Assembly (NCBI RefSeq): GCF_009805705.1
Contig: NZ_VSMB01000004.1
Span: forward strand, 124,001-188,000
DNA: 64,000 bases
Reading direction: 5' to 3'
Origin: Ruania rhizosphaerae
GTDB taxonomy: Bacteria > Actinomycetota > Actinomycetes > Actinomycetales > Beutenbergiaceae
Part shown: one piece after another, positions 1 through 64,000 of the stretch
Layout of the letters: every line of letters starts with the position of its first letter
Position numbering within the stretch: position 1 is the first letter of the stretch
Notes under the pieces: model-generated
What the model was told of the DNA's origin: nothing
What the model saw: only the letters and a program-made list of their open reading frames with translations
Database searches by the model: none
Position numbers and translations under genes: made by a program

Positions 1-1
1 T

Positions 2-529
2 GTGCGCCACCTCGACGCAGGTGAGTGGTTCGACCCTGCCTACGAGGGCACACCTCTCCCCTTCTTCGGGGATGTCGTCACCCTGATGCTGCGCTACCCC
101 GAGCTCGAGCTGCTGCTGGAACTGAAGGGCGCATGGCCCGCAGAGCCGACCCAGGCACTGCTGACCCAAGTCAAGGAAGCCGGCCTCACCGACCGGGTGC
201 TCGCCCAGTCCTTCGAGGTGGAGATGTTGCGCACCCTGCAAACCCTGGCGCCGACGATGCGCCGGGCCCTGCTGGTCCAGGAGGCAGACACCCAGGCACT
301 GGCGACCTGCGCGGAACTGGGCGCCGTCGCGTGCAACCCGTCCTCCGCCAGTGTGATCGCCGACCCGTCGGCCGCCACCCGCGTGCACGAGGCGGGACTG
401 CAGATCTATACGTGGACCTCCAACGAGGCGGCCGAGTGGGCACCGTTGGTGGCCGCCGGGGTGAACGGCATCATCACCGACCGACCCGATCGGCTCGCGG
501 GATGGCTCACCACCAGCCAGATCTCCTGA
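2..529 (+). CDS. Glycerophosphodiester phosphodiesterase, C-terminal part (cut by window edge)
   Basis: This is the C-terminal 175 residues of a GDPD-family TIM-barrel enzyme, which hydrolyses deacylated phospholipids to glycerol-3-phosphate and an alcohol. Visible family features are the opening stretch HLDAGEWF, the central strand ELLLELKG and the closing GVNGIITDRPD, a typical GDPD C-terminus. The catalytic His and the first metal ligands of the family lie upstream, outside the window, so the GTG at base 2 should not be taken as the start. No signal peptide can be judged. There is no terminator-like hairpin right after the stop, and the next gene follows after about 155 bases. Confidence 0.85.
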   Translation: MRHLDAGEWFDPAYEGTPLPFFGDVVTLMLRYPELELLLELKGAWPAEPTQALLTQVKEAGLTDRVLAQSFEVEMLRTLQTLAPTMRRALLVQEADTQALATCAELGAVACNPSSASVIADPSAATRVHEAGLQIYTWTSNEAAEWAPLVAAGVNGIITDRPDRLAGWLTTSQIS

Positions 530-684
530 CCGCCGAGGTCGACTACTCGCACAATCCCCGCCTTCGCGCACAGTGACGGTCGGAACGCTCGACACCCACC
601 CGTGCCATCGATCAGGAATCGAGAAGTGCACGACCCCGATGTCCGCCTACGGTGATGGCACCAGCGCAGACGAAGGGAACGACG

Positions 685-1161
685 ATGTCGACATCCGCCA
701 AGAAGAGCACGGCCACCGCCGACGGATTCTCCGAACAGGAGCGGGAGGCGATCAAGCAACGCGCCGCCGAGCTCAAGACTCAGGCGCGGCGCGGCAGCCG
801 CGCTGAGAAGGCCGAGGCCAAGGCAGCGGCTGACGAGGCCGATGTGCTCGCGAAGATCGCGAAGATGCCCGACGGGGATCGCCAGCTCGCCGAGCGCGTG
901 CACGCGATCGTCGCAACCGCAGCGCCGGAACTGGCGCCCAAGCTCTACTACGGCCAGCCGGGCTATGCCCGCAACGGCAAGGTGGTCTGCTTCTTCCGCA
1001 GCGGCCAGATGGACAAGGAGCGCTACTCCACCTTCGGCGTCAGCACTCTCGCGGCACTCGACGAGAACTCCGGATTGTGGCCGACCGCCTACGCTCTCAC
1101 CGAACCCACCGAAGCGGCGTGGGAGCAACTTGCCACTCTGGTCGAGCGCGCGGTGAGCTAA
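685..1161 (+). CDS. DUF1801/YdhG-like small cytoplasmic protein
   Basis: A 158-residue protein. The N-terminal 60 residues are rich in Lys, Ala and Glu and probably helical. The C-terminal part contains APKLYYGQPGYARNGKVVCFF, which resembles the conserved 'iron chaperone-like' fold of DUF1801/YdhG proteins. The function of these proteins in bacteria is poorly known. The ATG at 685 is preferred over the ATG at 652 because an AAGGGA ribosome site lies just before it. The gene is monocistronic and is followed by an inverted repeat that separates it from the convergent riboflavin operon. Confidence 0.7.
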   Translation: MSTSAKKSTATADGFSEQEREAIKQRAAELKTQARRGSRAEKAEAKAAADEADVLAKIAKMPDGDRQLAERVHAIVATAAPELAPKLYYGQPGYARNGKVVCFFRSGQMDKERYSTFGVSTLAALDENSGLWPTAYALTEPTEAAWEQLATLVERAVS

Positions 1162-1174
1162 CGCCTACATGCCG

Positions 1175-1234
1175 CGCCGAACGCTGACCTACTCGGCGTT
1201 TCCGGCGATTCGCCGAACAAGTCAGCGTTCGGCG
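1175..1234. terminator. Long imperfect hairpin between convergent genes
   Basis: Outer arms of 14 bases (1175-1188 and 1221-1234, CGCCGAACGCTGAC and its complement) match perfectly, and inner bases CGGCG/CGCCG extend the stem around a short loop. It starts 13 bases after the stop of the DUF1801-like gene and lies 60 bases from the end of ribH, so it probably ends transcription in both directions. There is no clear U-tract. Confidence 0.6.
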
Positions 1235-1293
1235 TGGGTGGTGGGTTCGAGATGGTGGGCACGGGGAGATGGGCGCGGGAGGGCGGGAGGGCA

Positions 1294-1779
1294 TCAGACC
1301 CCGGCACCCGCGAGCGCCACCGCGGTACTGATCGCCGCCACCGTCGCCTCGTAGCCGACGTCCTGCCGGGAGCCGGGCAGCCCGGCCCGGTCGCGCGCCT
1401 GCTCCACGCCGGTGCAGGTCAGCACGCCGAACCCGACCGGGACGCCGGTGGACGTGGCCACCTGGGTGAGCCCCGCCGTCACCCCCTGGCACACGTACTC
1501 GAAGTGTGCGGTGGTGCCCTGCAGCACCATCCCCAGCGCCACCACGGCATCGAACCCTCCCCGTGCCAGCCGGCCGGCAGCCACGGGCAGCTCGAAGCTG
1601 CCCGGCACCCGCACCACCTGCGGTTCCTCGATGCCCGCGTCCGCGAGCGCCCGGAGCGCCCCCTCGAGCAGGCCGGTGGTGATCTCCTCGTGCCAGCAGG
1701 CCGCCACGACGGCGACCCTCAGGTGCGGAACAGACGGCACCTGGATCTGTGGTCCGGTGTGCGGGGCGTGGGTGCTCAT
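1294..1779 (-). CDS. ribH: 6,7-dimethyl-8-ribityllumazine synthase
   Basis: Condenses 5-amino-6-ribitylaminouracil with 3,4-dihydroxy-2-butanone 4-phosphate to lumazine, the penultimate step of riboflavin synthesis. The 161 residues cover the full family length. Recognisable motifs are [10 protein letters not shown], the [17 protein letters not shown] active-site stretch with its His, and PVGFGVLTC followed by EQARDRAG. Two positions are unusual: most family members have V(I/V)RG where this protein has VLQG. It is the last gene of the operon, and its ATG overlaps the TGA of ribBA (ATGA), which suggests translational coupling. Confidence 0.95.
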
Positions 1780-3281
1780 ACTGGGGTCCTCTCGTGGGTG
1801 GTGGGTTCGTAGCCCGCGGGGCAGACGACGGCCGGCACGTAGCCCGCCGGCTCGTCAGTGGCGGCCGCCGGAGCGGCCGAGCGCGGGGCGGAAGACGAGG
1901 CAGTCGATCCGGGCACGACGGCCTCGGGCAGCCAGGGCAGCACATGCCCCATCCGCTCGGACTTGGTGCGCAGGTAGGCGAGGTTGTCGACGCCGACCGG
2001 TGCCGGTGCCGGCTCGTGCCCGCGCACCGTCACGCCGCCGAGCGCGAGCGCCGCCGACTTGGCCGGGTTGTTCGACTTCAGGCGCACATTCCGGGCACCG
2101 AGATCGAGCAGGATGGCGGCCGCCGCCGCGTAGTCGCGGGCATCGGCGGGCAACCCCTGGTCGAGGTTCGCCTCGACCGTGTCGCGCCCCTGCTCTTGCA
2201 GTGCGTAGGCACGGATCTTCGCGCTGAGCCCGGTGCCGCGCCCCTCGTGGCCACGCAGGTACACGACCGTGCCTCGCCCGTGGGCTGCCACGGCCCTGAG
2301 CGCGTCGTCGAGCTGGGGGCCGCAGTCGCAGCGCAACGATCCGAACGCCTCACCGGTCAGACATTCCGAGTGCACTCGCACCAGCACCTCCTCCTCGCCC
2401 GCAAAGCGGTCGCCGGAGTCGAGCCCGTGGCACAGGGCCACATGCTCGGTACCCGCAGGATCGGTGAAGACGACGGCCCGGAACACCCCGGCCGCCGTGG
2501 GCAGCATGGCGGCCGCCCCACGATCTACCTCGGTCGCCCCACTGTGCACCGGGGTGGACGCACTCCCGCGCAGCCCCTCGGCTCTGTCGTGCGGCGTCGA
2601 TCCGCGACCGGCTGGGGCGTCACCGCCCTGGGACTGTGCCCGCGCCCCGCCCGGCCGGTCGGACGCGGACCCCACCCCCGACCCGCCCCGGCGATAGGCG
2701 ACGAGCTCGGCCACGCTGACCACCGGCAGATCGTGAGCCGCCGCCAGGGCGCGCAGTTGCTCGCCCCGGGAGGGGACGCCGTCGGGGCTGAGGATCTCGC
2801 AGATCACGGCGGCCGGCGCGCGTCCGGCGAGGTGGGCCAGGTCCACACCGGCCTCGGTGTGCCCGACGCGGCCGAGCACACCGGCAGGGTGGGCTACCAG
2901 CGGGAACACGTGCCCCGGCCGGGCCAGATCGTCGGGCGCGGTGGCTGGGTCAGCGAGCAAAGCGATCGTGCGGGCGCGGTCGGCGGCGCTGATGCCGGTG
3001 GTGATGCCCGAGACGGCGTCCACGGAGACGGTGAATGCCGTCCCGTGCGCCTCGGTGTTGCGGCGGGTCATCGGCGCCAGTTCCAGCCACTCGGCGGTCT
3101 CGGCGGTGATCGGCGCGCAGATCAGTCCGCGCCCGTGGGTGGCCATGAACGCGACGATCTCGGGGGTGATCGCATCGGCGGCGGCCACCAGGTCGCCCTC
3201 GTTCTCGCGGTCGGCATCGTCGGTGACAATCACCATCCGCCCAGCGGCGATCGCCGCGATCGCGTTCTCGACCTCACGCAT
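1776..3281 (-). CDS. ribBA: Bifunctional 3,4-DHBP synthase / GTP cyclohydrolase II
   Basis: Supplies both precursors of riboflavin: the N-terminal domain (about 1-200) makes 3,4-dihydroxy-2-butanone 4-phosphate from ribulose 5-phosphate, and the C-terminal domain (about 275-450) opens the GTP imidazole ring. The first domain has [11 protein letters not shown] (Asp/Glu metal and acid residues), [10 protein letters not shown] and [14 protein letters not shown]. The second has the zinc cysteines in [17 protein letters not shown], then [20 protein letters not shown] and KSERMGHVL. Two oddities: a linker of about 70 residues rich in Gly, Ser, Ala and Arg separates the domains, and an Ala/Pro-rich tail of about 45 residues follows the usual end. 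At 501 residues it is longer than the roughly 400-430 usual for RibBA. The start overlaps the end of ribE. Confidence 0.95.
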
Positions 3282-3927
3282 GAGCGGCCTCCCTGACGGC
3301 GAGCAGGCGTTCGACCTGCTTGGCGAGCACGTCCACCTCGAGGTTCACCCGGTCGGGTGGGGCGCGGTGCCCGAGGGTAGTGGCCTCGAGGGTGGCGGGG
3401 ATGAGTCCGACGGTCACCAGGCAGCCGTCGCCGGTGTCGGCGAGCTCGGCGACGGTGAGGGAGACGCCGTCGATTGCGATCGATCCCTGCGGCACCACGT
3501 AGCGCGCCAGGTGCGCGGGCACGTCGATGGTGACGCGGTCGGCCAGGTCGCCGGCGGTGCGGCCCACCACGGTGCCCACGGCGTCGATGTGGCCGGTCAC
3601 CACGTGGCCGCCGAAGCGCCCGTTCGCTGCGAGCGCCGGCTCGAGATTCACCCTGTCTCCGGGCTCGCGCTGGCCCACGGTGGTGCGTCCGAGCGTGGCG
3701 GGCATGAGGTCGGCGGCAAACTCCACGACGGCGTCCCTTCCGTGCTCCTGGGCGGAACCATCCACCGCGGTCAGGGTGGCAACGGTGACGCAGACGCCGT
3801 CGACGGCGATCGAGTCGCCGAGGGCGACGTCGTAGGGCAGCCGGCCCCGGACGTGCAGCCGGGCCCCTCCCGGCGCAGGTTCGAGGGCGGTGACGGTGCC
3901 GAGGTCGGTGACGATTCCGGTGAACAT
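3274..3927 (-). CDS. ribE: Riboflavin synthase, alpha subunit
   Basis: Dismutates two lumazine molecules to riboflavin and 5-amino-6-ribitylaminouracil. The protein starts with the near-invariant MFTGIV and contains two lumazine-binding repeats (about residues 1-97 and 98-200). These show ALGDSIAVDGVCVTV and its second-half counterpart PQGSIAIDGVSLTVAEL, plus the linker GGHVVTGHID. The 217 residues match the family. It overlaps ribBA by 8 bases and follows ribD after a 57-base gap, so it lies inside the FMN-riboswitch-controlled operon. Confidence 0.95.
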   Translation of the reverse strand: MFTGIVTDLGTVTALEPAPGGARLHVRGRLPYDVALGDSIAVDGVCVTVATLTAVDGSAQEHGRDAVVEFAADLMPATLGRTTVGQREPGDRVNLEPALAANGRFGGHVVTGHIDAVGTVVGRTAGDLADRVTIDVPAHLARYVVPQGSIAIDGVSLTVAELADTGDGCLVTVGLIPATLEATTLGHRAPPDRVNLEVDVLAKQVERLLAVREAAHA

Positions 3928-3984
3928 GGTCTCTCCTTGGTGATCGAGGCCGTGGGCATAGTGGGCGGCGGGAACGGAGTCCGC

Positions 3985-5163
3985 TCAACGGTCCGTTCGG
4001 CGGGTCGGGCGGGCGATGAGTCGGATGTCGGGGCCGAGGGTGGTGACGTCGATCGGCTCGAGGCGGTGGGTGCCGGCGATCGTGGCCACACCGGCGTCGG
4101 TGAGGGCTGCCGGGCCGGCGCCGAGGAGTGCGGGCGCAAGGTAGGCGACGACGCGATCGACGAGACCGGCAGCGAGGAAGGTGCCGGCCAGTCGCGGGCC
4201 GCCTTCGAGGAGGACCGATCGGACGTCGCGGGCGTAGAGGGTGGCGAGCACCGCGTCGAGGTCGAGACCGCCCGCCCCGCTGGTTGCCCGGGGCACGCGC
4301 GCGAGCTGCACGCGCTCCGGCGCATCGGGTTCGGGTGCATCGGGATCGGACGCATCCGGACCGAGCACCAGCAGGGTCGACGCTGCGGCGTCCAGCACCC
4401 GTGAACCTGGAGCAGTGGTACCGCTCGGGTCGAGCACCACCCGGAGCGGCTGGCGTCCGTCCTGCGGCGACGGCCGGACGGTCAGCTGCGGGTCGTCCGT
4501 GCGCTGGGTGCCGGCCCCGATGAGCACCGCGTCGACGCTGTCACGCAGCTGGTGCACGTCGGCCCGGGCCTCCTCCCCGGTGATCCACCTGCTGGTGCCG
4601 TCCGCAGCCGCGGACCGGCCGTCGAGCGTGGCGGCGAACTTCCAGGTGACGTGCGGGCGGGAGGTGCGCTGCGCCGTCAGCCAGGGTTCGTTGACGAAGC
4701 CGGCTGACTGCGTGAACTCAGCGGGCACGAGGTCGCTGCCGGGGCCGTGCACCTCCACGCCCGCCTGCCGCAGCACCTCTCCCCCACCCCCGTACAGCGG
4801 ATCGGCGACGGCATAGACCACACGCGAGATCCCCGCCCTGAGCAGGGCCTGCGTGCACGGGCCCGTGCGGCCGGTGTGGGGGCACGGCTCGAGGGTGACG
4901 ACAGCGGTCCCGCCCGCGGCGCTGGATGGGGCACGGGCGTCGTCCAGCGCGACGACCTCGGCATGCGGGCCGCCGGGGCGGGCGTGCCAACCCTCGCCCG
5001 CCACGTGCCCCTCAGCGTCGAGGATCACGCACCCGACGGCAGGGTTCGGGCTGACCCGGCCAAGACCGTGGGCACTCAGCTCGATGGCGCGCTGAAGGGC
5101 GGCGACCACGCGATCATGGTCACCGGAGCGGGCATCGTGGGCTCCGCCGTCGGGGTGGGCCAC
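3985..5163 (-). CDS. ribD: Bifunctional riboflavin deaminase / reductase
   Basis: Carries out the second and third steps after GTP cyclohydrolase II. The N-terminal cytidine-deaminase-type domain (about 15-150) has the zinc site: His and the catalytic Glu in HAEVVAL, and two Cys in EPCPHTGRTGPC. The C-terminal reductase domain (about 170-385) has the NADPH-binding pattern KFAATLDGRSAAADG, WITGEEARADVHQLRD, and VLLEGGPRLAGTFL. At 392 residues it is somewhat longer than the usual 360-370 because of an Asp/Pro-rich loop near residues 280-290. It is the first gene of the operon, about 100 bases downstream of the FMN riboswitch. Confidence 0.95.
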   Translation of the reverse strand: MAHPDGGAHDARSGDHDRVVAALQRAIELSAHGLGRVSPNPAVGCVILDAEGHVAGEGWHARPGGPHAEVVALDDARAPSSAAGGTAVVTLEPCPHTGRTGPCTQALLRAGISRVVYAVADPLYGGGGEVLRQAGVEVHGPGSDLVPAEFTQSAGFVNEPWLTAQRTSRPHVTWKFAATLDGRSAAADGTSRWITGEEARADVHQLRDSVDAVLIGAGTQRTDDPQLTVRPSPQDGRQPLRVVLDPSGTTAPGSRVLDAAASTLLVLGPDASDPDAPEPDAPERVQLARVPRATSGAGGLDLDAVLATLYARDVRSVLLEGGPRLAGTFLAAGLVDRVVAYLAPALLGAGPAALTDAGVATIAGTHRLEPIDVTTLGPDIRLIARPTRRTDR

Positions 5164-5263
5164 CGGGTTCCTCCTGCGCTAGGGCGCAGCCCGGGGCCGG
5201 CGACGACGAACGGCTCCCCACGCAGACCTACGCCGACGGGAGGCGCCGACCACCGCGCGCGCA

Positions 5264-5385
5264 CTTCCTCCCATCCGGACTTTCACCGTCGGTCCAGGAG
5301 TTTCACCTGGTCAACCGGCCGCTGGCTGCGGCCGGGTCGCGGACTGTAACCGCCGGTTCGGAATTACACCGACCCCGGAGTGCGC
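5264..5385 (-). promoter_or_regulatory. FMN riboswitch (RFN element)
   Basis: Reading the minus strand, the leader contains the conserved RFN blocks in order: GGGGTCGGTGTAATTCC, ACCGGCGGTTACAGTCCGCG, a variable GC-rich arm, a GGTGAAACTCCTGGACCGAC block and CGGTGAAAGTCCGGATGGGA. These build the six-way junction that binds flavin mononucleotide. Its place about 100 bases before ribD means it should switch off ribD-ribE-ribBA-ribH when FMN is plentiful. In actinobacteria this is usually done by hiding the ribosome site; I see no obvious U-rich terminator between it and ribD. Confidence 0.96.
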
Positions 5386-5481
5386 GAACTTCAGTTCGAC
5401 CTGTTCAGTGTGGCACAGCGTGTGTCCGGGCCGTGAGTGAGCGTCCTCACGCCCATCTCGTGAACGCCTCCGGACGGTGGC

Positions 5482-5559
5482 GGGATGAAAGTGACGGGAA
5501 TACTGCCAACCAGGCTCGTATACGCACTGGGGTGGCAGTATTCCCGTCACTTTCATCCC
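5482..5559. terminator. Perfect 27-bp inverted repeat
   Basis: Arms 5482-5508 and 5533-5559 are perfectly complementary over 27 bases (start GGGATGAAAGTGACGGG) around a 24-base loop. It lies 35 bases past the stop of the minus-strand SGNH esterase gene and upstream of the riboflavin leader, so a terminator or transcription insulator is the simplest reading. It has no U-tract. The remaining bases of the 430-base gap 5164-5593 hold the FMN riboswitch and, presumably, the rib promoter. Confidence 0.7.
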
Positions 5560-5593
5560 AGTTGTCCCACACCCCACGGACCCCCGAGCGGAT

Positions 5594-6262
5594 CTACTGC
5601 TGCATCACCCAGAGCCCGAGCGGTTCATGGTCGTCGTCCTGGCCGCGGATCGCTCGCAGGTTCTGGGCGACGAATCCGGCCACCGCCCGGGCGCCAGCCA
5701 GTCCGAAGTGGGTCGTGTCGCGGGCTTCCTCTGGGCTCCGGTCCGGCTTGCCGTGCGGGAACAGCGTTGGCCCCGCCTCGGCGCCCAGCCATTCATAGAG
5801 CCACCGAGTGAAGGCGGTGAGCTCGATCACCGGGACGTCCAGACGGTGTCCGAGGCGGCGCACCGCTCGCGGGTAGGAGCCATGGGAGAGGCGCAACGCT
5901 CCCTCGTCATCGCGCAGCAGTCGTTCCACTGACGTCGCCAGCACCGGCGACCCGCCGCGCTCGCGCACCTCGGCCACGAACCGCTGCAGATTCTCGGTGT
6001 AGCGCCCGTCAGCTTCGAGATCGGCGTCCTTCTGATCGTTGTGCCCGAACTGGATCACGACGACGTCTCCCGCCTCGACAGCGTCGACGGTCGCCTGCCA
6101 GTTCCCCTGCGCCACGAAGGAATCCGTGGTGGCCCCGCCGAATGCACGGTTGACTACCGGCTCGTCGACGAACTCCTGGAACACTCCGCCCCAGCCGATC
6201 ACACCGGACCCGTCGAGCGGGCCGGGTGCCACCGTGGAGTCACCTGCGAGATGGATGGTCAT
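5594..6262 (-). CDS. SGNH-fold esterase, rhamnogalacturonan acetylesterase-like (CE12 type)
   Basis: Probably removes acetyl groups from pectin-type polysaccharides or a similar ester. The four SGNH blocks are clear: GDST with nucleophile Ser9, FGGATT (Gly42/43), FGHND with Asn75, and DTTHFG with Asp182 and His185. Spacing and the 222-residue length match the rhamnogalacturonan acetylesterase group. No signal peptide is visible, so it would act in the cytoplasm on imported oligosaccharides unless the start lies elsewhere. A GGAG ribosome site sits 6 bases before the ATG. Long hairpins lie on both sides, so it is probably monocistronic or weakly coupled to the MarR gene upstream. Confidence 0.8.
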   Translation of the reverse strand: MTIHLAGDSTVAPGPLDGSGVIGWGGVFQEFVDEPVVNRAFGGATTDSFVAQGNWQATVDAVEAGDVVVIQFGHNDQKDADLEADGRYTENLQRFVAEVRERGGSPVLATSVERLLRDDEGALRLSHGSYPRAVRRLGHRLDVPVIELTAFTRWLYEWLGAEAGPTLFPHGKPDRSPEEARDTTHFGLAGARAVAGFVAQNLRAIRGQDDDHEPLGLWVMQQ

Positions 6263-6279
6263 ACATGCTCCGTTCCGCC

Positions 6280-6311
6280 CAAGTCCTGACTCGTCATCAG
6301 GTCAGGACTTG
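6280..6311. terminator. Hairpin between MarR gene and esterase gene
   Basis: Arms CAAGTCCTGAC (6280-6290) and its exact complement (6301-6311) enclose a 10-base loop. On the minus strand it follows the MarR stop by about 55 bases and precedes the esterase start by 18 bases. It could end the symporter-MarR transcript. An operator for the esterase gene is the alternative. Confidence 0.5.
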
Positions 6312-6367
6312 CCGTTGAATGGATTCACGGTCAGAGGAGCCGAGATGGGGGTCAAGACGCCAGCACC

Positions 6368-6892
6368 TCATCGCAAGGCGGGCGTCTCCACGATCTCGGC
6401 CACCGCCGTCAGGGTCCGTCGCAGTTCCTGTGCCTTCTCGAGCCCGAGCGCCCCGAAGAGCGCATCAGCGAGCCGGATACGCACGGCTTCGACCTGCTCC
6501 AGGACAGCCTGCCCGCTCGGGGAGACGTGGACGAGGCCGAGTTCTCCGCTGGGATCGGACTCGTGCGAGTGCCGCCCGATGAGCCCACGCTCGGCGAGCC
6601 CATCCACGGTGGCTTCCGCCGCCTCGGGCACCTGACCGATGGCGCTGGCAATCGCCCGGTGGTGCTCCGCCCCCGCTGCAACTGCTGCAAGCACTTGCAC
6701 CTCGCCGGCGCGCAGACCGGTGGCGGACTCGATCGCCCGCGCGAGCTGCGACCCGGCATCGCCGATGCGGCTGAGCTCGTCAGCCAGGGAGAGGATCTCG
6801 TTCACCCCCGCAACCGGGGCCGCGTCGCGGACGTTCACCACGGACAGTGCGGTGCTGGCGTCGGCGCTGATGTCTCGGGCGTCGTCGATCAT
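6368..6892 (-). CDS. MarR-family transcriptional regulator
   Basis: A 174-residue winged-helix regulator. The helix-turn-helix region spans about residues 65-110 (ATGLRAGEVQVLAAVAAG, then AIASAIGQVPEAAEATVDGL), followed by the wing with SDPSGELGLVHVSPSG. The ATG at 6892 is chosen because GAGAGG stands 9 bases before it; a GTG two codons earlier is too close to that site. The gene lies 65 bases downstream of the symporter gene on the same strand, so the two are probably cotranscribed. A link between the regulator and dicarboxylate or amino-acid uptake is inferred from position only. Confidence 0.8.
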   Translation of the reverse strand: MIDDARDISADASTALSVVNVRDAAPVAGVNEILSLADELSRIGDAGSQLARAIESATGLRAGEVQVLAAVAAGAEHHRAIASAIGQVPEAAEATVDGLAERGLIGRHSHESDPSGELGLVHVSPSGQAVLEQVEAVRIRLADALFGALGLEKAQELRRTLTAVAEIVETPALR

Positions 6893-6957
6893 GCTCACAC
6901 CCCTCTCAACGCCTCGGGCCGCCGGGGAGTTCCCCAGGCGGCCCGAGACATCGCATC

Positions 6958-8334
6958 TCAGGCGTTGGCCGGTTCCGGTTCCCGGTCGGCTGTGCCCTCG
7001 TCGGCGAAGAGGTTCTCGGCGTTGCCGGCGCGGTAGCGATCCTCGTCGAGGATGCCCTCCCGCTTGGCCACGATCGTGGGTACGAGCGCCTGGCCGGCCA
7101 CGTTCACCGCCGTGCGTCCCATGTCCAGGATGGGATCGACGGCGAGCAACAGACCCACGCCCTCCAGCGGCAGCCCGAGGGTGGACAGCGTCAGGGTGAG
7201 CATCACCAGCGCCCCGGTGAGTCCCGCCGTCGCAGCGGATCCGACCACGGAGACGAAGGCGATGAGCAGGTAGTCGGTGACCGACAGATCGATGCCGTAG
7301 AACTGGGCGACGAAGATCGCTGCGATCGCCGGGTAGATCGCGGCGCAGCCGTCCATCTTCGTGGTGGCCCCGAGCGGCACGGCGAACGAGGCGTACTCGC
7401 GCGGGACCCCGAGGTTGCGCTCGGTCACCCGCTCGGTCACCGGCAGCGTGCCGATCGAGGAACGAGAGACGAAGCCGAGCTGGATGGCCGGCCATGCCCC
7501 CTTGTAGTACGGAAGCGCAGGCAGCCCGTTGACCCGCAGCAGCACGGGATAGAGCAGGAACAGCACGATGGCCAGGCCGATGTAGATCGCGACGGCGAAG
7601 GTCGCCAACGGCGCGAACAGTTCCGTTCCATAGGTGGCCACCGCCCGCCCGATGAGACCGAGCGTGCCGATCGGCGCGAGGCGGATGATCCACCACAGCA
7701 CCTTCTGGATCACGGCGAGAGCTGAGGCGTTGAAGCTGAGGAAGGCATCAGCCTTCTGACCTGAGCGCAGAGCAGCGATCCCGACGACGAGGGCGATGAC
7801 CACGATCTGCAGCACGTTGAAGTTCAGCGAGACCGAGTCACCGCGCAGCCCGGCGTCGAGTCCGAGGACGTTGCTGGGGATCAGTCCGGTGAGGAAGTCG
7901 ACCCAGCTACCGGTGCGGCTCGGTGCCTCGGCGAGGTCGGCGCTGATCGAGGTGTTCTCGCCGGGCCGGGTGATGAGGCCGAGCGCCATACCGATGGCCA
8001 CGGAGATGCCGGCGGTGATGGCGAACCAGAGCAGGGTCTGACCGGCGAGCCGGGCGGCGTTGGAGACTTTCCGGAGGTTGGCGATCGAGGCGACGATCGC
8101 CAAGAAGACCAGCGGGGGAACGATCGCGCGCAGGAGGGTGACGAAGGACCCGCCGATCGTGGCGAGCGTCTCGGTGAGCCAGTTCGGGTTCTCGTCGGCT
8201 CCGACGGTCCCCATCTGCAGGGCGACCCATCCGAGTACGGCGCCCAGGACGAGGCCGAGGACGATCTGGACGCTGAACGAGGGAAGTCGCAGCCGGGAGC
8301 GACGTGGAGCTTCAGAGGTGGTGCCGGTCGACAC
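6958..8334 (-). CDS. Dicarboxylate/amino acid:cation symporter (DAACS family)
   Basis: A membrane symporter of the GltP/DctA family importing acidic amino acids or C4-dicarboxylates with Na+ or H+. The 458 residues hold about eight helices plus two re-entrant hairpins. Hallmarks are RSSIGTLPVTER (first hairpin), TTKMDGCAAIYPAIAAIF (helix 7, usually NMDGT), and AVDPILDMGRTAVNVAGQ (second hairpin and helix 8). The two Ser residues in RSSIG replace the longer serine-rich run of many relatives. Translation starts at GTG with GAAAGG 8 bases upstream. The C-terminus is hydrophilic and acidic. Substrate cannot be decided from sequence. Confidence 0.9.
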   Translation of the reverse strand: MSTGTTSEAPRRSRLRLPSFSVQIVLGLVLGAVLGWVALQMGTVGADENPNWLTETLATIGGSFVTLLRAIVPPLVFLAIVASIANLRKVSNAARLAGQTLLWFAITAGISVAIGMALGLITRPGENTSISADLAEAPSRTGSWVDFLTGLIPSNVLGLDAGLRGDSVSLNFNVLQIVVIALVVGIAALRSGQKADAFLSFNASALAVIQKVLWWIIRLAPIGTLGLIGRAVATYGTELFAPLATFAVAIYIGLAIVLFLLYPVLLRVNGLPALPYYKGAWPAIQLGFVSRSSIGTLPVTERVTERNLGVPREYASFAVPLGATTKMDGCAAIYPAIAAIFVAQFYGIDLSVTDYLLIAFVSVVGSAATAGLTGALVMLTLTLSTLGLPLEGVGLLLAVDPILDMGRTAVNVAGQALVPTIVAKREGILDEDRYRAGNAENLFADEGTADREPEPANA

Positions 8335-8479
8335 GGGTCAGGCCTTTCGCGCGGGGTGGGCGGATGCTCGGTGTGACCTCGTGATCGGGCCGGATGGGGC
8401 GCCGTCGGGAGGGCACAGGCGGCCACGCTGGTGCGTGAGCCGCAGAGCATCGTGCACACGCCGGAAGGCCGGAACATGC

Positions 8480-8522
8480 GACGGGCCCGGACCGTCCACG
8501 ATCTGGACAGCCCGGGCCCGTC
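8480..8522 (-). terminator. Strong GC hairpin after the oxidoreductase operon
   Basis: Arms 8480-8498 and 8504-8522 (GACGGGCCCGG type) pair over 19 positions with two mismatches that become G-U pairs in RNA. The loop is 5 bases. It lies 17 bases past the stop of the Gfo/Idh/MocA gene, on the minus strand. Confidence 0.75.
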
Positions 8523-8539
8523 GTTCGGTCAGTGACCGG

Positions 8540-9637
8540 TCAGAGTGTGGCGGCGGTGGGGTCCCACTCGGTCGGGAGCGCGTCCGGGACGGTGACCGTG
8601 CTGGCCACCTCGACCGCGGTGCCGGCGGTCGCCGCCTCGTCGATGGAGATCATCACGTCGAGCACGTGGAAAGCGATCTCGCCGGATGCGCGCTCGGCCT
8701 CACCGGCGCGGATCGCACGGGCGAGCTCGACCACACCGGTGCCGCGCGTGGTGGTCACCCCCGCGGAGGGAATCTCCTCGGCCTCGCCGGCCCCGGGCGC
8801 CCAGAGCGTGGTGGCGCCCTCGAACTTGTTGGGGTCGGGCACCACGACTGAACCGGCTGAACCCGTGACCTCCAGCAACGTCCGCTTGATCTCGGACTCG
8901 AAGCTGAACACAGCCTGGGCCGCGGCACCGGACTCGAACTGGATGAGCGCGCTGTGGTGGGTGGGCACGTTGACCGGGAACTCGGTGCCCGCCTTCGGAC
9001 CGGCCCCGATCACTCGGGTGGCCTGCGCCGTCGAGGCGCTCGCACTGACCGAGGCGACCGGACCGAGTAGGTGCACCAGCGCCGTCAGGTAATACGGGCC
9101 GATATCGAACAACGGCCCGCCACCGACGTCGAAGAGGAACTCCGGGCTCGGGTGCCAGGAATGCGGCCCAGGCGTCTGGAACAGAACCAGACCGTTCAGC
9201 GGCGTGCCGATCCGCCCGGCCCGCAACTCCCGGATCGTGGTCTGCAGACCCGAGCCGAGAACAGTGTCGGGCGCGCACGCGACCCGCAGACCGGCAGCCT
9301 CGGCCGATTCCAGCAGCTGCCGGCCCGAGGCCCGGTCCAACGCCAACGGCTTCTCGCTCCACTGGTGCTTACCAGCGGCGATGATCTGCTGGCCCACCTC
9401 GGCATGCACCGCCGGAATGGTCAGGTTCACGACGATCTCGACCTCGTCCACGGCCAGCAGGTCGGCGACCGTGCCATGGCCCGGCACACCGAACTCCTCG
9501 GCCTTGGCCTGGGCGCGCTCAACGTCGAGGTCGGCGATGAAGAGCACCTCGAGGTCGGGAAAGATGGTCAGGTTCTTCAGGTACTGGGTGCTGATCACCC
9601 CGGCGCCGATGACCCCGACGCCCACACGGCCGGCCAT
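8540..9637 (-). CDS. Gfo/Idh/MocA-family NAD(P)-dependent oxidoreductase
   Basis: A cytoplasmic sugar or inositol dehydrogenase-like enzyme of 365 residues. The N-terminal Rossmann fold begins GVGVIGAGVISTQYLKNL, the family signature SEKPLALD follows near residue 95 (the Lys is catalytic), and the C-terminal alpha/beta domain carries GGGPLFDIGPYYLTAL, with the usual Asp and the Tyr in place of the His of many members. Its start overlaps the upstream isomerase stop by one base (TGATG), so they form a coupled pair. Such pairs oxidise and rearrange polyols or sugars; the exact substrate is not visible. Confidence 0.85.
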   Translation of the reverse strand: MAGRVGVGVIGAGVISTQYLKNLTIFPDLEVLFIADLDVERAQAKAEEFGVPGHGTVADLLAVDEVEIVVNLTIPAVHAEVGQQIIAAGKHQWSEKPLALDRASGRQLLESAEAAGLRVACAPDTVLGSGLQTTIRELRAGRIGTPLNGLVLFQTPGPHSWHPSPEFLFDVGGGPLFDIGPYYLTALVHLLGPVASVSASASTAQATRVIGAGPKAGTEFPVNVPTHHSALIQFESGAAAQAVFSFESEIKRTLLEVTGSAGSVVVPDPNKFEGATTLWAPGAGEAEEIPSAGVTTTRGTGVVELARAIRAGEAERASGEIAFHVLDVMISIDEAATAGTAVEVASTVTVPDALPTEWDPTAATL

Positions 9638-10374
9638 CAGGCGCGGTCCTTGAGGTAGGCGAAGCTGGCCGCGAGACCTTCGAAGACGTCGCCGTCGTAG
9701 TCGTCGAACTCCACCACGCGGACGGCCTCCGGAGCTGCGGCCAGGATCGCCTCGACCGGGGCCTGGCCAGCGCCCGCGGGCAGCTGCGCCTTGTTGTCAC
9801 GGGTGAGCGGGCCATCCTTGACGTGAATGTGGGTGACCCGCGAACCGAGCCGCTCCAGCAGCGCGGCGGCGGAGACGCCGCCCACCTCGGCCCAGTAGGT
9901 GTCGACCTCGAGGATCACTCGCTCATCGAGCGCAGCAGCGAAGATCTCCAGCGCCGGAGTGCCCTCGATCTCAGCAAGCTCCCACCAATGGTTGTGATAG
10001 CCGATCCTCAAGCCCTGGTCCGCTCCCTGCACGGCGAGCTCGTTGAGACGAGCAGCCAAGCCCTCCACGGACTCCCGGGTCTCCCACTGCTCGGCCGGGA
10101 TGGCTGGGTCGATGAGGGTGGACATCCCCAGGGTCCGGGCAGCTCCGAGAATAGCGGCGGGGTCGTCGGCCGTGACGAGCTTGGCGTGCCCGGACGTGAG
10201 GCTCAGGCCTGACTCGTCCTTGGCCTTCTGGTATTCCTCCACCCGGTCAGCGAAGCCGAATGCCTCAGCCTCGGTGAAACCGATATCGGCGATCCGTCGC
10301 AGCGCGGCGGACATGTCAGCCGTCATGGCTTCGCGGACGGAGTACAGCTGGACGGAGATCGGTGCTCCGGTCAT
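9637..10374 (-). CDS. Sugar phosphate isomerase/epimerase (xylose isomerase-like TIM barrel)
   Basis: A 245-residue AP-endonuclease-2/IolE-type TIM barrel that isomerises or epimerises a sugar or inosose. Metal-binding strands are visible: Glu in ADIGFTEAEAFG, His in IGYHNHWWEL, Glu/Asp in VILEVDTYW, His in THIHVKDG and Glu in VRVVEFDDYDG. A GAGGAG ribosome site precedes the ATG. It heads a two-gene operon with the Gfo/Idh/MocA oxidoreductase. A LacI-type palindrome lies about 65 bases upstream, so the operon is probably controlled by a sugar-responsive repressor encoded elsewhere. Confidence 0.85.
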   Translation of the reverse strand: MTGAPISVQLYSVREAMTADMSAALRRIADIGFTEAEAFGFADRVEEYQKAKDESGLSLTSGHAKLVTADDPAAILGAARTLGMSTLIDPAIPAEQWETRESVEGLAARLNELAVQGADQGLRIGYHNHWWELAEIEGTPALEIFAAALDERVILEVDTYWAEVGGVSAAALLERLGSRVTHIHVKDGPLTRDNKAQLPAGAGQAPVEAILAAAPEAVRVVEFDDYDGDVFEGLAASFAYLKDRA

Positions 10375-10436
10375 GTGGGGCTCTCCTCGATGAGTCAGCT
10401 CGATACAGGTGCAGCAGTCACGCTACTAGGAACCGC

Positions 10437-10464
10437 CGAAAAAACGAAACGTTTCGACTTTTCG
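10437..10464 (-). promoter_or_regulatory. LacI-family operator before the isomerase/oxidoreductase operon
   Basis: A 28-base near-perfect palindrome centred on CGAAACGTTTCG (10445-10456), with outer arms CGAAAA and TTTTCG. The core has the central CG dyad and spacing typical of LacI/GalR-family sites. It differs from the CGAACCGGTTCG sites at 20-26 kb, so a different repressor should bind it. No LacI gene adjoins it. Confidence 0.75.
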
Positions 10465-10522
10465 GTCGTAGGCGAGGAGACAACCCGCACCAGGAGCCTG
10501 TGACCGTACGCCCGCCAGGCAC

Positions 10523-10927
10523 TCACCTGCCGGAGGGAGCAGGCTCAGGTGCCGGTACCGTCCCCATCACCCCACCACCGAGTCGACGCACGTCGGCGAC
10601 GATCGCGTCGGTCACGCGTGCGCTATCCGCAGGCCCGAAGGGGAGATGCAACCTCGGCAGGAGCCCGATGAACCTGCGCGAGGGTATGACCCGGGCCGCA
10701 CCGCCGTACAGATGGCGCGCGGGCCCAAACTGCGACCGCAGCACACTCCCCGCCTCCTGTGTAGCGATCACCACCACCTCGGCCACACCGTCGAGCTCGG
10801 ACATCAGCCGGCCCACCTGGACCAGCGGCGTGGCGGTCGAACGGGCAACGCTGACAAGGACAACAGCGGCCTGGCGCTCGGTCGACATCAGCCATGTCAC
10901 CAGCTCAGGAATCTGCTCAATCTCGCT
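10523..10927 (-). CDS. Hypothetical protein with a GGAARV motif
   Basis: About 134 residues from a GTG at 10927, which has GAGGGG about 9 bases upstream; an ATG at 10948 is a possible alternative. The sequence begins with a helix (EQIPELVTWLMS), then alternates strands and helices: AAVVLVSVA, GVAEVVVIATQEAG, and RHLYGGAARVIPSR. The YGGAARV pattern reminds me of an N-terminal domain seen in longer actinobacterial proteins of unknown function, so this may be a stand-alone or shortened version. It ends in a Pro-rich tail. Function unknown. Confidence 0.55.
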   Translation of the reverse strand, partial: SEIEQIPELVTWLMSTERQAAVVLVSVARSTATPLVQVGRLMSELDGVAEVVVIATQEAGSVLRSQFGPARHLYGGAARVIPSRRFIGLLPRLHLPFGPADSARVTDAIVADVRRLGGGVMGTVPAPEPAPSGR

Positions 10928-11165
10928 CACCCAATGTCTACCCCTCATACCTGTGCACGACAGAGCAAGCAACGATCCATCACGCGAAACCGGCTGTGAT
11001 TCGTCTCACATCGCAGATATGACGGGTGTCATGGACGGAAGGTGACAGTGCGGCGGCGATCTCGTGCGGCGGCGCACTACCTCCAGCAGCACGACGGCGG
11101 GAGTCTGGACCAGTACCCATTGCCAGCCGGAACCGCCCGGCAACCTGCCCGAAGGAGCAACGATC

Positions 11166-11642
11166 ATGATCGAGTCACTACGCGAGTTCACCGAAGGACT
11201 TCCGCCGGTCGTCCAGTGGCTGGGTGTGGTCCTCGCGAGCGCGATCCCGTTCGTGGAGTCCTACTTCGGCTCCGCGATCGGCGTGCTTGCCGGCCTCAAC
11301 CCGTTCGTCGCCATCCCTGCCGCGATCGTTGGGAACGTCGCCTCGATGGTGCTCCTCGTTCTCGGCGCCTCGCGCGTGCGCAACGCCGCGACGAAGAGCC
11401 GCGAGCCACAGTCGAACCCGCGGCGCGAGCGCCTCAAGCGGATGTTCGACAAGTTCGGGGTGCCCGGGGTCAGCTTGCTGGGCCAGACGGTGCTGCCGAG
11501 CCAGATCACGTCGATGGCGATGGTCTCTTTCGGGGCATCCCGCAACGCCGTGATCGGCTGGCAGATCGTCTCGATCGCGATCTGGGGCATCGCGTTCGGC
11601 ACACTCGCCACACTCGGGGCGAACGTCCTCACCACCCAGTGA
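11166..11642 (+). CDS. Small membrane protein, 'small multidrug export' type
   Basis: 158 residues with three or four membrane segments: about 14-36 (VVQWLGVVLASAIPFVESYF), 44-68 (PFVAIPAAIVGNVASMVLLVLGAS) and, after a basic loop (NPRRERLKRMFDKFG), about 100-155. The polar stretch SAIPFVESYFGSA resembles the PF06695-type 'small multidrug efflux protein' family, whose transport role is a name rather than proven. The ATG at 11166 has GAAGGAG just upstream and is preferred over the ATG at 11064. A strong terminator follows. The divergent region before it (10928-11165) may carry a structured leader. Confidence 0.7.
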   Translation: MIESLREFTEGLPPVVQWLGVVLASAIPFVESYFGSAIGVLAGLNPFVAIPAAIVGNVASMVLLVLGASRVRNAATKSREPQSNPRRERLKRMFDKFGVPGVSLLGQTVLPSQITSMAMVSFGASRNAVIGWQIVSIAIWGIAFGTLATLGANVLTTQ

Positions 11643-11658
11643 CGCGTATCCGATAGAG

Positions 11659-11690
11659 CCCCGGGCGGGCCGGTCACGGCCCGCCCGGGG
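11659..11690 (+). terminator. Rho-independent-like terminator
   Basis: A 13-bp perfect GC stem (CCCCGGGCGGGCC and its complement) with a 6-base loop, followed by GTTT. It begins 17 bases after the small membrane protein stop. Confidence 0.85.
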
Positions 11691-11886
11691 GTTTGGAGCG
11701 CACGCACATGCAGGCCCGGGGGAGGAGACCGCAACTACCACGCTCACCATGTACGACACATGAGGGCGGGAATGCTCACGCGAGACTTCCTGTGATCTGC
11801 ATCACAATTGCCGGAGGTGAGTCGCTTCTCGGCTATTCGAACCTACCCAGGGTCCGGAGTGCAGCGATTCAGCATCGCCCACAACG

Positions 11887-11923
11887 CAGAAGGGCCGGAA
11901 TCTCAATGATTCCGGCCCTTCTG
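11887..11923 (-). terminator. Terminator of tRNA-Arg
   Basis: A 16-bp perfect stem (CAGAAGGGCCGGAATC and its complement) with a 5-base loop. It lies about 20 bases past the 3' end of tRNA-Arg. The rest of the 300-base gap 11643-11941 holds only this and the preceding terminator; I see no gene in it. Confidence 0.8.
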
Positions 11924-11941
11924 TGTCGCTGTCTCAACGAG

Positions 11942-12014
11942 CGCGCCCGGAGGGACTCGAACCCCCAACCTTCTGATCCGTAGTCAGATGCTCTATCCAT
12001 TAAGCTACGGGCGC
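11942..12014 (-). tRNA. tRNA-Arg (anticodon ACG)
   Basis: The minus strand folds as a 73-base cloverleaf. The acceptor stem is GCGCCCG/CGGGCGC with discriminator G. The anticodon stem TCTGA/TCAGA encloses the loop CTACGGA with anticodon ACG, and the T arm is GGGGGTTCGAGTCCC. CCA is not encoded. It reads CGU and, after A34 editing to inosine, CGC and CGA. Confidence 0.95.
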
Positions 12015-12215
12015 TCATGGCTCAAGGCCGCGTGTCACTCTACCGGTCCTCGGCGCCGCTGACCAATCCAGCCGTTGTCGGACCGGTCACACTGCGCCAC
12101 GCACGCGCCTCCGCCTACGGTCGCAGATCGCACCCGACCAGGGGTGGACCCCCGCGATGAACCTCGATCCCATGGACCGATACCGCCGCCGTGAGACTGG
12201 CACCAGAGTGAAGGC

Positions 12216-12944
12216 ATGACCACACGCACCCCTCTCACCGCCCACCATCTGGTGAAGACCTACGGCACGGACGGCGTCACCACCACGGCGCTCGCCGGAG
12301 TCGACCTGACCATCGCCCCGGGCGAGTCGGTCGCCGTCATGGGCCCCTCGGGCTCCGGCAAGACGACGCTGCTGCACTGCCTCGCCGGTGTGCTCACGCC
12401 GACCCAGGGCGAGGTGCTCTGGGCGGGCCAGAACCTGGCATCGCTCTCCGACGCCGCCCGAACCGCCCTGCGCCGCACCGACTTCGGCTTCGTCTTCCAG
12501 TCCGGGCAGCTGCTTCCGGAGCTCCCGGCCGAGGAGAACGCAGCCCTGCCGCTGATGCTCGGCGGCGTCCCACGCGCTTCCGCGGTCCAGACCGCACAGC
12601 GTTGGCTGGAGTTCCTCGGCCTCGCCGGAATGGCGAACCGGCGCCCGGGCGAGCTCTCGGGTGGCCAGGCCCAACGCGTCGCGATCGCGCGCGCCTTGGT
12701 GGGCTCCCCCGGTGTGGTGTTCGCCGACGAACCCACCGGTGCACTCGACCAGCAGACCGGAGCCGAGGTGCTGCGGGTGCTCACCGACGCCACGCGCGCC
12801 ACCGGGGCGGCGCTGGTGATCGTCACCCATGATCCGCAGGTGGCCCGCTGGTGCGAGCGCACCGTCCAGATGCAGGACGGTCGGATCGTGACCGAACACC
12901 GGCGCGAAACGTCCTCCCCCGACGACGTCCGGGCCACCCGATGA
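12216..12944 (+). CDS. ABC transporter ATP-binding protein (LolD/MacB/FtsE type)
   Basis: The 242-residue nucleotide-binding subunit of an exporter or mechanotransmission complex. It has Walker A GPSGSGKTT (43-51), the Q-loop in FGFVFQSGQLLPEL, the signature LSGGQAQRVAIARAL, Walker B VVFADEPTGALD and the switch His in VIVTHD. The wording LPELPAEENAALPLML is typical of the FtsX-permease-associated class. Its TGA overlaps the ATG of the permease gene (ATGA), so the pair is translationally coupled. Confidence 0.93.
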   Translation: MTTRTPLTAHHLVKTYGTDGVTTTALAGVDLTIAPGESVAVMGPSGSGKTTLLHCLAGVLTPTQGEVLWAGQNLASLSDAARTALRRTDFGFVFQSGQLLPELPAEENAALPLMLGGVPRASAVQTAQRWLEFLGLAGMANRRPGELSGGQAQRVAIARALVGSPGVVFADEPTGALDQQTGAEVLRVLTDATRATGAALVIVTHDPQVARWCERTVQMQDGRIVTEHRRETSSPDDVRATR

Positions 12945-14248
12945 AGGCGGCAGTCGACCTGTGGTTGCTGCTGCGCCGGCGCACCGCCGGGAGCGGCGAT
13001 CCGCAGCGCCTCACCACGGCACTCGCCGTGCTGGCGTTCGCTGTCACGACGGCGGTCACCGGAGTCGTGCTCGGAGGCCTCCTGGCGTTCGTCGAACGTG
13101 GGCAGGCACCGGGGGCAGCGGACGAGGCCGGCTTCTACATCACACTGGCCGGGACCGCCTCGGCGCTGCTGATGGTCCCGCTGGTCACACTCGGTGGCGC
13201 CGCGGCCCGGCTCGCCGTCGCACGACGGGACGAGCGATTGGCGGCACTGCGTCTCGCGGGCGCCACGACCGGGCAGGTATCCCTGCTGACGATCCTCGAC
13301 GCGACGGGCCAGGCGCTGACCGGAGCTCTCCTCGGAACCGCCGGGACGTTCGCGCTGATCCCGCCGGTCCTGCAGATCTCGTTCCAGGGCGTGCCATTCA
13401 GCTACGGCGAGCTCGTCGCCCCGTGGTGGGTCTACGTGGCGATCGTCGCCGTGGTGACTCTGGTGGCGCTGTTCTCCGCGGGCGGGAGCCTGCGGAAGGT
13501 GGCGATCACTCCGCTCGGCGTGGCCGCACGGACGTCGCCCAGTCCGCTGCACTGGTCACGCATCCTCCCCATCCTCGCGTTCGGCGGCGCGTTCGCCGTT
13601 CTCCTGAACAGCGGTCAGGCCGCTCTCGGCGTGCTGGTGGTGTTTGTCGTCGGCGGGTTCGCGATGATGAACGCACTCGGGCCGTGGGTCATGGGTCTGA
13701 TCGGCCGATTCACTGCATGGCGGGCGCGCACGCCCGCCACGTTGATCGCGGCTCGTCGCATCATCGACTCCCCGCGCACGGCGTGGCGCAGCGTCGGGGG
13801 CGTCGCCCTGGCGACGTTCATCGCTGGAATGACGGCCGCCATCGCGATGTTCAGCGGCGATCAGGCCGACCAGATGGCCCGCGACATGTCGACCGGGGGC
13901 TTCCTGACCCTCGCGATCGCGGGCGTGGTCGCGGCCGTCTCGACCGGGGTGATGCAGGCGGGCCGGGTGATCGACCAGGCCGGGGAGTACCGGGCGCTGC
14001 GGCTGGCGGGCACGGATCGGCGCGTGCTCGACTCGGCGCGCCTGCAGGAGACACTCGTGCCACTGGCGGTTGCCGTGGGACTGGCCACCGCCTCCGCGCT
14101 GCTGTTCATGGTCCCGGCACTCGGTTTCGCCTTCGTCACCGCCGCACCGGTGCTCATCCAGTTCGCGCTGAGCGTCGCCGGGGCGTGCGCCCTGGTGCTG
14201 CTCGGGGTACTCGCCTCCGGCCGGGTGGTGCGCACCGTGCTCGCCTGA
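12941..14248 (+). CDS. FtsX-like ABC transporter permease
   Basis: A 435-residue membrane protein with roughly eight to ten helices in two FtsX-type halves. Each half contains the typical motif after its helices (ARRDERLAALRLAGATTGQVSLL near residue 90; AGEYRALRLAGTDRRVLDSARLQE near 350). Start at ATG 12941 inside the overlap with the ATPase gene. With the ATPase it forms a MacB/BceAB-like complex. In actinobacteria these often export lipids or antimicrobial peptides or sense cell-wall stress, but no two-component system lies nearby to help decide. Confidence 0.88.
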   Translation: MKAAVDLWLLLRRRTAGSGDPQRLTTALAVLAFAVTTAVTGVVLGGLLAFVERGQAPGAADEAGFYITLAGTASALLMVPLVTLGGAAARLAVARRDERLAALRLAGATTGQVSLLTILDATGQALTGALLGTAGTFALIPPVLQISFQGVPFSYGELVAPWWVYVAIVAVVTLVALFSAGGSLRKVAITPLGVAARTSPSPLHWSRILPILAFGGAFAVLLNSGQAALGVLVVFVVGGFAMMNALGPWVMGLIGRFTAWRARTPATLIAARRIIDSPRTAWRSVGGVALATFIAGMTAAIAMFSGDQADQMARDMSTGGFLTLAIAGVVAAVSTGVMQAGRVIDQAGEYRALRLAGTDRRVLDSARLQETLVPLAVAVGLATASALLFMVPALGFAFVTAAPVLIQFALSVAGACALVLLGVLASGRVVRTVLA

Positions 14249-14314
14249 CCGGACCCCGGTTCGATCGCCCGCGGACCCACCTTCCCGGCGCCGACACACC
14301 CGGGAACATGGGTT

Positions 14315-14353
14315 GGAACCCGGAGTTCGGGTCGGACCTCCGAACTTGGGTCC
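14315..14353. terminator. Imperfect hairpin between convergent genes
   Basis: GGAACCCGGAGTTCGG (14315-14330) pairs imperfectly with CCGAACTTGGGTCC (14340-14353). It lies 66 bases past the permease stop and 62 bases before the end of the convergent symporter gene, so it is a likely two-way terminator. Confidence 0.45.
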
Positions 14354-14415
14354 GGAGCGGGGAGGGGTGGGCCCCGGGGATGAGGACTGGCCGGCCCGTC
14401 GGCGGGGCCCACCTG

Positions 14416-15378
14416 TCAGCGAGCAGCCAACCGCCGCGCGAGTGCCGCGCACACCACGAGCTGCAGCTGGTGGAAGATGATCACCGGCACCGCGATCGTT
14501 GCGGCCGTCGCGGCAGGGAACAGCACCAGCGCCATCGGCAGCCCCGTGGCCAGGGACTTCTTCGACCCGCACATGAGCAGCGAGATGCGGTCCTCGACAT
14601 CCAACCCGAGGCCCTTGCCACCCCACCAGGTCGCGGCGAGCACCGCCGTCAGGAGGAGGGCACTGACGGCGAGCAGCGCCACCAGGGTGAGGGGCGTGAC
14701 CTGGCCCCAGACGCCGTCGGCGGTGGCGTGGGCGACGGCTCCGAACACCAGCAGCACCACGGTGCCCCGGTCGAGCACCTTGGTCAGGTGCGCGTGCGCC
14801 CGTACCCACTCCCCCACGAATGGCTGCAGCAACTGACCGATCACGAACGGCAGCAACAACTGCAGCAGTACCGACTGCAGACCGCCCCAGCCCGTCGCCC
14901 CGGAAGCACCCATCAGCCATAGAACCAGCAGCGGGGTGAGCACCATCCCGACGACGTTGGACACCGTGGCCGCGCAGATCGCCCCAGCGACGTTCCCGCG
15001 CGCGACCGAGACGAAGGCGACCGAGGACTGCACCGTGGACGGCAACAGGCTCAGATAGAGCAGACCAGCGGCGAAGGCAGCCCCCACCAGCGGCTCGGTG
15101 GCCCAACCGATCAACACCCCCAGCGCCGGGAAGAGTAAGTAGGTAGCAGCGAGGATCCCGCCCTGCAGGCGCCAGTTCCGCAGGCCCCCGAGCACCTCGG
15201 TGGTGCGCAAGCGCATGCCGTAGACGAGGAACAGCACGAAGATCGCCACATCGCCCACGGTCGTGACGCCCTCGAGCACGGGCCCCGGCAAGGGCAGCAC
15301 CAGGCCCAGCACGAGCGCGGTCAGGATGAGGAGCACGAAGGGGTCGATCGCCGACCAGAGTCCGCGGAGCCGCTTCAC
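14416..15378 (-). CDS. Bile acid:sodium symporter (BASS/SBF-like) family protein
   Basis: A 320-residue integral membrane protein with about ten helices and motifs of the YfeH/SBF-like branch: LVYGMRLRTTEVLGGLRNW near residue 50, LYLSLLPSTVQSSVAFVSVARGNV near 125 (with the extended, discontinuous helix) and ISLLMCGSKKSLATGLPMA near 265. GTG at 15378 is used because CCAGGCGG lies about 6 bases before it; the open frame upstream has no family similarity. The substrate is unknown. Family members move organic anions with sodium. It lies 64 bases after the LigD-polymerase gene and may share its transcript. Confidence 0.85.
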   Translation of the reverse strand: MKRLRGLWSAIDPFVLLILTALVLGLVLPLPGPVLEGVTTVGDVAIFVLFLVYGMRLRTTEVLGGLRNWRLQGGILAATYLLFPALGVLIGWATEPLVGAAFAAGLLYLSLLPSTVQSSVAFVSVARGNVAGAICAATVSNVVGMVLTPLLVLWLMGASGATGWGGLQSVLLQLLLPFVIGQLLQPFVGEWVRAHAHLTKVLDRGTVVLLVFGAVAHATADGVWGQVTPLTLVALLAVSALLLTAVLAATWWGGKGLGLDVEDRISLLMCGSKKSLATGLPMALVLFPAATAATIAVPVIIFHQLQLVVCAALARRLAAR

Positions 15379-15442
15379 GCGACCGCCTGGAAGTGAACGA
15401 ACATGATCGCCACAGTAACCGGGCGAAGATGACGGGCGTGTG

Positions 15443-16369
15443 TCAGGACTTCTCGTCGCGCTCGGCCCACTCCAGCAGGGGTTCGATCGAGTGGGCGACC
15501 TCATCGATGGAGGCATGCAGGTCCCCGAGGCGGGCGAACCGGTCCGGCACGGTGGCGATGGTCAGCTCGCGGGGGTCGATATCGGCGATCTCGTCCCAGG
15601 TGATCGGGGTGGACACAGTGGCTTCGGGGTTGCCGCGTACCGAGTACGCGGCGGCCATCGTGTGGTCACGCGCGTTCTGGTTGTAGTCCACGAAGACGGA
15701 CGCCGGATCCCTGTCCTTGCGCCACCACTCGGTCGTGACATCGTCAGGCGCGCGCCGGGCGACCTCGCGCGCGAAGGCGAGGGCCGCCGTCCTGACCTCA
15801 TCGAAGCCCCATCGGGGCTCGATCCGTACGTAGATGTGCAGGCCGGATCCGCCGGAGGTCTTCGGGTAGCCGGTGATGCCGAGCTCGTCGAGGATCTCGT
15901 GAGCGACCCCGGCCACCCGGCGCACCCGGTCGAACGGGCAGTCCGGCATCGGATCGAGGTCGATGCGCCACTCATCGGGTTCTTCCACATGCTCGCGGCG
16001 GGAGTTCCAGGGGTGGAACTCCACCGTGCCCATCTGCACCGCCCAGATCACGCTGGCCGGCCCGGTCACGCACAACTCGTCCGCGGTGCGCTTGTACCGG
16101 GGGAAGTAGACCTGCACGGTCTCCACCCACGACGGCGCCCCTCGCGGCAGGCGCTTCTGGTGCACTTTCTCGCCGCTCACCCCGGTGGGGAAGCGGTGCA
16201 GCATGCACGGCCGTTCGCGCAGCGCCCGGGTGATGCCGTCACCGACGCTCAGGTAGTACTGGGCGAGGTCGAGCTTGGACTCACCGCGGGCGGGGAACAT
16301 GACCCGGTCCGGGTGGGAGATGCGGATCGTGCGCTCTTCGACGGTGAGCTCGGCGGCGTCATCGGCCAT
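15443..16369 (-). CDS. Stand-alone LigD polymerase/primase domain (non-homologous end joining)
   Basis: A 308-residue archaeo-eukaryotic-primase-type polymerase like the PolDom of LigD, which fills gaps with ribonucleotides during Ku-dependent end joining. The metal triad is visible as WRIDLDPMPD (Asp137, Asp139) and FVDYNQN (Asp228). TSGGSGLHIYV gives the conserved Ser and His of the nucleotide site. The N-terminal HPDRVMFP and PCMLHRFPTGVSGEKVHQKR also match the family. Ligase and nuclease domains are absent, and no Ku gene is in the window, so partners must be elsewhere. The gene starts about 45 bases after the terminator of the surface glycosidase gene. Confidence 0.92.
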   Translation of the reverse strand: MADDAAELTVEERTIRISHPDRVMFPARGESKLDLAQYYLSVGDGITRALRERPCMLHRFPTGVSGEKVHQKRLPRGAPSWVETVQVYFPRYKRTADELCVTGPASVIWAVQMGTVEFHPWNSRREHVEEPDEWRIDLDPMPDCPFDRVRRVAGVAHEILDELGITGYPKTSGGSGLHIYVRIEPRWGFDEVRTAALAFAREVARRAPDDVTTEWWRKDRDPASVFVDYNQNARDHTMAAAYSVRGNPEATVSTPITWDEIADIDPRELTIATVPDRFARLGDLHASIDEVAHSIEPLLEWAERDEKS

Positions 16370-16414
16370 GACCTCACGGTAGCCCTAGAGCGTGGCGCAC
16401 TCCGGCACTCAACG

Positions 16415-16456
16415 CCACAGGCGTGCCCCACCCTGTCGGATGAGGCACGCCTGTGG
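16415..16456 (-). terminator. Terminator of the surface glycosidase gene
   Basis: A 13-bp perfect stem (CCACAGGCGTGCC at 16415-16427 with its complement at 16444-16456) and a 16-base loop, about 50 bases past the gene's stop. It separates the glycosidase from the LigD-polymerase gene. Confidence 0.75.
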
Positions 16457-16480
16457 ATCGGCCGCACCATGGTGCAACCC

Positions 16481-16513
16481 GTGATCAGGCTCGGGGGAGC
16501 GTGATCAGACCTG
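16481..16513. repeat. 33-bp block shared with 26651-26683
   Basis: The stop codon, last codon or two and about 24 downstream bases of this gene are identical, base for base, to those of the giant LPXTG gene. The block begins GTGATCAGGCTCGGGGG. Coding similarity then continues into both genes through the membrane anchor and the last DUF5979 domain. Identity past the stop codon is more than protein selection needs, which suggests a recent duplication or gene conversion. Confidence 0.9.
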
Positions 16514-19500
16514 TTGCCGGCGCACTCCCAGCAGGATTCCTCCAGCCAGCATCAGCACGACGGCGCCGACTACGGCCCACAGCACCGTCGTACCGGTGGT
16601 GGGCAGGTCATCGACGGACCCTGGCTGGTCCCCCGACCCGTCACCAGAGCCCGCGCCGGACTGCTCGAAGACGTTGGCCACAGTGACCGATGTGCCCCCG
16701 TCAGGGAGAACGGTGACCTCCGCCGAGGTGCCCTCGGTGGTCACCGCCTCGTCACCGTCGGTCGCCACCGTGATCGAGGTCGAATCCGCACCGCCGGTCT
16801 CGGACTCGCTCAGCTCACATGCGGCACCGATCGGCAGATCCTCGAACGTGACCATCAGATCGTCCGGAGCATGCAGCTCACGCACCGCCCCGCCGGGGAT
16901 GTCGACCTCACGCTCCTGGCCGTCCGCCGTCCAGGTGCACACCAGCCCGACGGCGAAGCTCGCCTCCGTGTCCGCCTCACCCTCGACGGTCTTGGTCACC
17001 GTCAACGACGTCACCTCGAACGTGCTCGTCAGGGTCACCACCGCAGGCTCTTCACCCACAGTGATCGTTCCGTCGGCAGGTTCCAGCTCGGAGACTGTCG
17101 CTCCGCCGTCAGCCATCTGGGTCACCACACACGTGGCACCCAGCGGGAGAGCGTCGAACGAACTCTCGCCCCCTGCCGCCAGCGTCACGGACTCCTCGAG
17201 CACGATCTGCCCGTCCGCAGTGCACACGACGTCAAGCACGAACGGTCCGGCCCCATAGAGCTCGGCACCGGCACCCTCCACCTCGTTGAGCAGTGTCAGT
17301 TCACCGGTCTCGGGCTCCGCGTCCCGGACGAGAGTCCAGAACCGGTCGGCGGTCTCCTCGTCGGTGGCCGTCGTGGTGTCGCCGGCACCGAGCCCGGCGG
17401 TGATCGTGGCGTCGAGCCCATTGCCCGAGGAGTCCGTCACGGTCGTGCCGCCGTCGGGCTCGTCGAAGGCGTAGCTGACCACGTCACCCTCGACCGGCTG
17501 CCCAGCAGCCAGCTCGGAGACCTCGTCGGAGGACAGTGCCCTGCTGTGAATCGCGAAGTCGTCCAGGGCGCCGTCGAACGCCGGATCGCTCCCGTACTGC
17601 GACCTCCCGAGCCAGTTGCGTCCGTTCGCCGCCCCCAGGTCGGCAGGCGAATTCGTGATCTGGTCGTTGGTGACGACCGCCTCGCCGTCGATGTAGAGCG
17701 TGCCCGTGGTGCCGGACACGGTGACCGTCACCTGCGTCCACTCGTCGAGGGGAAGGTTCTGCCCCGGATAGTCAAGACGCTGCTCTCCCCCGGCACCGCT
17801 CGTGGTGATGACGAAGCGTGGCCCGCTCCCTGCGTTGAGGGTGAGGAACATGCTCGATCCCGAGCCCGAGCCGATGTCGAACACCCGGGCCCAGGTCGGC
17901 AACGCGGACGGCTTCACCCAGGTCGAGATCGACCAGTCGCCGTCGAGCCCGTCGACGACGCCATCCGGCAGCGTGACGTAGGAGTCGGTGCCGCACATGT
18001 CGAGCGCCGTCCCGAACTGGCCCGGCTGTCGTGGCCCGTCGGGCGTACAGTTCGACGTCGGGCTCCCGTCGGTCCACTGGACCGCGGCTGCGCCCGGCTC
18101 GGTGCTCATCTGGTCGACGCCGAGGGTCAGGCCGGTCGCGTAGTTGGCGAGCCGGACGTTGCCCTGGCCGTCGGGGACCAGCTGCCACAGCTGTTCCTCG
18201 CTCCCGTCCTCCTCCTGGACGACGGCAGATGCGCCGTTGCCGATCTCCCCCGGCTGTGCGCCGAGGAGCAGTCCGCTGGCCGTGTCGATCACGGTGTAGA
18301 GGCCCGAGCCGGCGTCACGGATCTCCCACGTGCTGCCCTGGCCGGCCGCGGACTGGATGGCACCGCCGTCGTCCGTGCCAAGCGGCAGGCCGGAGTGGAC
18401 GTTGTCGAGGGTGTACGTCCCCGCCAGGCTCTCGGCCTGTCCGGCCTCGGATACGACGACGTGGTATCCGTACATCGGGTTCATCACGACAGGGACGGTG
18501 ATCGATCCGTCCTCACCGACGGTGTACGTCGTCTCCGAGACAGTGATCGGCCCTGCGGTGGGCGTGGTACGCCCGTAGGACGGCGTGACTTCGAGTGTCA
18601 CGTTCACGTCCTCGCCGAGGGCGAGCTGGTCGAGGCCGTTGACCTCGATCGAGGTCGGGCCGCTGTTGCCGCCCGCGATGATCCGCACCTCGTCCCGGGC
18701 GTCGTTCACCGAGGCAGCACCGTCCAGCGGGCTCTCATTCGACGGCGGGGTCGTGGTGACCATATCCCCGGTCATGTCGGCGTACCAGGTGTACAGCCAG
18801 TAAGCGCCGTTGGGTGCGCCACCGCGTTCGACGAGCAGGTCGCCCAACGTCCCGGACTGGTTCCAGAACGCGAGTTCGGCCCGGTCGATGCCGAACCGCT
18901 CGAATTTCGAGATGTACCCGACGAGCGGTCCCGGCAGACCCACCTCCTGCGGGGAGGCGTACTCAGCGATGTCGATCGGAAGGTCGGGCAGGTCCAGTTC
19001 CTCGAGCATCGCCCGGACGGACTCGACGTCGTCCTTCGTCTTCGACGACCGGATCAGCTCGTGCCACTCGAGCACATCGGGGACGGTGTCCGTCTCTTTC
19101 GCAAACTCGAGGAACTGCCGCATGTCGGTGATGTTGTCGGAGAAGCTCGGACCCTGGATGGGAACGTCGGGCCCCAGCTCTTCCCGCAAGACGTTGTAGC
19201 TGAACTCCCACAGCTCCTCGAAGGTGCCGTTCTCCTCGAGCCAGGTGTGGTCCGATTCGTTCCACGGGGCGTAGGCCACGATGTTCGTCGCTCCGGACGC
19301 CTCGACGTCGGCCACGACGTCCCGGATGACGTCCTCCCAGGCCTTGCGGTCCTCGGTGTTCTCCCAGCTGAACTGGTAGGGCCAGCCGGGGTAGTAGTCG
19401 ACGATCCTGACGACGATGCCGGCGTCGTGACGTGCGGCTGTCTCCCACACGTCGAGGGTGTCGCCCGTCGGCTGCTGTCGGCCTCCCGGCGGCATCTGGA

Positions 19501-19780
19501 CGAATGTGTTGGGCTTGATCGGCGCAATGAGCTCGTCGGACGGAACGCCCTCGTCGGCGATACCGTAGAGCGATCCCGTGGCCACGTGGCTGACCTCGCG
19601 GAACGGCTGGTCGGCGTCGACGACCAGCGTCGACTCGGGGCCCGGCTCGGCCACCGCCGCGGTCGTGCTCACGGCGGCTCCCACGGCGCCGAGGGCCATG
19701 GCGCTCGCGGCCGTCATCGCCGTCATCGCGATCCGGCGGCGTCGGGCACCCGGCGCCGGTGATCTTCTGTGCAGAGACAT
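16505..19780 (-). CDS. Cell-wall-anchored clan GH-A-like glycosidase with ricin, LamG and DUF5979 domains
   Basis: A 1,091-residue secreted protein. Signal peptide 1-44 has an RRRR n-region and cleavage near AVA-EP. The catalytic-like domain (about 50-385) looks like a TIM-barrel of the GH39/clan A type: candidate acid/base Glu175 in YAPWNES and candidate nucleophile Glu273 in DIAEYAS, both on strand ends. An Ig-like stretch follows, then a ricin-type trefoil (LPLGTDDGG, LLLGAQPG, LTLGVDQ), a LamG/concanavalin domain (about 620-780), two DUF5979 domains and LPTTG plus a helix and RRQQV tail for sortase. GAGGAG stands 7 bases before the ATG. A CGAACCGGTTCG operator lies 140 bases upstream. It should trim glycans at the cell surface for the importer encoded beside it. 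The family assignment is tentative. Confidence 0.75.
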   Translation of the reverse strand: MSLHRRSPAPGARRRRIAMTAMTAASAMALGAVGAAVSTTAAVAEPGPESTLVVDADQPFREVSHVATGSLYGIADEGVPSDELIAPIKPNTFVQMPPGGRQQPTGDTLDVWETAARHDAGIVVRIVDYYPGWPYQFSWENTEDRKAWEDVIRDVVADVEASGATNIVAYAPWNESDHTWLEENGTFEELWEFSYNVLREELGPDVPIQGPSFSDNITDMRQFLEFAKETDTVPDVLEWHELIRSSKTKDDVESVRAMLEELDLPDLPIDIAEYASPQEVGLPGPLVGYISKFERFGIDRAELAFWNQSGTLGDLLVERGGAPNGAYWLYTWYADMTGDMVTTTPPSNESPLDGAASVNDARDEVRIIAGGNSGPTSIEVNGLDQLALGEDVNVTLEVTPSYGRTTPTAGPITVSETTYTVGEDGSITVPVVMNPMYGYHVVVSEAGQAESLAGTYTLDNVHSGLPLGTDDGGAIQSAAGQGSTWEIRDAGSGLYTVIDTASGLLLGAQPGEIGNGASAVVQEEDGSEEQLWQLVPDGQGNVRLANYATGLTLGVDQMSTEPGAAAVQWTDGSPTSNCTPDGPRQPGQFGTALDMCGTDSYVTLPDGVVDGLDGDWSISTWVKPSALPTWARVFDIGSGSGSSMFLTLNAGSGPRFVITTSGAGGEQRLDYPGQNLPLDEWTQVTVTVSGTTGTLYIDGEAVVTNDQITNSPADLGAANGRNWLGRSQYGSDPAFDGALDDFAIHSRALSSDEVSELAAGQPVEGDVVSYAFDEPDGGTTVTDSSGNGLDATITAGLGAGDTTTATDEETADRFWTLVRDAEPETGELTLLNEVEGAGAELYGAGPFVLDVVCTADGQIVLEESVTLAAGGESSFDALPLGATCVVTQMADGGATVSELEPADGTITVGEEPAVVTLTSTFEVTSLTVTKTVEGEADTEASFAVGLVCTWTADGQEREVDIPGGAVRELHAPDDLMVTFEDLPIGAACELSESETGGADSTSITVATDGDEAVTTEGTSAEVTVLPDGGTSVTVANVFEQSGAGSGDGSGDQPGSVDDLPTTGTTVLWAVVGAVVLMLAGGILLGVRRQQV

Positions 19781-20106
19781 CTTCGTACTCCTCGTGTGCG
19801 GCGGACGGCACCGCGTCATGCCCTCCGCGGACGTAATACGTGATCGTGCGGACGTCGTAGATCTCACCCCGGACCGGCCGGAGCGTCGCACTCCCTCCCT
19901 TCTCTCACGTTGACCAGTCGAACCGGTTCGCTCATGCTCCTGCCGACGTCATGCTGCATCCGCTGTTCGTCCGACGAGGTGCGTGAGCGCACCTGCGCAC
20001 GAACACGGAGAGGACGTCGAGCGGGGCGTTGGGTCGGTCGGTTCGGTCACCGTGGTCTCCTTCGACGGGTCAGGTCGAGCTGTCGGTAGGTTCTGGGCCG
20101 TGCAGG
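19781..20106 (-). other. Intergenic region between GH127 and surface glycosidase genes
   Basis: This 326-base gap holds the ribosome site of the glycosidase gene (GAGGAG), a long 5' leader of about 135 bases and the LacI-type operator at 19919-19930. I see no good terminator after the GH127 gene, so some read-through from the ABC operon is possible. No convincing small gene was found in it. Confidence 0.6.
19919..19930 (-). promoter_or_regulatory. CGAACCGGTTCG operator before the surface glycosidase gene
   Basis: A perfect 12-bp palindrome identical to those at 25312-25323, 26416-26427 and 26502-26513. Sharing the site with the ABC operon and the LacI gene implies common control of surface hydrolysis, import and intracellular breakdown. 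Confidence 0.85.
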
Positions 20107-22101
20107 TCATGTGGTCGGCACGAAGACGCGCATGGTCGACGGTCCGCGTTCGGCCCACCGGTGGTACGGCACGAGCGGGACGTCGAACCCGGCCGGCGTG
20201 CCACCGTCCGGCGGCGGGAGGGACGGGGCAGCGGTGAACGGCGGCGTCCCCGCGCCGCCGTCGGGCAGTGGGAGCCTGCGTGCCCGCACGATCGCGCCGT
20301 CGCCGTGCGGGTGCACGCCCGCAGCCGCGTCGACCCGGACCTCCTCGAGGTCAACGTCGGCGGGCAGATCGACCGACTCCAGCGCGAGCACCAGCGGCCC
20401 GCGTTCGACGGCGACCGTGCCGCGCGCCGCGTCGACCCGGGGATCGGGCCAGGTGAACCTCGGTGCGACGGGCAGGTCGAGGGCCGCGGTCGCGCCGTCG
20501 GCGAGGATTCCGGGCACCTCGACCCAGCCTGGACCGACCGGCTCGGACACGCCGTCGACTCCGGCGAGGGTCGCACCCTCCGCCCAGTGCGGCACCCGCA
20601 ACCGCAGGCGCACGGGCAGCGCGGGGGCCTCGACCACTGTGACCCGGATGGCACCGTCGTCCGGATACGCGGTGTCGATACGCAGGGCCAGCACCGATCC
20701 GTCACCGAGCTCTACCCGTACGTCGCCCGCGGTGTACTGGGCGAGCGTCACGACGGCGGGCGCGTCCCGAGGATCCTCGCCCGGTGCCTCGACGAACGCC
20801 GCGTACGCCTGCCACGACGCGAGCGTGCGCGCCACGTTGGTGGGGCAGCAGGACACGTCGAACCAGGGTGCGCGCACCCCGCCCTCGGCGCGGGGGTTGA
20901 CAGCGTCGGGCTGTACGTCCGCCCCGGGCTCGCGTTGCTGCAGCGGGTTGGCGTAGAAGAACGCCCGCCCGTCGGTGCGCAGGGAGGTCGCGACGACGTT
21001 GAACAGGGTGCGCTCGATCAGGTCGGCATACCGCACGTCGCCGGTGGCGAGCAGCAGCCGCCACGACACCATCACCGAGGCGACGCCCGCGCAGGTCTCG
21101 CAGTAGGCGCGGTCCGGTGGCAGTTCCCAGTCGTCACCGAAGCCCTCGTCCTGGTGCCGCGAGCCCATGCCGCCGGTGAGATAGGTGCGGCGCTCCACGG
21201 AGCGTGCCCACTGGCGCTCGACGGCGGAGCGCAGGTCGTCGTCGTGGGTGTCCACGGCGACGTCCACCGCACCGGCAGCAAGATACAGGGCGCGCACGGC
21301 ATGGCCGCGCCACACGTCCGCCTCGCGCACGGGAACGTCGTCCTGGAAGTAGGCGGGGCTGAGCAGCGCGATCGGCGCGAGGGTGCCACGACCGCGGCGT
21401 TCCACGAACAGCCGGGCCTGCTCGGTGTACTGCGGCTCGCCGAGCGCGCGGCCCAGTTCGGCGAGACCGACCTCGATCTCTGGGTGTCCGCAGATTCCCG
21501 CGCGTCCGCGGATGCCCGGAGTGCCGCCCTCACCGAACTCGCGGCACACGTGGTCGGCGGCGCGGCGGGCGACGTCGACGAGTCTGTCGTCGACACCGAC
21601 GGTGCGCACCCTGGCCACGGCAGCCTGCAGCAGGTGGCCGGTGCAGTACAGCTCGTGCCCCGAGGACAGGTCGGTGTACCGACCCGGTCGCCCGGGGTGC
21701 CCGAAGCAGGTGTTGAGGTAGCCATCGGCGTCTTGCGCCGCCGCGATGCGGTCGACGACTGCAGTCAGCATCTTCTCCACGGCGGGGTCGCCCGTGCGCC
21801 CCTGCTCCCACGCGAGCGCCTCGACGAGCTTGTACACCTCGGAGTCGGAGAACTGCCAGCCGGACCGGTCGGGGCCGGTGGCGCCCGCAGCGACGCGGTC
21901 GAAGTTGCCGAGCCAGCCGAGGCGCTCCATCCAGTCGAGGCAGTGCTGGAACGTCGCGCTGGCGTTCGTGTCCTGCAGGTGCCCCCAGAACCCGCCGTCG
22001 AGCGTCAGCTCACCCAGGCCCAGGCCCCGGCGCGGACCAGGTGGAACGACGGGGCGGGCAAGCGACGGGGCTGGTGCGGGGCGTGTCGAAGTGTCGGTCA
22101 T
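20107..22101 (-). CDS. GH127 beta-L-arabinofuranosidase
   Basis: A 664-residue cytoplasmic retaining glycosidase. Family 127 enzymes use a zinc-bound Cys as nucleophile. The zinc site is fully present as CETC (Glu335, Cys337) and SCCPTN (Cys418, Cys419), close to the numbering I recall for Bifidobacterium HypBA1 (Glu338, Cys340, Cys417, Cys418). The (alpha/alpha)6 barrel spans about 30-440, with DADGYLNTCF and HELYCTGHLLQAAVA, and C-terminal beta-sandwich domains follow. No signal peptide, so it cleaves imported oligosaccharides. It starts 12 bases after the second permease gene, in the same operon. The likely substrate is a beta-L-arabinofuranoside such as those on plant hydroxyproline-rich glycoproteins; some GH127 members have other specificities. 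Confidence 0.92.
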   Translation of the reverse strand: MTDTSTRPAPAPSLARPVVPPGPRRGLGLGELTLDGGFWGHLQDTNASATFQHCLDWMERLGWLGNFDRVAAGATGPDRSGWQFSDSEVYKLVEALAWEQGRTGDPAVEKMLTAVVDRIAAAQDADGYLNTCFGHPGRPGRYTDLSSGHELYCTGHLLQAAVARVRTVGVDDRLVDVARRAADHVCREFGEGGTPGIRGRAGICGHPEIEVGLAELGRALGEPQYTEQARLFVERRGRGTLAPIALLSPAYFQDDVPVREADVWRGHAVRALYLAAGAVDVAVDTHDDDLRSAVERQWARSVERRTYLTGGMGSRHQDEGFGDDWELPPDRAYCETCAGVASVMVSWRLLLATGDVRYADLIERTLFNVVATSLRTDGRAFFYANPLQQREPGADVQPDAVNPRAEGGVRAPWFDVSCCPTNVARTLASWQAYAAFVEAPGEDPRDAPAVVTLAQYTAGDVRVELGDGSVLALRIDTAYPDDGAIRVTVVEAPALPVRLRLRVPHWAEGATLAGVDGVSEPVGPGWVEVPGILADGATAALDLPVAPRFTWPDPRVDAARGTVAVERGPLVLALESVDLPADVDLEEVRVDAAAGVHPHGDGAIVRARRLPLPDGGAGTPPFTAAPSLPPPDGGTPAGFDVPLVPYHRWAERGPSTMRVFVPTT

Positions 22102-22113
22102 GTGCTTCTCTCG

Positions 22114-22944
22114 TCAGTCCTTGACGGCGCCGGCGGTGACGCCCGCGGCCACGTAGCGCTGCGCGACAACAAGCAGAATCGAGGCCGGGATGGAGGCCAC
22201 GACGGCGGTCGCCATGATCGCGTTCCACTGCGTGGTGTTGTTGCCGATGTAGTTGTAGATGCTGAGCGTGATCGGGATGAGGTCGCCGTTGCGGTTGAGC
22301 GTCGAGGCGAAGATGAAGTCCGACCAGGCCCACAGAAAGGCGAACAGGGAGACCGTCAGAATCGAATTGCGGCTCACCGGCAGCACGATCGACACGAAGG
22401 TGCGCCACGCTCCTGCCCCGTCCACCCGGGCCGCCTGCAGCAGCTCCCGCGGGATGCCGGACATGAAGGCGGTGAACAGGAGCACCCCGAACGGCACCGC
22501 GATCGTGGAGTCCGCGACGATCAGGCCGGGGATCGTGTTGAGCAGGCCGAGACTGTTGTAGACCGCATAGAAGCCCATCGCCATGACGACGGCGGGGATC
22601 ATCTGGGCGACCAGCAGAAGGAAGTTCAGCGTCCGCCTGCCGCGCAGGTGCAGGAGGGCAAGCGCATAGCCGGCCGGTGCGGCGATCAGCACCGTGAGGA
22701 CGACGCTACCGAGCCCGATCAGCAGACTCGTGGCGAGCGCCGGCATCTGCTGACTGAAGACGGCCTGATAGCCCTCGAAAGTGGCCTCCCACGGGAACCA
22801 GTGCGGCGGGTCGGCCCGCAGGTCGCGAGTCTGGGTGAAGGACACGTTGAGCATCCAGTAGACGGGAAAGAGCATCACGAGGGTGAAGAAGACCCCGAGT
22901 GCTGTCTTCCACCAACGCTGAGAGCGCCGTCGACTCGCGATCAT
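22114..22944 (-). CDS. Sugar ABC transporter permease (MalG/CUT1 type)
   Basis: A 276-residue inner-membrane subunit with six helices and the EAA loop MSGIPRELLQAARVDGAGAWRTFVSIVLP, which docks the ATPase. The start at 22944 has AGGAGG upstream and overlaps the stop of the first permease gene (ATGA). Together with that gene and the binding protein it forms a carbohydrate importer of the CUT1 class. No ATPase gene is present in the operon. Confidence 0.93.
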   Translation of the reverse strand: MIASRRRSQRWWKTALGVFFTLVMLFPVYWMLNVSFTQTRDLRADPPHWFPWEATFEGYQAVFSQQMPALATSLLIGLGSVVLTVLIAAPAGYALALLHLRGRRTLNFLLLVAQMIPAVVMAMGFYAVYNSLGLLNTIPGLIVADSTIAVPFGVLLFTAFMSGIPRELLQAARVDGAGAWRTFVSIVLPVSRNSILTVSLFAFLWAWSDFIFASTLNRNGDLIPITLSIYNYIGNNTTQWNAIMATAVVASIPASILLVVAQRYVAAGVTAGAVKD

Positions 22945-23924
22945 GAGGCGGCCTCCTGTCGTCGCTGAAGCTGCAGGTGCAGGAATCCGAAGACCAGTGC
23001 GATGACGATCAGCAGGTTGCCCACGGCAGCCGCAGGTGAGAAGTCGGGTTGTCCGGTGCCGAATGCCTCCCGATACGACCAGATGGACAGCGTGGTCGAG
23101 GAGGTGCCCGGCCCGCCGGTCGTCATCACCCAGATCACGTCGACGACCTTGAGCGTGTAGATCAGGCCCAGCAGCAATGTGATCGCCGAAACCGGGCGCA
23201 ACAGCGGGAAAGTGACGCTCCAGAACTGCCGCCACGCACCGGCACCGTCGAGCGACGCCGCCTCGTAGACCTCACCGGGAATGTTCTGCAGACCGGAGTA
23301 CAGGATCACCAGATTGAACGGGATACCCAGCCAGATGTTGGCGATCGTCACTGACAGCAGCGCCGTGTCGGGAGAGGTGAGCCAGTTGATCTGCTCGACT
23401 CCGAACGCTCCGAGGACGGAGTTGATGATGCCGTTCTCGCTGTTCAGCATCCACGCCCAGGTCGAGGCGGAGACGATCAGCGGCAGCAGCCACGGCACCA
23501 GGAACATCGCCCGGAGCGCACCCGAGAGCCGGAAACTGGACCGGAAGAACACGGCAAGGGCCATGCCGATCGAGAACTGGAGGGCGATCGAGCCGAACGT
23601 GAACAACGCTGTGTTGGCCAACGCCGTCGGGAATGTCGACGAACTGAACACCTCCACGTAGTTGTGCAGGCCCACGAACTCCGCATCGCCCTGCACGAAG
23701 GCGCGGACCGTGTAGTCGTGGATCGACAGGTCGATGTTGCGCCACAACGGGTAGGCGTAGAAGAGCACGAGGTACGCCAGCAGCGGCGTCGCGAAGCCGA
23801 CAGCGGCCCACTGGCTCGGGTTCATCGTGCGTCCGCGCCGCCGGCCGGGCGGCCCGGCGGGGGTCGTACCCGCCGCACCGCCCGACCCTGCGCGCTGCCC
23901 GACAACTGCCGGGTTGCTGGTCAT
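22941..23924 (-). CDS. Sugar ABC transporter permease (MalF/UgpA type)
   Basis: A 327-residue membrane subunit. An N-terminal Gly/Pro/Arg-rich cytoplasmic stretch of about 35 residues precedes six helices. The EAA loop reads NIPGEVYEAASLDGAGAWRQFWSVTFPLLRP. Such permeases form the heterodimeric channel with the MalG-type partner. The gene begins 54 bases after the binding protein gene. Confidence 0.93.
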   Translation of the reverse strand: MTSNPAVVGQRAGSGGAAGTTPAGPPGRRRGRTMNPSQWAAVGFATPLLAYLVLFYAYPLWRNIDLSIHDYTVRAFVQGDAEFVGLHNYVEVFSSSTFPTALANTALFTFGSIALQFSIGMALAVFFRSSFRLSGALRAMFLVPWLLPLIVSASTWAWMLNSENGIINSVLGAFGVEQINWLTSPDTALLSVTIANIWLGIPFNLVILYSGLQNIPGEVYEAASLDGAGAWRQFWSVTFPLLRPVSAITLLLGLIYTLKVVDVIWVMTTGGPGTSSTTLSIWSYREAFGTGQPDFSPAAAVGNLLIVIALVFGFLHLQLQRRQEAAS

Positions 23925-23978
23925 GGTGCGTCCTTCATCGAAGTCGATATTCGCGAGGTCAGCCGATCCGGTCGCGAA

Positions 23979-25244
23979 TCAGCTGGTGCCGGCCTCGGCG
24001 TCGGCCTGCGCCTGCTCGAGCGCCTCAGCCGGTGTCGCGGCCCCGGAGAGTGCGTTCTGCACCGCCGTCCACAGCGCCTCGGAGATGACCGGGTAGTCGC
24101 TCCCGAGTCCATCACTGGTGCGGCCCTTGGCGTTGCGCACGGCCTCGACCCACGGCTCGAGGTCAGCATTCTCGGCGAGCAGCTGCTCCTGACCGTCAGC
24201 GGTCGGCGGGATGTAGTACGCGAACGTCGTAGCCGTCTCCACGAAACCCTCGGGCGTCGTCATGCACTCGACGATCTCGCGGGTGACGTCGTAGCGAGCA
24301 GTCTCCTCTTGGACTGGGGCGACGATGAACTCGCCACCGGTCGGGGCGGGCGCCACGCCGCCGTTCCGGGCGGGTAGTTGCACGATACCGGTCTCGAACT
24401 CGGCCTCGGCAGCACTGTTGACCTGCCACGTGCCGTTCTCCGCAAAGGCGAAGTTTCCGGTCAGGAACTCCTCCCAGACGGTGTTCTGGGAGTTGTTGAT
24501 GACCGTGTTCGGTGCATAGCCCTCGTCCAGCCAGCCCGTCCACAGCTCGAGCGCGGCGACCGCCTCGTCGGAGGCGAGATCGGTCAGGTCCGCACCGGAC
24601 CCCCAGAACCACGGCAGGAACTGGAACGATCCTTCCTCAGTGCCGATGCCGGAGAACGTGATGCCCTGGTGCCCCGCGCCGGTCACCTGCTCGAGTGCTG
24701 CTGTCAGTGACTCCCAGTCGGTGATCGAGGCAGGGTCGACGCCCGCGTCCGCGAGCACCTCAGCGTTGTAGTAGAGCGACAGGGTGTTGGCGCCGATCGG
24801 GATGCCATAGGCCTCGCCGTCGACGACGCCGGCGTTCAACAGGTTCTCGTCGATCGCGGACGTGTCGAGGCCGAACTCATCGACGGTCGTGAGCATCCCG
24901 GTGTCGGCCAGGGTGGACACGGCCGGGTTGTCGATGAGGATGACATCCGGCGAGGTCCCCTCCTGCGCCGAGAGCAGGGCCTGGTTCGTCAGCGCTGTGG
25001 TGTCGTAGGCCGTCCGATCGATGGTGACGCCGGCCGCCTCGCCACATGCCTGCACGCGGGCCTCCCAGTCGGAGGAACCGTCGTGCTGGGGGTAGGGGTC
25101 CCACCAGGTGTAGGTACCTCCTGCTGTGTCATCACCCATACCGTCGCCGCCGTCGTCTCCGTCGGACGAGCAGGCGCTCAGTGCGCCGAGAGTGATTGCA
25201 GCGGTCGCTGCAACGATGAGGTGCTTTCTCCGAAGGTGCTGCAT
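23979..25244 (-). CDS. Extracellular sugar-binding lipoprotein
   Basis: A 421-residue solute-binding protein of family 1 that captures oligosaccharides outside the membrane. Signal peptide with basic start (RRKH), hydrophobic core and lipobox ALSAC giving a lipid-anchored Cys25, then a flexible Ser/Asp/Gly linker. Recognisable stretches include TSPDVILIDNPAVSTLADTG and YGIPIGANTLSLYYNAEVL. AAGGAGGA stands 5 bases before the ATG at 25244. The operator at 25309-25326 is right upstream, so the whole operon is probably repressed by the adjacent LacI protein. Confidence 0.93.
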   Translation of the reverse strand: MQHLRRKHLIVAATAAITLGALSACSSDGDDGGDGMGDDTAGGTYTWWDPYPQHDGSSDWEARVQACGEAAGVTIDRTAYDTTALTNQALLSAQEGTSPDVILIDNPAVSTLADTGMLTTVDEFGLDTSAIDENLLNAGVVDGEAYGIPIGANTLSLYYNAEVLADAGVDPASITDWESLTAALEQVTGAGHQGITFSGIGTEEGSFQFLPWFWGSGADLTDLASDEAVAALELWTGWLDEGYAPNTVINNSQNTVWEEFLTGNFAFAENGTWQVNSAAEAEFETGIVQLPARNGGVAPAPTGGEFIVAPVQEETARYDVTREIVECMTTPEGFVETATTFAYYIPPTADGQEQLLAENADLEPWVEAVRNAKGRTSDGLGSDYPVISEALWTAVQNALSGAATPAEALEQAQADAEAGTS

Positions 25245-25308
25245 GTGTTCCTCCTTGAACGTGGTGGCCCCGTGTCGCCGGGTGCCGTTCGGTACTGTGT
25301 TCCTCATT

Positions 25309-25326
25309 CGTCGAACCGGTTCGACG
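25309..25326 (-). promoter_or_regulatory. 18-bp palindromic operator before the ABC-GH127 operon
   Basis: CGTCGAACCGGTTCGACG is perfectly symmetric and contains the CGAACCGGTTCG core. It lies 65 bases before the binding protein start and 40 bases after the LacI stop, in the promoter region of the import operon. It is the longest and probably strongest of the four sites. Confidence 0.88.
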
Positions 25327-25365
25327 TTGGATGTCAGAAAAGTCGGGTGTGGAAGCCGTGCAGCA

Positions 25366-26388
25366 TCAGCGCTCCGGTGGGGCGCCGATGCTGCCCCTGT
25401 CGACGAGCTCGGGCGAGACGAACCGCACCACATGGGGTTCGTCGGGTCCCACCTGCCCCTCGATGCGGCGCACCAACTCGCGCACAGCCATACGGCCAAG
25501 GCGGTCGGGGGCGCTTTCGATCGAGGAGTAGGGGAGGGAGAAGGTGCGGGCGAACTCGTCCGAGTAGCGCCCGACGACGGAGAGGTCCGCAGGTGCCGCC
25601 AAACCGCGCGCGTGCAGCACGCTGGGCAGGGCAGCAGCTGCCGCCTCGTTGTTGATGAGCAGTCCGGTGGCTGAAGGGTGGGCGTCCAGCAGGGCGTTCA
25701 GTTCCCGACCGACCTCGGGCTGGTGCGAGGATCCGAACTCGGCGTGCAGTGTGATCCCACTCAGTCGTGCCGCTTCGAGCGCAGCATTCTGCAGGCGCCA
25801 GACATAGGCGCCACCACGCTCGATCACGTGCTGCGGCTGCGAGACGAGGATCAGCTCACGATGCCCGAGCCGACGGAGGTGCTCGACCATCACCCGGCCG
25901 GCTTCCTCGAAGTCGAGATCGAAGACGTCCACGCCCGTACAGTCACCCGGAAGCCCGACCAGGGCGCCCGGCTGGATCGCCTCGCGCAGAATCGGCAGAC
26001 GATCGTCCTGTTCTGCGACATTGAGAAGCACGATGCCGTCGACCATCCGCGAGCTGGTCATCCGGCGCAGCGCGCTACGGCCGTCGGCCTCGGTGCCGAG
26101 CAGGATGTCGTACCCGAGCTCGCGCGCAGTGTTGGAGACACCGAGCATGTACTGCAGCATCGCGGGGGCGAACTCATCTTCGAGGAACTGGGCAAGCAGG
26201 CCGATGACGCGTGTTTGCGAGGTGGCCAGCGCACGAGCGCCAGCGTTCGGCGTGTAGCCGAGCTCTCGGACCGCGTCCTCGACCCTGCGCCGCACATCGG
26301 CAGAGATCGATCGCTTGCCGGAGAGTGCGTAGGACGCCGTGCTGCGCGAGACTCCCGCCACGCGTGCGACCTCTCCGATCGTGGCCAC
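25366..26388 (-). CDS. LacI-family transcriptional repressor
   Basis: A 340-residue repressor. The N-terminal helix-turn-helix TIGEVARVAGVSRSTASYAL (2-21) and hinge helix PNAGARALATSQT (about 47-59) precede a periplasmic-binding-protein-like sensor domain. It is encoded upstream of the import operon on the same strand. Sites CGAACCGGTTCG lie in its own promoter and before its two target units, so it should repress itself, the ABC-GH127 operon and the anchored glycosidase until an imported sugar, perhaps an arabinose-containing one, binds. The effector is inferred from the gene set. Confidence 0.93.
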   Translation of the reverse strand: MATIGEVARVAGVSRSTASYALSGKRSISADVRRRVEDAVRELGYTPNAGARALATSQTRVIGLLAQFLEDEFAPAMLQYMLGVSNTARELGYDILLGTEADGRSALRRMTSSRMVDGIVLLNVAEQDDRLPILREAIQPGALVGLPGDCTGVDVFDLDFEEAGRVMVEHLRRLGHRELILVSQPQHVIERGGAYVWRLQNAALEAARLSGITLHAEFGSSHQPEVGRELNALLDAHPSATGLLINNEAAAAALPSVLHARGLAAPADLSVVGRYSDEFARTFSLPYSSIESAPDRLGRMAVRELVRRIEGQVGPDEPHVVRFVSPELVDRGSIGAPPER

Positions 26389-26415
26389 CTGCTGCGCTCC
26401 TCGTCCTCGTCGTTG

Positions 26416-26457
26416 CGAACCGGTTCGACACTACAGTGTCTCCCACAGCGAAAGCAA
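26416..26457 (-). promoter_or_regulatory. LacI gene promoter with overlapping operator
   Basis: On the minus strand a -35-like TTGCTT (26452-26457), a 16-base spacer and a -10-like TGTAGT (26430-26435) are followed directly by the operator CGAACCGGTTCG (26416-26427). A repressor bound there would cover the transcription start, which gives autoregulation. The operator is clear; the promoter hexamers are a reasonable guess. Confidence 0.7.
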
Positions 26458-26500
26458 CCCCTTGATTCAGCGGTATTCGCTTAAATTTCCGGCCCTGATG

Positions 26501-26514
26501 GCGAACCGGTTCGC
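26501..26514 (-). promoter_or_regulatory. Second upstream operator GCGAACCGGTTCGC
   Basis: A perfect 14-bp palindrome with the same core. Its centre is 86 bases from the operator in the LacI promoter, close to a whole number of helical turns, so repression by DNA looping between the two sites is possible. Confidence 0.8.
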
Positions 26515-26588
26515 TTCATCATGATCACGCCCGCCCGCGTCGCGGACACTGCCCCGGGAAGGCGACTCGGACACTGTCCGAGAAAGCA

Positions 26589-26627
26589 CGGAGGCGTGCT
26601 CACCCCGATCGGGTGAGCACGCCTCCG
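26589..26627 (-). terminator. Strong terminator after the giant LPXTG gene
   Basis: A 17-bp perfect stem (CGGAGGCGTGCTCACCC and its complement) with a 5-base loop, followed on the minus strand by a T-poor stretch. It lies about 50 bases past the stop of the giant gene and isolates it from the LacI promoter. Confidence 0.82.
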
Positions 26628-26650
26628 TTCGATCGCACTCAGTGCGACCG

Positions 26651-26683
26651 GTGATCAGGCTCGGGGGAGCGTGATCAGACCTG
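26651..26683. repeat. 33-bp block shared with 16481-16513
   Basis: Identical copy of the 3' end and immediate downstream bases of the surface glycosidase gene, here at the end of the giant LPXTG gene, 10.2 kb away in the same orientation. Direct repeats in this arrangement could recombine and delete the whole import locus between them. Confidence 0.9.
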
Positions 26684-29600
26684 TCGCCGGCGCACCCCCA
26701 GCAGGATCCCTCCGGCCAGCATCAGCAGCGCCGCCCCGGCAATCCACCACACCGGTTCGGTGCCCGTGCCCGGCAGGTCGCCGTCGCCTGCGCCCGGCTC
26801 CGGGTCGAAGACGTTGGTCACCGTGACCGTGGTACCAGCGTCGGCGAGCGTGGTCAGCTCAGCCGAGTCGCCCTCGGTGGTGACCTCCTCACCCGCAGCG
26901 CTCACGGCGATCGTGGTCGCGTCCGCACCACCGGTCTCGGACTCGTTCACCACGCAATCAGCACCGATCGGCAGATCCTCGTAGGTGACCGTCAGGTCAT
27001 CCGGGGCCTGCAGTTCACGCACCGCACCGCCGGGGATCTCGACCTCGCGCTCCTCACCGTCCGCCGTCCAGGTGCAGACCAGGGTGACGGCGAAGCTCGC
27101 CTCACCGGCAGGCTCGCCCTCGATCTGCTTGGTCACCGTCAGCGACGTCACGTCGAAAGTGTTGGTCAACGTGACCACAGCCGGCTCTTCTCCCACGGTC
27201 ACCACCCCATCGGCCGGGAGGATCTGCGTTGCGGTAGCTCCGCCGTCGGCAACCTCGGTGACCACGCAGTCCGTGCCCACCAGCAGGTCACCGATGGTGG
27301 CGGCGTAACCGTTCGCAGCGTTGAGCTGAATGTGCCCATCGTTCGGCAGCTCAACGCTCACCTGCTCGCCGTCACGGTCCCAGGCGCAGACCGCCTGCGC
27401 GGTGAACGGCCCGGCACCATAGAGCTCAGCGCCCGGCCCGTCGACCAGCTTCTCGATCGCGACCTCGCCGAGGACGAACGTGTTCGTGGCGGTCACGCCC
27501 ACCATGCCCACGTTCTCCTCATCAGTTTCCGGGCCCACGATGGTGACCGCGCCGTCGGCGGGTTCGAGCGCCGTGGCGTTCGCTCCCCCGGTGGCCGTTT
27601 CGGTCACGGCACACTCGGTGCCGGCCGGGTAGGTGCCGAACGAGCGCTCTGCGCCGGCAGCGAGCTCGAAGGACTCCTCGAGTAGGGTCTGGCCGTCGTA
27701 GGTGCAGACGGCTTCAAAGCCGAACGGTCCGGCGCCGTAGAGATCGGCTCCGTCACCCTCGGCGACCTTGGCCACCGACAGCACGCCGGCATCGTAGCCG
27801 TTGGTCACCTCGACCTCGGCACCGGTGACGTCGACGCCGATCGTGGCCGATCCGTCGCCGTTGTCGGTGACGTTGGTGCCCACGATTACCACCTCGTCCT
27901 GAGCGGCGTCGGCCTCGGTGAGCACGCACTCGGCGCCGACGGGGATAGTCCCGGCCGGGGCGTCGAAGGTCTCGCCGTCGGCCAGGGTGAACGCGAGCTC
28001 CGTCGCGCCGTCACCGAAGTCGACCGGAGCACCCAGTGCCGTGGTGCACGTCAGGGTGAAGTCGAACGGTCCGAGCTCACCGGAGGTGGCCTGGGTGTCG
28101 ACATTCTTGGTGACGCTGAGGTCGGCGTACTGGAAGTCATTGCCGAGCTGGCCCACATGAGCAGCAGGAACCTCGTCCTCAGTACCGGTCATCTCGGTGA
28201 TGTCGAGGGTGACCGAACCCGGCTCGCGGCTGGTCTCTCCGAACTCGCCGACCTCACCCTGCTCGGTGACGACGCACTCGGACCCGAGCGGGATACCGTC
28301 CACCCGCACCGACTCGCCGTCGGTGAGGGTCAGCGTGGCGTACTCGCCCATGTCGAGCGGTGCGCCTTCGACGGTGCAGACCAGGTCGGCCAGGAACTCC
28401 TGTGCGGCATAACCAGCGGCGGGGCCTGTGACGTCCTTGACCACCTCGAGCGACCCCGTACGCAGGTGCACGCCCACGGGGGACGGTGCGAGCCTCTCGT
28501 AGCGGTCCTCGCCCGCCACCTGGTACTTCACACCGAACTGGTTCCACGCATACGTGTCGGTCACCGGCACTTCCACCGGGGCACCGCTCGGATCGACGTC
28601 AGTGGCCGGGACGTTCTCGCTGGAGTAGGTCACGTCCACGCCCTGCCCGGGCACGAGAGCACCGTCGGCCGTGGCGCTGAAGTCGAGCCAGATCCGCAGG
28701 CCGGACACCTGCGAAAGGTCGGTGCCGTCGGTCAGTTCGGTCCACTCCTCACCGCTGGCGGTGCACGGCTCGGCCGTGGTGACCTCCGACCAGGTGCCGA
28801 CGCAGACATCGTCGCTGGTGGTCACCTCGATGACCGTCTCGGTCCCCTCGGGGGCGGTCACCAGCAGGTTGTCCAGTAGTTGCGGCCGGTACACCGAGCC
28901 GCGGTCGCTCCCCGCCACCAGGGAGAGGTCCCCGGCAACTGGCAACTGGTCAAAGACCACCATCTCGGTGATATCGGTGGTGCCGGCGTTGACGGTCTGC
29001 AGCACCCAGTCGTCGGTTCCGCCGATCACGCTGTTGGCGGCGCAGGGTGCGCGGTAGTAGTCGCCGCCGGTGGCCGTGAGCGTCGGCTCACACAGCCGGT
29101 CCACCGAGGAGCTGTGGTGCGCTCCCTCCAGCTCCCCGCGGACACCCTTGAGGGTGTAGAGGTTGGTGCCCTGGGCGGGCTGGACGTAGTCGGTGGCGCC
29201 ACAGGTCGTGGCATCAGACGCCCAGTCGTCGGTGGTCGATCCACCGGAGACGACGTTCTCGCACCGCTCCAGCGTCTGAACAGTGGAGGCGACCATCGTG
29301 TTCGTGGTGCGCTCTCCAGAGCTCAGGCCCGGCTGCAGCTCCAGCAGCACGCGGATGGTGAACGTCTCCCCCGGCAGCATCCGGTTCCCGCCCTCGGGCC
29401 AGGTGAAGACGAGCTCCTCGCCCTCCTGGGTCAGCGTGACGTCCTCGCTGAGCGCGCCCTCGTCGTCGGCGGTGTAGGTGGGCTCGTCCCCGAGGTAGGC
29501 GAGGTGCTCCGGGAGCGCGTCCCGCACCTCGGTGAGGTCCAGGTATCCGGTTCCGGAGTTGTGCACGGTCAGGTCCCACGGCACCAGGTCGCCCACGGTC

Positions 29601-32600
29601 GCCGTGCGGTTGCCGTCGTTGGCGAGCTTGTTCACCTCGAGCTCGGCGGTGCCTTCGCTCAGGCCCACGACGGCGGCCGCCGCCTTGGCCTCGGAGCTTT
29701 CGCCGTTCAACCGGTCACTGATGACGGTGACGGTGTTGGTCACCTCTCCCTCGAGCTGCACGGCCTCGCCGGAGTCACGGTAGTCCTCGCGCAGCTGCAC
29801 GGTGAACGCGGCGTTGGCCGACCAGCCCGGCGCCGGCACATCGTCGGAGAAGAACTCGCCGTCGGCGCGGGAGAACGCGAACCGGACACCCTGCACCTCG
29901 GTGAGGTCCACATCCGGCAGTGCGGCGGTGTCGAATCCGGTGGGAGCGTCGCTGGTCCACTCCAGCTCGCCGTCGGTACCGAACGGTCCGTACACGTCGA
30001 TCGCGACCTGGTCTGCGCCGTCGGGAGCGGTGATCTCCCCGAGACCGGTGAGGTCGAAGGTGTTCCAGAAGTCCGGTGACGTCGTGACGTCATCGGTGAG
30101 GCGCACCTCCGCCGGTGCCAGCGTGCTCACCGGGTCGTTGCCCTGGTCCGCACCCAGGGTGACGGTGACCGGCTCGTCCCGGGTGGGCTCGGTGAGTGCA
30201 TCGGGGGAGACGGACTTGGAGGGGGCCACGTTGATGTCCCCGCCGGTGAGCCCGACGGCGGCGCTAGCGTTGGCACCAGTGAGTGCACCGTCATTGAGCA
30301 GCGGATCGTAGGACTGGGCGAACACCCGGTTCGGGATCTGCAGGTGGTCGTTCGCCGAGAGCAGCTGCTGCTCGCCGGTAGACCGCAGGGTGGTGCGCAG
30401 CTGGGTCTCGAGCACCACGGAGAGCGTGTTGTCGGAGGTGATCGTCGCCAGATCTGCGCCGGCGTAGGTCACGCTCAGGCCGATCACATCGGCGAGGTCG
30501 GGCGCAGTGAGATCGTTGGCGTCCTCGGCCACGACCTGGCTGGTGGTGCCATCCTCGTGCAGCAGCCACACAACGCTCTCGGCGAGATCCACCTGATCGG
30601 CGATCCCGGCGGAGATGTCGAGACCGGTCAGGGTGAACCGGTCGAACGGGCTCCCCTCCCGCAGCCAGTCGATGTCGGCGGTGAACGGGTCGGCGAGGGC
30701 TCCGGCCTCACTCGCCTCGCTCTGGCAGACGGAGATGTTCTCGGCATCGGTGCATGCCGGCGGGTCCATCAGGCGCACGTAGGAGGCGGGAGTCACCGAG
30801 TCGTTGCGCGCGGTGAGGGTGAACGTCGCCGTCGGGTAATCACCGGGCTCGGTGGTGCCTTCCATCGGCACGTACAACTCGCTGGTGGGGTCCACACTCT
30901 TGCCGACCTGCACCCCCGGCGGCGTGGTGGTGATGGTGATCACCGCGTTGTCGCTGTCCGTGACGGGGTCATCGCCGCCGATCGGCGTGCCGGTGACGCT
31001 GGTGGTGTTGTCCACCACGCCGGGCTCGCCGGCGTTGTAGACGGCCTCGTCGGTGATCCAGGATCCGTCGGAGCGCAACTGGTCGCGCAGGCGCCAGGTC
31101 TGGTCGAAGGTGCGGTCGACGCTGCTGGTCGCCACACCGGTGCCGGGGGTCGGCGCGTACGGGTCGTAGGCGTCACCGGCAGTGGCCGCTGCCTCACGGG
31201 CAGCGGTGTTTTCCTCGAGGACGACCCGCATCGCCACCGTGGAGACCTGCTCGTCCGTGGTGAGGGTGTAGCCGACGAAGGCGCCGTTCGACTGCCAGCC
31301 GTCGGCCGGCTCGGCCACGGTCTGCCAGCTGGTGCCGTCGTAGAGCTCGACGGCGGTGATCGTGTCGTACTTCAGAAACCAGCCGTTGCTGTACGGCTCG
31401 TCACTGCCGGCGATCGGGTCAAGCTGGACCAGGTCGAAGGCGTCGTACACGGTGTCGGACACATCACCGGGCACTGGCGCGGCGGGGTCACTGACGACCA
31501 CCTGCTCGAATCCCGGCGAGACACGCCAGGAGAGGGTGGTGCCCGCCTGCTGGTCGGTCTGAGCCGGAATGGTGGCCCGGTCCCAGGACTTGTCGATGCC
31601 CACTCCCGGTCCGGGTCCGCCCGGTTGGGGCGCGACGCCGGCGGAGTCGACGTCCTCATCCGTATCGGTGAGCGGGGTACCCGCCTCGGTCTCACCCGTA
31701 CCGGTGGTGGTGGCGAGGTTCTCCACGTCCACGCCGTCCTCGGTGATCTCACCGCCCGAGCGAAGCTCGTCGCGCGCGGTGGAGACCACGTAGGGGGTCA
31801 CCGTGGTGTCGGCGGCGAACCCGTCAGTGTTGTCGAAGATGAACCGGATTCCGGTGAGGTCCTCGGTCGTCACGCCGCCCGGGAGTGCGGCAGCGATCTC
31901 GGCCTGGCTGAGCGAGGCGAGGAAGGGACTGGCCTGAGCGTCGAAGACGGCCACGGACGTCCAGCTGCCGTCGGGCAGCTGCACCTCGACGGTCAGGTCG
32001 GTGTTGCTCGGCACCTGGGTGGGTGCCACGGAGTCGACGTTGAAGGCGTCCCAGAAGCCGCCGTCACCGGTGGAGGAATCCTCGACCACGATCTGAGTGG
32101 CCGTGACGTAGTCCGAGGTGGTGGTCAGATTCGAGCGCAGCTCGGTGACCACATCCTCACCAGGGCGCACGGTGGCGCCCGGGCGAATCGTCTTGGTGAG
32201 CTCGACGTCGACGGCCGGGGCCACGAGTGTGAGGTTCGCGTCGTCGCTCGCCTCTTCGCCGCGGTCGTTGAACGTGGTGATGCTGGCGTCGACGGTGTTC
32301 GTGGTGGGGAGCGTCTCGCCGGTGCTGACGGCAGCCTCGGTCGAGCCGATCATGAAGTCGGCACTCGTGCTCGCGGCGGGCTCGATCCCGGGTGCGTCGG
32401 CTGTGAAGACCAGCTCGAAGCCGGAGATCGCCTCGGCCGGCGCAGCAGGTGTCTCGCCGTCTGCGAACGGGACGCTGACCGGGTCGGAACCATCCAGCGG
32501 GTGGTAGATCACCTCGGCACCGGTGGCGCCCGCCGGCCAGCTGGGGGCCGCCGTGAAACCGTCGAAGGTGAGGTCGGCGGTGAAGTAGTCGAGGTCGGCC

Positions 32601-33883
32601 AGACGCAGTTCGGCCACCGGGATGTCGGATGCGTTCGTCCCGGTGAGGGTGGCTTCGGCGCTGTCACCGGCGGCGATCCGGCTCGGGCTGATGTTCTTGC
32701 TGGTCTCCACACCAAGGGCCGGCGGGGTCACCGTGTAGCTGGCGTCGGCGGTGGCAGTGGCCGGGTCGCGATCGGCGACGGCGGCGCTTCCGACGGTGGT
32801 GTTGTCGACCGTGTGCGTGTCGACGGAAAGGTCCTCGCCGGTGTCGCGGTGCGTCTCGCGCAGGGCTAGATCCAGCTCGACGGCGGAACTCGCCTGCCGT
32901 TCGATCGCCGCACCGGTGTAGGTGATCCGGATGCCGGCGACATCGCCGGGGTCGACACCGACCGGCAGCGCGGGGGTGGCATCGGGTGTGCCGGTCTCCC
33001 AGCCGTAGCTGCCGTCGGACTGCAGCACGTACACGTCCACCTGCGCCTGCTCGGCACCGGGGGGCATGGACGCGGAGAAGCCGTCAGGTCCGGCGAGGTC
33101 GGTGAGGGTGAACGGATTGCTGGGGTCGAGGGAGGTGGCGCCGTCGGGAGCGTTCTGCGGCTCCTGGAGGGTGAGGGTCTCGACCGGGCCGTTGGAGGTG
33201 TTCGTCACGCCGAGGCTGATGGTGGACTCGGCACCGGGAGTGAAGGTTTCCTCGGCAGGATCCCAGTCCTTGGTGACGTCGACGTCGAGCACGGACGGGA
33301 CCACGAGTGTGGTGGTGGCGTCGGAGGAATCTGGGTTGGAGTTGGACGCCTCGGTGGTGGCGGTGTTGGTGAACGCGTACTCGCCCGGGGTCTTCTCCGG
33401 TGCCTGGAGGGTGATGCTGACGCTCACGCGGGTGCCGAACTCGAGTCCGGTTCCCTCGGGGTTGGTGCCCTCCTGTTGGAAATCGATGTCGAGCACCGTG
33501 TCATCGGTCAGCACGCTCGGCTGTGACGTCTCGGCGCCATCGACGGTCCACGTGACCTCGCGCGGCACGGAGGACGCCGACGGGGTGATGGTCACGTTCT
33601 GCAGTGCGTAGCCGTCCAGCTCTGCTGGGAACTGGTCCTGCAGGTGCGCGTCGAGACAGGTCGCCTCGGAACAGTTCACCTCAATCGTGTAGGTGAACGG
33701 CTCATCCACGGAGATCTCGTCCGCGCTGACGCGCTTGTCAACGGTCAGGTACTGCGGATCGCCGACGTCCGCGACGGCGGGGGTCGTTCCGGCGATCACC
33801 ACACCGCCGGTCAGTACGAGTGCAAGGGCGCTCGCGAGCACCCGTCGGATGCGTCGGTGTGGCGAGTTGGTTGCGCGCAGCAC
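26675..33883 (-). CDS. Giant LPXTG-anchored surface protein with repeated DUF11-like and DUF5979 domains
   Basis: About 2,402 residues from a GTG at 33883 with GGGGGAAGG about 9 bases upstream. Signal peptide 1-39 (RRIRRVLAS, hydrophobic core, AVA-DV). The bulk, to about residue 1,800, is a chain of beta-sandwich repeats of roughly 200 residues, each opening with a phrase like VDVTKDWDP, VETSKNISP, VELTKTIRP or VAPSKSVSP and containing a GIR(I/F) strand. This is the DUF11/conserved-repeat pattern of surface fibres. Five DUF5979 domains (about 1,815-2,360) follow, then LPGTG, a helix and RRRQV for sortase anchoring. The protein is strongly acidic and should form a long stalk. A catalytic domain is not evident. 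Adhesion or a structural role is inferred. Confidence 0.85.
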   Translation of the reverse strand: MLRATNSPHRRIRRVLASALALVLTGGVVIAGTTPAVADVGDPQYLTVDKRVSADEISVDEPFTYTIEVNCSEATCLDAHLQDQFPAELDGYALQNVTITPSASSVPREVTWTVDGAETSQPSVLTDDTVLDIDFQQEGTNPEGTGLEFGTRVSVSITLQAPEKTPGEYAFTNTATTEASNSNPDSSDATTTLVVPSVLDVDVTKDWDPAEETFTPGAESTISLGVTNTSNGPVETLTLQEPQNAPDGATSLDPSNPFTLTDLAGPDGFSASMPPGAEQAQVDVYVLQSDGSYGWETGTPDATPALPVGVDPGDVAGIRITYTGAAIERQASSAVELDLALRETHRDTGEDLSVDTHTVDNTTVGSAAVADRDPATATADASYTVTPPALGVETSKNISPSRIAAGDSAEATLTGTNASDIPVAELRLADLDYFTADLTFDGFTAAPSWPAGATGAEVIYHPLDGSDPVSVPFADGETPAAPAEAISGFELVFTADAPGIEPAASTSADFMIGSTEAAVSTGETLPTTNTVDASITTFNDRGEEASDDANLTLVAPAVDVELTKTIRPGATVRPGEDVVTELRSNLTTTSDYVTATQIVVEDSSTGDGGFWDAFNVDSVAPTQVPSNTDLTVEVQLPDGSWTSVAVFDAQASPFLASLSQAEIAAALPGGVTTEDLTGIRFIFDNTDGFAADTTVTPYVVSTARDELRSGGEITEDGVDVENLATTTGTGETEAGTPLTDTDEDVDSAGVAPQPGGPGPGVGIDKSWDRATIPAQTDQQAGTTLSWRVSPGFEQVVVSDPAAPVPGDVSDTVYDAFDLVQLDPIAGSDEPYSNGWFLKYDTITAVELYDGTSWQTVAEPADGWQSNGAFVGYTLTTDEQVSTVAMRVVLEENTAAREAAATAGDAYDPYAPTPGTGVATSSVDRTFDQTWRLRDQLRSDGSWITDEAVYNAGEPGVVDNTTSVTGTPIGGDDPVTDSDNAVITITTTPPGVQVGKSVDPTSELYVPMEGTTEPGDYPTATFTLTARNDSVTPASYVRLMDPPACTDAENISVCQSEASEAGALADPFTADIDWLREGSPFDRFTLTGLDISAGIADQVDLAESVVWLLHEDGTTSQVVAEDANDLTAPDLADVIGLSVTYAGADLATITSDNTLSVVLETQLRTTLRSTGEQQLLSANDHLQIPNRVFAQSYDPLLNDGALTGANASAAVGLTGGDINVAPSKSVSPDALTEPTRDEPVTVTLGADQGNDPVSTLAPAEVRLTDDVTTSPDFWNTFDLTGLGEITAPDGADQVAIDVYGPFGTDGELEWTSDAPTGFDTAALPDVDLTEVQGVRFAFSRADGEFFSDDVPAPGWSANAAFTVQLREDYRDSGEAVQLEGEVTNTVTVISDRLNGESSEAKAAAAVVGLSEGTAELEVNKLANDGNRTATVGDLVPWDLTVHNSGTGYLDLTEVRDALPEHLAYLGDEPTYTADDEGALSEDVTLTQEGEELVFTWPEGGNRMLPGETFTIRVLLELQPGLSSGERTTNTMVASTVQTLERCENVVSGGSTTDDWASDATTCGATDYVQPAQGTNLYTLKGVRGELEGAHHSSSVDRLCEPTLTATGGDYYRAPCAANSVIGGTDDWVLQTVNAGTTDITEMVVFDQLPVAGDLSLVAGSDRGSVYRPQLLDNLLVTAPEGTETVIEVTTSDDVCVGTWSEVTTAEPCTASGEEWTELTDGTDLSQVSGLRIWLDFSATADGALVPGQGVDVTYSSENVPATDVDPSGAPVEVPVTDTYAWNQFGVKYQVAGEDRYERLAPSPVGVHLRTGSLEVVKDVTGPAAGYAAQEFLADLVCTVEGAPLDMGEYATLTLTDGESVRVDGIPLGSECVVTEQGEVGEFGETSREPGSVTLDITEMTGTEDEVPAAHVGQLGNDFQYADLSVTKNVDTQATSGELGPFDFTLTCTTALGAPVDFGDGATELAFTLADGETFDAPAGTIPVGAECVLTEADAAQDEVVIVGTNVTDNGDGSATIGVDVTGAEVEVTNGYDAGVLSVAKVAEGDGADLYGAGPFGFEAVCTYDGQTLLEESFELAAGAERSFGTYPAGTECAVTETATGGANATALEPADGAVTIVGPETDEENVGMVGVTATNTFVLGEVAIEKLVDGPGAELYGAGPFTAQAVCAWDRDGEQVSVELPNDGHIQLNAANGYAATIGDLLVGTDCVVTEVADGGATATQILPADGVVTVGEEPAVVTLTNTFDVTSLTVTKQIEGEPAGEASFAVTLVCTWTADGEEREVEIPGGAVRELQAPDDLTVTYEDLPIGADCVVNESETGGADATTIAVSAAGEEVTTEGDSAELTTLADAGTTVTVTNVFDPEPGAGDGDLPGTGTEPVWWIAGAALLMLAGGILLGVRRRQV

Positions 33884-34028
33884 GGTGATTGACCTTCCCC
33901 CGAAGAGTATGGATTGACCTGCCCGATCGAGTACCTGGGCAGGAGCGATGACCACCATGGCACGACTTCTCGGGCGTTCAATCTCCGGGGCGGGCCGATA
34001 CCGGCCGTCCCCGAGACGGGCGCTGACC

Positions 34029-34094
34029 TGCGCAAATGCGCACAGACCCTCACCACCGATGTGAATCACATTCAATGAATTGTGACCAAATCAA
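34029..34094 (-). promoter_or_regulatory. Candidate promoter and operators of the giant surface protein gene
   Basis: This is the only AT-richer patch in the 380 bases upstream of the giant gene. On the minus strand TTGATT (34089-34094) and TGTGAT (34065-34070) stand 18 bases apart. The -10 overlaps a perfect palindrome ATGTGAATCACAT (34059-34071), and TGCGCAAATGCGCA (34029-34042) lies just downstream. The long leader (about 170 bases) contains nothing else I can name. No regulator for these sites is apparent. Confidence 0.45.
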
Positions 34095-34263
34095 CACTTC
34101 TGTGGTATCAGCACCACCCGGGACCACGCACCGAGAAACCGTCCGGCTACCTCGAGTGGCCGGCATGCCTGGAGTGCCTCGCAACCAAGCACGCACCCGC
34201 CCGATCCGCACCTATGCTGCGACGAGGACCGCGCCGTCACATGGCGGGACCCTCGCGTAGCAC

Positions 34264-34635
34264 GGCGGAGAGAGGGTGGGAGCCGTCCCTCGCTCGCGCT
34301 CGCTCCTCCTACATCTCACAAGCCAGATATGTGATGGAGCCCCGCCCGAAACACACGGGGGGGCTTCCTCACAAGGGCGGAGACGGTGGGAGCTGTCCCT
34401 CGTCGCTGACGCTCCTCAGTCCTCCCAAATCCCCCAACACACGTGTGGTGGTAGACCGACCCGCTCGCTACGCTCGGGGCCGTCCTACCACCACAGGGCG
34501 GAGACGGTGGGAGCCGTCCCTCGCTGGCGCTCGCTCCTCCCAAATCCCCCTCTGCAGCACGTGATGAAGGCGCCCCACCGCCTCGCTTCGCTCGGGGTGG
34601 GGCGCCTTCATCACAAGGGCGGAGACGGTGGGATT
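34264..34635 (-). repeat. Tandem repeats of the tRNA-Ser 3' end with hairpins (rtT-like)
   Basis: The last bases of the tRNA-Ser gene, read on the plus strand as GGCGGAGACGGTGGGA, occur at 34618 (in the gene), 34497, 34376 and, with changes, 34264, so the period is 121, 121 and 112 bases. Copies 34264, 34376 and 34497 continue with a similar GAGCCGTCCCTCGCTGGCGC-type stretch and a CCTCCCAAATCCCCC end. Each unit also carries a hairpin: 34561-34614 (19-bp perfect stem), 34444-34495 (11 bp) and 34331-34372 (imperfect). All lie downstream of the tRNA in its direction of transcription. Confidence 0.85.
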
Positions 34636-34708
34636 TGAACCCACGGAAGGGTTGCCCCTTCACATCCTTAGCAGGGATGCGCACTAGACCAGACTATGCG
34701 ACGTCTCC
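34620..34708 (-). tRNA. tRNA-Ser (anticodon GCT)
   Basis: An 89-base class II tRNA with long variable arm. Acceptor GGAGACG/CGTCTCC, anticodon stem CATCC/GGATG enclosing CTGCTAA (anticodon GCT), T arm GTGGGTTCAAATCCCAC, discriminator G, no encoded CCA. It reads AGC and AGU codons. Its 3' end is repeated in tandem downstream. Confidence 0.95.
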
Positions 34709-34779
34709 TAGGTGCCCACCAGGATAACGGGCTCACCGGCATGATGCGAACCACCCCTCCCGAGGCGCCGGGAACGCAG

Positions 34780-35172
34780 TTATGTCGCTGTCTCCAGGCG
34801 CCCCAGACGCACTCGCGCACCGGTAGCCAGACCCGCTCCACCCCCAGCGATCACCACGCACGCCATATGGGCTGACTCGAGCCATGGCACCCCGAGCAGC
34901 GAAGCGAGGAGAGCTCCCACCCCACCCAGCGCCATGCCGCGGCCGAACGCGAGATTCGCACGTTCGCGGCGCCGTTGCTGAAGCACGGTCCGTTGCCCCG
35001 CTGCGCGCTGCTCATGCACCAGCGCAAAGATCACCACAGCGACCAGGACCACGAGCGCCACCGCCATCGTCAGCGGCGTCAACCAGGAGGCCCACCACAC
35101 GATGCCGTTGGCCATCCCCGGCGCAACGACCACTCCAGCGGCGAACCGGAACCATTCCCATCCGTGCGGCAC
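34780..35172 (-). CDS. Small hypothetical membrane protein
   Basis: About 130 residues from a GTG at 35172, chosen because GGGGAGGGA lies about 8 bases upstream. Four hydrophobic segments are visible (about 8-30, 32-57, 78-97 and 102-121), with a basic cytoplasmic loop QQRRRERANLAFGRG between the second and third. I recognise no family. It lies between two tRNA-Ser genes on the same strand. Confidence 0.6.
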   Translation of the reverse strand: MPHGWEWFRFAAGVVVAPGMANGIVWWASWLTPLTMAVALVVLVAVVIFALVHEQRAAGQRTVLQQRRRERANLAFGRGMALGGVGALLASLLGVPWLESAHMACVVIAGGGAGLATGARVRLGRLETAT

Positions 35173-35212
35173 GGTGGCATCCCTCCCCTGTCTGCCACCG
35201 TACGCCGGAATC

Positions 35213-35301
35213 TGGCGGAGGGTAAGGGATTCGAACCCTTGGTGCTGTTGAGGCACAACGGTTTTCAAGACCGTCACATTCGGCCGCTCTGTCAACCCTC
35301 C
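35213..35301 (-). tRNA. tRNA-Ser (anticodon TGA), CCA encoded
   Basis: Class II cloverleaf: acceptor GGAGGGT/ACCCTCC, anticodon stem ACGGT/ACCGT enclosing CTTGAAA (anticodon TGA), long variable arm, T arm AAGGGTTCGAATCCCTT, discriminator G followed by an encoded CCA. It reads UCA and other UCN codons. Confidence 0.95.
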
Positions 35302-35419
35302 TGGTCGCCCCATTCTGTCCCACACCTGCGAGCAGTCCCAAACCGGACATCGACCCGCTCGTTCCGCGAACCTCGATCCCTGGATGAGCGGTGGCGCGTC
35401 CCGTTCATAGAGTGGGGGT

Positions 35420-36439
35420 ATGCGCGCGATGGTCATCTCGCAAGACAACGGCTCCGGCGGTGCCCCAGTTGGCCTAGCACCAGCCGACATCCCCACCCCC
35501 TCGCCTGGGCCGGGTGAGGTGCTCCTCGATGTGGCAGCCGCCGGTGTGAACCGGGCCGACCTGTTACAGCTCAAGGGCTTGCACCCGCCGCCCTCGGGTG
35601 CGCCCGACTGGCCGGGCCTGGAGGTCTCCGGAACGATCGCCGCGCTCGGCGACGGCGTCACCGGTCATCAGGTGGGCGATCGGGTCTGCGCTCTCGTCGA
35701 CGGCGGAGGGTACGCCGAGCAGGCGCTCGCCCGTGCCGAGCATCTGCTTCCGGTCCCGGATGCTCTCGACCTCGTCGACGCCGCCGGCCTGCCGGAGGCC
35801 ATGGCCACCCTCTGGTCGAACCTGATCGCCGTACCCGGACTGCCCGCCACGGCCGGCCTGGACCCTGAGTCCCTCCAGCGCACCACCGTTCTCGTCCACG
35901 GCGGATCCGGCGGCGTGGGTACCGCCGCGATCCAGCTGCTGACCGCCCTCGGCGCCCGCGTACTCACCACGGCCGGTGGCCCCGACCGCACTGCCCGGTG
36001 CGCCGAGCTGGGGGCCCACCGCGCCATCGACCACCGTAGCGAGGACTTCGTCGAGATCACGCGCACCGAGACCAGCGGCACGGGCGCTGACGTGGTGCTG
36101 GACGTCGTCGGGGCGAAATACCTTCAGCGGAACATCGACGCCGTCGCCCGTTTCGGTCACCTGGTGATCATTGGCATGCAGAAGGGCACCACCGGCGAGC
36201 TGAACCTCGCTCCACTGCTCACCCGGTGGTTGTCCATCCACGGCACCGTGCTGCGTCAGCGCCCACCCGAGCAGAAGACGGCGATCCTCACCGATGTCGG
36301 CCAGCGCGCCTGGCCGCTGGTCACCGCGGGCAAGGTCCGCCCGGTCGTGCACGCACGTGTGCCGCTCGCCGAGGCGAGCGAGGCACACCGGATGATGGCT
36401 GACGGCGAGGTGTTCGGGAAGGTGCTGCTCCTCCCCTGA
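35420..36439 (+). CDS. NAD(P)H:quinone oxidoreductase (zinc-less MDR family, PIG3/QOR-like)
   Basis: A 339-residue medium-chain dehydrogenase/reductase. The N-terminal GroES-like fold has VNRADLLQLKGLHPPP, typical of the PIG3-type quinone oxidoreductases, and lacks the zinc cysteines. The Rossmann half has HGGSGGVGTAAIQLLTALGARV near 165-185 and AVARFGHLVIIGMQKG near 240. It probably reduces quinones with NADPH in the cytoplasm. ATG at 35420 follows GAGTGGGGG closely; an in-frame ATG at 35429 has better ribosome-site spacing and could be used instead. Confidence 0.88.
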   Translation: MRAMVISQDNGSGGAPVGLAPADIPTPSPGPGEVLLDVAAAGVNRADLLQLKGLHPPPSGAPDWPGLEVSGTIAALGDGVTGHQVGDRVCALVDGGGYAEQALARAEHLLPVPDALDLVDAAGLPEAMATLWSNLIAVPGLPATAGLDPESLQRTTVLVHGGSGGVGTAAIQLLTALGARVLTTAGGPDRTARCAELGAHRAIDHRSEDFVEITRTETSGTGADVVLDVVGAKYLQRNIDAVARFGHLVIIGMQKGTTGELNLAPLLTRWLSIHGTVLRQRPPEQKTAILTDVGQRAWPLVTAGKVRPVVHARVPLAEASEAHRMMADGEVFGKVLLLP

Positions 36440-36496
36440 GGTAGGGGACGCCGTCGGGGGGTGCCTGCCGGGCACTAGGACCGACCGGATCTCCAC

Positions 36497-36554
36497 CCGG
36501 GGGTGAAGTTGACGTCGGTTATGGGCCCATAACCGACGTCAACTTCACCCCCGG
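36497..36554. terminator. Perfect 58-bp palindrome between convergent genes
   Basis: 29 bases on each side of 36525/36526 are exactly complementary, with no loop. The centre is TTATGGGCCCATAA. It lies 58 bases past the quinone oxidoreductase stop and 90 bases before the end of the convergent isomerase gene, so it probably terminates both. As DNA it could extrude a cruciform. Confidence 0.75.
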
Positions 36555-36643
36555 TGGGTGTACAGGCGGTCGGTGGGTGCACGGGCGGCGATGGGAGGTG
36601 CGGTGGTCGTACGGGCGGCAGTGGTCGTACGACCGGCCCAGCG

Positions 36644-37879
36644 TCAGTGCGTATCGAGCAAGCCCTGCGCGAGGGCCGGGGCCAGCACCGGGGTCAGGGG
36701 CAGGCGCGGGATCAGTGTCGCCTGGACCGCGTGGTACGCGTCCGGCTTCCCGGCCCACACGGTGGCGCTGGGGCCGTTGTCCGGGGCGAGCTCGTGCACC
36801 CAGGAGCCGTTCTCGGTGTCGATCAGGTGCACGGCCGCGTACTCCCACCACAGCTGGTACCAGGCGGCGAGGTTCGCGTCCCCGGTCACCCGGTACAACG
36901 CTGCGGCAGCTGCGAGCGCCTCGGTCACCACCCAGTGCATCCGCTCCCGTACGAGTGGCTTGCCGTCCCAGTCGACCGTATAGACGAAGCCGTCGGCGCC
37001 GTCCACATCCCATCCCTCGGTGACGCCGAGGTCGAACAACGCCTGGGCGCCTTCGAGCATCCAGTCCTCGGCCGAGACACCGCGGGCAGCCCACGCGGCC
37101 CGCACGTGCAGCACCAGCCGGGACCACTCGAACCAGTGCCCGATCGTGGCCCCCGCCGGACGGAACGGATCGGACGGGGAGTCCATGTTGTAGTCGAGCA
37201 GCGGCTGCCAGTTGGCGTCGAAGTGCTCCGGGATCCGCCAGGACTGGTTCCGCGCGAAATCATCCACCACGCGGCGGGAGATGCGGGTGGCCCGCTCGAG
37301 CCAGGTGTCGTCACCGGTCACGTCAGCGGCCGCGAGATAGGCCTCGACGGTGTGCATGTTCGCGTTGACGCCGCGGTAGTCCTCCAGATCGGTGAAGGTC
37401 CGGTCGTAGGACTCCACGACCATGCCTTCGTCCTCACGCCAGAACCACTGCAGGGAGACGGTCAGCGCTTCCTCCAGCAGTTCCTTGCCACCCGGACGGC
37501 CCGCAGATGCAGCGCTGGCTCCGGCGAGGATCACGAACGCATGCGCGTAGGCCGCCTTGGTGTCATCCATCGGCCCGTCCGGACCCACCTGGGCATACCA
37601 GCCGCCGTTGACGTCGTCGCGGAAGTGCCTGGACAGAGCCCGTAGCCCGTGGTCGACCATCGTGGCCGAACCGGGCCGCCCCAACAGCGACCCGAGTGCG
37701 AAGCAGTGGATCATCCGGCAGGTGAGCCACAACTGGCTCCCCTCGGCCGGAATCTGCTCGCCTTCGCTGCTGAGGTAGGCGAAACCTTCCTCCACCATCG
37801 CACCGGAAGCGAAGTCCAGCAGGGCATCGGTCTCGTTCTCCAGCCAGCGGGCGTGAGCGGCGTTGGTCAACCAGTTCAT
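36644..37879 (-). CDS. YihS-like aldose-ketose isomerase (N-acylglucosamine 2-epimerase family)
   Basis: A 411-residue (alpha/alpha)6-barrel enzyme that interconverts aldoses and ketoses such as mannose, fructose and glucose, or sulfoquinovose and sulfofructose. The catalytic and binding residues I recall for E. coli YihS line up at the same numbers: Arg55 (LTCRMIH), His176 (NANMHTVEA), His248 (GATIGHWFEWSR) and His383 (DAYHAVQA). Length also matches (413 in YihS). No sulfoquinovose operon genes are near, so mannose isomerase is at least as likely. The protein has no signal peptide. Confidence 0.85.
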   Translation of the reverse strand: MNWLTNAAHARWLENETDALLDFASGAMVEEGFAYLSSEGEQIPAEGSQLWLTCRMIHCFALGSLLGRPGSATMVDHGLRALSRHFRDDVNGGWYAQVGPDGPMDDTKAAYAHAFVILAGASAASAGRPGGKELLEEALTVSLQWFWREDEGMVVESYDRTFTDLEDYRGVNANMHTVEAYLAAADVTGDDTWLERATRISRRVVDDFARNQSWRIPEHFDANWQPLLDYNMDSPSDPFRPAGATIGHWFEWSRLVLHVRAAWAARGVSAEDWMLEGAQALFDLGVTEGWDVDGADGFVYTVDWDGKPLVRERMHWVVTEALAAAAALYRVTGDANLAAWYQLWWEYAAVHLIDTENGSWVHELAPDNGPSATVWAGKPDAYHAVQATLIPRLPLTPVLAPALAQGLLDTH

Positions 37880-37958
37880 ACCCGAAGGCTAGTGCTTCTG
37901 CCCGTGGGCACGATCCTCCCCCCACGCCTGCACGAGCCGGAGCAGGCATGATGGTGCC

Positions 37959-38666
37959 ATGGAATCCGCGAGTCGAGACGAGAACGCGACGCCCGACACG
38001 GCCGAGCAGTCCGAGCACGAGAACGCGAGCGCTGACGAGCCGGATCAGGACCAGACCGCCCAGGGCGAGACCGACCGGGACAAGACTGACCAAGGCGAGC
38101 CCAGCGAGTCCGAGCAGTCCCCCGGATCCGATCCCACGGACAGTGCTGAGGAGAAGAGCCCTCGCGTAGTCGTCTCCTCATCGGATGGTCTGGGCATCGC
38201 CTCCGCCGACGACGCCCGCGACCCCTCCGCCATGGTGGAAGAGCCCGCGAAGGTCATGCGCATCGGCACGATGATCAAGCAACTTCTGGACGAGGTGCGT
38301 AGCGCCCCGCTGGACGAGGCCGCACGCGAACGCATGGCGGAGATCCACGAACGGTCCCTGCACGAGCTCGAGGACGGGCTCAACGAGGACCTCATCGCCG
38401 AGCTGCACCGGATCACCCTGCCGTTCACCGACGACCGTGCTCCTTCTGACGCCGAGCTGCGGATCGCCCAGGCGCAGTTGGTGGGCTGGCTCGAGGGCCT
38501 GTTCCACGGGATCCAGACGGCGTTGGTGGCTCAGCAGATGGCCGCCCAGAGCCAGCTCTCCCAGATGCGCAAGGCACTTCCTCCCGGTGTGCACCCCGGT
38601 CAGGCACTGGGTCTGCAGAAGCAGGAGGGCAGCGAGCCGCACCACGGCACCGGGCAGTACCTCTGA
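37959..38666 (+). CDS. bpa: Bacterial proteasome activator (Bpa/PafE)
   Basis: An ATP-independent ring activator that opens the 20S proteasome. The first 90 or so residues are an acidic, disordered region rich in Asp, Glu and Gln. The conserved core (about 95-205) has VMRIGTMIKQLLDEVRSAPL, SDAELRIAQAQLVGWLEGLF and HGIQTALVAQQMAAQSQLSQM, which form its four-helix bundle. The C-terminal GTGQYL carries the GQYL motif that docks into the proteasome alpha ring. The 235 residues are longer than the roughly 170-180 of mycobacterial Bpa because of the N-terminus. No proteasome genes lie in the window. Codons for QYL-stop are repeated in frame past the end. Confidence 0.93.
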   Translation: MESASRDENATPDTAEQSEHENASADEPDQDQTAQGETDRDKTDQGEPSESEQSPGSDPTDSAEEKSPRVVVSSSDGLGIASADDARDPSAMVEEPAKVMRIGTMIKQLLDEVRSAPLDEAARERMAEIHERSLHELEDGLNEDLIAELHRITLPFTDDRAPSDAELRIAQAQLVGWLEGLFHGIQTALVAQQMAAQSQLSQMRKALPPGVHPGQALGLQKQEGSEPHHGTGQYL

Positions 38667-38699
38667 TTTCAGTACCTGTGACTTCAGTACCTGTGATGA
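38655..38699 (+). repeat. In-frame tandem repeat of the Bpa QYL-stop codons
   Basis: CAGTACCTCTGA, which ends the gene, is followed in the same frame by TTTCAGTACCTGTGA and CTTCAGTACCTGTGA and another TGA (38697-38699). Thus three units of 15 bases each encode Gln-Tyr-Leu-stop. Read-through of the first or second stop would still end in QYL. Confidence 0.9.
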
Positions 38700-38724
38700 C
38701 GGAGCGATCCGGCCCGCACCTCGC

Positions 38725-39669
38725 CTACGGGATCAGGTAGCCCGCCGCGTGGAGTAGTTCGTACCACTGCGCCCGCGTCAGCGGGATGTCCGAGCCCTGC
38801 GCCGCGCCCGTCACCCGCTCCGGCGTGGTCGTGCCGAGCACCACCTGCATCCGCGCCGGGTGCCGGGTGATCCAGGCCACCGCGATCGCGATCGGCGGTA
38901 CCCCGTACTCGGCGGCCAGCCGATCGATCACGGCGTTCAGCTCCGGGTAACGCTCCGACCCCAGGAACACCCCGTCGAAGAACCCCGCCTGGAACGGTGA
39001 CCACGCCTGCAGAGTGATGTCGTGCAGCCGGGAGTACTCCACCAGTCCCCCACCGTCGCGCACGATCGACTGGTCCTCACCCTGCATGTTCATCGCCAGC
39101 GGCTGCGCCACGATCGGCGAGTGCGTGATCGACAGCTGCACCTGGTTCGCCACCAACGGCTGCGTGACCGCCGTCTTCAGCAGGTCGATCTGACGGGGCG
39201 TGTGATTGGAGACGCCGAAGTGACGCACCTTGCCCGCGGCCTGCAGTTCGTCAAAGGCGCGCGCCACCTCCTCCGGCTCCACCAGCGCATCGGGCCGGTG
39301 CAGCAACAGGATGTCGAGGTAGTCGGTGCGCAGCGCCCGCAACGACCCCTCCACCTGCGCCACGATGTGTTCGTAGGAGAAATCAAAGTGAGTGGGTCGA
39401 CCGTTCTGCCCCGGCACGATCCCGCACTTGGTCTGGATCGTCAGCTCCTCGCGCTGGGAGCCGGTGAGCTGCATCGCCGCCCCGAAGCGTTCCTCGCAGC
39501 CGTGGTCACGGCCGTAGATGTCGGCGTGGTCGATGAAGTCGATCCCGGCCTCACGCGCGGTGGCCACCAGGGTGCGGATCTCTTCGTCGCTCTTCTCGGC
39601 GATCCGCATCAGGCCGAGCACCACGTTCGGTGCGGTGATCTGGGTACCGGGCAGGGTGAACGTCTTCAC
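38725..39669 (-). CDS. Aldo/keto reductase
   Basis: A 314-residue NADPH-dependent TIM-barrel reductase. The catalytic tetrad is visible: Asp48 or Asp50 and Tyr52 (IDHADIYG), Lys81 (IQTKCG) and His in LLLHRPDAL. The sequence resembles the E. coli YdhF-type group (DIYGRDHGCEERFG). It also has VSNHTPRQIDLL and the C-terminal coenzyme-binding LGTTTPERV. Substrate is unknown. The gene faces the Bpa gene convergently with about 58 bases between. Confidence 0.9.
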   Translation of the reverse strand: MKTFTLPGTQITAPNVVLGLMRIAEKSDEEIRTLVATAREAGIDFIDHADIYGRDHGCEERFGAAMQLTGSQREELTIQTKCGIVPGQNGRPTHFDFSYEHIVAQVEGSLRALRTDYLDILLLHRPDALVEPEEVARAFDELQAAGKVRHFGVSNHTPRQIDLLKTAVTQPLVANQVQLSITHSPIVAQPLAMNMQGEDQSIVRDGGGLVEYSRLHDITLQAWSPFQAGFFDGVFLGSERYPELNAVIDRLAAEYGVPPIAIAVAWITRHPARMQVVLGTTTPERVTGAAQGSDIPLTRAQWYELLHAAGYLIP

Positions 39670-39742
39670 GGTGTGCTCCTCGTCGTCGATGCCACATTCA
39701 GTCTGCCGCAGGGCACCGACATCCGGCGATCGGGCGTATCAG

Positions 39743-40612
39743 TCACGGCACCAGCGCCGTCAGCACCGGCACCAACCCATCCTCACTCACCGGCGCTGCG
39801 TCGAAGTCGGCGGCCGCCCGGGTGTCGGCATCCGCCCCGCCCATCGCCACACCCACCCGGGCCCAGGTGAGCATCTCGATATCGTTGCGCCCGTCGCCTG
39901 CGGCGAGTGTCGCCGTCGACGGGACGCCCAGGCGCAGACGCACCCGCTCCAGCGCAGACGCCTTGGAGACCCCCTCGGGGGCGATGTCCAGCCAGGCGGT
40001 CCACCCGACGGCGTAGCTCACCCCGTGCAGGCCCGACCGGTCGACGAGGTCGTGGAAGTCGTCCGATCCCAGGCCCGGGGCCCGGAGCGTCACGCGGGAA
40101 GCCGGGGTAGCGCACAGCTCCTCGAAGCCCACCACCCGCAGTTCTCCGGTCAGCTCCCCGTCGGGGAACGGCGCCGAAAGCAGGAAGCCACGCCCCAGGT
40201 CTTCAACGGCGAAGATGCCCTCCGGCAGGTGCTCGCGCAGCAGCCGCAGCGTCGGCTCCGGGTCGAAGGTGACGACGTCGTCGATGGTGAAGCCACCCTC
40301 GGCCAGCCGGACCGTGACCGCCCCGTTCGAGCACACCGCCCACGCGTCGGTGATCCCGAGTTCCTCGGCCACGGGTAGCACGGCCTGGATGGACCGCCCG
40401 GTGGAGAGCACCACGTGCGCACCGGTCTCACGCAACGCCCCGACGGCGTCGGTCACGTTCGCGCTCAGGCTCTGGTCGTGCCCCAGGATCGTCCCGTCGA
40501 TGTCAAGCGCCACCAGGTGCTCCGGCGCTTCCCGGAGCCGGGCCAATGCGGATCTGCCCTCGGGCCCGGTGACCGGCCGCACGCCTGCGTCCCGGACGCT
40601 CATCGGGTTCAT
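39743..40612 (-). CDS. HAD-superfamily Cof-type phosphatase
   Basis: A 289-residue hydrolase that dephosphorylates small sugar or cofactor phosphates. Motif I is LDIDGTILG (Asp37 nucleophile, Asp39), motif II STGRS, motif III Lys in GVSKASALE, and motif [12 protein letters not shown]. The type IIB cap lies between. The start MNPMSV at 40612 is chosen because its ATG overlaps the serS stop (ATGA); an ATG at 40603 is the alternative. It is translationally coupled to serS, an arrangement common in actinobacteria. Confidence 0.9.
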
Positions 40613-41886
40613 CGAGCAGCGACCGGTTCGAGCACCTCGAGCCCGCCCAGGTAGGGGCGCAGACCCTCCGGCACGCGCACCGACCCGTCGGCGTTCTGGT
40701 GGTTCTCCAGGATCGCCACGATCCAGCGCGTGGTCCCGAGAGTGCCGTTCAGGGTGGCCACCGGATGCGTGCCCCGCTCGCCGCGTTCGCGCACACCCAG
40801 GCGGCGGGCCTGGAAGGTCGTGCAGTTGGAGGTGGAGGTCAGCTCCAGGTATCGCTGCTGGGTCGGCAGCCACGCCTCGCAGTCGAACTTGCGGGCGGCA
40901 CTGGAACCCAGGTCACCGGCGGCGGTGTCGATCACCCGGTAGGGCAGGTCCACGAGGGCAAGCATCTGCTCCTCCCAGCCGAGCAGACGCTGATGCTCGG
41001 CTTCGGCGTCCTCGACCCGGACGTAGGAGAACATCTCCACCTTGTGGAACTGGTGCACCCGGATGATGCCGCGAGTGTCCTTGCCATAGGAGCCGGCCTC
41101 GCGGCGGTAGCACGCCGACCAGCCGGCATACCGCTTGGGACCATCGCTCAGGTCGATGATCTCGCCCGCGTGGTACCCGGCGAGCGCTACCTCCGAAGTC
41201 CCCACCAGGTACAGGTCGTCGGCCTCCAACCGGTAGATCTCATCTGCGTGCGCGCCGAGGAACCCGGTACCGGCCATGATCTCGGGCTTGACCAGCGTCG
41301 GGGTGATCACCGGGGTGAACCCGGCTGCGAGAGCCGTGTCCATCGCCGCGTTCAGCAGCGCCAGCTCCAGCCGGGCGCCGATACCGGTGAGGTAGTAGAA
41401 CCGCGCGCCGGAGACTTTCGCGCCACGTTCGGTGTCGATCCCGCCGAGGCCGTGCCCGATGTCGAGGTGATCGGCCGGCTCGAAACCCTCGGCCGCGAAG
41501 TCCCGCGGCGTGCCTACTTCCTTGAGGACGACGTAATCGTCCTCACCACCGGAAGGGACGCCGTCGAGCACGAGGTTCGGTAGCTGCGCAAGCATCTCGT
41601 CCAACTCACGCTGAGCGGTGCCCGCCTCTGTCTCGGCGGCCTTGACCTCCTCGGCGAGCGCCTTCGCCTTGGCGAGGATGTGCTCGCGTTCCTCCGGCGA
41701 GGCCTTCCCCACGGAGCGGGAGACCTCCTTCTGCTCGGCTCGCTGCTGCTCGAAGGCAGTCAGCAGCGCCCGACGGCGTTCGTCGGCTGCCAGCACCCGG
41801 TCCACCAGCTCGGGGTCTTCACCCCGGGCCCGCTGGCTGGCTCGGGCGACGTCCGGATCCTCACGCAGGCTCTTCAGGTCGATCAC
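40609..41886 (-). CDS. serS: Seryl-tRNA synthetase
   Basis: A 425-residue class II synthetase that charges the tRNA-Ser species, two of which are encoded 6-7 kb away. The N-terminal long coiled coil (about 30-100) binds the tRNA variable arm. Motif 2 is [20 protein letters not shown] with VHQFHKVE, and motif 3 is [15 protein letters not shown]. Start codon is GTG. The divergent neighbour starts only 37 bases away, so the promoters must overlap or lie within coding sequence. Confidence 0.97.
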
Positions 41887-41923
41887 CCCCCGAGACTATC
41901 GGGGACGGGCTACCGTTCAGGTC

Positions 41924-43036
41924 ATGACCTGGGAACAGACGGTGAGTCTGGTGGCGCTGGCAGTGGCGATCGCCGCCTTGGTGGTGGGACTGCTGGTGCT
42001 GAAGCGGATCCGGGAGCGGGGTGCTCGGGTCGAGCCGCTGATCAGCCCACCGGAGCCGGACCGGGTGCCCTCGCAGGGCCCGCCGGCGTTCGTGGTGAAT
42101 CCGGTGAAGGCCAACGATCCGGCGGGATTGCGCCGCATGGCGATCCAGATCGCCGAGGAACTCGCACTACCGGAGCCGCTGTGGTTCGAGACCACACCGG
42201 AGGATCCGGGAGTCGGGCAGGCACGCGAGGCATTGGCTGCCGGGGCCTCGGTGGTGGTGGCTGCCGGCGGCGACGGCACCGTGCGTGCGGTGGCGACCGC
42301 GCTGGCAGGATCGGACATCCCGATGGCGTTGCTGCCGATGGGCACTGGGAATCTGCTGGCCCGCAACCTTGATCTGCCGCTGGAGGGCACGGCGTCGCTG
42401 GTGCGGACTGCGCTCGGGGGCAGTGACCATCCGATCGACATCGGCTGGATCCGCCCGCGCCGGCTCGACCCGGCCGAGGACGAGGGCCCGGACCTCAGCA
42501 CCGAGGAGGACGAGCACCTGTTCCTGGTGATGGCCGGTATCGGCTTCGATGCCGCGATGGTGGCGGGAGCAGATGACGAGCTGAAGTCGAAGGTGGGCTG
42601 GTTCGCCTACTTCCTGGCCGGCGCCCGTCACCTGCACGGCCGCAAGCTGAAGTTGCGGATGCGCGTGGGCGAGGGCGAGGTGCGACCGCTGAAGGTGCGC
42701 AGCCTGCTGTTCGCGAACTGCGGCCGTCTACCCGGCGGGATCGTGTTGCTGCCCGATGCCGAGTTGAACGACGGATGGCTCGATGTGGCGGCACTGGACA
42801 CCCGGGGCGGTGTGTTCGGCTGGGCTTCGCTGTTCGGGAAGGTGGTGGCGCAGGGCCTCGGCTTCCGCCGGGACCTGCCGGTCTCGGCCAGCTCGATCGA
42901 GTTCTGGCGCGGGCGGGAGGTGTCGGTCACGTGCGAGCAGCCCGAGCACGTGCAGATCGACGGCGATCTCATCGGTGAGGCGACCGGCGTGACCGCACGC
43001 GTGCAGCCTGGTGGGTTGCGGGTGCGCACCCGCTGA
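41924..43036 (+). CDS. Diacylglycerol kinase-family lipid kinase, membrane-anchored
   Basis: A 370-residue protein. An N-terminal membrane segment (about 5-27, VSLVALAVAIAALVVGLLVL) precedes the kinase domain with VVVAAGGDGTVRAVA (nucleotide loop) and LLPMGTGNLLARNLDL (the GTGN motif), and the C-terminal half has AGIGFDAAMV and GGIVLLPDAELNDGWLDV. It phosphorylates diacylglycerol or a related lipid, or may be a phosphatidylinositol-type synthase partner. A soluble paralogue lies at 58089-59054. It is followed after 87 bases by the large membrane phosphatase-like gene. Confidence 0.9.
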   Translation: MTWEQTVSLVALAVAIAALVVGLLVLKRIRERGARVEPLISPPEPDRVPSQGPPAFVVNPVKANDPAGLRRMAIQIAEELALPEPLWFETTPEDPGVGQAREALAAGASVVVAAGGDGTVRAVATALAGSDIPMALLPMGTGNLLARNLDLPLEGTASLVRTALGGSDHPIDIGWIRPRRLDPAEDEGPDLSTEEDEHLFLVMAGIGFDAAMVAGADDELKSKVGWFAYFLAGARHLHGRKLKLRMRVGEGEVRPLKVRSLLFANCGRLPGGIVLLPDAELNDGWLDVAALDTRGGVFGWASLFGKVVAQGLGFRRDLPVSASSIEFWRGREVSVTCEQPEHVQIDGDLIGEATGVTARVQPGGLRVRTR

Positions 43037-43123
43037 CTCTGAGAGATGGCACGCGACCTCTCACTGAACTCTCCGCTGAGCCCTCACCGTTCCTCCACAC
43101 CCGCAACCGTAGGCTGATCGGCG

Positions 43124-45475
43124 ATGACTACACACGAGTTGCCACCTGTGGTCCGTGCCGGCCAACGCGCACGAACCGCCGGCAACTCGATCCTGGCGGT
43201 TCTGGCCGGCATTCTGATCGCCTGTGGGATCGCCGTCCCGGCCCATGCCGCCCCCCAGCCGACGACTGAGTCCGCCGGACCTGTCGTGGTGATCGGCGTC
43301 GGCGGGCTGGCATGGTCGGACATCGACGAGAGCACGCCTGCGCTCGCTTCCCTCACCGAGGAGGCGGTGGGATCCCTGGTGGTGCGCAGCGTGCGGTCGT
43401 TCACCTGCCCGGCGGACGGGTGGCTCGCCCTGAGCACCGGCACCCGCGCCGCCGATCTCGAAGGGCCCGATCGTCAGGGGCAGTGCCGGTTCCTCCTGGA
43501 ACCCTCGGCCGGTCAAGTCCCGGGCTGGGAGGAGTACTCGGCCGAGCTGGCATCGCAGAACTTCCAGGCCGAGCCCGGGCTGTTCGGTGAGCTGCTGGCA
43601 GCCGGTGACGTCACCGTGGCGAGCATCGGGCCCGGGGCGGCAATCGCGGCTGCCGATGCCGCCGGCATGGTCACCGAGCACACCACCCTCACCGGCACCG
43701 ACCTCACACGCTGGACCAGCGACACCCTCACCCGCGCCGATCTGCTGATGATCGACGCCGGTTCCCTGCGCGCCGGCGAGGACGGCTTCACCCTGTCCAC
43801 AAGCAGGCAGACCTATCGCGAGGACCAGCTGCGGGTGATCGAGCGCCGGGTGGCCGACGTGCTCGCGGGCCTCCCAGGGACGCCGGCAGAGTCGGCAGAG
43901 CCCACGGTGCTGCTCGCCGGACTGGCCGATGATGGCTACGAGCCGGGCCTGCGCGTCCTCGCGCTCACCGGCCCCGGCGTGGAGCCCGGGCTACTCACCT
44001 CCCCCTCCACCCGCCAGGACGGGTTCGTCCTCACCACCGACCTGCTGCCGACCCTGCTGCGGCTGCTGGACATCGAGGACGCGGGGCCGACCGGATCGGC
44101 CATCGGCGCCGTCACCCAGGTGCTGCCCGATCGCGGATCCTCCGCGGAAGATCGCCGCGACCAGCTGGAGGACGACGCCCTGCACGCCGGCGTCGTCCGC
44201 CCCATCGTGCCGGTGTTCTACGCCGGGCTGGTGGCCCTGAACCTGCTGCTCTTCGCCGTCGTGGCCCTGGCGCTGAAGCGCCCCGCTGCCGCGCGCCTGC
44301 GAGCCTGGACGGCCGAACATCTCGGCCGCCTCCCGGGAAACCGTGGCCTGAGGCGAGTCCTGGCCCAACGAGAACCGGCCCTGCGGGTACTGCGTGCCGT
44401 CGCGCTCGGGATCGCCAGCATCCCCGTGGCCTCGTACCTGACGAACCTCCTGCCCTGGTGGCGTGCCGGGACCCCGATGCTGGCGCTTCTCGGCAGCACG
44501 GCAGCCATCGTCACGATCATCGTGACGGCGTCTCTCGCCGGGCCATGGCGCCGTCACCTCTTCGGGTCGGTCACCGTGGTCGCGAGCCTGACGGCGCTCG
44601 TTCTCGCCGTGGACGTCGCCACCGGAGCGACGCTGCAGCTCTCCGCCGTCATGGGAGTGCCCACGCTGGTGGCGGGACGCTTCTACGGGATGAACAACAC
44701 CACGTTCGCCCTGTTCACGACGGCGTCGCTGCTGGTGACCATCGCGGTCATCAACCCCCTGGTGCGGGCAGGCCGCCGGAGACTCGCGGCGGTGGTGACC
44801 CTCGCCGTCGGGGTGGTGGTGGTGGTGCTCGACGGGGCGCCTGGCCTGGGCGCCGACTTCGGAGGACCGCCCGCGCTGCTGCCGGCCTTCGCCGTGCTGG
44901 CCCTGCTCGCCGCCGGTGTACGCCTGACCTGGCAGCGGGTGGTGATGGTGCTCGTCGGCGCCGCCGTGGCGACGATGGCGATCGCGTTCGTGGACTGGTT
45001 GCGCCCAGACCCGACGCACCTGGGCCGGTTCTTCCAGACCGTGCTCGACGGCGGGTTGTGGGATGTGGTGTGGCGCAAGCTCGACCAGAACATCTCCATC
45101 CTGTTCGGAAACCGGCCATTGACGATCCTCGCCATCTGCGGAGTGCTCACGGTGCTGCTGGTGCTGTCCCGGCCGATCCGGGTGGCGCTGACCTCACCGG
45201 GTGGCGGCGACTTCGCGTGGCTCTCCGGAGGCAACCCGATCTCGCTGATGGGCCGTCAGGCCCCCATGCTGCGACCGGGACTGATCGCCCTGGCCGTCGC
45301 GCTCGGACTCGGGCTGGCCGTCAACGACTCCGGGATCGCGATCCCGGCGCTCGGGGTGGCGCACGGCGTGCCGCTGCTGATCGCGGCCTGCGCCACCTGG
45401 ATGCTGGGGCTACGCGAAGCCCACGTCAACGAGGACGCGACCTCCGCCGTCGGGAAGACTCCACCGCCCGCCTGA
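43124..45475 (+). CDS. Large membrane protein with alkaline-phosphatase-like extracellular domain
   Basis: 783 residues. An N-terminal signal or helix (about 20-43) is followed by an extracytoplasmic domain (about 50-360) with the fold of alkaline phosphatase/sulfatase enzymes: VVVIGVGGLAWSDIDESTPALASL and VRSFTCPADGWLALSTGTRA, then GFVLTTDLLPTLLRLL. After that come about 11 or 12 helices. The pattern recurs in actinobacterial cell-envelope proteins of unknown substrate; the sulfatase metal ligands are not all obvious. Its last 50 bases overlap the 3' end of the convergent glycosyltransferase gene. Confidence 0.75.
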   Translation: MTTHELPPVVRAGQRARTAGNSILAVLAGILIACGIAVPAHAAPQPTTESAGPVVVIGVGGLAWSDIDESTPALASLTEEAVGSLVVRSVRSFTCPADGWLALSTGTRAADLEGPDRQGQCRFLLEPSAGQVPGWEEYSAELASQNFQAEPGLFGELLAAGDVTVASIGPGAAIAAADAAGMVTEHTTLTGTDLTRWTSDTLTRADLLMIDAGSLRAGEDGFTLSTSRQTYREDQLRVIERRVADVLAGLPGTPAESAEPTVLLAGLADDGYEPGLRVLALTGPGVEPGLLTSPSTRQDGFVLTTDLLPTLLRLLDIEDAGPTGSAIGAVTQVLPDRGSSAEDRRDQLEDDALHAGVVRPIVPVFYAGLVALNLLLFAVVALALKRPAAARLRAWTAEHLGRLPGNRGLRRVLAQREPALRVLRAVALGIASIPVASYLTNLLPWWRAGTPMLALLGSTAAIVTIIVTASLAGPWRRHLFGSVTVVASLTALVLAVDVATGATLQLSAVMGVPTLVAGRFYGMNNTTFALFTTASLLVTIAVINPLVRAGRRRLAAVVTLAVGVVVVVLDGAPGLGADFGGPPALLPAFAVLALLAAGVRLTWQRVVMVLVGAAVATMAIAFVDWLRPDPTHLGRFFQTVLDGGLWDVVWRKLDQNISILFGNRPLTILAICGVLTVLLVLSRPIRVALTSPGGGDFAWLSGGNPISLMGRQAPMLRPGLIALAVALGLGLAVNDSGIAIPALGVAHGVPLLIAACATWMLGLREAHVNEDATSAVGKTPPPA

Positions 45476-46478
45476 GCGAGCGGGAGCGGCGCCCGGGCTC
45501 CTGTGGCGGGTCCGGCGGCTGTAACGCCTGTGGCCGCTGTGGCCTCTGTGGCCTCTGTGGCGCTGCGTGGTCGCTGATGCTGTCGCCGGTGCGGCCATCG
45601 CCCTGGTCGGTCAGAGTCCTGTCGGTATCGGCCTGGTCGAGATCAGGCCCAGGCTCGGCCGCGTCGCGGGTGACCTTCTGCTTGTAGTGACGAAACCGGC
45701 GAGCGGCGATGGCCATCGCCACATCGCGGTACTGCCCGGCGCGGTGCAGCTGCCCGGCCAGGTTGTTGCCGGTGGCGCGGTGCCGCAGATCGCACGGCAC
45801 CTCGACCACCGCGAAACCCTGCATCAAGACGTCCATCGTCATGCCGGTCTCGACCCCCCATCCGTGTGCGAGGGGGGTGGCGGCGTCGAAAGCAGCGCGG
45901 GTCATGCAACGCTGCCCGGAAAGCGGCTGGCTGGGCGCCCACCCGGTGGCGCGCTGAATCGCGCGGCGCGCCAGACCCGTGACGATGCCCCGGCCCCCGG
46001 CGCCGGACTGCTTCGGCAGGGTCGCGATCGACAGGTCGGCCCGGCCGGTGACCACCGGAGGCACCAACGGCGCGGCGTTCACGGCAGTGGCACCCAGGTC
46101 CGCGTCGACGAACAGCAGCAGCCGGGCCGGGCCGTCTTCGATATCACGCATGGAGACGACGGCGGCACCGGTCTCCATCGCCGACGCCTTGCCGCGGTTG
46201 TGGGAGTGGCGCACCACCACCGCACCGGCAGAGCGCGCGAGATGCTGGGTGTCGTCCTCGCTGCCGTCGTCGACCACCAGCACCAGGTCGACGTACGGGA
46301 TCGCCCGGACGGCTCGCACCGTCGCGGCAATTCGGGCGGCCTCGTCCTTGGCAGGGATGACAGCGGCGACCCGCTGATGGTCGGGATCGGCTGGTGGCAC
46401 CGGGATCGGACCTGTCTCAGGCACACGGCGACGGATGATCCGTAGGGGATTGATCCCCTCGCCCGACACCCGGCTCAC
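45426..46478 (-). CDS. Family 2 glycosyltransferase
   Basis: A 350-residue cytoplasmic GT-A enzyme. It shows VAAVIPAKDEAARIAATVRA, the nucleotide-sugar site VLVVDDGSEDDT, the metal-binding VDADLG (DXD-like) and SGQRCMTRAAF with GWGVETGM. The C-terminal 80 residues are hydrophilic and low complexity, with a QRP repeat caused by a CTGTGGCCT-type micro-repeat at 45525-45555, and end in an Arg-rich tail. Start is GTG at 46478, 18 bases after the DUF5926 gene on the same strand, so the pair is an operon. Polyprenol-phosphate glycosyl transfer is plausible but unproved. Confidence 0.85.
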   Translation of the reverse strand: MSRVSGEGINPLRIIRRRVPETGPIPVPPADPDHQRVAAVIPAKDEAARIAATVRAVRAIPYVDLVLVVDDGSEDDTQHLARSAGAVVVRHSHNRGKASAMETGAAVVSMRDIEDGPARLLLFVDADLGATAVNAAPLVPPVVTGRADLSIATLPKQSGAGGRGIVTGLARRAIQRATGWAPSQPLSGQRCMTRAAFDAATPLAHGWGVETGMTMDVLMQGFAVVEVPCDLRHRATGNNLAGQLHRAGQYRDVAMAIAARRFRHYKQKVTRDAAEPGPDLDQADTDRTLTDQGDGRTGDSISDHAAPQRPQRPQRPQALQPPDPPQEPGRRSRSLRRAVESSRRRRSRPR

Positions 46479-46496
46479 GCCCTCAGCCTAACGTCG

Positions 46497-47396
46497 TCAG
46501 CGAAGCGTGACCTGGCGCGACACGATACCCGCGCGGGCCCGCCGTTCTTCGGCGTTCAACGGGTCGGTCACGGCCAGCGCCTCGGCCAGTCTCGCCTCGA
46601 ACTGCGGGGCCGGCTTCTCCAGCTCCTCCGCCTCGGTCCCGGGCTCGAGCTCCCACACCGGGACCACCAGACCGCAGGAGCGGAACGCCCCGATGAACCG
46701 GGCACCATCGTCGACCGCGGAACGGCGCTCGGCGTGCAGACGGGCCAGGGCATCGAGGAGCTGCTCCTCGTCCTCCGTGCGGGACCAGCGCAGGAACTCC
46801 CGCGCACCCATCCGGCACCAGTACGCGCCGTCGACGGAGGAGAGCTTGACGGTGGGCACGATCGCCCCGGCGAACTCCTCCAGCGCGTCGTTCACCTCGG
46901 GGCTGGGATCGCTGTCCGGCGGGAGCACGAAGTCGAAGGTCTCGTGCAGCGTGACCTCGAACGGAGCGTCGAGGTCGAGCACGTCCTGCAGGCGCGGCCC
47001 CGGACCCGGCAGATCGAGATGAGTGAGGCTCGTCCCGGGCTCGGAGTCGAGTACCTGCAGCAAGGCGGCGGCCACGTCCCGGCTCGGATCGCCGCTGGAG
47101 GTGACGTTCTGGAGAGCGACGAGGATCTGGCCGTCCTCGCGGTGCATCGCGGGCAGCAGACCCGGCAGCACGGTGACGACGGTGATGTCGCGCGAACCGT
47201 ACTCGGCGGTGGTACGGGCTGTGGCACTGGCGGCTGGGACGACCTCGCGCATCGCCACCCAGTCGGCCTCGCCGGGAAGCCCCTCGAAGGATCGCCGTGG
47301 TGCGAGGGCACCTCCCGAGGCCTTGGCCGCCTTGCGGGCAGCACGCCGTGCGGCGACCTTCTCGTTCACCGGGCCTTGCTTCTTGCGCTTTGCCAT
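46497..47396 (-). CDS. DUF5926-family protein
   Basis: A 299-residue actinobacterial protein of unknown function. A very basic N-terminus (MAKRKKQGPVNEKVAARRAARKA, cut here at MAKRKKQG for the motif) precedes a globular acidic domain with GLPGEADWVAMREVVPA and ITVVTVLPGLLPAMH; in many relatives a SEC-C-like zinc knuckle is also present, but I see none here. No signal or membrane segments. It lies directly upstream of the glycosyltransferase in a two-gene operon and divergent from phosphoglucomutase. Confidence 0.8.
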   Translation of the reverse strand: MAKRKKQGPVNEKVAARRAARKAAKASGGALAPRRSFEGLPGEADWVAMREVVPAASATARTTAEYGSRDITVVTVLPGLLPAMHREDGQILVALQNVTSSGDPSRDVAAALLQVLDSEPGTSLTHLDLPGPGPRLQDVLDLDAPFEVTLHETFDFVLPPDSDPSPEVNDALEEFAGAIVPTVKLSSVDGAYWCRMGAREFLRWSRTEDEEQLLDALARLHAERRSAVDDGARFIGAFRSCGLVVPVWELEPGTEAEELEKPAPQFEARLAEALAVTDPLNAEERRARAGIVSRQVTLR

Positions 47397-47480
47397 GGCT
47401 TCACCCTATCGAGACCGGGGCTGTGACGTTCGCATCGCGTCGAGGCTGCTTCCAGGCGGCGCGAGTGGCACGATGGCGTC

Positions 47481-49160
47481 ATGCATTCCCGCGCTGGGCA
47501 GGTAGCCCTTCCTGAGGACCTGATCGATGTCGATGCCGTGGTCTCCGCCTACTACGACCGCACCCCGGACGTCGACGATCCCGGTCAGCAGGTGGTGTTC
47601 GGGACCTCGGGGCACCGCGGGTCGAGCCTGGACTCCGCCTTCAACGAGGCTCACATCGTCGCGATCACCCAGGCGATCGTGGAGTACCGGGCCTCCCAGG
47701 GCATCGACGGTCCGCTGTACCTGGGGCGGGACACCCACGCGCTCTCCGATCCGGCGCAGCGCACCGCACTGGAGGTGCTGGCCGCCGCCGGTGTGGAGGT
47801 GCGCATCGACGCCCGCGACTCCTACACCCCCACCCCTGCGCTCTCGCACTCAATCCTGCGGCACAACGGTGCGGGTTCCAGCGAGGGAGTGCGCACACGC
47901 GGTCCGGGATTGGCCGACGGGATCGTGGTGACCCCCTCGCACAACCCCCCGCGGGACGGGGGCTTCAAGTACAACCCGCCGCACGGTGGCCCGGCCGGGT
48001 CCGATGCGACCTCGGCGATCGCGGCCCGCGCGAACGAATTGCTGCGTAGCGGCGTCTCGTCGGTGGCGCGGGTGCCGTATGCGCAGGCACTCGAGTCCGA
48101 GAACGTGGCCCGCCACGACTACCTGCTGACCTATGTGGACGACCTGGAGGCAGTGCTCGACCTCGATGCGATCCGGGAGGCCGGTGTGCGGATCGGGGCA
48201 GACCCGCTCGGCGGTGCCGCCGTCGAGTACTGGGCCGCGATCGCTGAACGCCACAATCTGGACCTGACCGTCGTGAACCCGCAGGTGGATCCGCAATGGT
48301 CGTTCATGACACTGGACTGGGACGGCAAGATCCGGATGGACTGCTCCTCCCCCTCAGCGATGGCGTCGCTGGTGGCGAAGATGCGAGGCGAGGGTGGCGC
48401 ACCGCCGTTCGACATCGCCACGGGCAACGACGCCGACGCCGACCGGCACGGGATCGTCACCGGCGATGGTGGGCTGATGAACCCCAACCACTACCTGGCC
48501 GTAGCGATCGACTACCTGTTCCGCCATCGCCCCGAGTGGGCTGCAGACGCGGGTGTCGGCAAGACGCTGGTCTCCTCGGCCCTGATCGACCGGGTGGTGG
48601 GCGCCACGGGGCGGCGATTGGTGGAGGTGCCGGTCGGGTTCAAGCACTTCGTGCCGGGGTTGTTGCAGGGGTCGCTCGGCTTCGGCGGCGAGGAATCCGC
48701 TGGCGCCTCGTTCCTGCGCCGTGACGGGTCGGTGTGGACCACGGACAAGGACGGCATCCTGCTGGCGCTGCTCGCGGCGGAGATCCTTGCGGTGACCGGC
48801 CGCTCCCCCAGTCAGCTGCACGAAGAGCAGGTGGCCGAGTTCGGGGAGAGCTGGTACGCCCGGGTGGATGCACCGGCTTCCCGGGATGAGAAGGCGAAGC
48901 TCGCGGCATTGTCGGCCGAGGACGTCACCAGCACCGAGCTCGCCGGACAGCCGATCACGGCCACGCTGGTGGAGGCCCCCGGGAATGGCGCCGCTATCGG
49001 AGGGTTGAAGGTGACCACCGCGGACGCGTGGTTCGCAGCGCGCCCCTCCGGCACCGAGGACGTGTACAAGATCTACGCCGAGTCCTTCGTCTCGGCCGAG
49101 CACCTCGGCCAGGTGCAGTCGGCAGCCAAGGACGTGGTCTCGGCAGCGCTGGGCGGGTAG
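47481..49160 (+). CDS. pgm: Phosphoglucomutase, alpha-D-glucose-specific
   Basis: Interconverts glucose 1- and 6-phosphate, linking glycolysis to glycogen and envelope polysaccharides. The 559 residues align along the whole E. coli Pgm pattern: HSRAGQVA at the N-terminus, [10 protein letters not shown], catalytic phosphoserine Ser153 in [16 protein letters not shown], metal loop DADADRHG, sugar loop [12 protein letters not shown] and phosphate loop RPSGTED. An extra loop of about 10 residues (near 131-140) explains the greater length. A palindromic element common to another gene end follows. Confidence 0.96.
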
Positions 49161-49165
49161 GTCTG

Positions 49166-49241
49166 TACCGAACTGACGGCGCCCAGCGGGCCTGTGGCCC
49201 ATGTGGCACAGCGACGCTGAGGGCCATCGGTTTGGTCCGTA
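49166..49241. repeat. Repeated palindromic 3' element, copy 1
   Basis: Begins 5 bases past the pgm stop. It shares with copy 2 (56999-57077) the ordered blocks GAAC-N-GACGGC, 17 bases, the core CCCATGTGGCAC (49198-49209), 11 bases, GGGCC, and a GTT..GTCCGT end, all at identical spacing. The halves are partly complementary, so it can fold as a long hairpin. It probably acts as a terminator. Confidence 0.7.
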
Positions 49242-49284
49242 TTTCCGGTGTGCCCCGACCTGGGTGCGTGCCAGGCTGACCTCC

Positions 49285-50193
49285 ATGAGCCTGCCGACCG
49301 ACCCGATCGTCGAGACCGAGGCGACCACCGCCGAGGCCTACGCCGCCAACCGCGCCAACTGGGACGACCGCGCGAGCGTCCATGCCGCGAGCAACGCCTA
49401 CGACCTGGACGGCTTCGCCGCCGATCCGACCCGCATCTCCTCAGTGATCCGCGAGGACATGGCACTGCTCGCCCCGCACCTCGAGGAGCGGGCCGATCAG
49501 CCGGACCGACTCCTGGACGGCCTGGACGTCTGCCACCTGCAGTGCCACATCGGCACCGACACTCTCTCCATGGCCCGGCTCGGCGCCCGCGTGACCGGCG
49601 TGGACCTGTCGCCGGTGTCCCTCGAGCACGCGCGCGACCTGGCAGACCGGTGCGGACTGGAGGCGCGATGGGTGGAGAGCGAGGTGACGCAGGCGACTTC
49701 CGCCGTCGGGGAGACGTTCGATCACGTGCACACCTCGATCGGGACGATCTGCTGGGTGCAGGATCTACACGCCTGGGCGCGTGCGATCGCCGCGTTGCTG
49801 CGGCCGGGCGGCACGTTCTTCTTCCGGGACCAACACCCGATGCTGGCCACGATGGACGATCTGGTTACCGACGACGTCCGGCTGGGGAACCGGTACTGGT
49901 CGCTACCCGAGGGCAGGGCGTTCACGTACAACGACGGCGCCACTTATGTGGACGGCGATCACGACCAGATCACCTCCACCCGCAACTTCGAGTGGCCGCA
50001 TCCGGTGTCGGAGACGCTGCAGGCGCTCCTGGATGCGGGTCTGCAGCTGGTCGCGGTCGGTGAGCACGACACGTTGCCATGGCAGGCGCTGCCGGTGATG
50101 GTGCAAGACGGTGACGCGTTCGTGCTCCCACAGCCGTGGCGTGAGCGGGTACCGATGACTCTCTCGATCGTGGCGCGCAAGCCGGCACTCTGA
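49285..50193 (+). CDS. SAM-dependent methyltransferase
   Basis: A 302-residue class I methyltransferase. SAM-binding motif I reads VCHLQCHIGTDTLSMARLGARVTGVDLSP (near 84-112), where the usual GxGxG is HIGTD, a variant found in a group of actinobacterial methyltransferases. FDHVHTSIGTICWVQDLHAWA and LLRPGGTFFFRD follow. The N-terminus AYAANRANWDDRASVHAAS is typical of that group. Start at ATG 49285. The substrate is unknown and the neighbours give no hint. Confidence 0.85.
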   Translation: MSLPTDPIVETEATTAEAYAANRANWDDRASVHAASNAYDLDGFAADPTRISSVIREDMALLAPHLEERADQPDRLLDGLDVCHLQCHIGTDTLSMARLGARVTGVDLSPVSLEHARDLADRCGLEARWVESEVTQATSAVGETFDHVHTSIGTICWVQDLHAWARAIAALLRPGGTFFFRDQHPMLATMDDLVTDDVRLGNRYWSLPEGRAFTYNDGATYVDGDHDQITSTRNFEWPHPVSETLQALLDAGLQLVAVGEHDTLPWQALPVMVQDGDAFVLPQPWRERVPMTLSIVARKPAL

Positions 50194-50214
50194 TCGCAGT
50201 GGCGGGCGAAACTG

Positions 50215-51090
50215 CTACGGCTCATCGAGCTCCAACACGGCCAGGAAGGCTCTCGTGGCCACCGCTGGATTGAACTCGCTCCAGATGAGGTGCTCGATCC
50301 TGCTCGGACCGTCCGCGACGGTGAGAACACGAATACCGGGATCGGTGCGCACGATCGGCGCGGGCAGGAAGGCGACCGCGAGCCCCTGACTCACGATCTG
50401 CACCATCAGCTCAGCTGAAGAGACCTCATAGGCCACATCTCGCTCCAGCTTCGCAGCTGCGAAGGCCTCATCGCTCTGGCTGCGGCCCGGGCTGCCGGCG
50501 GGAAAGTCGGCGAAAGGTGACGTGGCGAGGTCCTGAAGGGTGGCGGTGCCCTGGTCGGCACAGGGATGACCGGCAGGAACGACGGCGACGAGATCCTGGC
50601 GGGCCAGCTCACGCGCCGACACCCCGCGGGCACGGTCGTTCACCGGTAGGCCGAGGAAGGCGACGTCGAGGTCCCCGGCGGCCACGGCGGCCGACATCTC
50701 GTGGCTGGCTCCCACACGTAAGCTCACCCGCACCCGCGGGTGCTGATCACGGAATCGCTGCAAGGTCGCCGGAATGTCGACTGCAGCGACAGTAGGGATG
50801 ATGCCGATTGCCAGCCGCCCGCGCACCTCGCCGACCGCCGCAGCTGCCTCGGTTGCCGCGCGTTCGGCCTCGGCCAGGCAACGCCGTGCAGCGGGGAGGA
50901 AAGCCTCACCTGCAGGGGTGAGCTCCACGCGGCGGCTGGTGCGAGCGAACAGCGGCACACCGAGCTCGCGCTCGAGCGATCTGACCTGGTGGCTCAGCGC
51001 CGACTGCGCCACGTAACACTGAGCCGCAGCCCGGGTGAAGTTGCGGGTCTCAGCCACGGCGAGGACATACCGGATCTGACGGAACTCCAT
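50215..51090 (-). CDS. LysR-family transcriptional regulator
   Basis: A 291-residue regulator. The N-terminal winged helix has QIRYVLAVAETRNFTRAAAQ and SALSHQVRSLERELGVPLFAR (about 4-50), and the effector domain follows from about 90. It is divergent from the EamA transporter gene, with 79 bases between, so it probably controls that gene and its own. The effector is unknown. Confidence 0.92.
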   Translation of the reverse strand: MEFRQIRYVLAVAETRNFTRAAAQCYVAQSALSHQVRSLERELGVPLFARTSRRVELTPAGEAFLPAARRCLAEAERAATEAAAAVGEVRGRLAIGIIPTVAAVDIPATLQRFRDQHPRVRVSLRVGASHEMSAAVAAGDLDVAFLGLPVNDRARGVSARELARQDLVAVVPAGHPCADQGTATLQDLATSPFADFPAGSPGRSQSDEAFAAAKLERDVAYEVSSAELMVQIVSQGLAVAFLPAPIVRTDPGIRVLTVADGPSRIEHLIWSEFNPAVATRAFLAVLELDEP

Positions 51091-51096
51091 CCATTC

Positions 51097-51130
51097 ATCG
51101 TGCTACACGATTGATGTCATCGCAACGATG
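51097..51130. promoter_or_regulatory. Candidate LysR binding sites in the divergent region
   Basis: Two small dyads stand 20 bases apart centre to centre: ATCGTGCTACACGAT (51097-51111), which fits the T-N11-A form, and CATCGCAACGATG (51118-51130). Two such half-sites in a LysR-transporter gap are typical of LysR control. Confidence 0.6.
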
Positions 51131-51169
51131 TGTTGGACATATTGATTCGGCGGAATCGAGACTCTCCAC

Positions 51170-52156
51170 ATGACCACCGACGCACCTCGCGCACCCGTCG
51201 AAACGTCTCGGCTCCCGACGAGAGCGCCGCTGCGGATCTCCACAGCGGCGTTGATCGTCGTGACCGCGCTCGCACCCGCTGCATGGGGCACCACCTATGC
51301 GGTGACCACGGAGTTGCTCCCACCCGACCACCCGATCTTCGCAGCATTGATGCGAGCGCTTCCCGGTGGGCTGGTCTTGATACTGCTCACCCGCACCCTT
51401 CCCAGCGGTCAATGGTGGTGGAAAGCAGGTGTTCTGGGGGCCTTGAACATCGGTGCCTTTCTCCCGCTGCTCTTCGTTGCGGCCGAGCGCCTTCCGGGTG
51501 GTGTCGCCGCAACGCTCGGTGCCGTTCAACCGCTGATCGTGGCTGGGTTGGCGGTGGCCGTGCTCCGCGAACCTCCCTCGTTCTGGCGGATCGGCTGGGG
51601 CGGCGCGGGCATCGTCGGGGTCGGGCTCGTCGCCCTCGGACCGGCCGCCGCCCTCGATGGGGCCGGTGTCGCTGCAGGGCTCACGGCGGCCGGTTGCATG
51701 GCCCTCGGCGTGGCGTTGACCAAGCATTGGGGCCGCCCCGAGAACGTGGGTCCACTGGCCTTCACTGGCTGGCAACTCACTGCGGGCGGGCTCATCCTGC
51801 TGCCGCTGATGATTCTGGTCGACGGGCTACCGCCCGTCATCGACGCCCCTGCCATCGGTGGATACCTGTGGCTGGGCAGCGTCGGCGGTTTCATCGCGTA
51901 CGCCCTCTGGATCCGCGGCATCGGACGATTGCCCGTCACCGCGATCGCGTTGCTGGGCCTGCTCTCCCCGCTGGTCGCGGCGCTCATCGGAGCGCTCGTG
52001 CTCAGCGAGGCCTTCACGCCGGCCCAGCTCGCCGGCTTCATCCTCGCTCTGGCGGCTCTCGTCGCCGGTCAGCTCAACCCCATCGGAAGCGACCACCAGC
52101 ATGAAGATCACAGTGATCGGCGCCTCCGGCATGGTCGGACATCGCGTCGTCCATGA
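51170..52156 (+). CDS. EamA-family drug/metabolite exporter
   Basis: A 328-residue membrane protein with ten predicted helices in two EamA repeats (about 25-150 and 165-300). Typical wording includes AAWGTTYAVTTELLPPDHPIF in the first repeat and GFIAYALWIRGIGRLPVTAIALLGLLSPLVAAL in the second. It probably exports a small metabolite under LysR control. The first 20 or so residues are polar and cytoplasmic. Its 3' end overlaps the next gene by 56 bases, so both are on one transcript. Confidence 0.9.
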   Translation: MTTDAPRAPVETSRLPTRAPLRISTAALIVVTALAPAAWGTTYAVTTELLPPDHPIFAALMRALPGGLVLILLTRTLPSGQWWWKAGVLGALNIGAFLPLLFVAAERLPGGVAATLGAVQPLIVAGLAVAVLREPPSFWRIGWGGAGIVGVGLVALGPAAALDGAGVAAGLTAAGCMALGVALTKHWGRPENVGPLAFTGWQLTAGGLILLPLMILVDGLPPVIDAPAIGGYLWLGSVGGFIAYALWIRGIGRLPVTAIALLGLLSPLVAALIGALVLSEAFTPAQLAGFILALAALVAGQLNPIGSDHQHEDHSDRRLRHGRTSRRP

Positions 52157-52754
52157 GGCCGCGAGCCGCGGCCACAATGTCATCGGGGTCTCCCGGGGCC
52201 GCGCCCCGCAGACCACCCTCGCCTCCGTGCACTGGGTGACCGCCGACGCCGGCGAGAAGGACTCACTCCGGTCGCTGTTCGCCGATGCCGACACGGCCAT
52301 CCTCGCTGTTCGGGCCGAGCCCGGTGCCGAAGCCAACCTGGCGCGGATGACCACCTCCGTTCTCGATGCGGCGGCGGCTTCCGGAACCCGCGTCCTGGTG
52401 ATCGGCGGCGCCGGACCGCTGCGCACCCCGCACGACCATGACCTGCTGGTGGCTGACGACCCAAGATACGTCCCGCCGCAGGTACGAGCCGTCGCGGCTG
52501 CCAGCATCGGTCAGCTGCACGCCTGCCGACGTCACCCGGACGCGGACTGGACCTACCTCAGCCCGCCCGCTCTGCTCGCACCAGGCGAACGGACTGGGCG
52601 CTACCGCCGCGGTACACAGACACTGCTGATCGACCCGACCGGAATCTCACGCATCAGTGCCGAGGATCTCGCGGTTGCCGTGCTCGACGAGATCGAGCTG
52701 CCCTCCCGCCACCACCACCTCACGGTGGCATCGGCACCCTTGCCACCTGAGTGA
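52101..52754 (+). CDS. NAD(P)-binding NmrA/SDR-a5-like protein
   Basis: A 217-residue atypical short-chain dehydrogenase/reductase-fold protein. The N-terminus ITVIGASGMVGHRVVHEA is the nucleotide-binding GxxGxxG. VLVIGGAGPL and WTYLSPPALLAPG match the YwnB/NmrA group, of which some members are redox sensors. The start at ATG 52101 lies inside the end of the EamA gene, a 56-base overlap, so translation is coupled. Confidence 0.85.
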   Translation: MKITVIGASGMVGHRVVHEAASRGHNVIGVSRGRAPQTTLASVHWVTADAGEKDSLRSLFADADTAILAVRAEPGAEANLARMTTSVLDAAAASGTRVLVIGGAGPLRTPHDHDLLVADDPRYVPPQVRAVAAASIGQLHACRRHPDADWTYLSPPALLAPGERTGRYRRGTQTLLIDPTGISRISAEDLAVAVLDEIELPSRHHHLTVASAPLPPE

Positions 52755-52781
52755 GTGGAGCCGGCATGTCACGCTGGATGT

Positions 52782-54806
52782 ATGCCCAACCGCCTCAGCC
52801 GGGCCACCAGCCCCTACCTGCTCCAGCACGCAGACAACCCCGTGCACTGGCACGAATGGGGTGAGGCGGCATTCGCCGAGGCGAAGCAGCGCGAGGTGCC
52901 CATCCTCCTCTCCGTCGGATACGCCGCCTGCCACTGGTGCCACGTGATGGCCCACGAGTCCTTCGAGGACGAGCAGGTCGCGGCCGTGATGAACGAGCTC
53001 TTCGTTCCTGTGAAGGTGGACCGGGAGGAGCGCCCGGACGTCGACGCGGTGTACATGCAGGCCACCCAAGCGATGACCGGTCAGGGCGGGTGGCCGATGA
53101 CCTGCCTCCTCACCCCCGCCGGCGAGCCGTTCTATTGCGGCACCTACTTCCCGCGCACGCAGTTCGTCAGCCTGCTGCAGGCGATCAGCGAGGTGTGGTC
53201 CGAGCGGCGCGAGGAGATCCTCACCGGAGCCGAGCAGATCACCCGCCGGCTGCAGGAAGCCACCGAGGCCACCACCGATCCCGGCAACCCCAACGCTCCG
53301 GGCCACCCGCCCGGCCAGGTGCCGGACGAGACCATGCTGGCCTCCGCCGTCGGGCGCCTGGCTGCTCAGGCCGACACCCGCCACGGCGGGTTCGGTTCCT
53401 CCCCGAAGTTCCCGCCGTCGATGACGCTCGAGCACCTCCTGCGCCACCACGCCCGCACGGGCAGCGAGGCGGCGCTGGATCTGGTCAACCGGACGTGCAC
53501 GGCGATGGCCCGCGGTGGGATCTACGACCAGCTCGCCGGCGGGTTCGCCCGCTACAGCGTGGACCAGGCCTGGGTGGTCCCCCACTTCGAGAAGATGCTC
53601 TACGACAACGCCCTGCTGCTGCGGCTCTACCTGCACTGGTACCAAGCCACCGGCGACCCGCTCGCCCGCCGCGTGGTCGCCCAGACGGCCGAGTTCCTGC
53701 TGCGGGAGATGCGCACTCCCGAGGGCGGGTTCGCCGCCTCCCTCGATGCCGATACCGACGGCGTCGAGGGCCTGACGTATGTGTGGACCCCGGCGCAGTT
53801 GGCCGAGGTTCTCGGAGCCGCCGACGGCGCTCGTGCCGCCGAGTTGCTGGGCGTCACCGAGTCAGGGACGTTCGAGGGCGGCGCGTCCACGCTGCAGATG
53901 ATGGCCGAGCCACCTCCTGAGTGGCCGGCGTGGCGGGAAGACTTGCTGACGGCGAGGGCCCGGCGCCCGCAGCCGGCGAGGGACGACAAGGTGGTCACCT
54001 CGTGGAACGGGCTGACGATCGCCGCCCTGGCCGAGGCAGGCGCGCTGTTGGAGGAGCCGGGGTGGGTGGAGGCTGCGACCGCATGCGCCGAGTTGCTGCT
54101 CGCTGTGCATACCCAACACCCCACGACGGCGCAGGGCCAGGTCCGCGTGCTCCGAGCCTCCCGCGAGGGTCGCCCAGGCGAACCGGCCGGGGTGGCCGAC
54201 GACTACGGCAATCTCGCCGAAGGCTTGCTCGCGCTTCATCAGGCGACCGGTGGGATGCGCTGGCTGGAGGCGGCCGGAGAGATCCTGGGCTCCGCCGTCG
54301 ACCAGTTCTCCGCCCCGGGCGGGGGTTTCTACGACACCGCGGCCGACGCCGAGCGCCTGGTGCTGCGACTACAAGGGGTGGGCGACAACGCCGAACCGTG
54401 CGGGACGTCGTCGTTGGCAGGGGCGTTGCTGACGTACTCGGCGCTGACCGGATCCCGCCGGGAGGAGGCCGAGCGGGCACTCGCTGCAGGCACGCGGACG
54501 ATCTCCGCCGACCCGCGGTTCGCCGGCTGGTTCCTCGCAGTCGCTGAGGCGGCCGTCGCCGGTCCCCTGCAGGTGGCGGTGGTCGGCGAGGACGACGTCG
54601 CGCAGGAGATGCTCGCCGTCGCGCGGGCTGCGACGAGTCCGGGCTTGGTACTCGCAGCGGGCACTGACACCACCCACCCGCTGCTCGAAGGACGCGGCCT
54701 CGTGGACGGCCGGTCCGCTGCCTATGTGTGCCGCGGATTCACCTGCGACCTGCCGGTGACGTCTGTGGCAGATCTGCGCCGACAGCTCACCGGCGGCCCG
54801 AACTAA
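52782..54806 (+). CDS. DUF255 thioredoxin-fold protein (YyaL/SPATA20 family)
   Basis: A 674-residue cytoplasmic protein. The N-terminal thioredoxin-like domain (about 1-170) starts [21 protein letters not shown] and has the CXXC pair Cys50 and Cys53 in [11 protein letters not shown], followed by [10 protein letters not shown] and [11 protein letters not shown]. The rest is an (alpha/alpha)6-type domain related to N-acylglucosamine epimerases ([42 protein letters not shown]). The precise activity is not established. ATG at 52782 gives the conserved N-terminus; upstream in-frame codons do not fit the family. Confidence 0.92.
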
Positions 54807-54866
54807 AATTGCTCGTCGATCTGGCGGTCCGACCGATTCGATCGGCGACCAGATCGACGAGCAATT
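54807..54866. terminator. Hairpin between convergent genes
   Basis: 18-bp perfect outer arms (AATTGCTCGTCGATCTGG at 54807-54824 and its complement at 54849-54866), with additional inner pairing CCGAT/ATCGG. It starts at the base after the DUF255 stop codon and precedes the end of the HesB-like gene by 28 bases. Confidence 0.7.
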
Positions 54867-54894
54867 CTGAGTCTGGCTGGTGCGCGGGTGGGGC

Positions 54895-55176
54895 TCAGCC
54901 CTCCTGGTTGGTGAGCGTGAAGCCGGTGCCCTCGGCGCTCTGGTTGGCGTCGAGCTTCTGCGTGTCGAGCAGCTCCGAGGTCTCGGTGGCGACGAAGACG
55001 CGGGCACCGTCCTCCTCGATCACCTGGTCCTCGTTCTGGGGCTCCGGTACCAGCGACAGCTGGAGCTCGGTGCCGCTCTCGGCCATCGCGATCCGGACAC
55101 CACCCTCGGCCGGGAGCCCGGCCTGCTCGGTGATCGACTTGATCGCGGTCTGGGCGTTCTCGGTCAGGGTGAGCAT
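54895..55176 (-). CDS. HesB/IscA-fold protein lacking cysteines
   Basis: A 93-residue protein with the A-type Fe-S carrier fold: a leading LTENAQTAIKSITEQAGLP helix, GGVRIAMAE and the LQLSLVPEPQNEDQVIEEDGARVFV strand pattern, ending at GTGFTLTNQEG. A-type carriers need a Cys near the middle and a CGC near the end. This protein has no Cys at all, so it cannot carry a cluster that way. Similar Cys-free HesB-like proteins are known in actinobacteria; function is unknown. GAGGGAG lies before the ATG at 55176. Confidence 0.75.
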   Translation of the reverse strand: MLTLTENAQTAIKSITEQAGLPAEGGVRIAMAESGTELQLSLVPEPQNEDQVIEEDGARVFVATETSELLDTQKLDANQSAEGTGFTLTNQEG

Positions 55177-55419
55177 GATGCTCCCTCTCGTTCCTTCGGC
55201 ATAGACGCTGACGAGCAGTACGTGCTCACTACACGCGTGGCGCCTGGGGACCACTCCACCGAAACACCCTCGGGGTGGTACCCGCAACCGGTCCGTCCGG
55301 TGCGCGAGATCACTGGGCTCACATGATGGACGTAGGTGTGGTGCGGATGGACTCGGGCGAACAGCCGGCTCCACTCCGCCATCCGGACAGGTCAGGAGTA
55401 CGTGACCTACTCTGGGTGC

Positions 55420-56988
55420 ATGCCTGGCCCGTCCGGTCCTCTCGACCACCTGCGCCATCGACTCATCACAGCCTTGGGCGGGCAGGTCCCGGCCCTGCCG
55501 AAACCATCGCAGCGCGAGGTCGTCGGCCTGGCGATCGCCGGCGGCGGCGCCCGCTCCAGCTTCGAGATCGGCGCACTGGACTACCTCTACGATCGCGAGG
55601 GCATCACCCCGTCTGTGATCACCGGAACCTCCGCTGGGTCGATCCTCGCGGCCGTCCTCGCCCAGCATCCCACTCGCACCCAGCAGCACCAGGCCGTGGG
55701 CGAACTGCGGCAGTTGTGGCTGAGCATGGAGAGCTCGGCCGACATGTTCGCCGAGCTGGAGTGGTTCACCAAGCTGAACGAGCACATGCCCACCTGGCGC
55801 AAGGTCATGGCGCTGCGTCATCGGGACGCGCGGGATGCTCTGGCCGGCCGCACCCGCAACCCGGGTCGCACTGCCCGCACCGCCGGTTCCCGTGACAACC
55901 GGGCAGGCCGTTCCGAGCCGCGCGAGCGCCGTCGCCCTCCGGACGCAGCTCCCCCGCAGCGCACACCGCCGGAGCAGGGCCCGTCATGGTCGGTGACGAA
56001 CGTCCTCGACACGATGGCCACGCTGTGGGAGGCGGGACGCACCAGTACCGACGTCGACCTCATCCTGAGCGGGGCACAGACCGAGCGCGCAGCATTCCGC
56101 CCGGGACCGCTGGTGGAACGCCTCGTCGACCCGGCGATGTTCGACCCGGCTCACGTGGCCGGTTCCGGGGTGAAGCTGCGCATCGCTGCGGTCGCGCTGG
56201 AATCGGGTGAGCTGCGGTATGTGACCGAGACCGGCCAGATCCGGGACCGGCTCGATCAACCCGTCCCGGGCGAACCGGTGGTCGACCTCGTGACCGCCAT
56301 CCGTGCCTCCTGCGCTATCCCGAGCGTGTTCGCACCCATCCGCCTCGGATCAGAGCACTACGTCGACGGCGGAGCACGGGAGTCCCTACCCGTGGAGGTG
56401 GCGGTCGATCACCTGGGCGTCACCCGGTGCTACGCCGTGGTGGCCTCACCCCCCGGGCTCAGCCCGGCATCGAGTTTCGCGGACAAGGACATGCTGGAGA
56501 TCGTGATGCGCGCCGGCTTCGGGGTGATGACCGATGAGATCCAGGCCGATGAGGTCCGCCGCGCCCATGCCGCCGGAGCCATCGTCATCCAGCCCGAGCT
56601 CGACATCCACGACATCCTCACCGTGGACCCCGGCCTCATTCGCATCGCGATGGACTACGGCTGGATCCGCGCTGCCGAGGTCTGCACGGGCGCCTCCGCC
56701 ACGCAACGAGCAGCCACCCGCGCGCTCATCGAGCTCCGGCGGCGGATCTGGGCGGTGGAGAATGCCGTCCTGCAGCCGGAGTCAGCCGAGGGCCACGCTG
56801 ATGCGCTCCGCACGGAGACGGGTGAGGACGCCTCCCCCGACCTCGACCTGGTGGCGCGGTTGAAGGTCGACCTGCGGGACGCCGTCGTGGCCGCCGACCC
56901 GGCGTTGCTGCCGCCTGGGGCGGACGGCTGGTGGCGGGATTGGGAGGCCCATCCGTACGATCTGCCCGCTCCCGCCTGGCTCCCCTGA
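55420..56988 (+). CDS. Patatin-like phospholipase
   Basis: A 522-residue lipid acyl hydrolase. The oxyanion-hole GGGARSS (41-47), nucleophile elbow GTSAG (Ser71) and catalytic Asp in YVDGGARES (Asp316) form the patatin dyad. About 60 residues rich in Arg and Pro (roughly 130-190, with RERRRPPDAAPPQ) are inserted between the two parts and look disordered. The C-terminal 150 residues are helical and family-specific. No signal peptide. ATG at 55420 is used; a GTG at 55402 in frame is possible. Confidence 0.88.
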   Translation: MPGPSGPLDHLRHRLITALGGQVPALPKPSQREVVGLAIAGGGARSSFEIGALDYLYDREGITPSVITGTSAGSILAAVLAQHPTRTQQHQAVGELRQLWLSMESSADMFAELEWFTKLNEHMPTWRKVMALRHRDARDALAGRTRNPGRTARTAGSRDNRAGRSEPRERRRPPDAAPPQRTPPEQGPSWSVTNVLDTMATLWEAGRTSTDVDLILSGAQTERAAFRPGPLVERLVDPAMFDPAHVAGSGVKLRIAAVALESGELRYVTETGQIRDRLDQPVPGEPVVDLVTAIRASCAIPSVFAPIRLGSEHYVDGGARESLPVEVAVDHLGVTRCYAVVASPPGLSPASSFADKDMLEIVMRAGFGVMTDEIQADEVRRAHAAGAIVIQPELDIHDILTVDPGLIRIAMDYGWIRAAEVCTGASATQRAATRALIELRRRIWAVENAVLQPESAEGHADALRTETGEDASPDLDLVARLKVDLRDAVVAADPALLPPGADGWWRDWEAHPYDLPAPAWLP

Positions 56989-56998
56989 GTCACTACCC

Positions 56999-57077
56999 GG
57001 AACGGAACCGACGGCCGAGGGGACTCGCGTGCCCCATGTGGCACGGAGATCTCGTGGGCCGTTAGTTCTGTCCGTTC
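56999..57077. repeat. Repeated palindromic 3' element, copy 2
   Basis: Homologous to 49166-49241, with the same block order and spacing; the core CCCATGTGGCAC is at 57033-57044. It starts 11 bases past the patatin stop, and its right arm contains the last codons and stop of the convergent ribokinase gene, so the element and the coding end overlap. ACGGCC/GGCCGT and GTGCC/GGCAC pairings are possible. Confidence 0.7.
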
Positions 57078-57973
57078 GCATGCGCCGTGCGCACCTCGGC
57101 AGCGGACGGGACGCCGTCCTGAGCACCCGGACGCTGAACGGCGAGTGCCGCTGCCACTGAACCCCACCGGGCGGCCTCCACGAGCGAGTCGCCCAGGGCC
57201 AGGCGTGCCCCGAGGACGCCGACGAAGGTGTCACCGGCACCGGTGGTGTCCACCGGAGTGACCGGTACGGCCGGTACCCGCGTGTGCTCACCGCCCTCGA
57301 CCACGAGGGAGCCTTCCCCGCCGAGGGTCACCACCAGCGATCCGACCCTTGCGGCAAGAAGGTCGACGGCGCCGTCGAGTCCCCGGTCCGGCGCACCGAG
57401 CGCGACGGCCAGGTCGGCGGCCTCGTGCTCGTTGACCACCAGCACGTCCAGCTGCGCCCACATCGCCTCCGAGAGCGGCTGCGAGGGTGCGGCGTTCAGC
57501 ACGAACACCGCCCCCTCCCGGCGGGCCTGTGCGGCCGCGAGGACAACGTCGGCGTCGATCTCGAGCTGGGCGAGCAGCACGTCGGCAGCCCCGATCACCT
57601 GCTGCTGGCGGGCATCGAGCGCGGTGAAGTCGGCATTGGCGCCCCCGACGACGACGATCGCGTTCTCCCCGTCGTCGGCCACCGAGATCAGGGCCGTGCC
57701 GGTCGGCTCGGTCGACTGGGCCACGACGCTCATGTCGACTCCGGAGCCGGTGAGCGACTCCCGCAACGCCTGGCCGTCCCCGTCCGAGCCAAGCGCGCCG
57801 ACGAACGCCGTCTCGACGCCACCAGCACGGGCGGCCGCCACCGCCTGATTGGCACCCTTGCCGCCGCCACCGCGTGCGAAGGATCGCGCCAGCAGCGTCT
57901 CCCCCGGCCCGGGGATGCGCGGTACTCGTGCCACCACGTCCATATTCGCCGAGCCGACCACGACGACGCCCAT
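57062..57973 (-). CDS. rbsK: Ribokinase (PfkB family)
   Basis: Phosphorylates ribose to ribose 5-phosphate. The 303 residues contain the N-terminal VVVVGSANMDVVARVPRIPGPGETL, ARGGGGKGANQAVAAARAGG (ribose site) and the C-terminal VDTTGAGDTFVGVLGA, with the catalytic base Asp and anion hole. The internal NEHEA motif fits too. ATG at 57973 is used because GGAG stands 5 bases before it; a GTG just upstream is in frame. No ribose transporter is near. Confidence 0.92.
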   Translation of the reverse strand: MGVVVVGSANMDVVARVPRIPGPGETLLARSFARGGGGKGANQAVAAARAGGVETAFVGALGSDGDGQALRESLTGSGVDMSVVAQSTEPTGTALISVADDGENAIVVVGGANADFTALDARQQQVIGAADVLLAQLEIDADVVLAAAQARREGAVFVLNAAPSQPLSEAMWAQLDVLVVNEHEAADLAVALGAPDRGLDGAVDLLAARVGSLVVTLGGEGSLVVEGGEHTRVPAVPVTPVDTTGAGDTFVGVLGARLALGDSLVEAARWGSVAAALAVQRPGAQDGVPSAAEVRTAHANGQN

Positions 57974-58088
57974 CACTTCTCCTTCTTCCTCCGACTGCCG
58001 TACCGGGGAAGACTACGCCGGAACGCACGCACCACCCGCCCGATGACGGATACTGGCACCAGAAGCCGGGGCTTGGGAGGGAGGCACG

Positions 58089-59054
58089 ATGACGCTACCG
58101 ATGGCTGCCGTGGTCTACCACCCGGAGAAGCTCACCGGTGAGCGCTGGCGGCGCATCGTGGCACGTGAGGAGCGGCGCGCTGGGTGGGGCCCGTCCGTCT
58201 GGGTGCCCACCCATGCCGATGACGACGCAGCCTCCCTGCGTAGGCGCCTGGTCGAGGCGTCCGCCGGCGAGGCGGACGTGGTGATCGCTGCCGGCGGTGA
58301 CGGGACAGTGCGGGCCGTCGCGGAGATGCTTGTCGGCACGGACCAGCCGCTCGGGGTGTGGCCGGTCGGGTCGACGAATCTGTTCGCCCGCAACGTGGGC
58401 CTGCCGGTGCTGGACCAGGTGGCCGCGCTCCGTGTCTCGTTCTCGGGGATGCACCGGCGGGTCGACACCGGTCGGGTGAGCGTGGACCTGGCAGACGGGG
58501 ACCGCACGAGCAGGACCTTTCTGGTCCTGGCCGGTTTCGGTGTGGACGCCCAGATGGTGGTGCACACCTCCAGCGAGGCGAAGGCACATCTGGGGTGGCT
58601 GGCCTACGTGGCCGGGGTGACCCGGGGTGTCACCCGCCCGGACCGGCTCGACGTCACGCATTCCCTGGACGGCGCAGCGCCGCAAGAGGCCCGGCTGCTC
58701 ACCTTGGCCATCGCCAACGGCGGTGCTCTGCCGGCCGGGCTGGTGCTGCTGCCGGACGCCGAGGTCGACGACGGCGAACTGGACGTCCTGATGCTGCACG
58801 CCGATGATGCGCGCACCTGGAGTGAGGTCGCGTCGTGGTTCGTGCAGGAGAACTCGCTGGTACGTCAGGTTCGCCGACGGACCGGCAAGCGCCGGCCGTT
58901 GCGGACCGGCGAAGCGGTCCAGCTGCGCCGCACCAAGGACGTGCGGGTCGTGCTGCGTCGACCGGAGCACTTTCAAGTGGATGGCGAGTACCTGGGCAAG
59001 GTCGTCGCACTGCACGCGCAGGTGCAGCAGGCGTCGCTACTGATCTGCACGTAG
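58089..59054 (+). CDS. Diacylglycerol kinase-family protein, soluble
   Basis: A 321-residue kinase of the same family as the gene at 41924, without the membrane helix. It has the nucleotide loop VVIAAGGDGTVRAVAEM, VWPVGSTNLFARNVGL (here STN where most have GTGN), AGFGVDAQMV and LPAGLVLLPDAEVDDGELDV. The Ser in place of Gly in the GTGN motif is the main difference from its paralogue. It is divergent from ribokinase. The lipid substrate is unknown. Confidence 0.88.
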   Translation: MTLPMAAVVYHPEKLTGERWRRIVAREERRAGWGPSVWVPTHADDDAASLRRRLVEASAGEADVVIAAGGDGTVRAVAEMLVGTDQPLGVWPVGSTNLFARNVGLPVLDQVAALRVSFSGMHRRVDTGRVSVDLADGDRTSRTFLVLAGFGVDAQMVVHTSSEAKAHLGWLAYVAGVTRGVTRPDRLDVTHSLDGAAPQEARLLTLAIANGGALPAGLVLLPDAEVDDGELDVLMLHADDARTWSEVASWFVQENSLVRQVRRRTGKRRPLRTGEAVQLRRTKDVRVVLRRPEHFQVDGEYLGKVVALHAQVQQASLLICT

Positions 59055-59112
59055 GCGGGCCACCGAGGAATCTGGCGGGCCCGAGTACTGTGCCTGTCGT
59101 CCCTGGCGCACA

Positions 59113-59144
59113 GGTGGTGCCGACCCGACCGAGTCGGCACCACC
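59113..59144. terminator. Two-way terminator between convergent genes
   Basis: 12-bp perfect stem (GGTGGTGCCGAC and its complement) with an 8-base loop. It lies 58 bases past the lipid kinase stop and 15 bases before the end of the metallophosphoesterase gene. Confidence 0.78.
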
Positions 59145-59158
59145 ATGCTGCGGACGGA

Positions 59159-62100
59159 TCAGCCGTGACCGGGCCGCTGGTGTCGTCTGATCATCAGCAC
59201 TGCGGCCCCGCTCACGAGCAGCCCCAGGGCAACGAGGCAGAGCAGCATCGGCACACCGACCCCGGTCTCGGAGAGCTCACCGTCCGTACCGGAGCCGTCC
59301 GTCTGCCCGCCATCTCCCGGGTCGGCGCCGCCGTGCCCATCTCCCGGGTCGGCGCCACCCTGCCCATCACCTGGGTCAGTGTCACCCTGCCCATCACCTG
59401 GGTCAGTGTCACCCTGCCCATCACCTGGGTCAGCGTCATCCTCGCCCGGGCTGCCCGGCTCGGTGGGTTCCGGATCGGGAGCCGGATCCGGCAGAGCCGC
59501 CAGCGAGAACACCGTGGTGGCGCTGCGCGACACGTTCCCCGCAGCATCTGTCACCTCGGCGAACCACGCGTGCCGGGCCTGCGGTGCCAGATCAGCGACG
59601 ATGACGTCCGCAGCATCTGTGCCGACAACCGTCTGCGCCTCACCCACTGGTGTCGGTGCGCCGACGTCCAGGCTGAGCCCGCGCGCGCCGAGGGTGCGGT
59701 GATCGCCAGCACCACCGAGGTCGAGCTCGAGGACGAAGTTCTCCGAGTCGTCACCGTGGAACCCAGGCACGTCCTCCGAGGAGATGGGGGAATGCCAGCG
59801 CCCGTCCGAGGTCCATGAGTCCAGCCACGGCGAGTACGTGTTCACGTACAGAAGACCGTTCTCCGCATCCACACTGAGGTTCTTGTAGAACTCGTGACCA
59901 CCCCACGGGCGCGTCTGGTAGTCGGTGAGCAGACCGTAGGACGTGGTGCCGTGATCGGTCTCCCGAGCAGCCACATAGCTTCCGGAGTTGTGGCCGGCAA
60001 GCACGAGCGCCACGTTCGGGTAGGGATCGACGAGTTGATCGTTGATCCGCGGGTTCGTGTACGGATCGTTCGCGTCACGGGCAAACATGTAGTCGTGCGT
60101 GGCCAGGATCACCGTGTGTTCGGGATGTGCTTCGATGACTTCCCTCGCCCACTGGATGCCCGGGTCATCGTCGGTGTTCGCCGACCAGTAGCTGAGCGCG
60201 AGGAACAGCAGCTGCGCCCCCTCCATCTCTGCCGTGTAGTAGTAGTTGTCGATGTCGTAGTGCCCACCGAAGGTGAAGGGCGTGTCCTCGACGTTGTCCT
60301 GGAAGCGGGACATCGGAAAGTACTGCTGGAGCATCAGGCGACCGTTGCGGTCCTCGGAGTAGTCGTGGTTGCCCCACGAGACCATCAGCGGGATTCCAGC
60401 CTCCTCAAGTGCACGGGCTGAAGGTTCCGCGTCGCTCCACTGGTACTCGTCCCGCAGATACTCACGGTTAACCCAGTCACCGGCATGGATCACGAGTTCG
60501 GTCTGACGTTCGTCGGCGTTGTCGACGAGGTGCTCGAACATCTCGGTCATCATCCACGGCGTGGACTCGGCGTAGAGCTGGGTGTCCGGCACATGGCTGA
60601 AGCTCCAGTCGAAGTCGGAACGGTCCGGGTACTGCTCGTGCACGCGGTCGCCGAACGGCTCAGTCACGAGACCTCGCCAGATCAGCACCTGGAGCTCAGC
60701 GTCGGGCCCGACGGCGTTCTCCGTCGCGAGGGCGGTGATGTCCAGCGAGACCTCACCTCCGGAGATGTCCGCTTCACTGTCCTTCACCAACCAGCTCCCG
60801 GCCGTGTGGTCCCACACCCAGGCGGAGATGCGACGGTCGTCGCCGGTTCCGGTCCAACTGAGGTGGAAGGTCTCTTCGGCAGCCTGCTCTGGGGTCAGCG
60901 CGATGGAGTAGATCTGGTAGGGATTCGCATCCTCGCCGACCGTCTCCGGGAGGAGATCTTGTACCGCCTCGCCGGACTCGGGTGTCAGTGACGTGGGCAC
61001 CCGGTCCTCGGTGGCACCGGTGCGCACACTCACGTTCGCCTCGGTCAGGTCGACCGCCTCGTTCATGAAGAATCGCGCCTCAACGGGCTCACGATCGTCG
61101 CTGCCCATAGTGGCGCTCAGGCGCACCTCGTCGGTGGCGGCATTGACCCGCTCGGTATCCACCTCAGGCTGTTCCGGAGCCGCCGTGTCGGTCACACTGA
61201 GGGAAACGGTGGCCCCCGCCGTATCGTCCCCGAGTGCCGCCACCAACGAGACATCCTGCTCGCCAGGCAGGTGGACCGGCACGTCGAGCATGAAGATGCC
61301 CGCCTCGACGGTCTCCTGGAAGACGATGCGATCTCCGACGGTGGCCGTGATCTCGGCTCGGTGGGAGAGCGCACCGGTGATCGGAACGAGCCCGGCCTCG
61401 ATCTCACGGTCCGGGGCGGCGCTGTCAGCGATCAGGGACAGCCCGTCCTGCGAGCGCTCGGTGCGTTCGCCGTGACGGACGGCGTCTCCGAAGTAGTTCG
61501 CATAGCGGAACCGCTCGAACTCGGGCAGAACGGGAGCACTCGCGATCTGCACCTCCTCGATGGTGCCGTGGAACGGCGCGACGAGCGAGTCGTCCTCTGC
61601 CGATAGCGCACCGATAGTGGTGAGGACGCCGAAGTCGCTTCGCGTCGGCCGACGTTCGGCCATCGTCTCGTACTGCTGCACGCCGTCGACGAACACCGCG
61701 TAGGTCATGCCGTCATAGAGCTGGGTGACCAGGTGAGGTTCGCCGTCGGCCGGAACGGTGGCCGTGAACTCCGAGGAGCCCAGGGTCGTCCGCACCGCCC
61801 CTTCTCCCCCGCTCAGCCGTTGCAGGAACGCCGACGGTGTGTCGCCTGCCGGGTCCTCCTTGGCGACGATCGTGCCGTCCTGGCCGCCCGCGAGGACATC
61901 CTCGTCGGTGAACGAGTAGATGCCGCTCACGGAGATGGTCTGATGCCCCCCTCCCACGTTGCCCGGGTACTGCAAGAGGGATCCCTCGAAGCGGCTTGCG
62001 AGCGCCCCACCCGCAGTCGCCTCTGCGCTCAGATCGGCCCCGAACAAGGTGCCGGTGTGCTGCCCGGTGGAGTCGACCCGGGTCTGGCCCGCCGTCGTGG

Positions 62101-64000
62101 TCCCGTCGAAATGCTCGACGAGCGCGTAGTCGGCGCTCCATACCTCGGTGGGGTCGTTGCCCTCATCGCCGCCGCTGAAATAGGCCCACAGCACCGCGAC
62201 CGAGCCGGCGGCCAGTCGCGGCATCCGCACCCAGATGGTGCTGGACTCGCCCGGATTCCAGTGCTCCACCTCATGGTCGAGGAAGGCGCCGTCTGCTGCG
62301 GCGAAGGCGAGTTCGTCCGCGGCGACGTCTGGGGTGTCGGCGATGGTCAGCCGCACGGGTACATCACGGAAGTCGCGCGCGGTGTCGTTACGGACGGTGA
62401 TCGATTCGCGCGCAGTTGCCTCAGGGTCGGCCCACGCGAGGGTGGTGCCGTCGGTAGAGACGAGCCCACGCAACTCACGCAACCTCAGTTCCGCCGCCTC
62501 CAGTCGCGCGAGGTCGAGCACATCCCGTTGGCCGCTGGTGAGGGCGTCGACGGCGTCCCTCGCTGCCTCGACGAGCGCCTGGTCGTCGAGCGTGACGCTC
62601 TCGGCGGCCGGGAGGCCCGCGATCAGCCCCTCGACACCCGTCAGCTGGCGGTCGATGCCGAACCCTTCGGAGAGCCGAGGCTGACCTCCGTCGGTGATGT
62701 TGTACACCTCGACGGTCAACCGCTCCTCGGTGACGTCGACGGCGGTGAAGGTCTCGGCCGTCCCGGCGCGCGGCGTGCCGAGTCGGTCGAAGAGCCGCAG
62801 ATAGGACTCCAGGTCGAAGATCTCCGCCTCGGCGATCTGCGCGTAGTGCTTGGCGCCCGCTGTGTTGGGCATGAAGTAGAGCGTCCCGTCCGGATCGACG
62901 GTGTACTCGAACCGGTGCCCGTCGACGATCTCGGTGATGACCGAGGTCTCCACCGAGCTCGCGAACGCCGTGCCGTCAGGATCGTAGCGAAGCACCTCAG
63001 TGCGCGACATGTAGTGATCGTGGCCCTGGAACACGAGGTCGATCCCGATCTCGTCGATCACCGGAACCAACTTCTCGCGCATCGCGTGGATCTCGGCGTC
63101 GGTCGCGTGAGTGCCTGCCGTGTAGGGACCCTTGTGCATGACGAGCAACAACCAGTCGGCGCCGTCTGCGCGTGCCGCCTGGGCCTCCTCGCGCAGCCAG
63201 CGGAGCTGGTCGTCGGAGATCCCTTCCTCGGGATCCTCGTTGGTATTGAGAACCATGAAGTGAGCGCCCTGATAGCGGTAGGCGTAGTAGGCGCCGGTCT
63301 CGGTGCTCTGACCGTTCGGGGCCTCCAGCGTGAAGTGATCGACGAAGGAACTGTTCCGGTCTTCATGGTTGCCCGCAGCCGGGGCGATGGTGGTGGCGAG
63401 CAGGCTGTCCTGCGCGGCGCCGAGCATGTCGGACCAGTCATCCTCGATGTGACCGTCCTGCACCACGTCGCCGTTGTGCACCATGAACTCGGCCTCGGGC
63501 ACGGTCGCCAGAGCGTGGCGCAGCGTGGTGGCGGCCAACGTCGCTTCCTCTTCGGCCTTGGCCTGAGTGTCGGTCAGGTCGACGAAGGTGAAGTCCTCGC
63601 TCCCTGACGTCGGAGTCACGAACTCGCCGGTGGCGGCCCATACCCCGGTGAGCGAGTCGCCGACGCGGTAGTAGTACGTGTTGCCGGGCACGAGGCCGTG
63701 GGCGACCGCCGAGTAGTGCAACTCGTCGTGGCGTGTCGTCGCCTGGTCTGCCGTGACCTGGAAGGTCGACTCCCCGACGGGGAACGAGGGGTCGGTACTC
63801 AGCAGTACCGCCGCGTCATCGGTGTCCACGGTCTGATACCACGAGAACCCGCGCTGCGTACGCGGGTCGCCATAGAAGGTCGTCGTGATGCGGTTCGGGA
63901 GCTCCTCGGGTGCGGTGTGCTTGATCGACGCGGTGCCCGTCTCCGGATCCCACCGCCAGTGCTCCACGAAACTCCAGCCGATCTCGTCGTAGGTGCTGCG
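59159..64000 (-). CDS. Secreted protein with two metallophosphoesterase domains and C-terminal anchor (5' end outside window)
   Basis: At least 1,613 residues; the reading frame stays open to the right edge, so the N-terminus and signal peptide are missing. In order: a purple-acid-phosphatase N-terminal Fn3-like domain; a first calcineurin-like phosphoesterase with HNGDVVQDG, AGNHED and QGHDHYMSR; a DUF2341-like domain and a LamG-like region; Ig-like strands; a second phosphoesterase with HVPDTQLYAE, IHAGDWV, SWGNHDYS, ATHDYMFA and AGHNSGSY; a Gly/Asp-rich nonapeptide repeat; then LSETG, a helix and RRHQR. LSETG departs from LPXTG, so sortase anchoring is probable rather than certain. It should hydrolyse phosphate esters outside the cell. 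Confidence 0.85.
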   Translation of the reverse strand, partial: RSTYDEIGWSFVEHWRWDPETGTASIKHTAPEELPNRITTTFYGDPRTQRGFSWYQTVDTDDAAVLLSTDPSFPVGESTFQVTADQATTRHDELHYSAVAHGLVPGNTYYYRVGDSLTGVWAATGEFVTPTSGSEDFTFVDLTDTQAKAEEEATLAATTLRHALATVPEAEFMVHNGDVVQDGHIEDDWSDMLGAAQDSLLATTIAPAAGNHEDRNSSFVDHFTLEAPNGQSTETGAYYAYRYQGAHFMVLNTNEDPEEGISDDQLRWLREEAQAARADGADWLLLVMHKGPYTAGTHATDAEIHAMREKLVPVIDEIGIDLVFQGHDHYMSRTEVLRYDPDGTAFASSVETSVITEIVDGHRFEYTVDPDGTLYFMPNTAGAKHYAQIAEAEIFDLESYLRLFDRLGTPRAGTAETFTAVDVTEERLTVEVYNITDGGQPRLSEGFGIDRQLTGVEGLIAGLPAAESVTLDDQALVEAARDAVDALTSGQRDVLDLARLEAAELRLRELRGLVSTDGTTLAWADPEATARESITVRNDTARDFRDVPVRLTIADTPDVAADELAFAAADGAFLDHEVEHWNPGESSTIWVRMPRLAAGSVAVLWAYFSGGDEGNDPTEVWSADYALVEHFDGTTTAGQTRVDSTGQHTGTLFGADLSAEATAGGALASRFEGSLLQYPGNVGGGHQTISVSGIYSFTDEDVLAGGQDGTIVAKEDPAGDTPSAFLQRLSGGEGAVRTTLGSSEFTATVPADGEPHLVTQLYDGMTYAVFVDGVQQYETMAERRPTRSDFGVLTTIGALSAEDDSLVAPFHGTIEEVQIASAPVLPEFERFRYANYFGDAVRHGERTERSQDGLSLIADSAAPDREIEAGLVPITGALSHRAEITATVGDRIVFQETVEAGIFMLDVPVHLPGEQDVSLVAALGDDTAGATVSLSVTDTAAPEQPEVDTERVNAATDEVRLSATMGSDDREPVEARFFMNEAVDLTEANVSVRTGATEDRVPTSLTPESGEAVQDLLPETVGEDANPYQIYSIALTPEQAAEETFHLSWTGTGDDRRISAWVWDHTAGSWLVKDSEADISGGEVSLDITALATENAVGPDAELQVLIWRGLVTEPFGDRVHEQYPDRSDFDWSFSHVPDTQLYAESTPWMMTEMFEHLVDNADERQTELVIHAGDWVNREYLRDEYQWSDAEPSARALEEAGIPLMVSWGNHDYSEDRNGRLMLQQYFPMSRFQDNVEDTPFTFGGHYDIDNYYYTAEMEGAQLLFLALSYWSANTDDDPGIQWAREVIEAHPEHTVILATHDYMFARDANDPYTNPRINDQLVDPYPNVALVLAGHNSGSYVAARETDHGTTSYGLLTDYQTRPWGGHEFYKNLSVDAENGLLYVNTYSPWLDSWTSDGRWHSPISSEDVPGFHGDDSENFVLELDLGGAGDHRTLGARGLSLDVGAPTPVGEAQTVVGTDAADVIVADLAPQARHAWFAEVTDAAGNVSRSATTVFSLAALPDPAPDPEPTEPGSPGEDDADPGDGQGDTDPGDGQGDTDPGDGQGGADPGDGHGGADPGDGGQTDGSGTDGELSETGVGVPMLLCLVALGLLVSGAAVLMIRRHQRPGHG
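59311..59438 (-). repeat. 27-bp coding tandem repeat (DPGDGQGDT)
   Basis: The coding sequence repeats a nonapeptide: DPGDGQGDT twice, then DPGDGQGGA, DPGDGHGGA and a partial copy. The two central units are almost identical at the DNA level. This acidic, glycine-rich linker lies between the second enzyme domain and the wall anchor, and its copy number could vary by slippage. Confidence 0.85.

Follow-up and report, generated by a model that had tools for sequence, protein, structure and literature searches.

The window, by which we mean the whole 64,000-nucleotide stretch of DNA that was analysed, carries a tRNA-Ser(GCT) gene followed on the same strand by an array of repeated units, the parts of which are as follows.

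34618..34708, minus strand: tRNA-Ser(GCT), host gene of the array (ARAGORN; Rfam tRNA, 55.6 bits)
34628-34644, minus strand: T-arm of tRNA-Ser(GCT), GTGGG-TTCAAAT-CCCAC (located in the sequence)
34561..34614, minus strand: hairpin 1, terminator-like, with a 19-bp perfect stem, directly 3′ of the tRNA (inverted repeat)
34541..34548, minus strand: unit 1 antisense "guide" GGGATTTG, complementary to tRNA nt 56-63 (position and family-wide covariation)
34514..34540, minus strand: unit 1 constant stem-loop, GGAGGAGC...GGACGG (model R1 match at 34509-34547, 56 bits)
34497..34512, minus strand: unit 1 sense copy, tRNA nt 60-73 plus CC (repeat search)
34444..34495, minus strand: hairpin 2 (inverted repeat, 84% complementary)
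34376..34434, minus strand: unit 2, with a diverged stem-loop (R1, 26.1 bits)
34426-34433, minus strand: unit 2 guide, GGGATTTG
34376-34390, minus strand: unit 2 sense copy
34331..34372, minus strand: hairpin 3 (located in the sequence)
34264..34317, minus strand: unit 3, degenerate, with the intact guide absent, the stem-loop retained and the sense copy altered (R1, 30.4 bits)

Read along the minus strand, the tRNA is followed by hairpin 1, core 1 (beginning with GGGATTTGGGAGGAGC and finishing with GGACGGC), copy 1, hairpin 2, core 2, copy 2, hairpin 3, and lastly a core and a copy that are both degenerate. The 16-mer GGCGGAGACGGTGGGA was found exactly at 34376, 34497, and 34618 (gene included), with no other exact copy on either strand of the window. 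Repeat analysis recovered the three copies, the weaker copy at 34264, and the steps of 121, 121, and 112 nt described in a first-pass annotation of this DNA, together with the hairpin reported beside each unit (hairpins 1 to 3 above); the GCGAGCG-type runs mentioned there are real and represent the inner stem-loop of the conserved core. Beyond that annotation, units 1 and 2 were seen to begin with an antisense of the T-arm, and like units were found behind other tRNA genes. The array obtained the top score (283) among nine Tandem Repeats Finder rows in the window, and the RNA fold of 34240-34720 was 5.9 s.d. more stable than that of 100 shuffled sequences. A search of 33900-35400 against Rfam 15 gave two tRNAs as the only matches over the gathering score and no family for the array. 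Elsewhere in the window, a 2466-aa repeat-rich surface-type ORF with an LPGTG-like sorting signal at its end (by eye) occupies 26675-34075 on the minus strand, and a 27-bp tandem repeat of 5.1 copies with 90% matches lies at 59310-59447.

Four parts make up each unit of the family. It opens with a terminator-like hairpin and an 8-nt stretch antisense to nt 56-63 of its own tRNA (T-loop plus T-stem); these are followed by a constant stem-loop (GGAGGA-hairpin-GACGG), after which the tRNA sequence from nt 60 to nt 73/74 is repeated in sense orientation. The core reads antisense [N]GG-ATTNG, GG-AGGAG, a variable inner stem-loop, GACGG, one to two variable bases, and the sense copy from T60. The base preceding T60 was C in 59, T in 53, G in 11, and A in three cases when nt 59 was A, with a further 20 two-base inserts, and A in six and C in three cases when nt 59 was T; the assumption that it is the complement of nt 59 was dropped because of this mixed base composition. 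Identity of the sense copy to the tRNA was 98-100% at nt 60-63, on which the anchor was chosen (class-search set), 97-98% at 64-68, 85-93% at 69-72, 82-84% at 73-74, and 52-57% at 75-78; the drop past nt 73-74 places the unit boundary close to that of the tRNA. A full antisense of the acceptor strand (at least 7/8) was present in 8/146 units versus 0.7% in the control, and is in view of these few units taken as a hint only. At tRNA-Ser(CGA) of genome G006, a hairpin sharing the outer stem of hairpin 1 is present without a unit (L027). Since the hairpin adjoins the tRNA in the absence of a unit in several relatives, it looks like the terminator of the tRNA, with the units positioned beyond it.

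The inner stem varies in sequence and length with its pairing retained. From 120 unique inner hairpins 101 were classed, yielding 37 triloops (GNA in 29), 26 tetraloops, six loops of 5-8 nt, and 32 longer ones. Among the tetraloops, 15 were GNNA, composed of 10 GNYA and five GNRA, so that GNYA was no rarer than GNRA. The sequence GCGNAGC forms an extraordinarily stable DNA hairpin that is much weaker as RNA. Judged by their sequences, the inner loops look DNA-like. A 2-bp "extraordinarily stable" DNA hairpin is tabulated with a Tm of 76.5 °C (PMC10527192).

The antisense changes with the T-loop of the tRNA next to it: the T-loops TTCAAAT, TTCGAAT, TTCGATT, TTCAAGT, TTCGATC, and TTCGAGT are accompanied by ATTTG, ATTCG, AATCG, ACTTG, GATCG, and ACTCG, respectively. 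The collected set comprised 158 unique units for which a T-arm was recognised and the copy matched in at least 8/12 nt. The exact 5-mer complement of the unit's own nt 56-60 was present in 146 of them; with shuffled T-loops the mean was 84.4 and the highest count 102. After collapsing to 138 distinct units, 127 were exact (shuffled mean 71.6, maximum 88); in these counts shared descent was handled through removal of identical units only. Shuffling within the six isoacceptors with more than one T-loop sequence gave a mean of 42.5 compared with 58/65 observed, a value reached in none of 10,000 shuffles. Five of the 12 misses had been anchored by the script on the wrong AGGA and contain the right 5-mer by eye (L177, L192, L211, L092, L094), L072 is probably not a unit, and the others are decayed or differing (window unit 3, L205, L210, L213, and L081 twice). 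In the class-search set, which was not selected for the copy, 59/61 units were exact, including 30/30 with a T-loop other than TTCAAAT; two of originally 63 units had been dropped, L215 because the tRNA 345 nt upstream was not its match and L254 because GACGG was absent by eye. Complementarity reaches nt 63, at 76% compared with 50% when other tRNAs serve as controls, and then declines. A wobble T opposite G57 was observed in none of the 40 units with G57. The Ser(CGA) and Pro(TGG) units of genome G000 have the spacer TATCTGGCYTG in common and differ in the T-stem complement (TGGG versus CAGG), each fitting its tRNA. Exceptions are ATTCG opposite the T-loop TTCAAAT at tRNA-Ser(GCT) of G124, and ATTTT at L210.

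These units are a family of non-coding, tRNA-anchored hairpin elements that is essentially confined to Actinomycetota. With the locus as query against 59 genomes, units were also detected behind tRNA-Ser(CGA) and tRNA-Pro(TGG) of the window's own genome, each with the 3′ end of that tRNA. Relatives also have the repeat, a check that the first-pass annotation had suggested. In the window's genome, the covariance model R2 identified nine units, three at Ser(GCT), two at Pro(TGG), and one each at Ser(CGA), Ser(GGA), Pro(CGG), and Arg(CCG). Within the order, 8/198 genomes had a match to the fixed pattern GGATTTGGGAGGAGC-gap-GACGG; reversing the pattern as a control gave no match in those listed genomes. 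On GTDB contigs the pattern yielded 87 stretches, 64 of which had a same-strand tRNA ending 0-200 nt upstream (background 1.3%); by record title, one of the 64 is from Acidobacteria (L140), two are from an "uncultured bacterium" (L089, L137), and the rest are actinobacterial. The remaining 23 comprise 12 that lack a tRNA 3′-end copy by eye and appear chance-like, 11 of them in other phyla (L062, L069, L090, L096, L098, L100, L101, L117, L120, L121, L133) and one in Amycolatopsis (L111), and 11 that have the copy by eye with no matching tRNA called within 200 nt (L066, L080, L083, L084, L093, L104, L107, L114, L123, L124, L134).

Model R2 found 97 places in 35/296 genomes of the class, representing 22/106 genera. 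Among the 77 places read, 63 had a same-strand tRNA within 900 nt upstream; the other 14 include partial tRNA 3′ halves upstream at L236 (twice), L250, and L260, and three chance-like matches (L258, L259, L265). The fixed pattern required GGATTTG, and ATTTG is present in 37/46 R2 training rows; matches at other T-loops run counter to this ascertainment bias. The host tRNAs across the collected units are specific for Ser, Pro, Leu, Met, Arg, Ala, Gly, and Thr. In Phycicoccus (the genus of G039), 6/11 genomes contained model matches. Several units are carried by genomes of 1.4-1.7 Mb, which speaks for a use, since selfish DNA should be purged there.

Rarobacter faecitabidus, a single named genome, has units behind Ser and Pro tRNAs (L142, L143, L076, L084); the T-loop of its Ser(GCT) is TTCGAAT with a matching ATTCG antisense, and it is a possible test organism. 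A compact version with a period of approximately 60 nt occurs at L089, L105, L110, and L116, in which the tRNA 3′ end and the following bases can form a short hairpin (e.g. CGCCGC-GAA-GCGGCG) that replaces the separate terminator.

Arrays vary in number and type of units, and decay. In a comparison of the close relatives G000 and G004, the sequence upstream of tRNA-Ser(CGA) was 97% identical (580/600), and the units there differ in type (81/93 identical, with 6 gaps). The Ser(CGA) unit of G000 instead agreed at 95/97 positions with the unit that G004 has behind tRNA-Ser(GCT), each ending in the local tRNA 3′ end. At Ser(GCT), 566/598 positions of the flank and 84/91 positions of the first units (with 23 gaps) were identical, and at Pro(TGG) the arrays differ. 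Second units were more diverged than first ones, with means of 0.96 (n = 26) and 0.47 (n = 159) differences per 12 nt, respectively. Decayed units were seen by eye at tRNA-Ser(CGA) of G481, a genome without a model match, and of G124, which has matches elsewhere only. Inheritance of the units looks partly vertical, with loss. In G477 a near-identical variant core is found at two tRNAs. The unit that G000 and G004 have at different tRNA genes could reflect gene conversion rather than transposition. At L075 (1541-2243), two identical units at a distance of approximately 650 bp enclose a small VOC/glyoxalase-like ORF (by eye), as if a gene had been trapped in the array; this is possibly an assembly effect.

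Searches for four enzyme families gave no partner of the units. Like REPs and REPINs mobilised with RAYT, they are short intergenic hairpins with a G-rich foot and are probably non-autonomous; in contrast to these, they are tied to tRNA genes and follow the host tRNA in sequence, and a Y1 transposase (Y1_Tnp, RAYT) was found in 0/8 genomes of the carrier genus. It was present in 4/59 relatives, all without an R1 match, and this reading was rejected because the enzyme is absent from carriers. With bridge RNAs and intron guides (IS110, group I/II introns) the units share a guide complementary across an insertion point, but neither an IS110 transposase nor a reverse transcriptase tracks them. The IS110 DEDD transposase was not found in the carriers G001, G002, and G039, and one is present in G000, so a bridge-RNA guide was discarded for want of association with the units. 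A reverse transcriptase was detected in G001, G004, and G005 and not in the carriers G000, G002, G003, G006, G007, and G039; as several carriers lack it, retro-copying or derivation from a group II intron was rejected.

Integron attC sites and cassette arrays resemble the units in their tandem arrangement, variable inner hairpin, imperfect outer stem, single conserved junction, and more diverged second units, but the outer stem of the units is the tRNA T-stem and there is almost no cargo. An integron integrase over the cut-off was found in none of 29 genomes; the matches below the cut-off in 29/29 were other tyrosine recombinases, which, being present in all, cannot discriminate carriers. The integron integrase was dismissed as a partner, as it is not associated with the units. 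In a search for autonomous versions, in which two copies would flank a gene, the loci looked at contained IS-like remnants or ordinary genes (L142, L118); the search also returned islands with tRNA 3′ halves (L124, L236, L250, L260, by eye) and, at L075, the VOC-like ORF flanked by identical units. As a separate observation, an IS-like element beginning with TGTGATGTC or a close variant, which we take to be IS481-like, lies a few nucleotides from a tRNA 3′ end or from the sense copy of a unit at 12 loci (L003, L004, L006, L013, L016, L017, L029, L033, L034, L048, L049, L173); it also occurs in G008, G014, and G015, genomes without a unit match, and is perhaps an IS targeting tRNA 3′ ends.

We tentatively favour, with a confidence somewhat short of even, a folded-hairpin DNA element that has the T-loop as its target. 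One strand of the unit would fold into a hairpin with GGGATTNG on its 5′ side, a sequence identical to the bottom strand where the tRNA T-loop passes nt 59|60. At this position the hairpin would be joined by an activity of the host, either strand exchange or copying. The antisense would span the 59|60 junction exactly, so that the exchanged strand would pair perfectly only with a matching target T-loop; a homology test of the exchanged strand is known for tyrosine recombinases. Insertion would duplicate the tRNA 3′ end (nt 60-73) and leave the tRNA intact. Suitable candidates for this activity would be a tyrosine integrase, an enzyme of the Xer type, or template switching during replication at the hairpin of the T-arm. 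Exact identity without wobble, the DNA-like loops, the position beyond the terminator-like hairpin, the arrays, and their turnover argue for DNA; the lack of an enzyme partner in these searches, the partly vertical inheritance, possible gene conversion, the occurrence in small genomes, the mismatch in G124, and the guide-less unit 3 of the window argue against it. Also considered was a cassette with a tRNA 3′ half of its own that had gone in at nt 59|60; it fits poorly, since the same unit stands at Ser(CGA) and Ser(GCT), each time with the local 3′ end.

The hairpin element might go further and retarget itself: a mini-element of approximately 100 nt would move among tRNA genes via T-loop pairing across the insertion point, each insertion copying a new T-loop antisense and a new 3′-end sense copy into the element with host enzymes only. 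We consider this extension of the DNA reading unlikely.

A cis-acting RNA switch is a possible but somewhat unlikely alternative. In a read-through transcript the antisense would pair with the T-arm and the sense copy would take over the pairing with the 5′ half. The resulting tRNA-like RNA would have a three-way junction in its T-loop, and the unit would tune tRNA output or make a long tRNA-like isoform. The antisense is indeed complementary to tRNA nt 56-59, which are missing from the unit's own sense copy, and the sense copy is retained through the acceptor strand. In 147 tRNA-unit sequences the two folds were near-equal (median 1.8 kcal/mol against the alternative, which was lower in 47), and the unconstrained minimum contained an antisense helix of at least 6 bp in 72 and the normal T-stem in 53. 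On the other side, only 24/102 sense-copy differences keep the pairing with the tRNA 5′ strand, and C>T changes per C (0.014) are rarer than G>A changes per G (0.029), which may only reflect dying units. Wobble is missing at position 57, the units lie beyond a terminator-like hairpin, and the inner tetraloops are not mainly GNRA.

It is quite improbable that the units are a mutational by-product with neither a function nor a dedicated element, in which template switching between T-arm and unit, together with gene conversion, keeps old duplicates matched to the tRNA. Quasi-palindrome correction is a template switching process of replication, and exact identity without wobble, the near-identical cores at two tRNAs of G477, and imperfect palindromes adjoining each other are in line with the by-product reading, but this leaves unexplained why the GGAGGA...GACGG core is constant across many genera and why the inner stems change yet still pair.

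An rtT-like small RNA or a decoy for tRNA processing, as proposed by the first-pass annotation, is very improbable. The comparison with rtT at E. coli tyrT holds at the level of anatomy: in both cases a tRNA gene is followed by tandem repeats that include part of its 3′ end, each with a hairpin. It fails in that the units are not peculiar to tRNA-Ser or tyrT, being spread over host tRNAs for eight amino acids and many genera, in that the antisense T-loop part would have no role in such a transcript, and in the absence of RNA-family matches other than tRNAs over the gathering score; moreover, the units are shorter with a variable period (about 60-130 bp) and possess a constant stem-loop. As to the other readings named there, simple decoys for tRNA 3′-processing do not account for the antisense T-loop part, plain neutral tandem duplication does not account for the T-loop covariation, and remnants of att sites, which at tyrosine-integrase T-loop attachment sites likewise involve a duplicated tRNA 3′ end and an intact tRNA, would contain the T-loop as a direct copy, whereas the units carry it as the inverted complement, with the direct copy beginning at nt 60.

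tRNA genes are common docking sites for integrating DNA in bacteria. We know of no named repeat, att site, or guide RNA with arms that follow the host tRNA, and no description of such a tRNA-anchored element was found in the literature searched, from which subscription journals were mostly out of reach; the element family is therefore regarded as new within the limits of this literature and of our knowledge. An element that tracks the T-loop of its host tRNA suggests a process guided by nucleic acid that has so far gone undescribed, be it a mechanism of DNA insertion or a switch in tRNA folding, and such a process becomes testable in ordinary soil actinobacteria.
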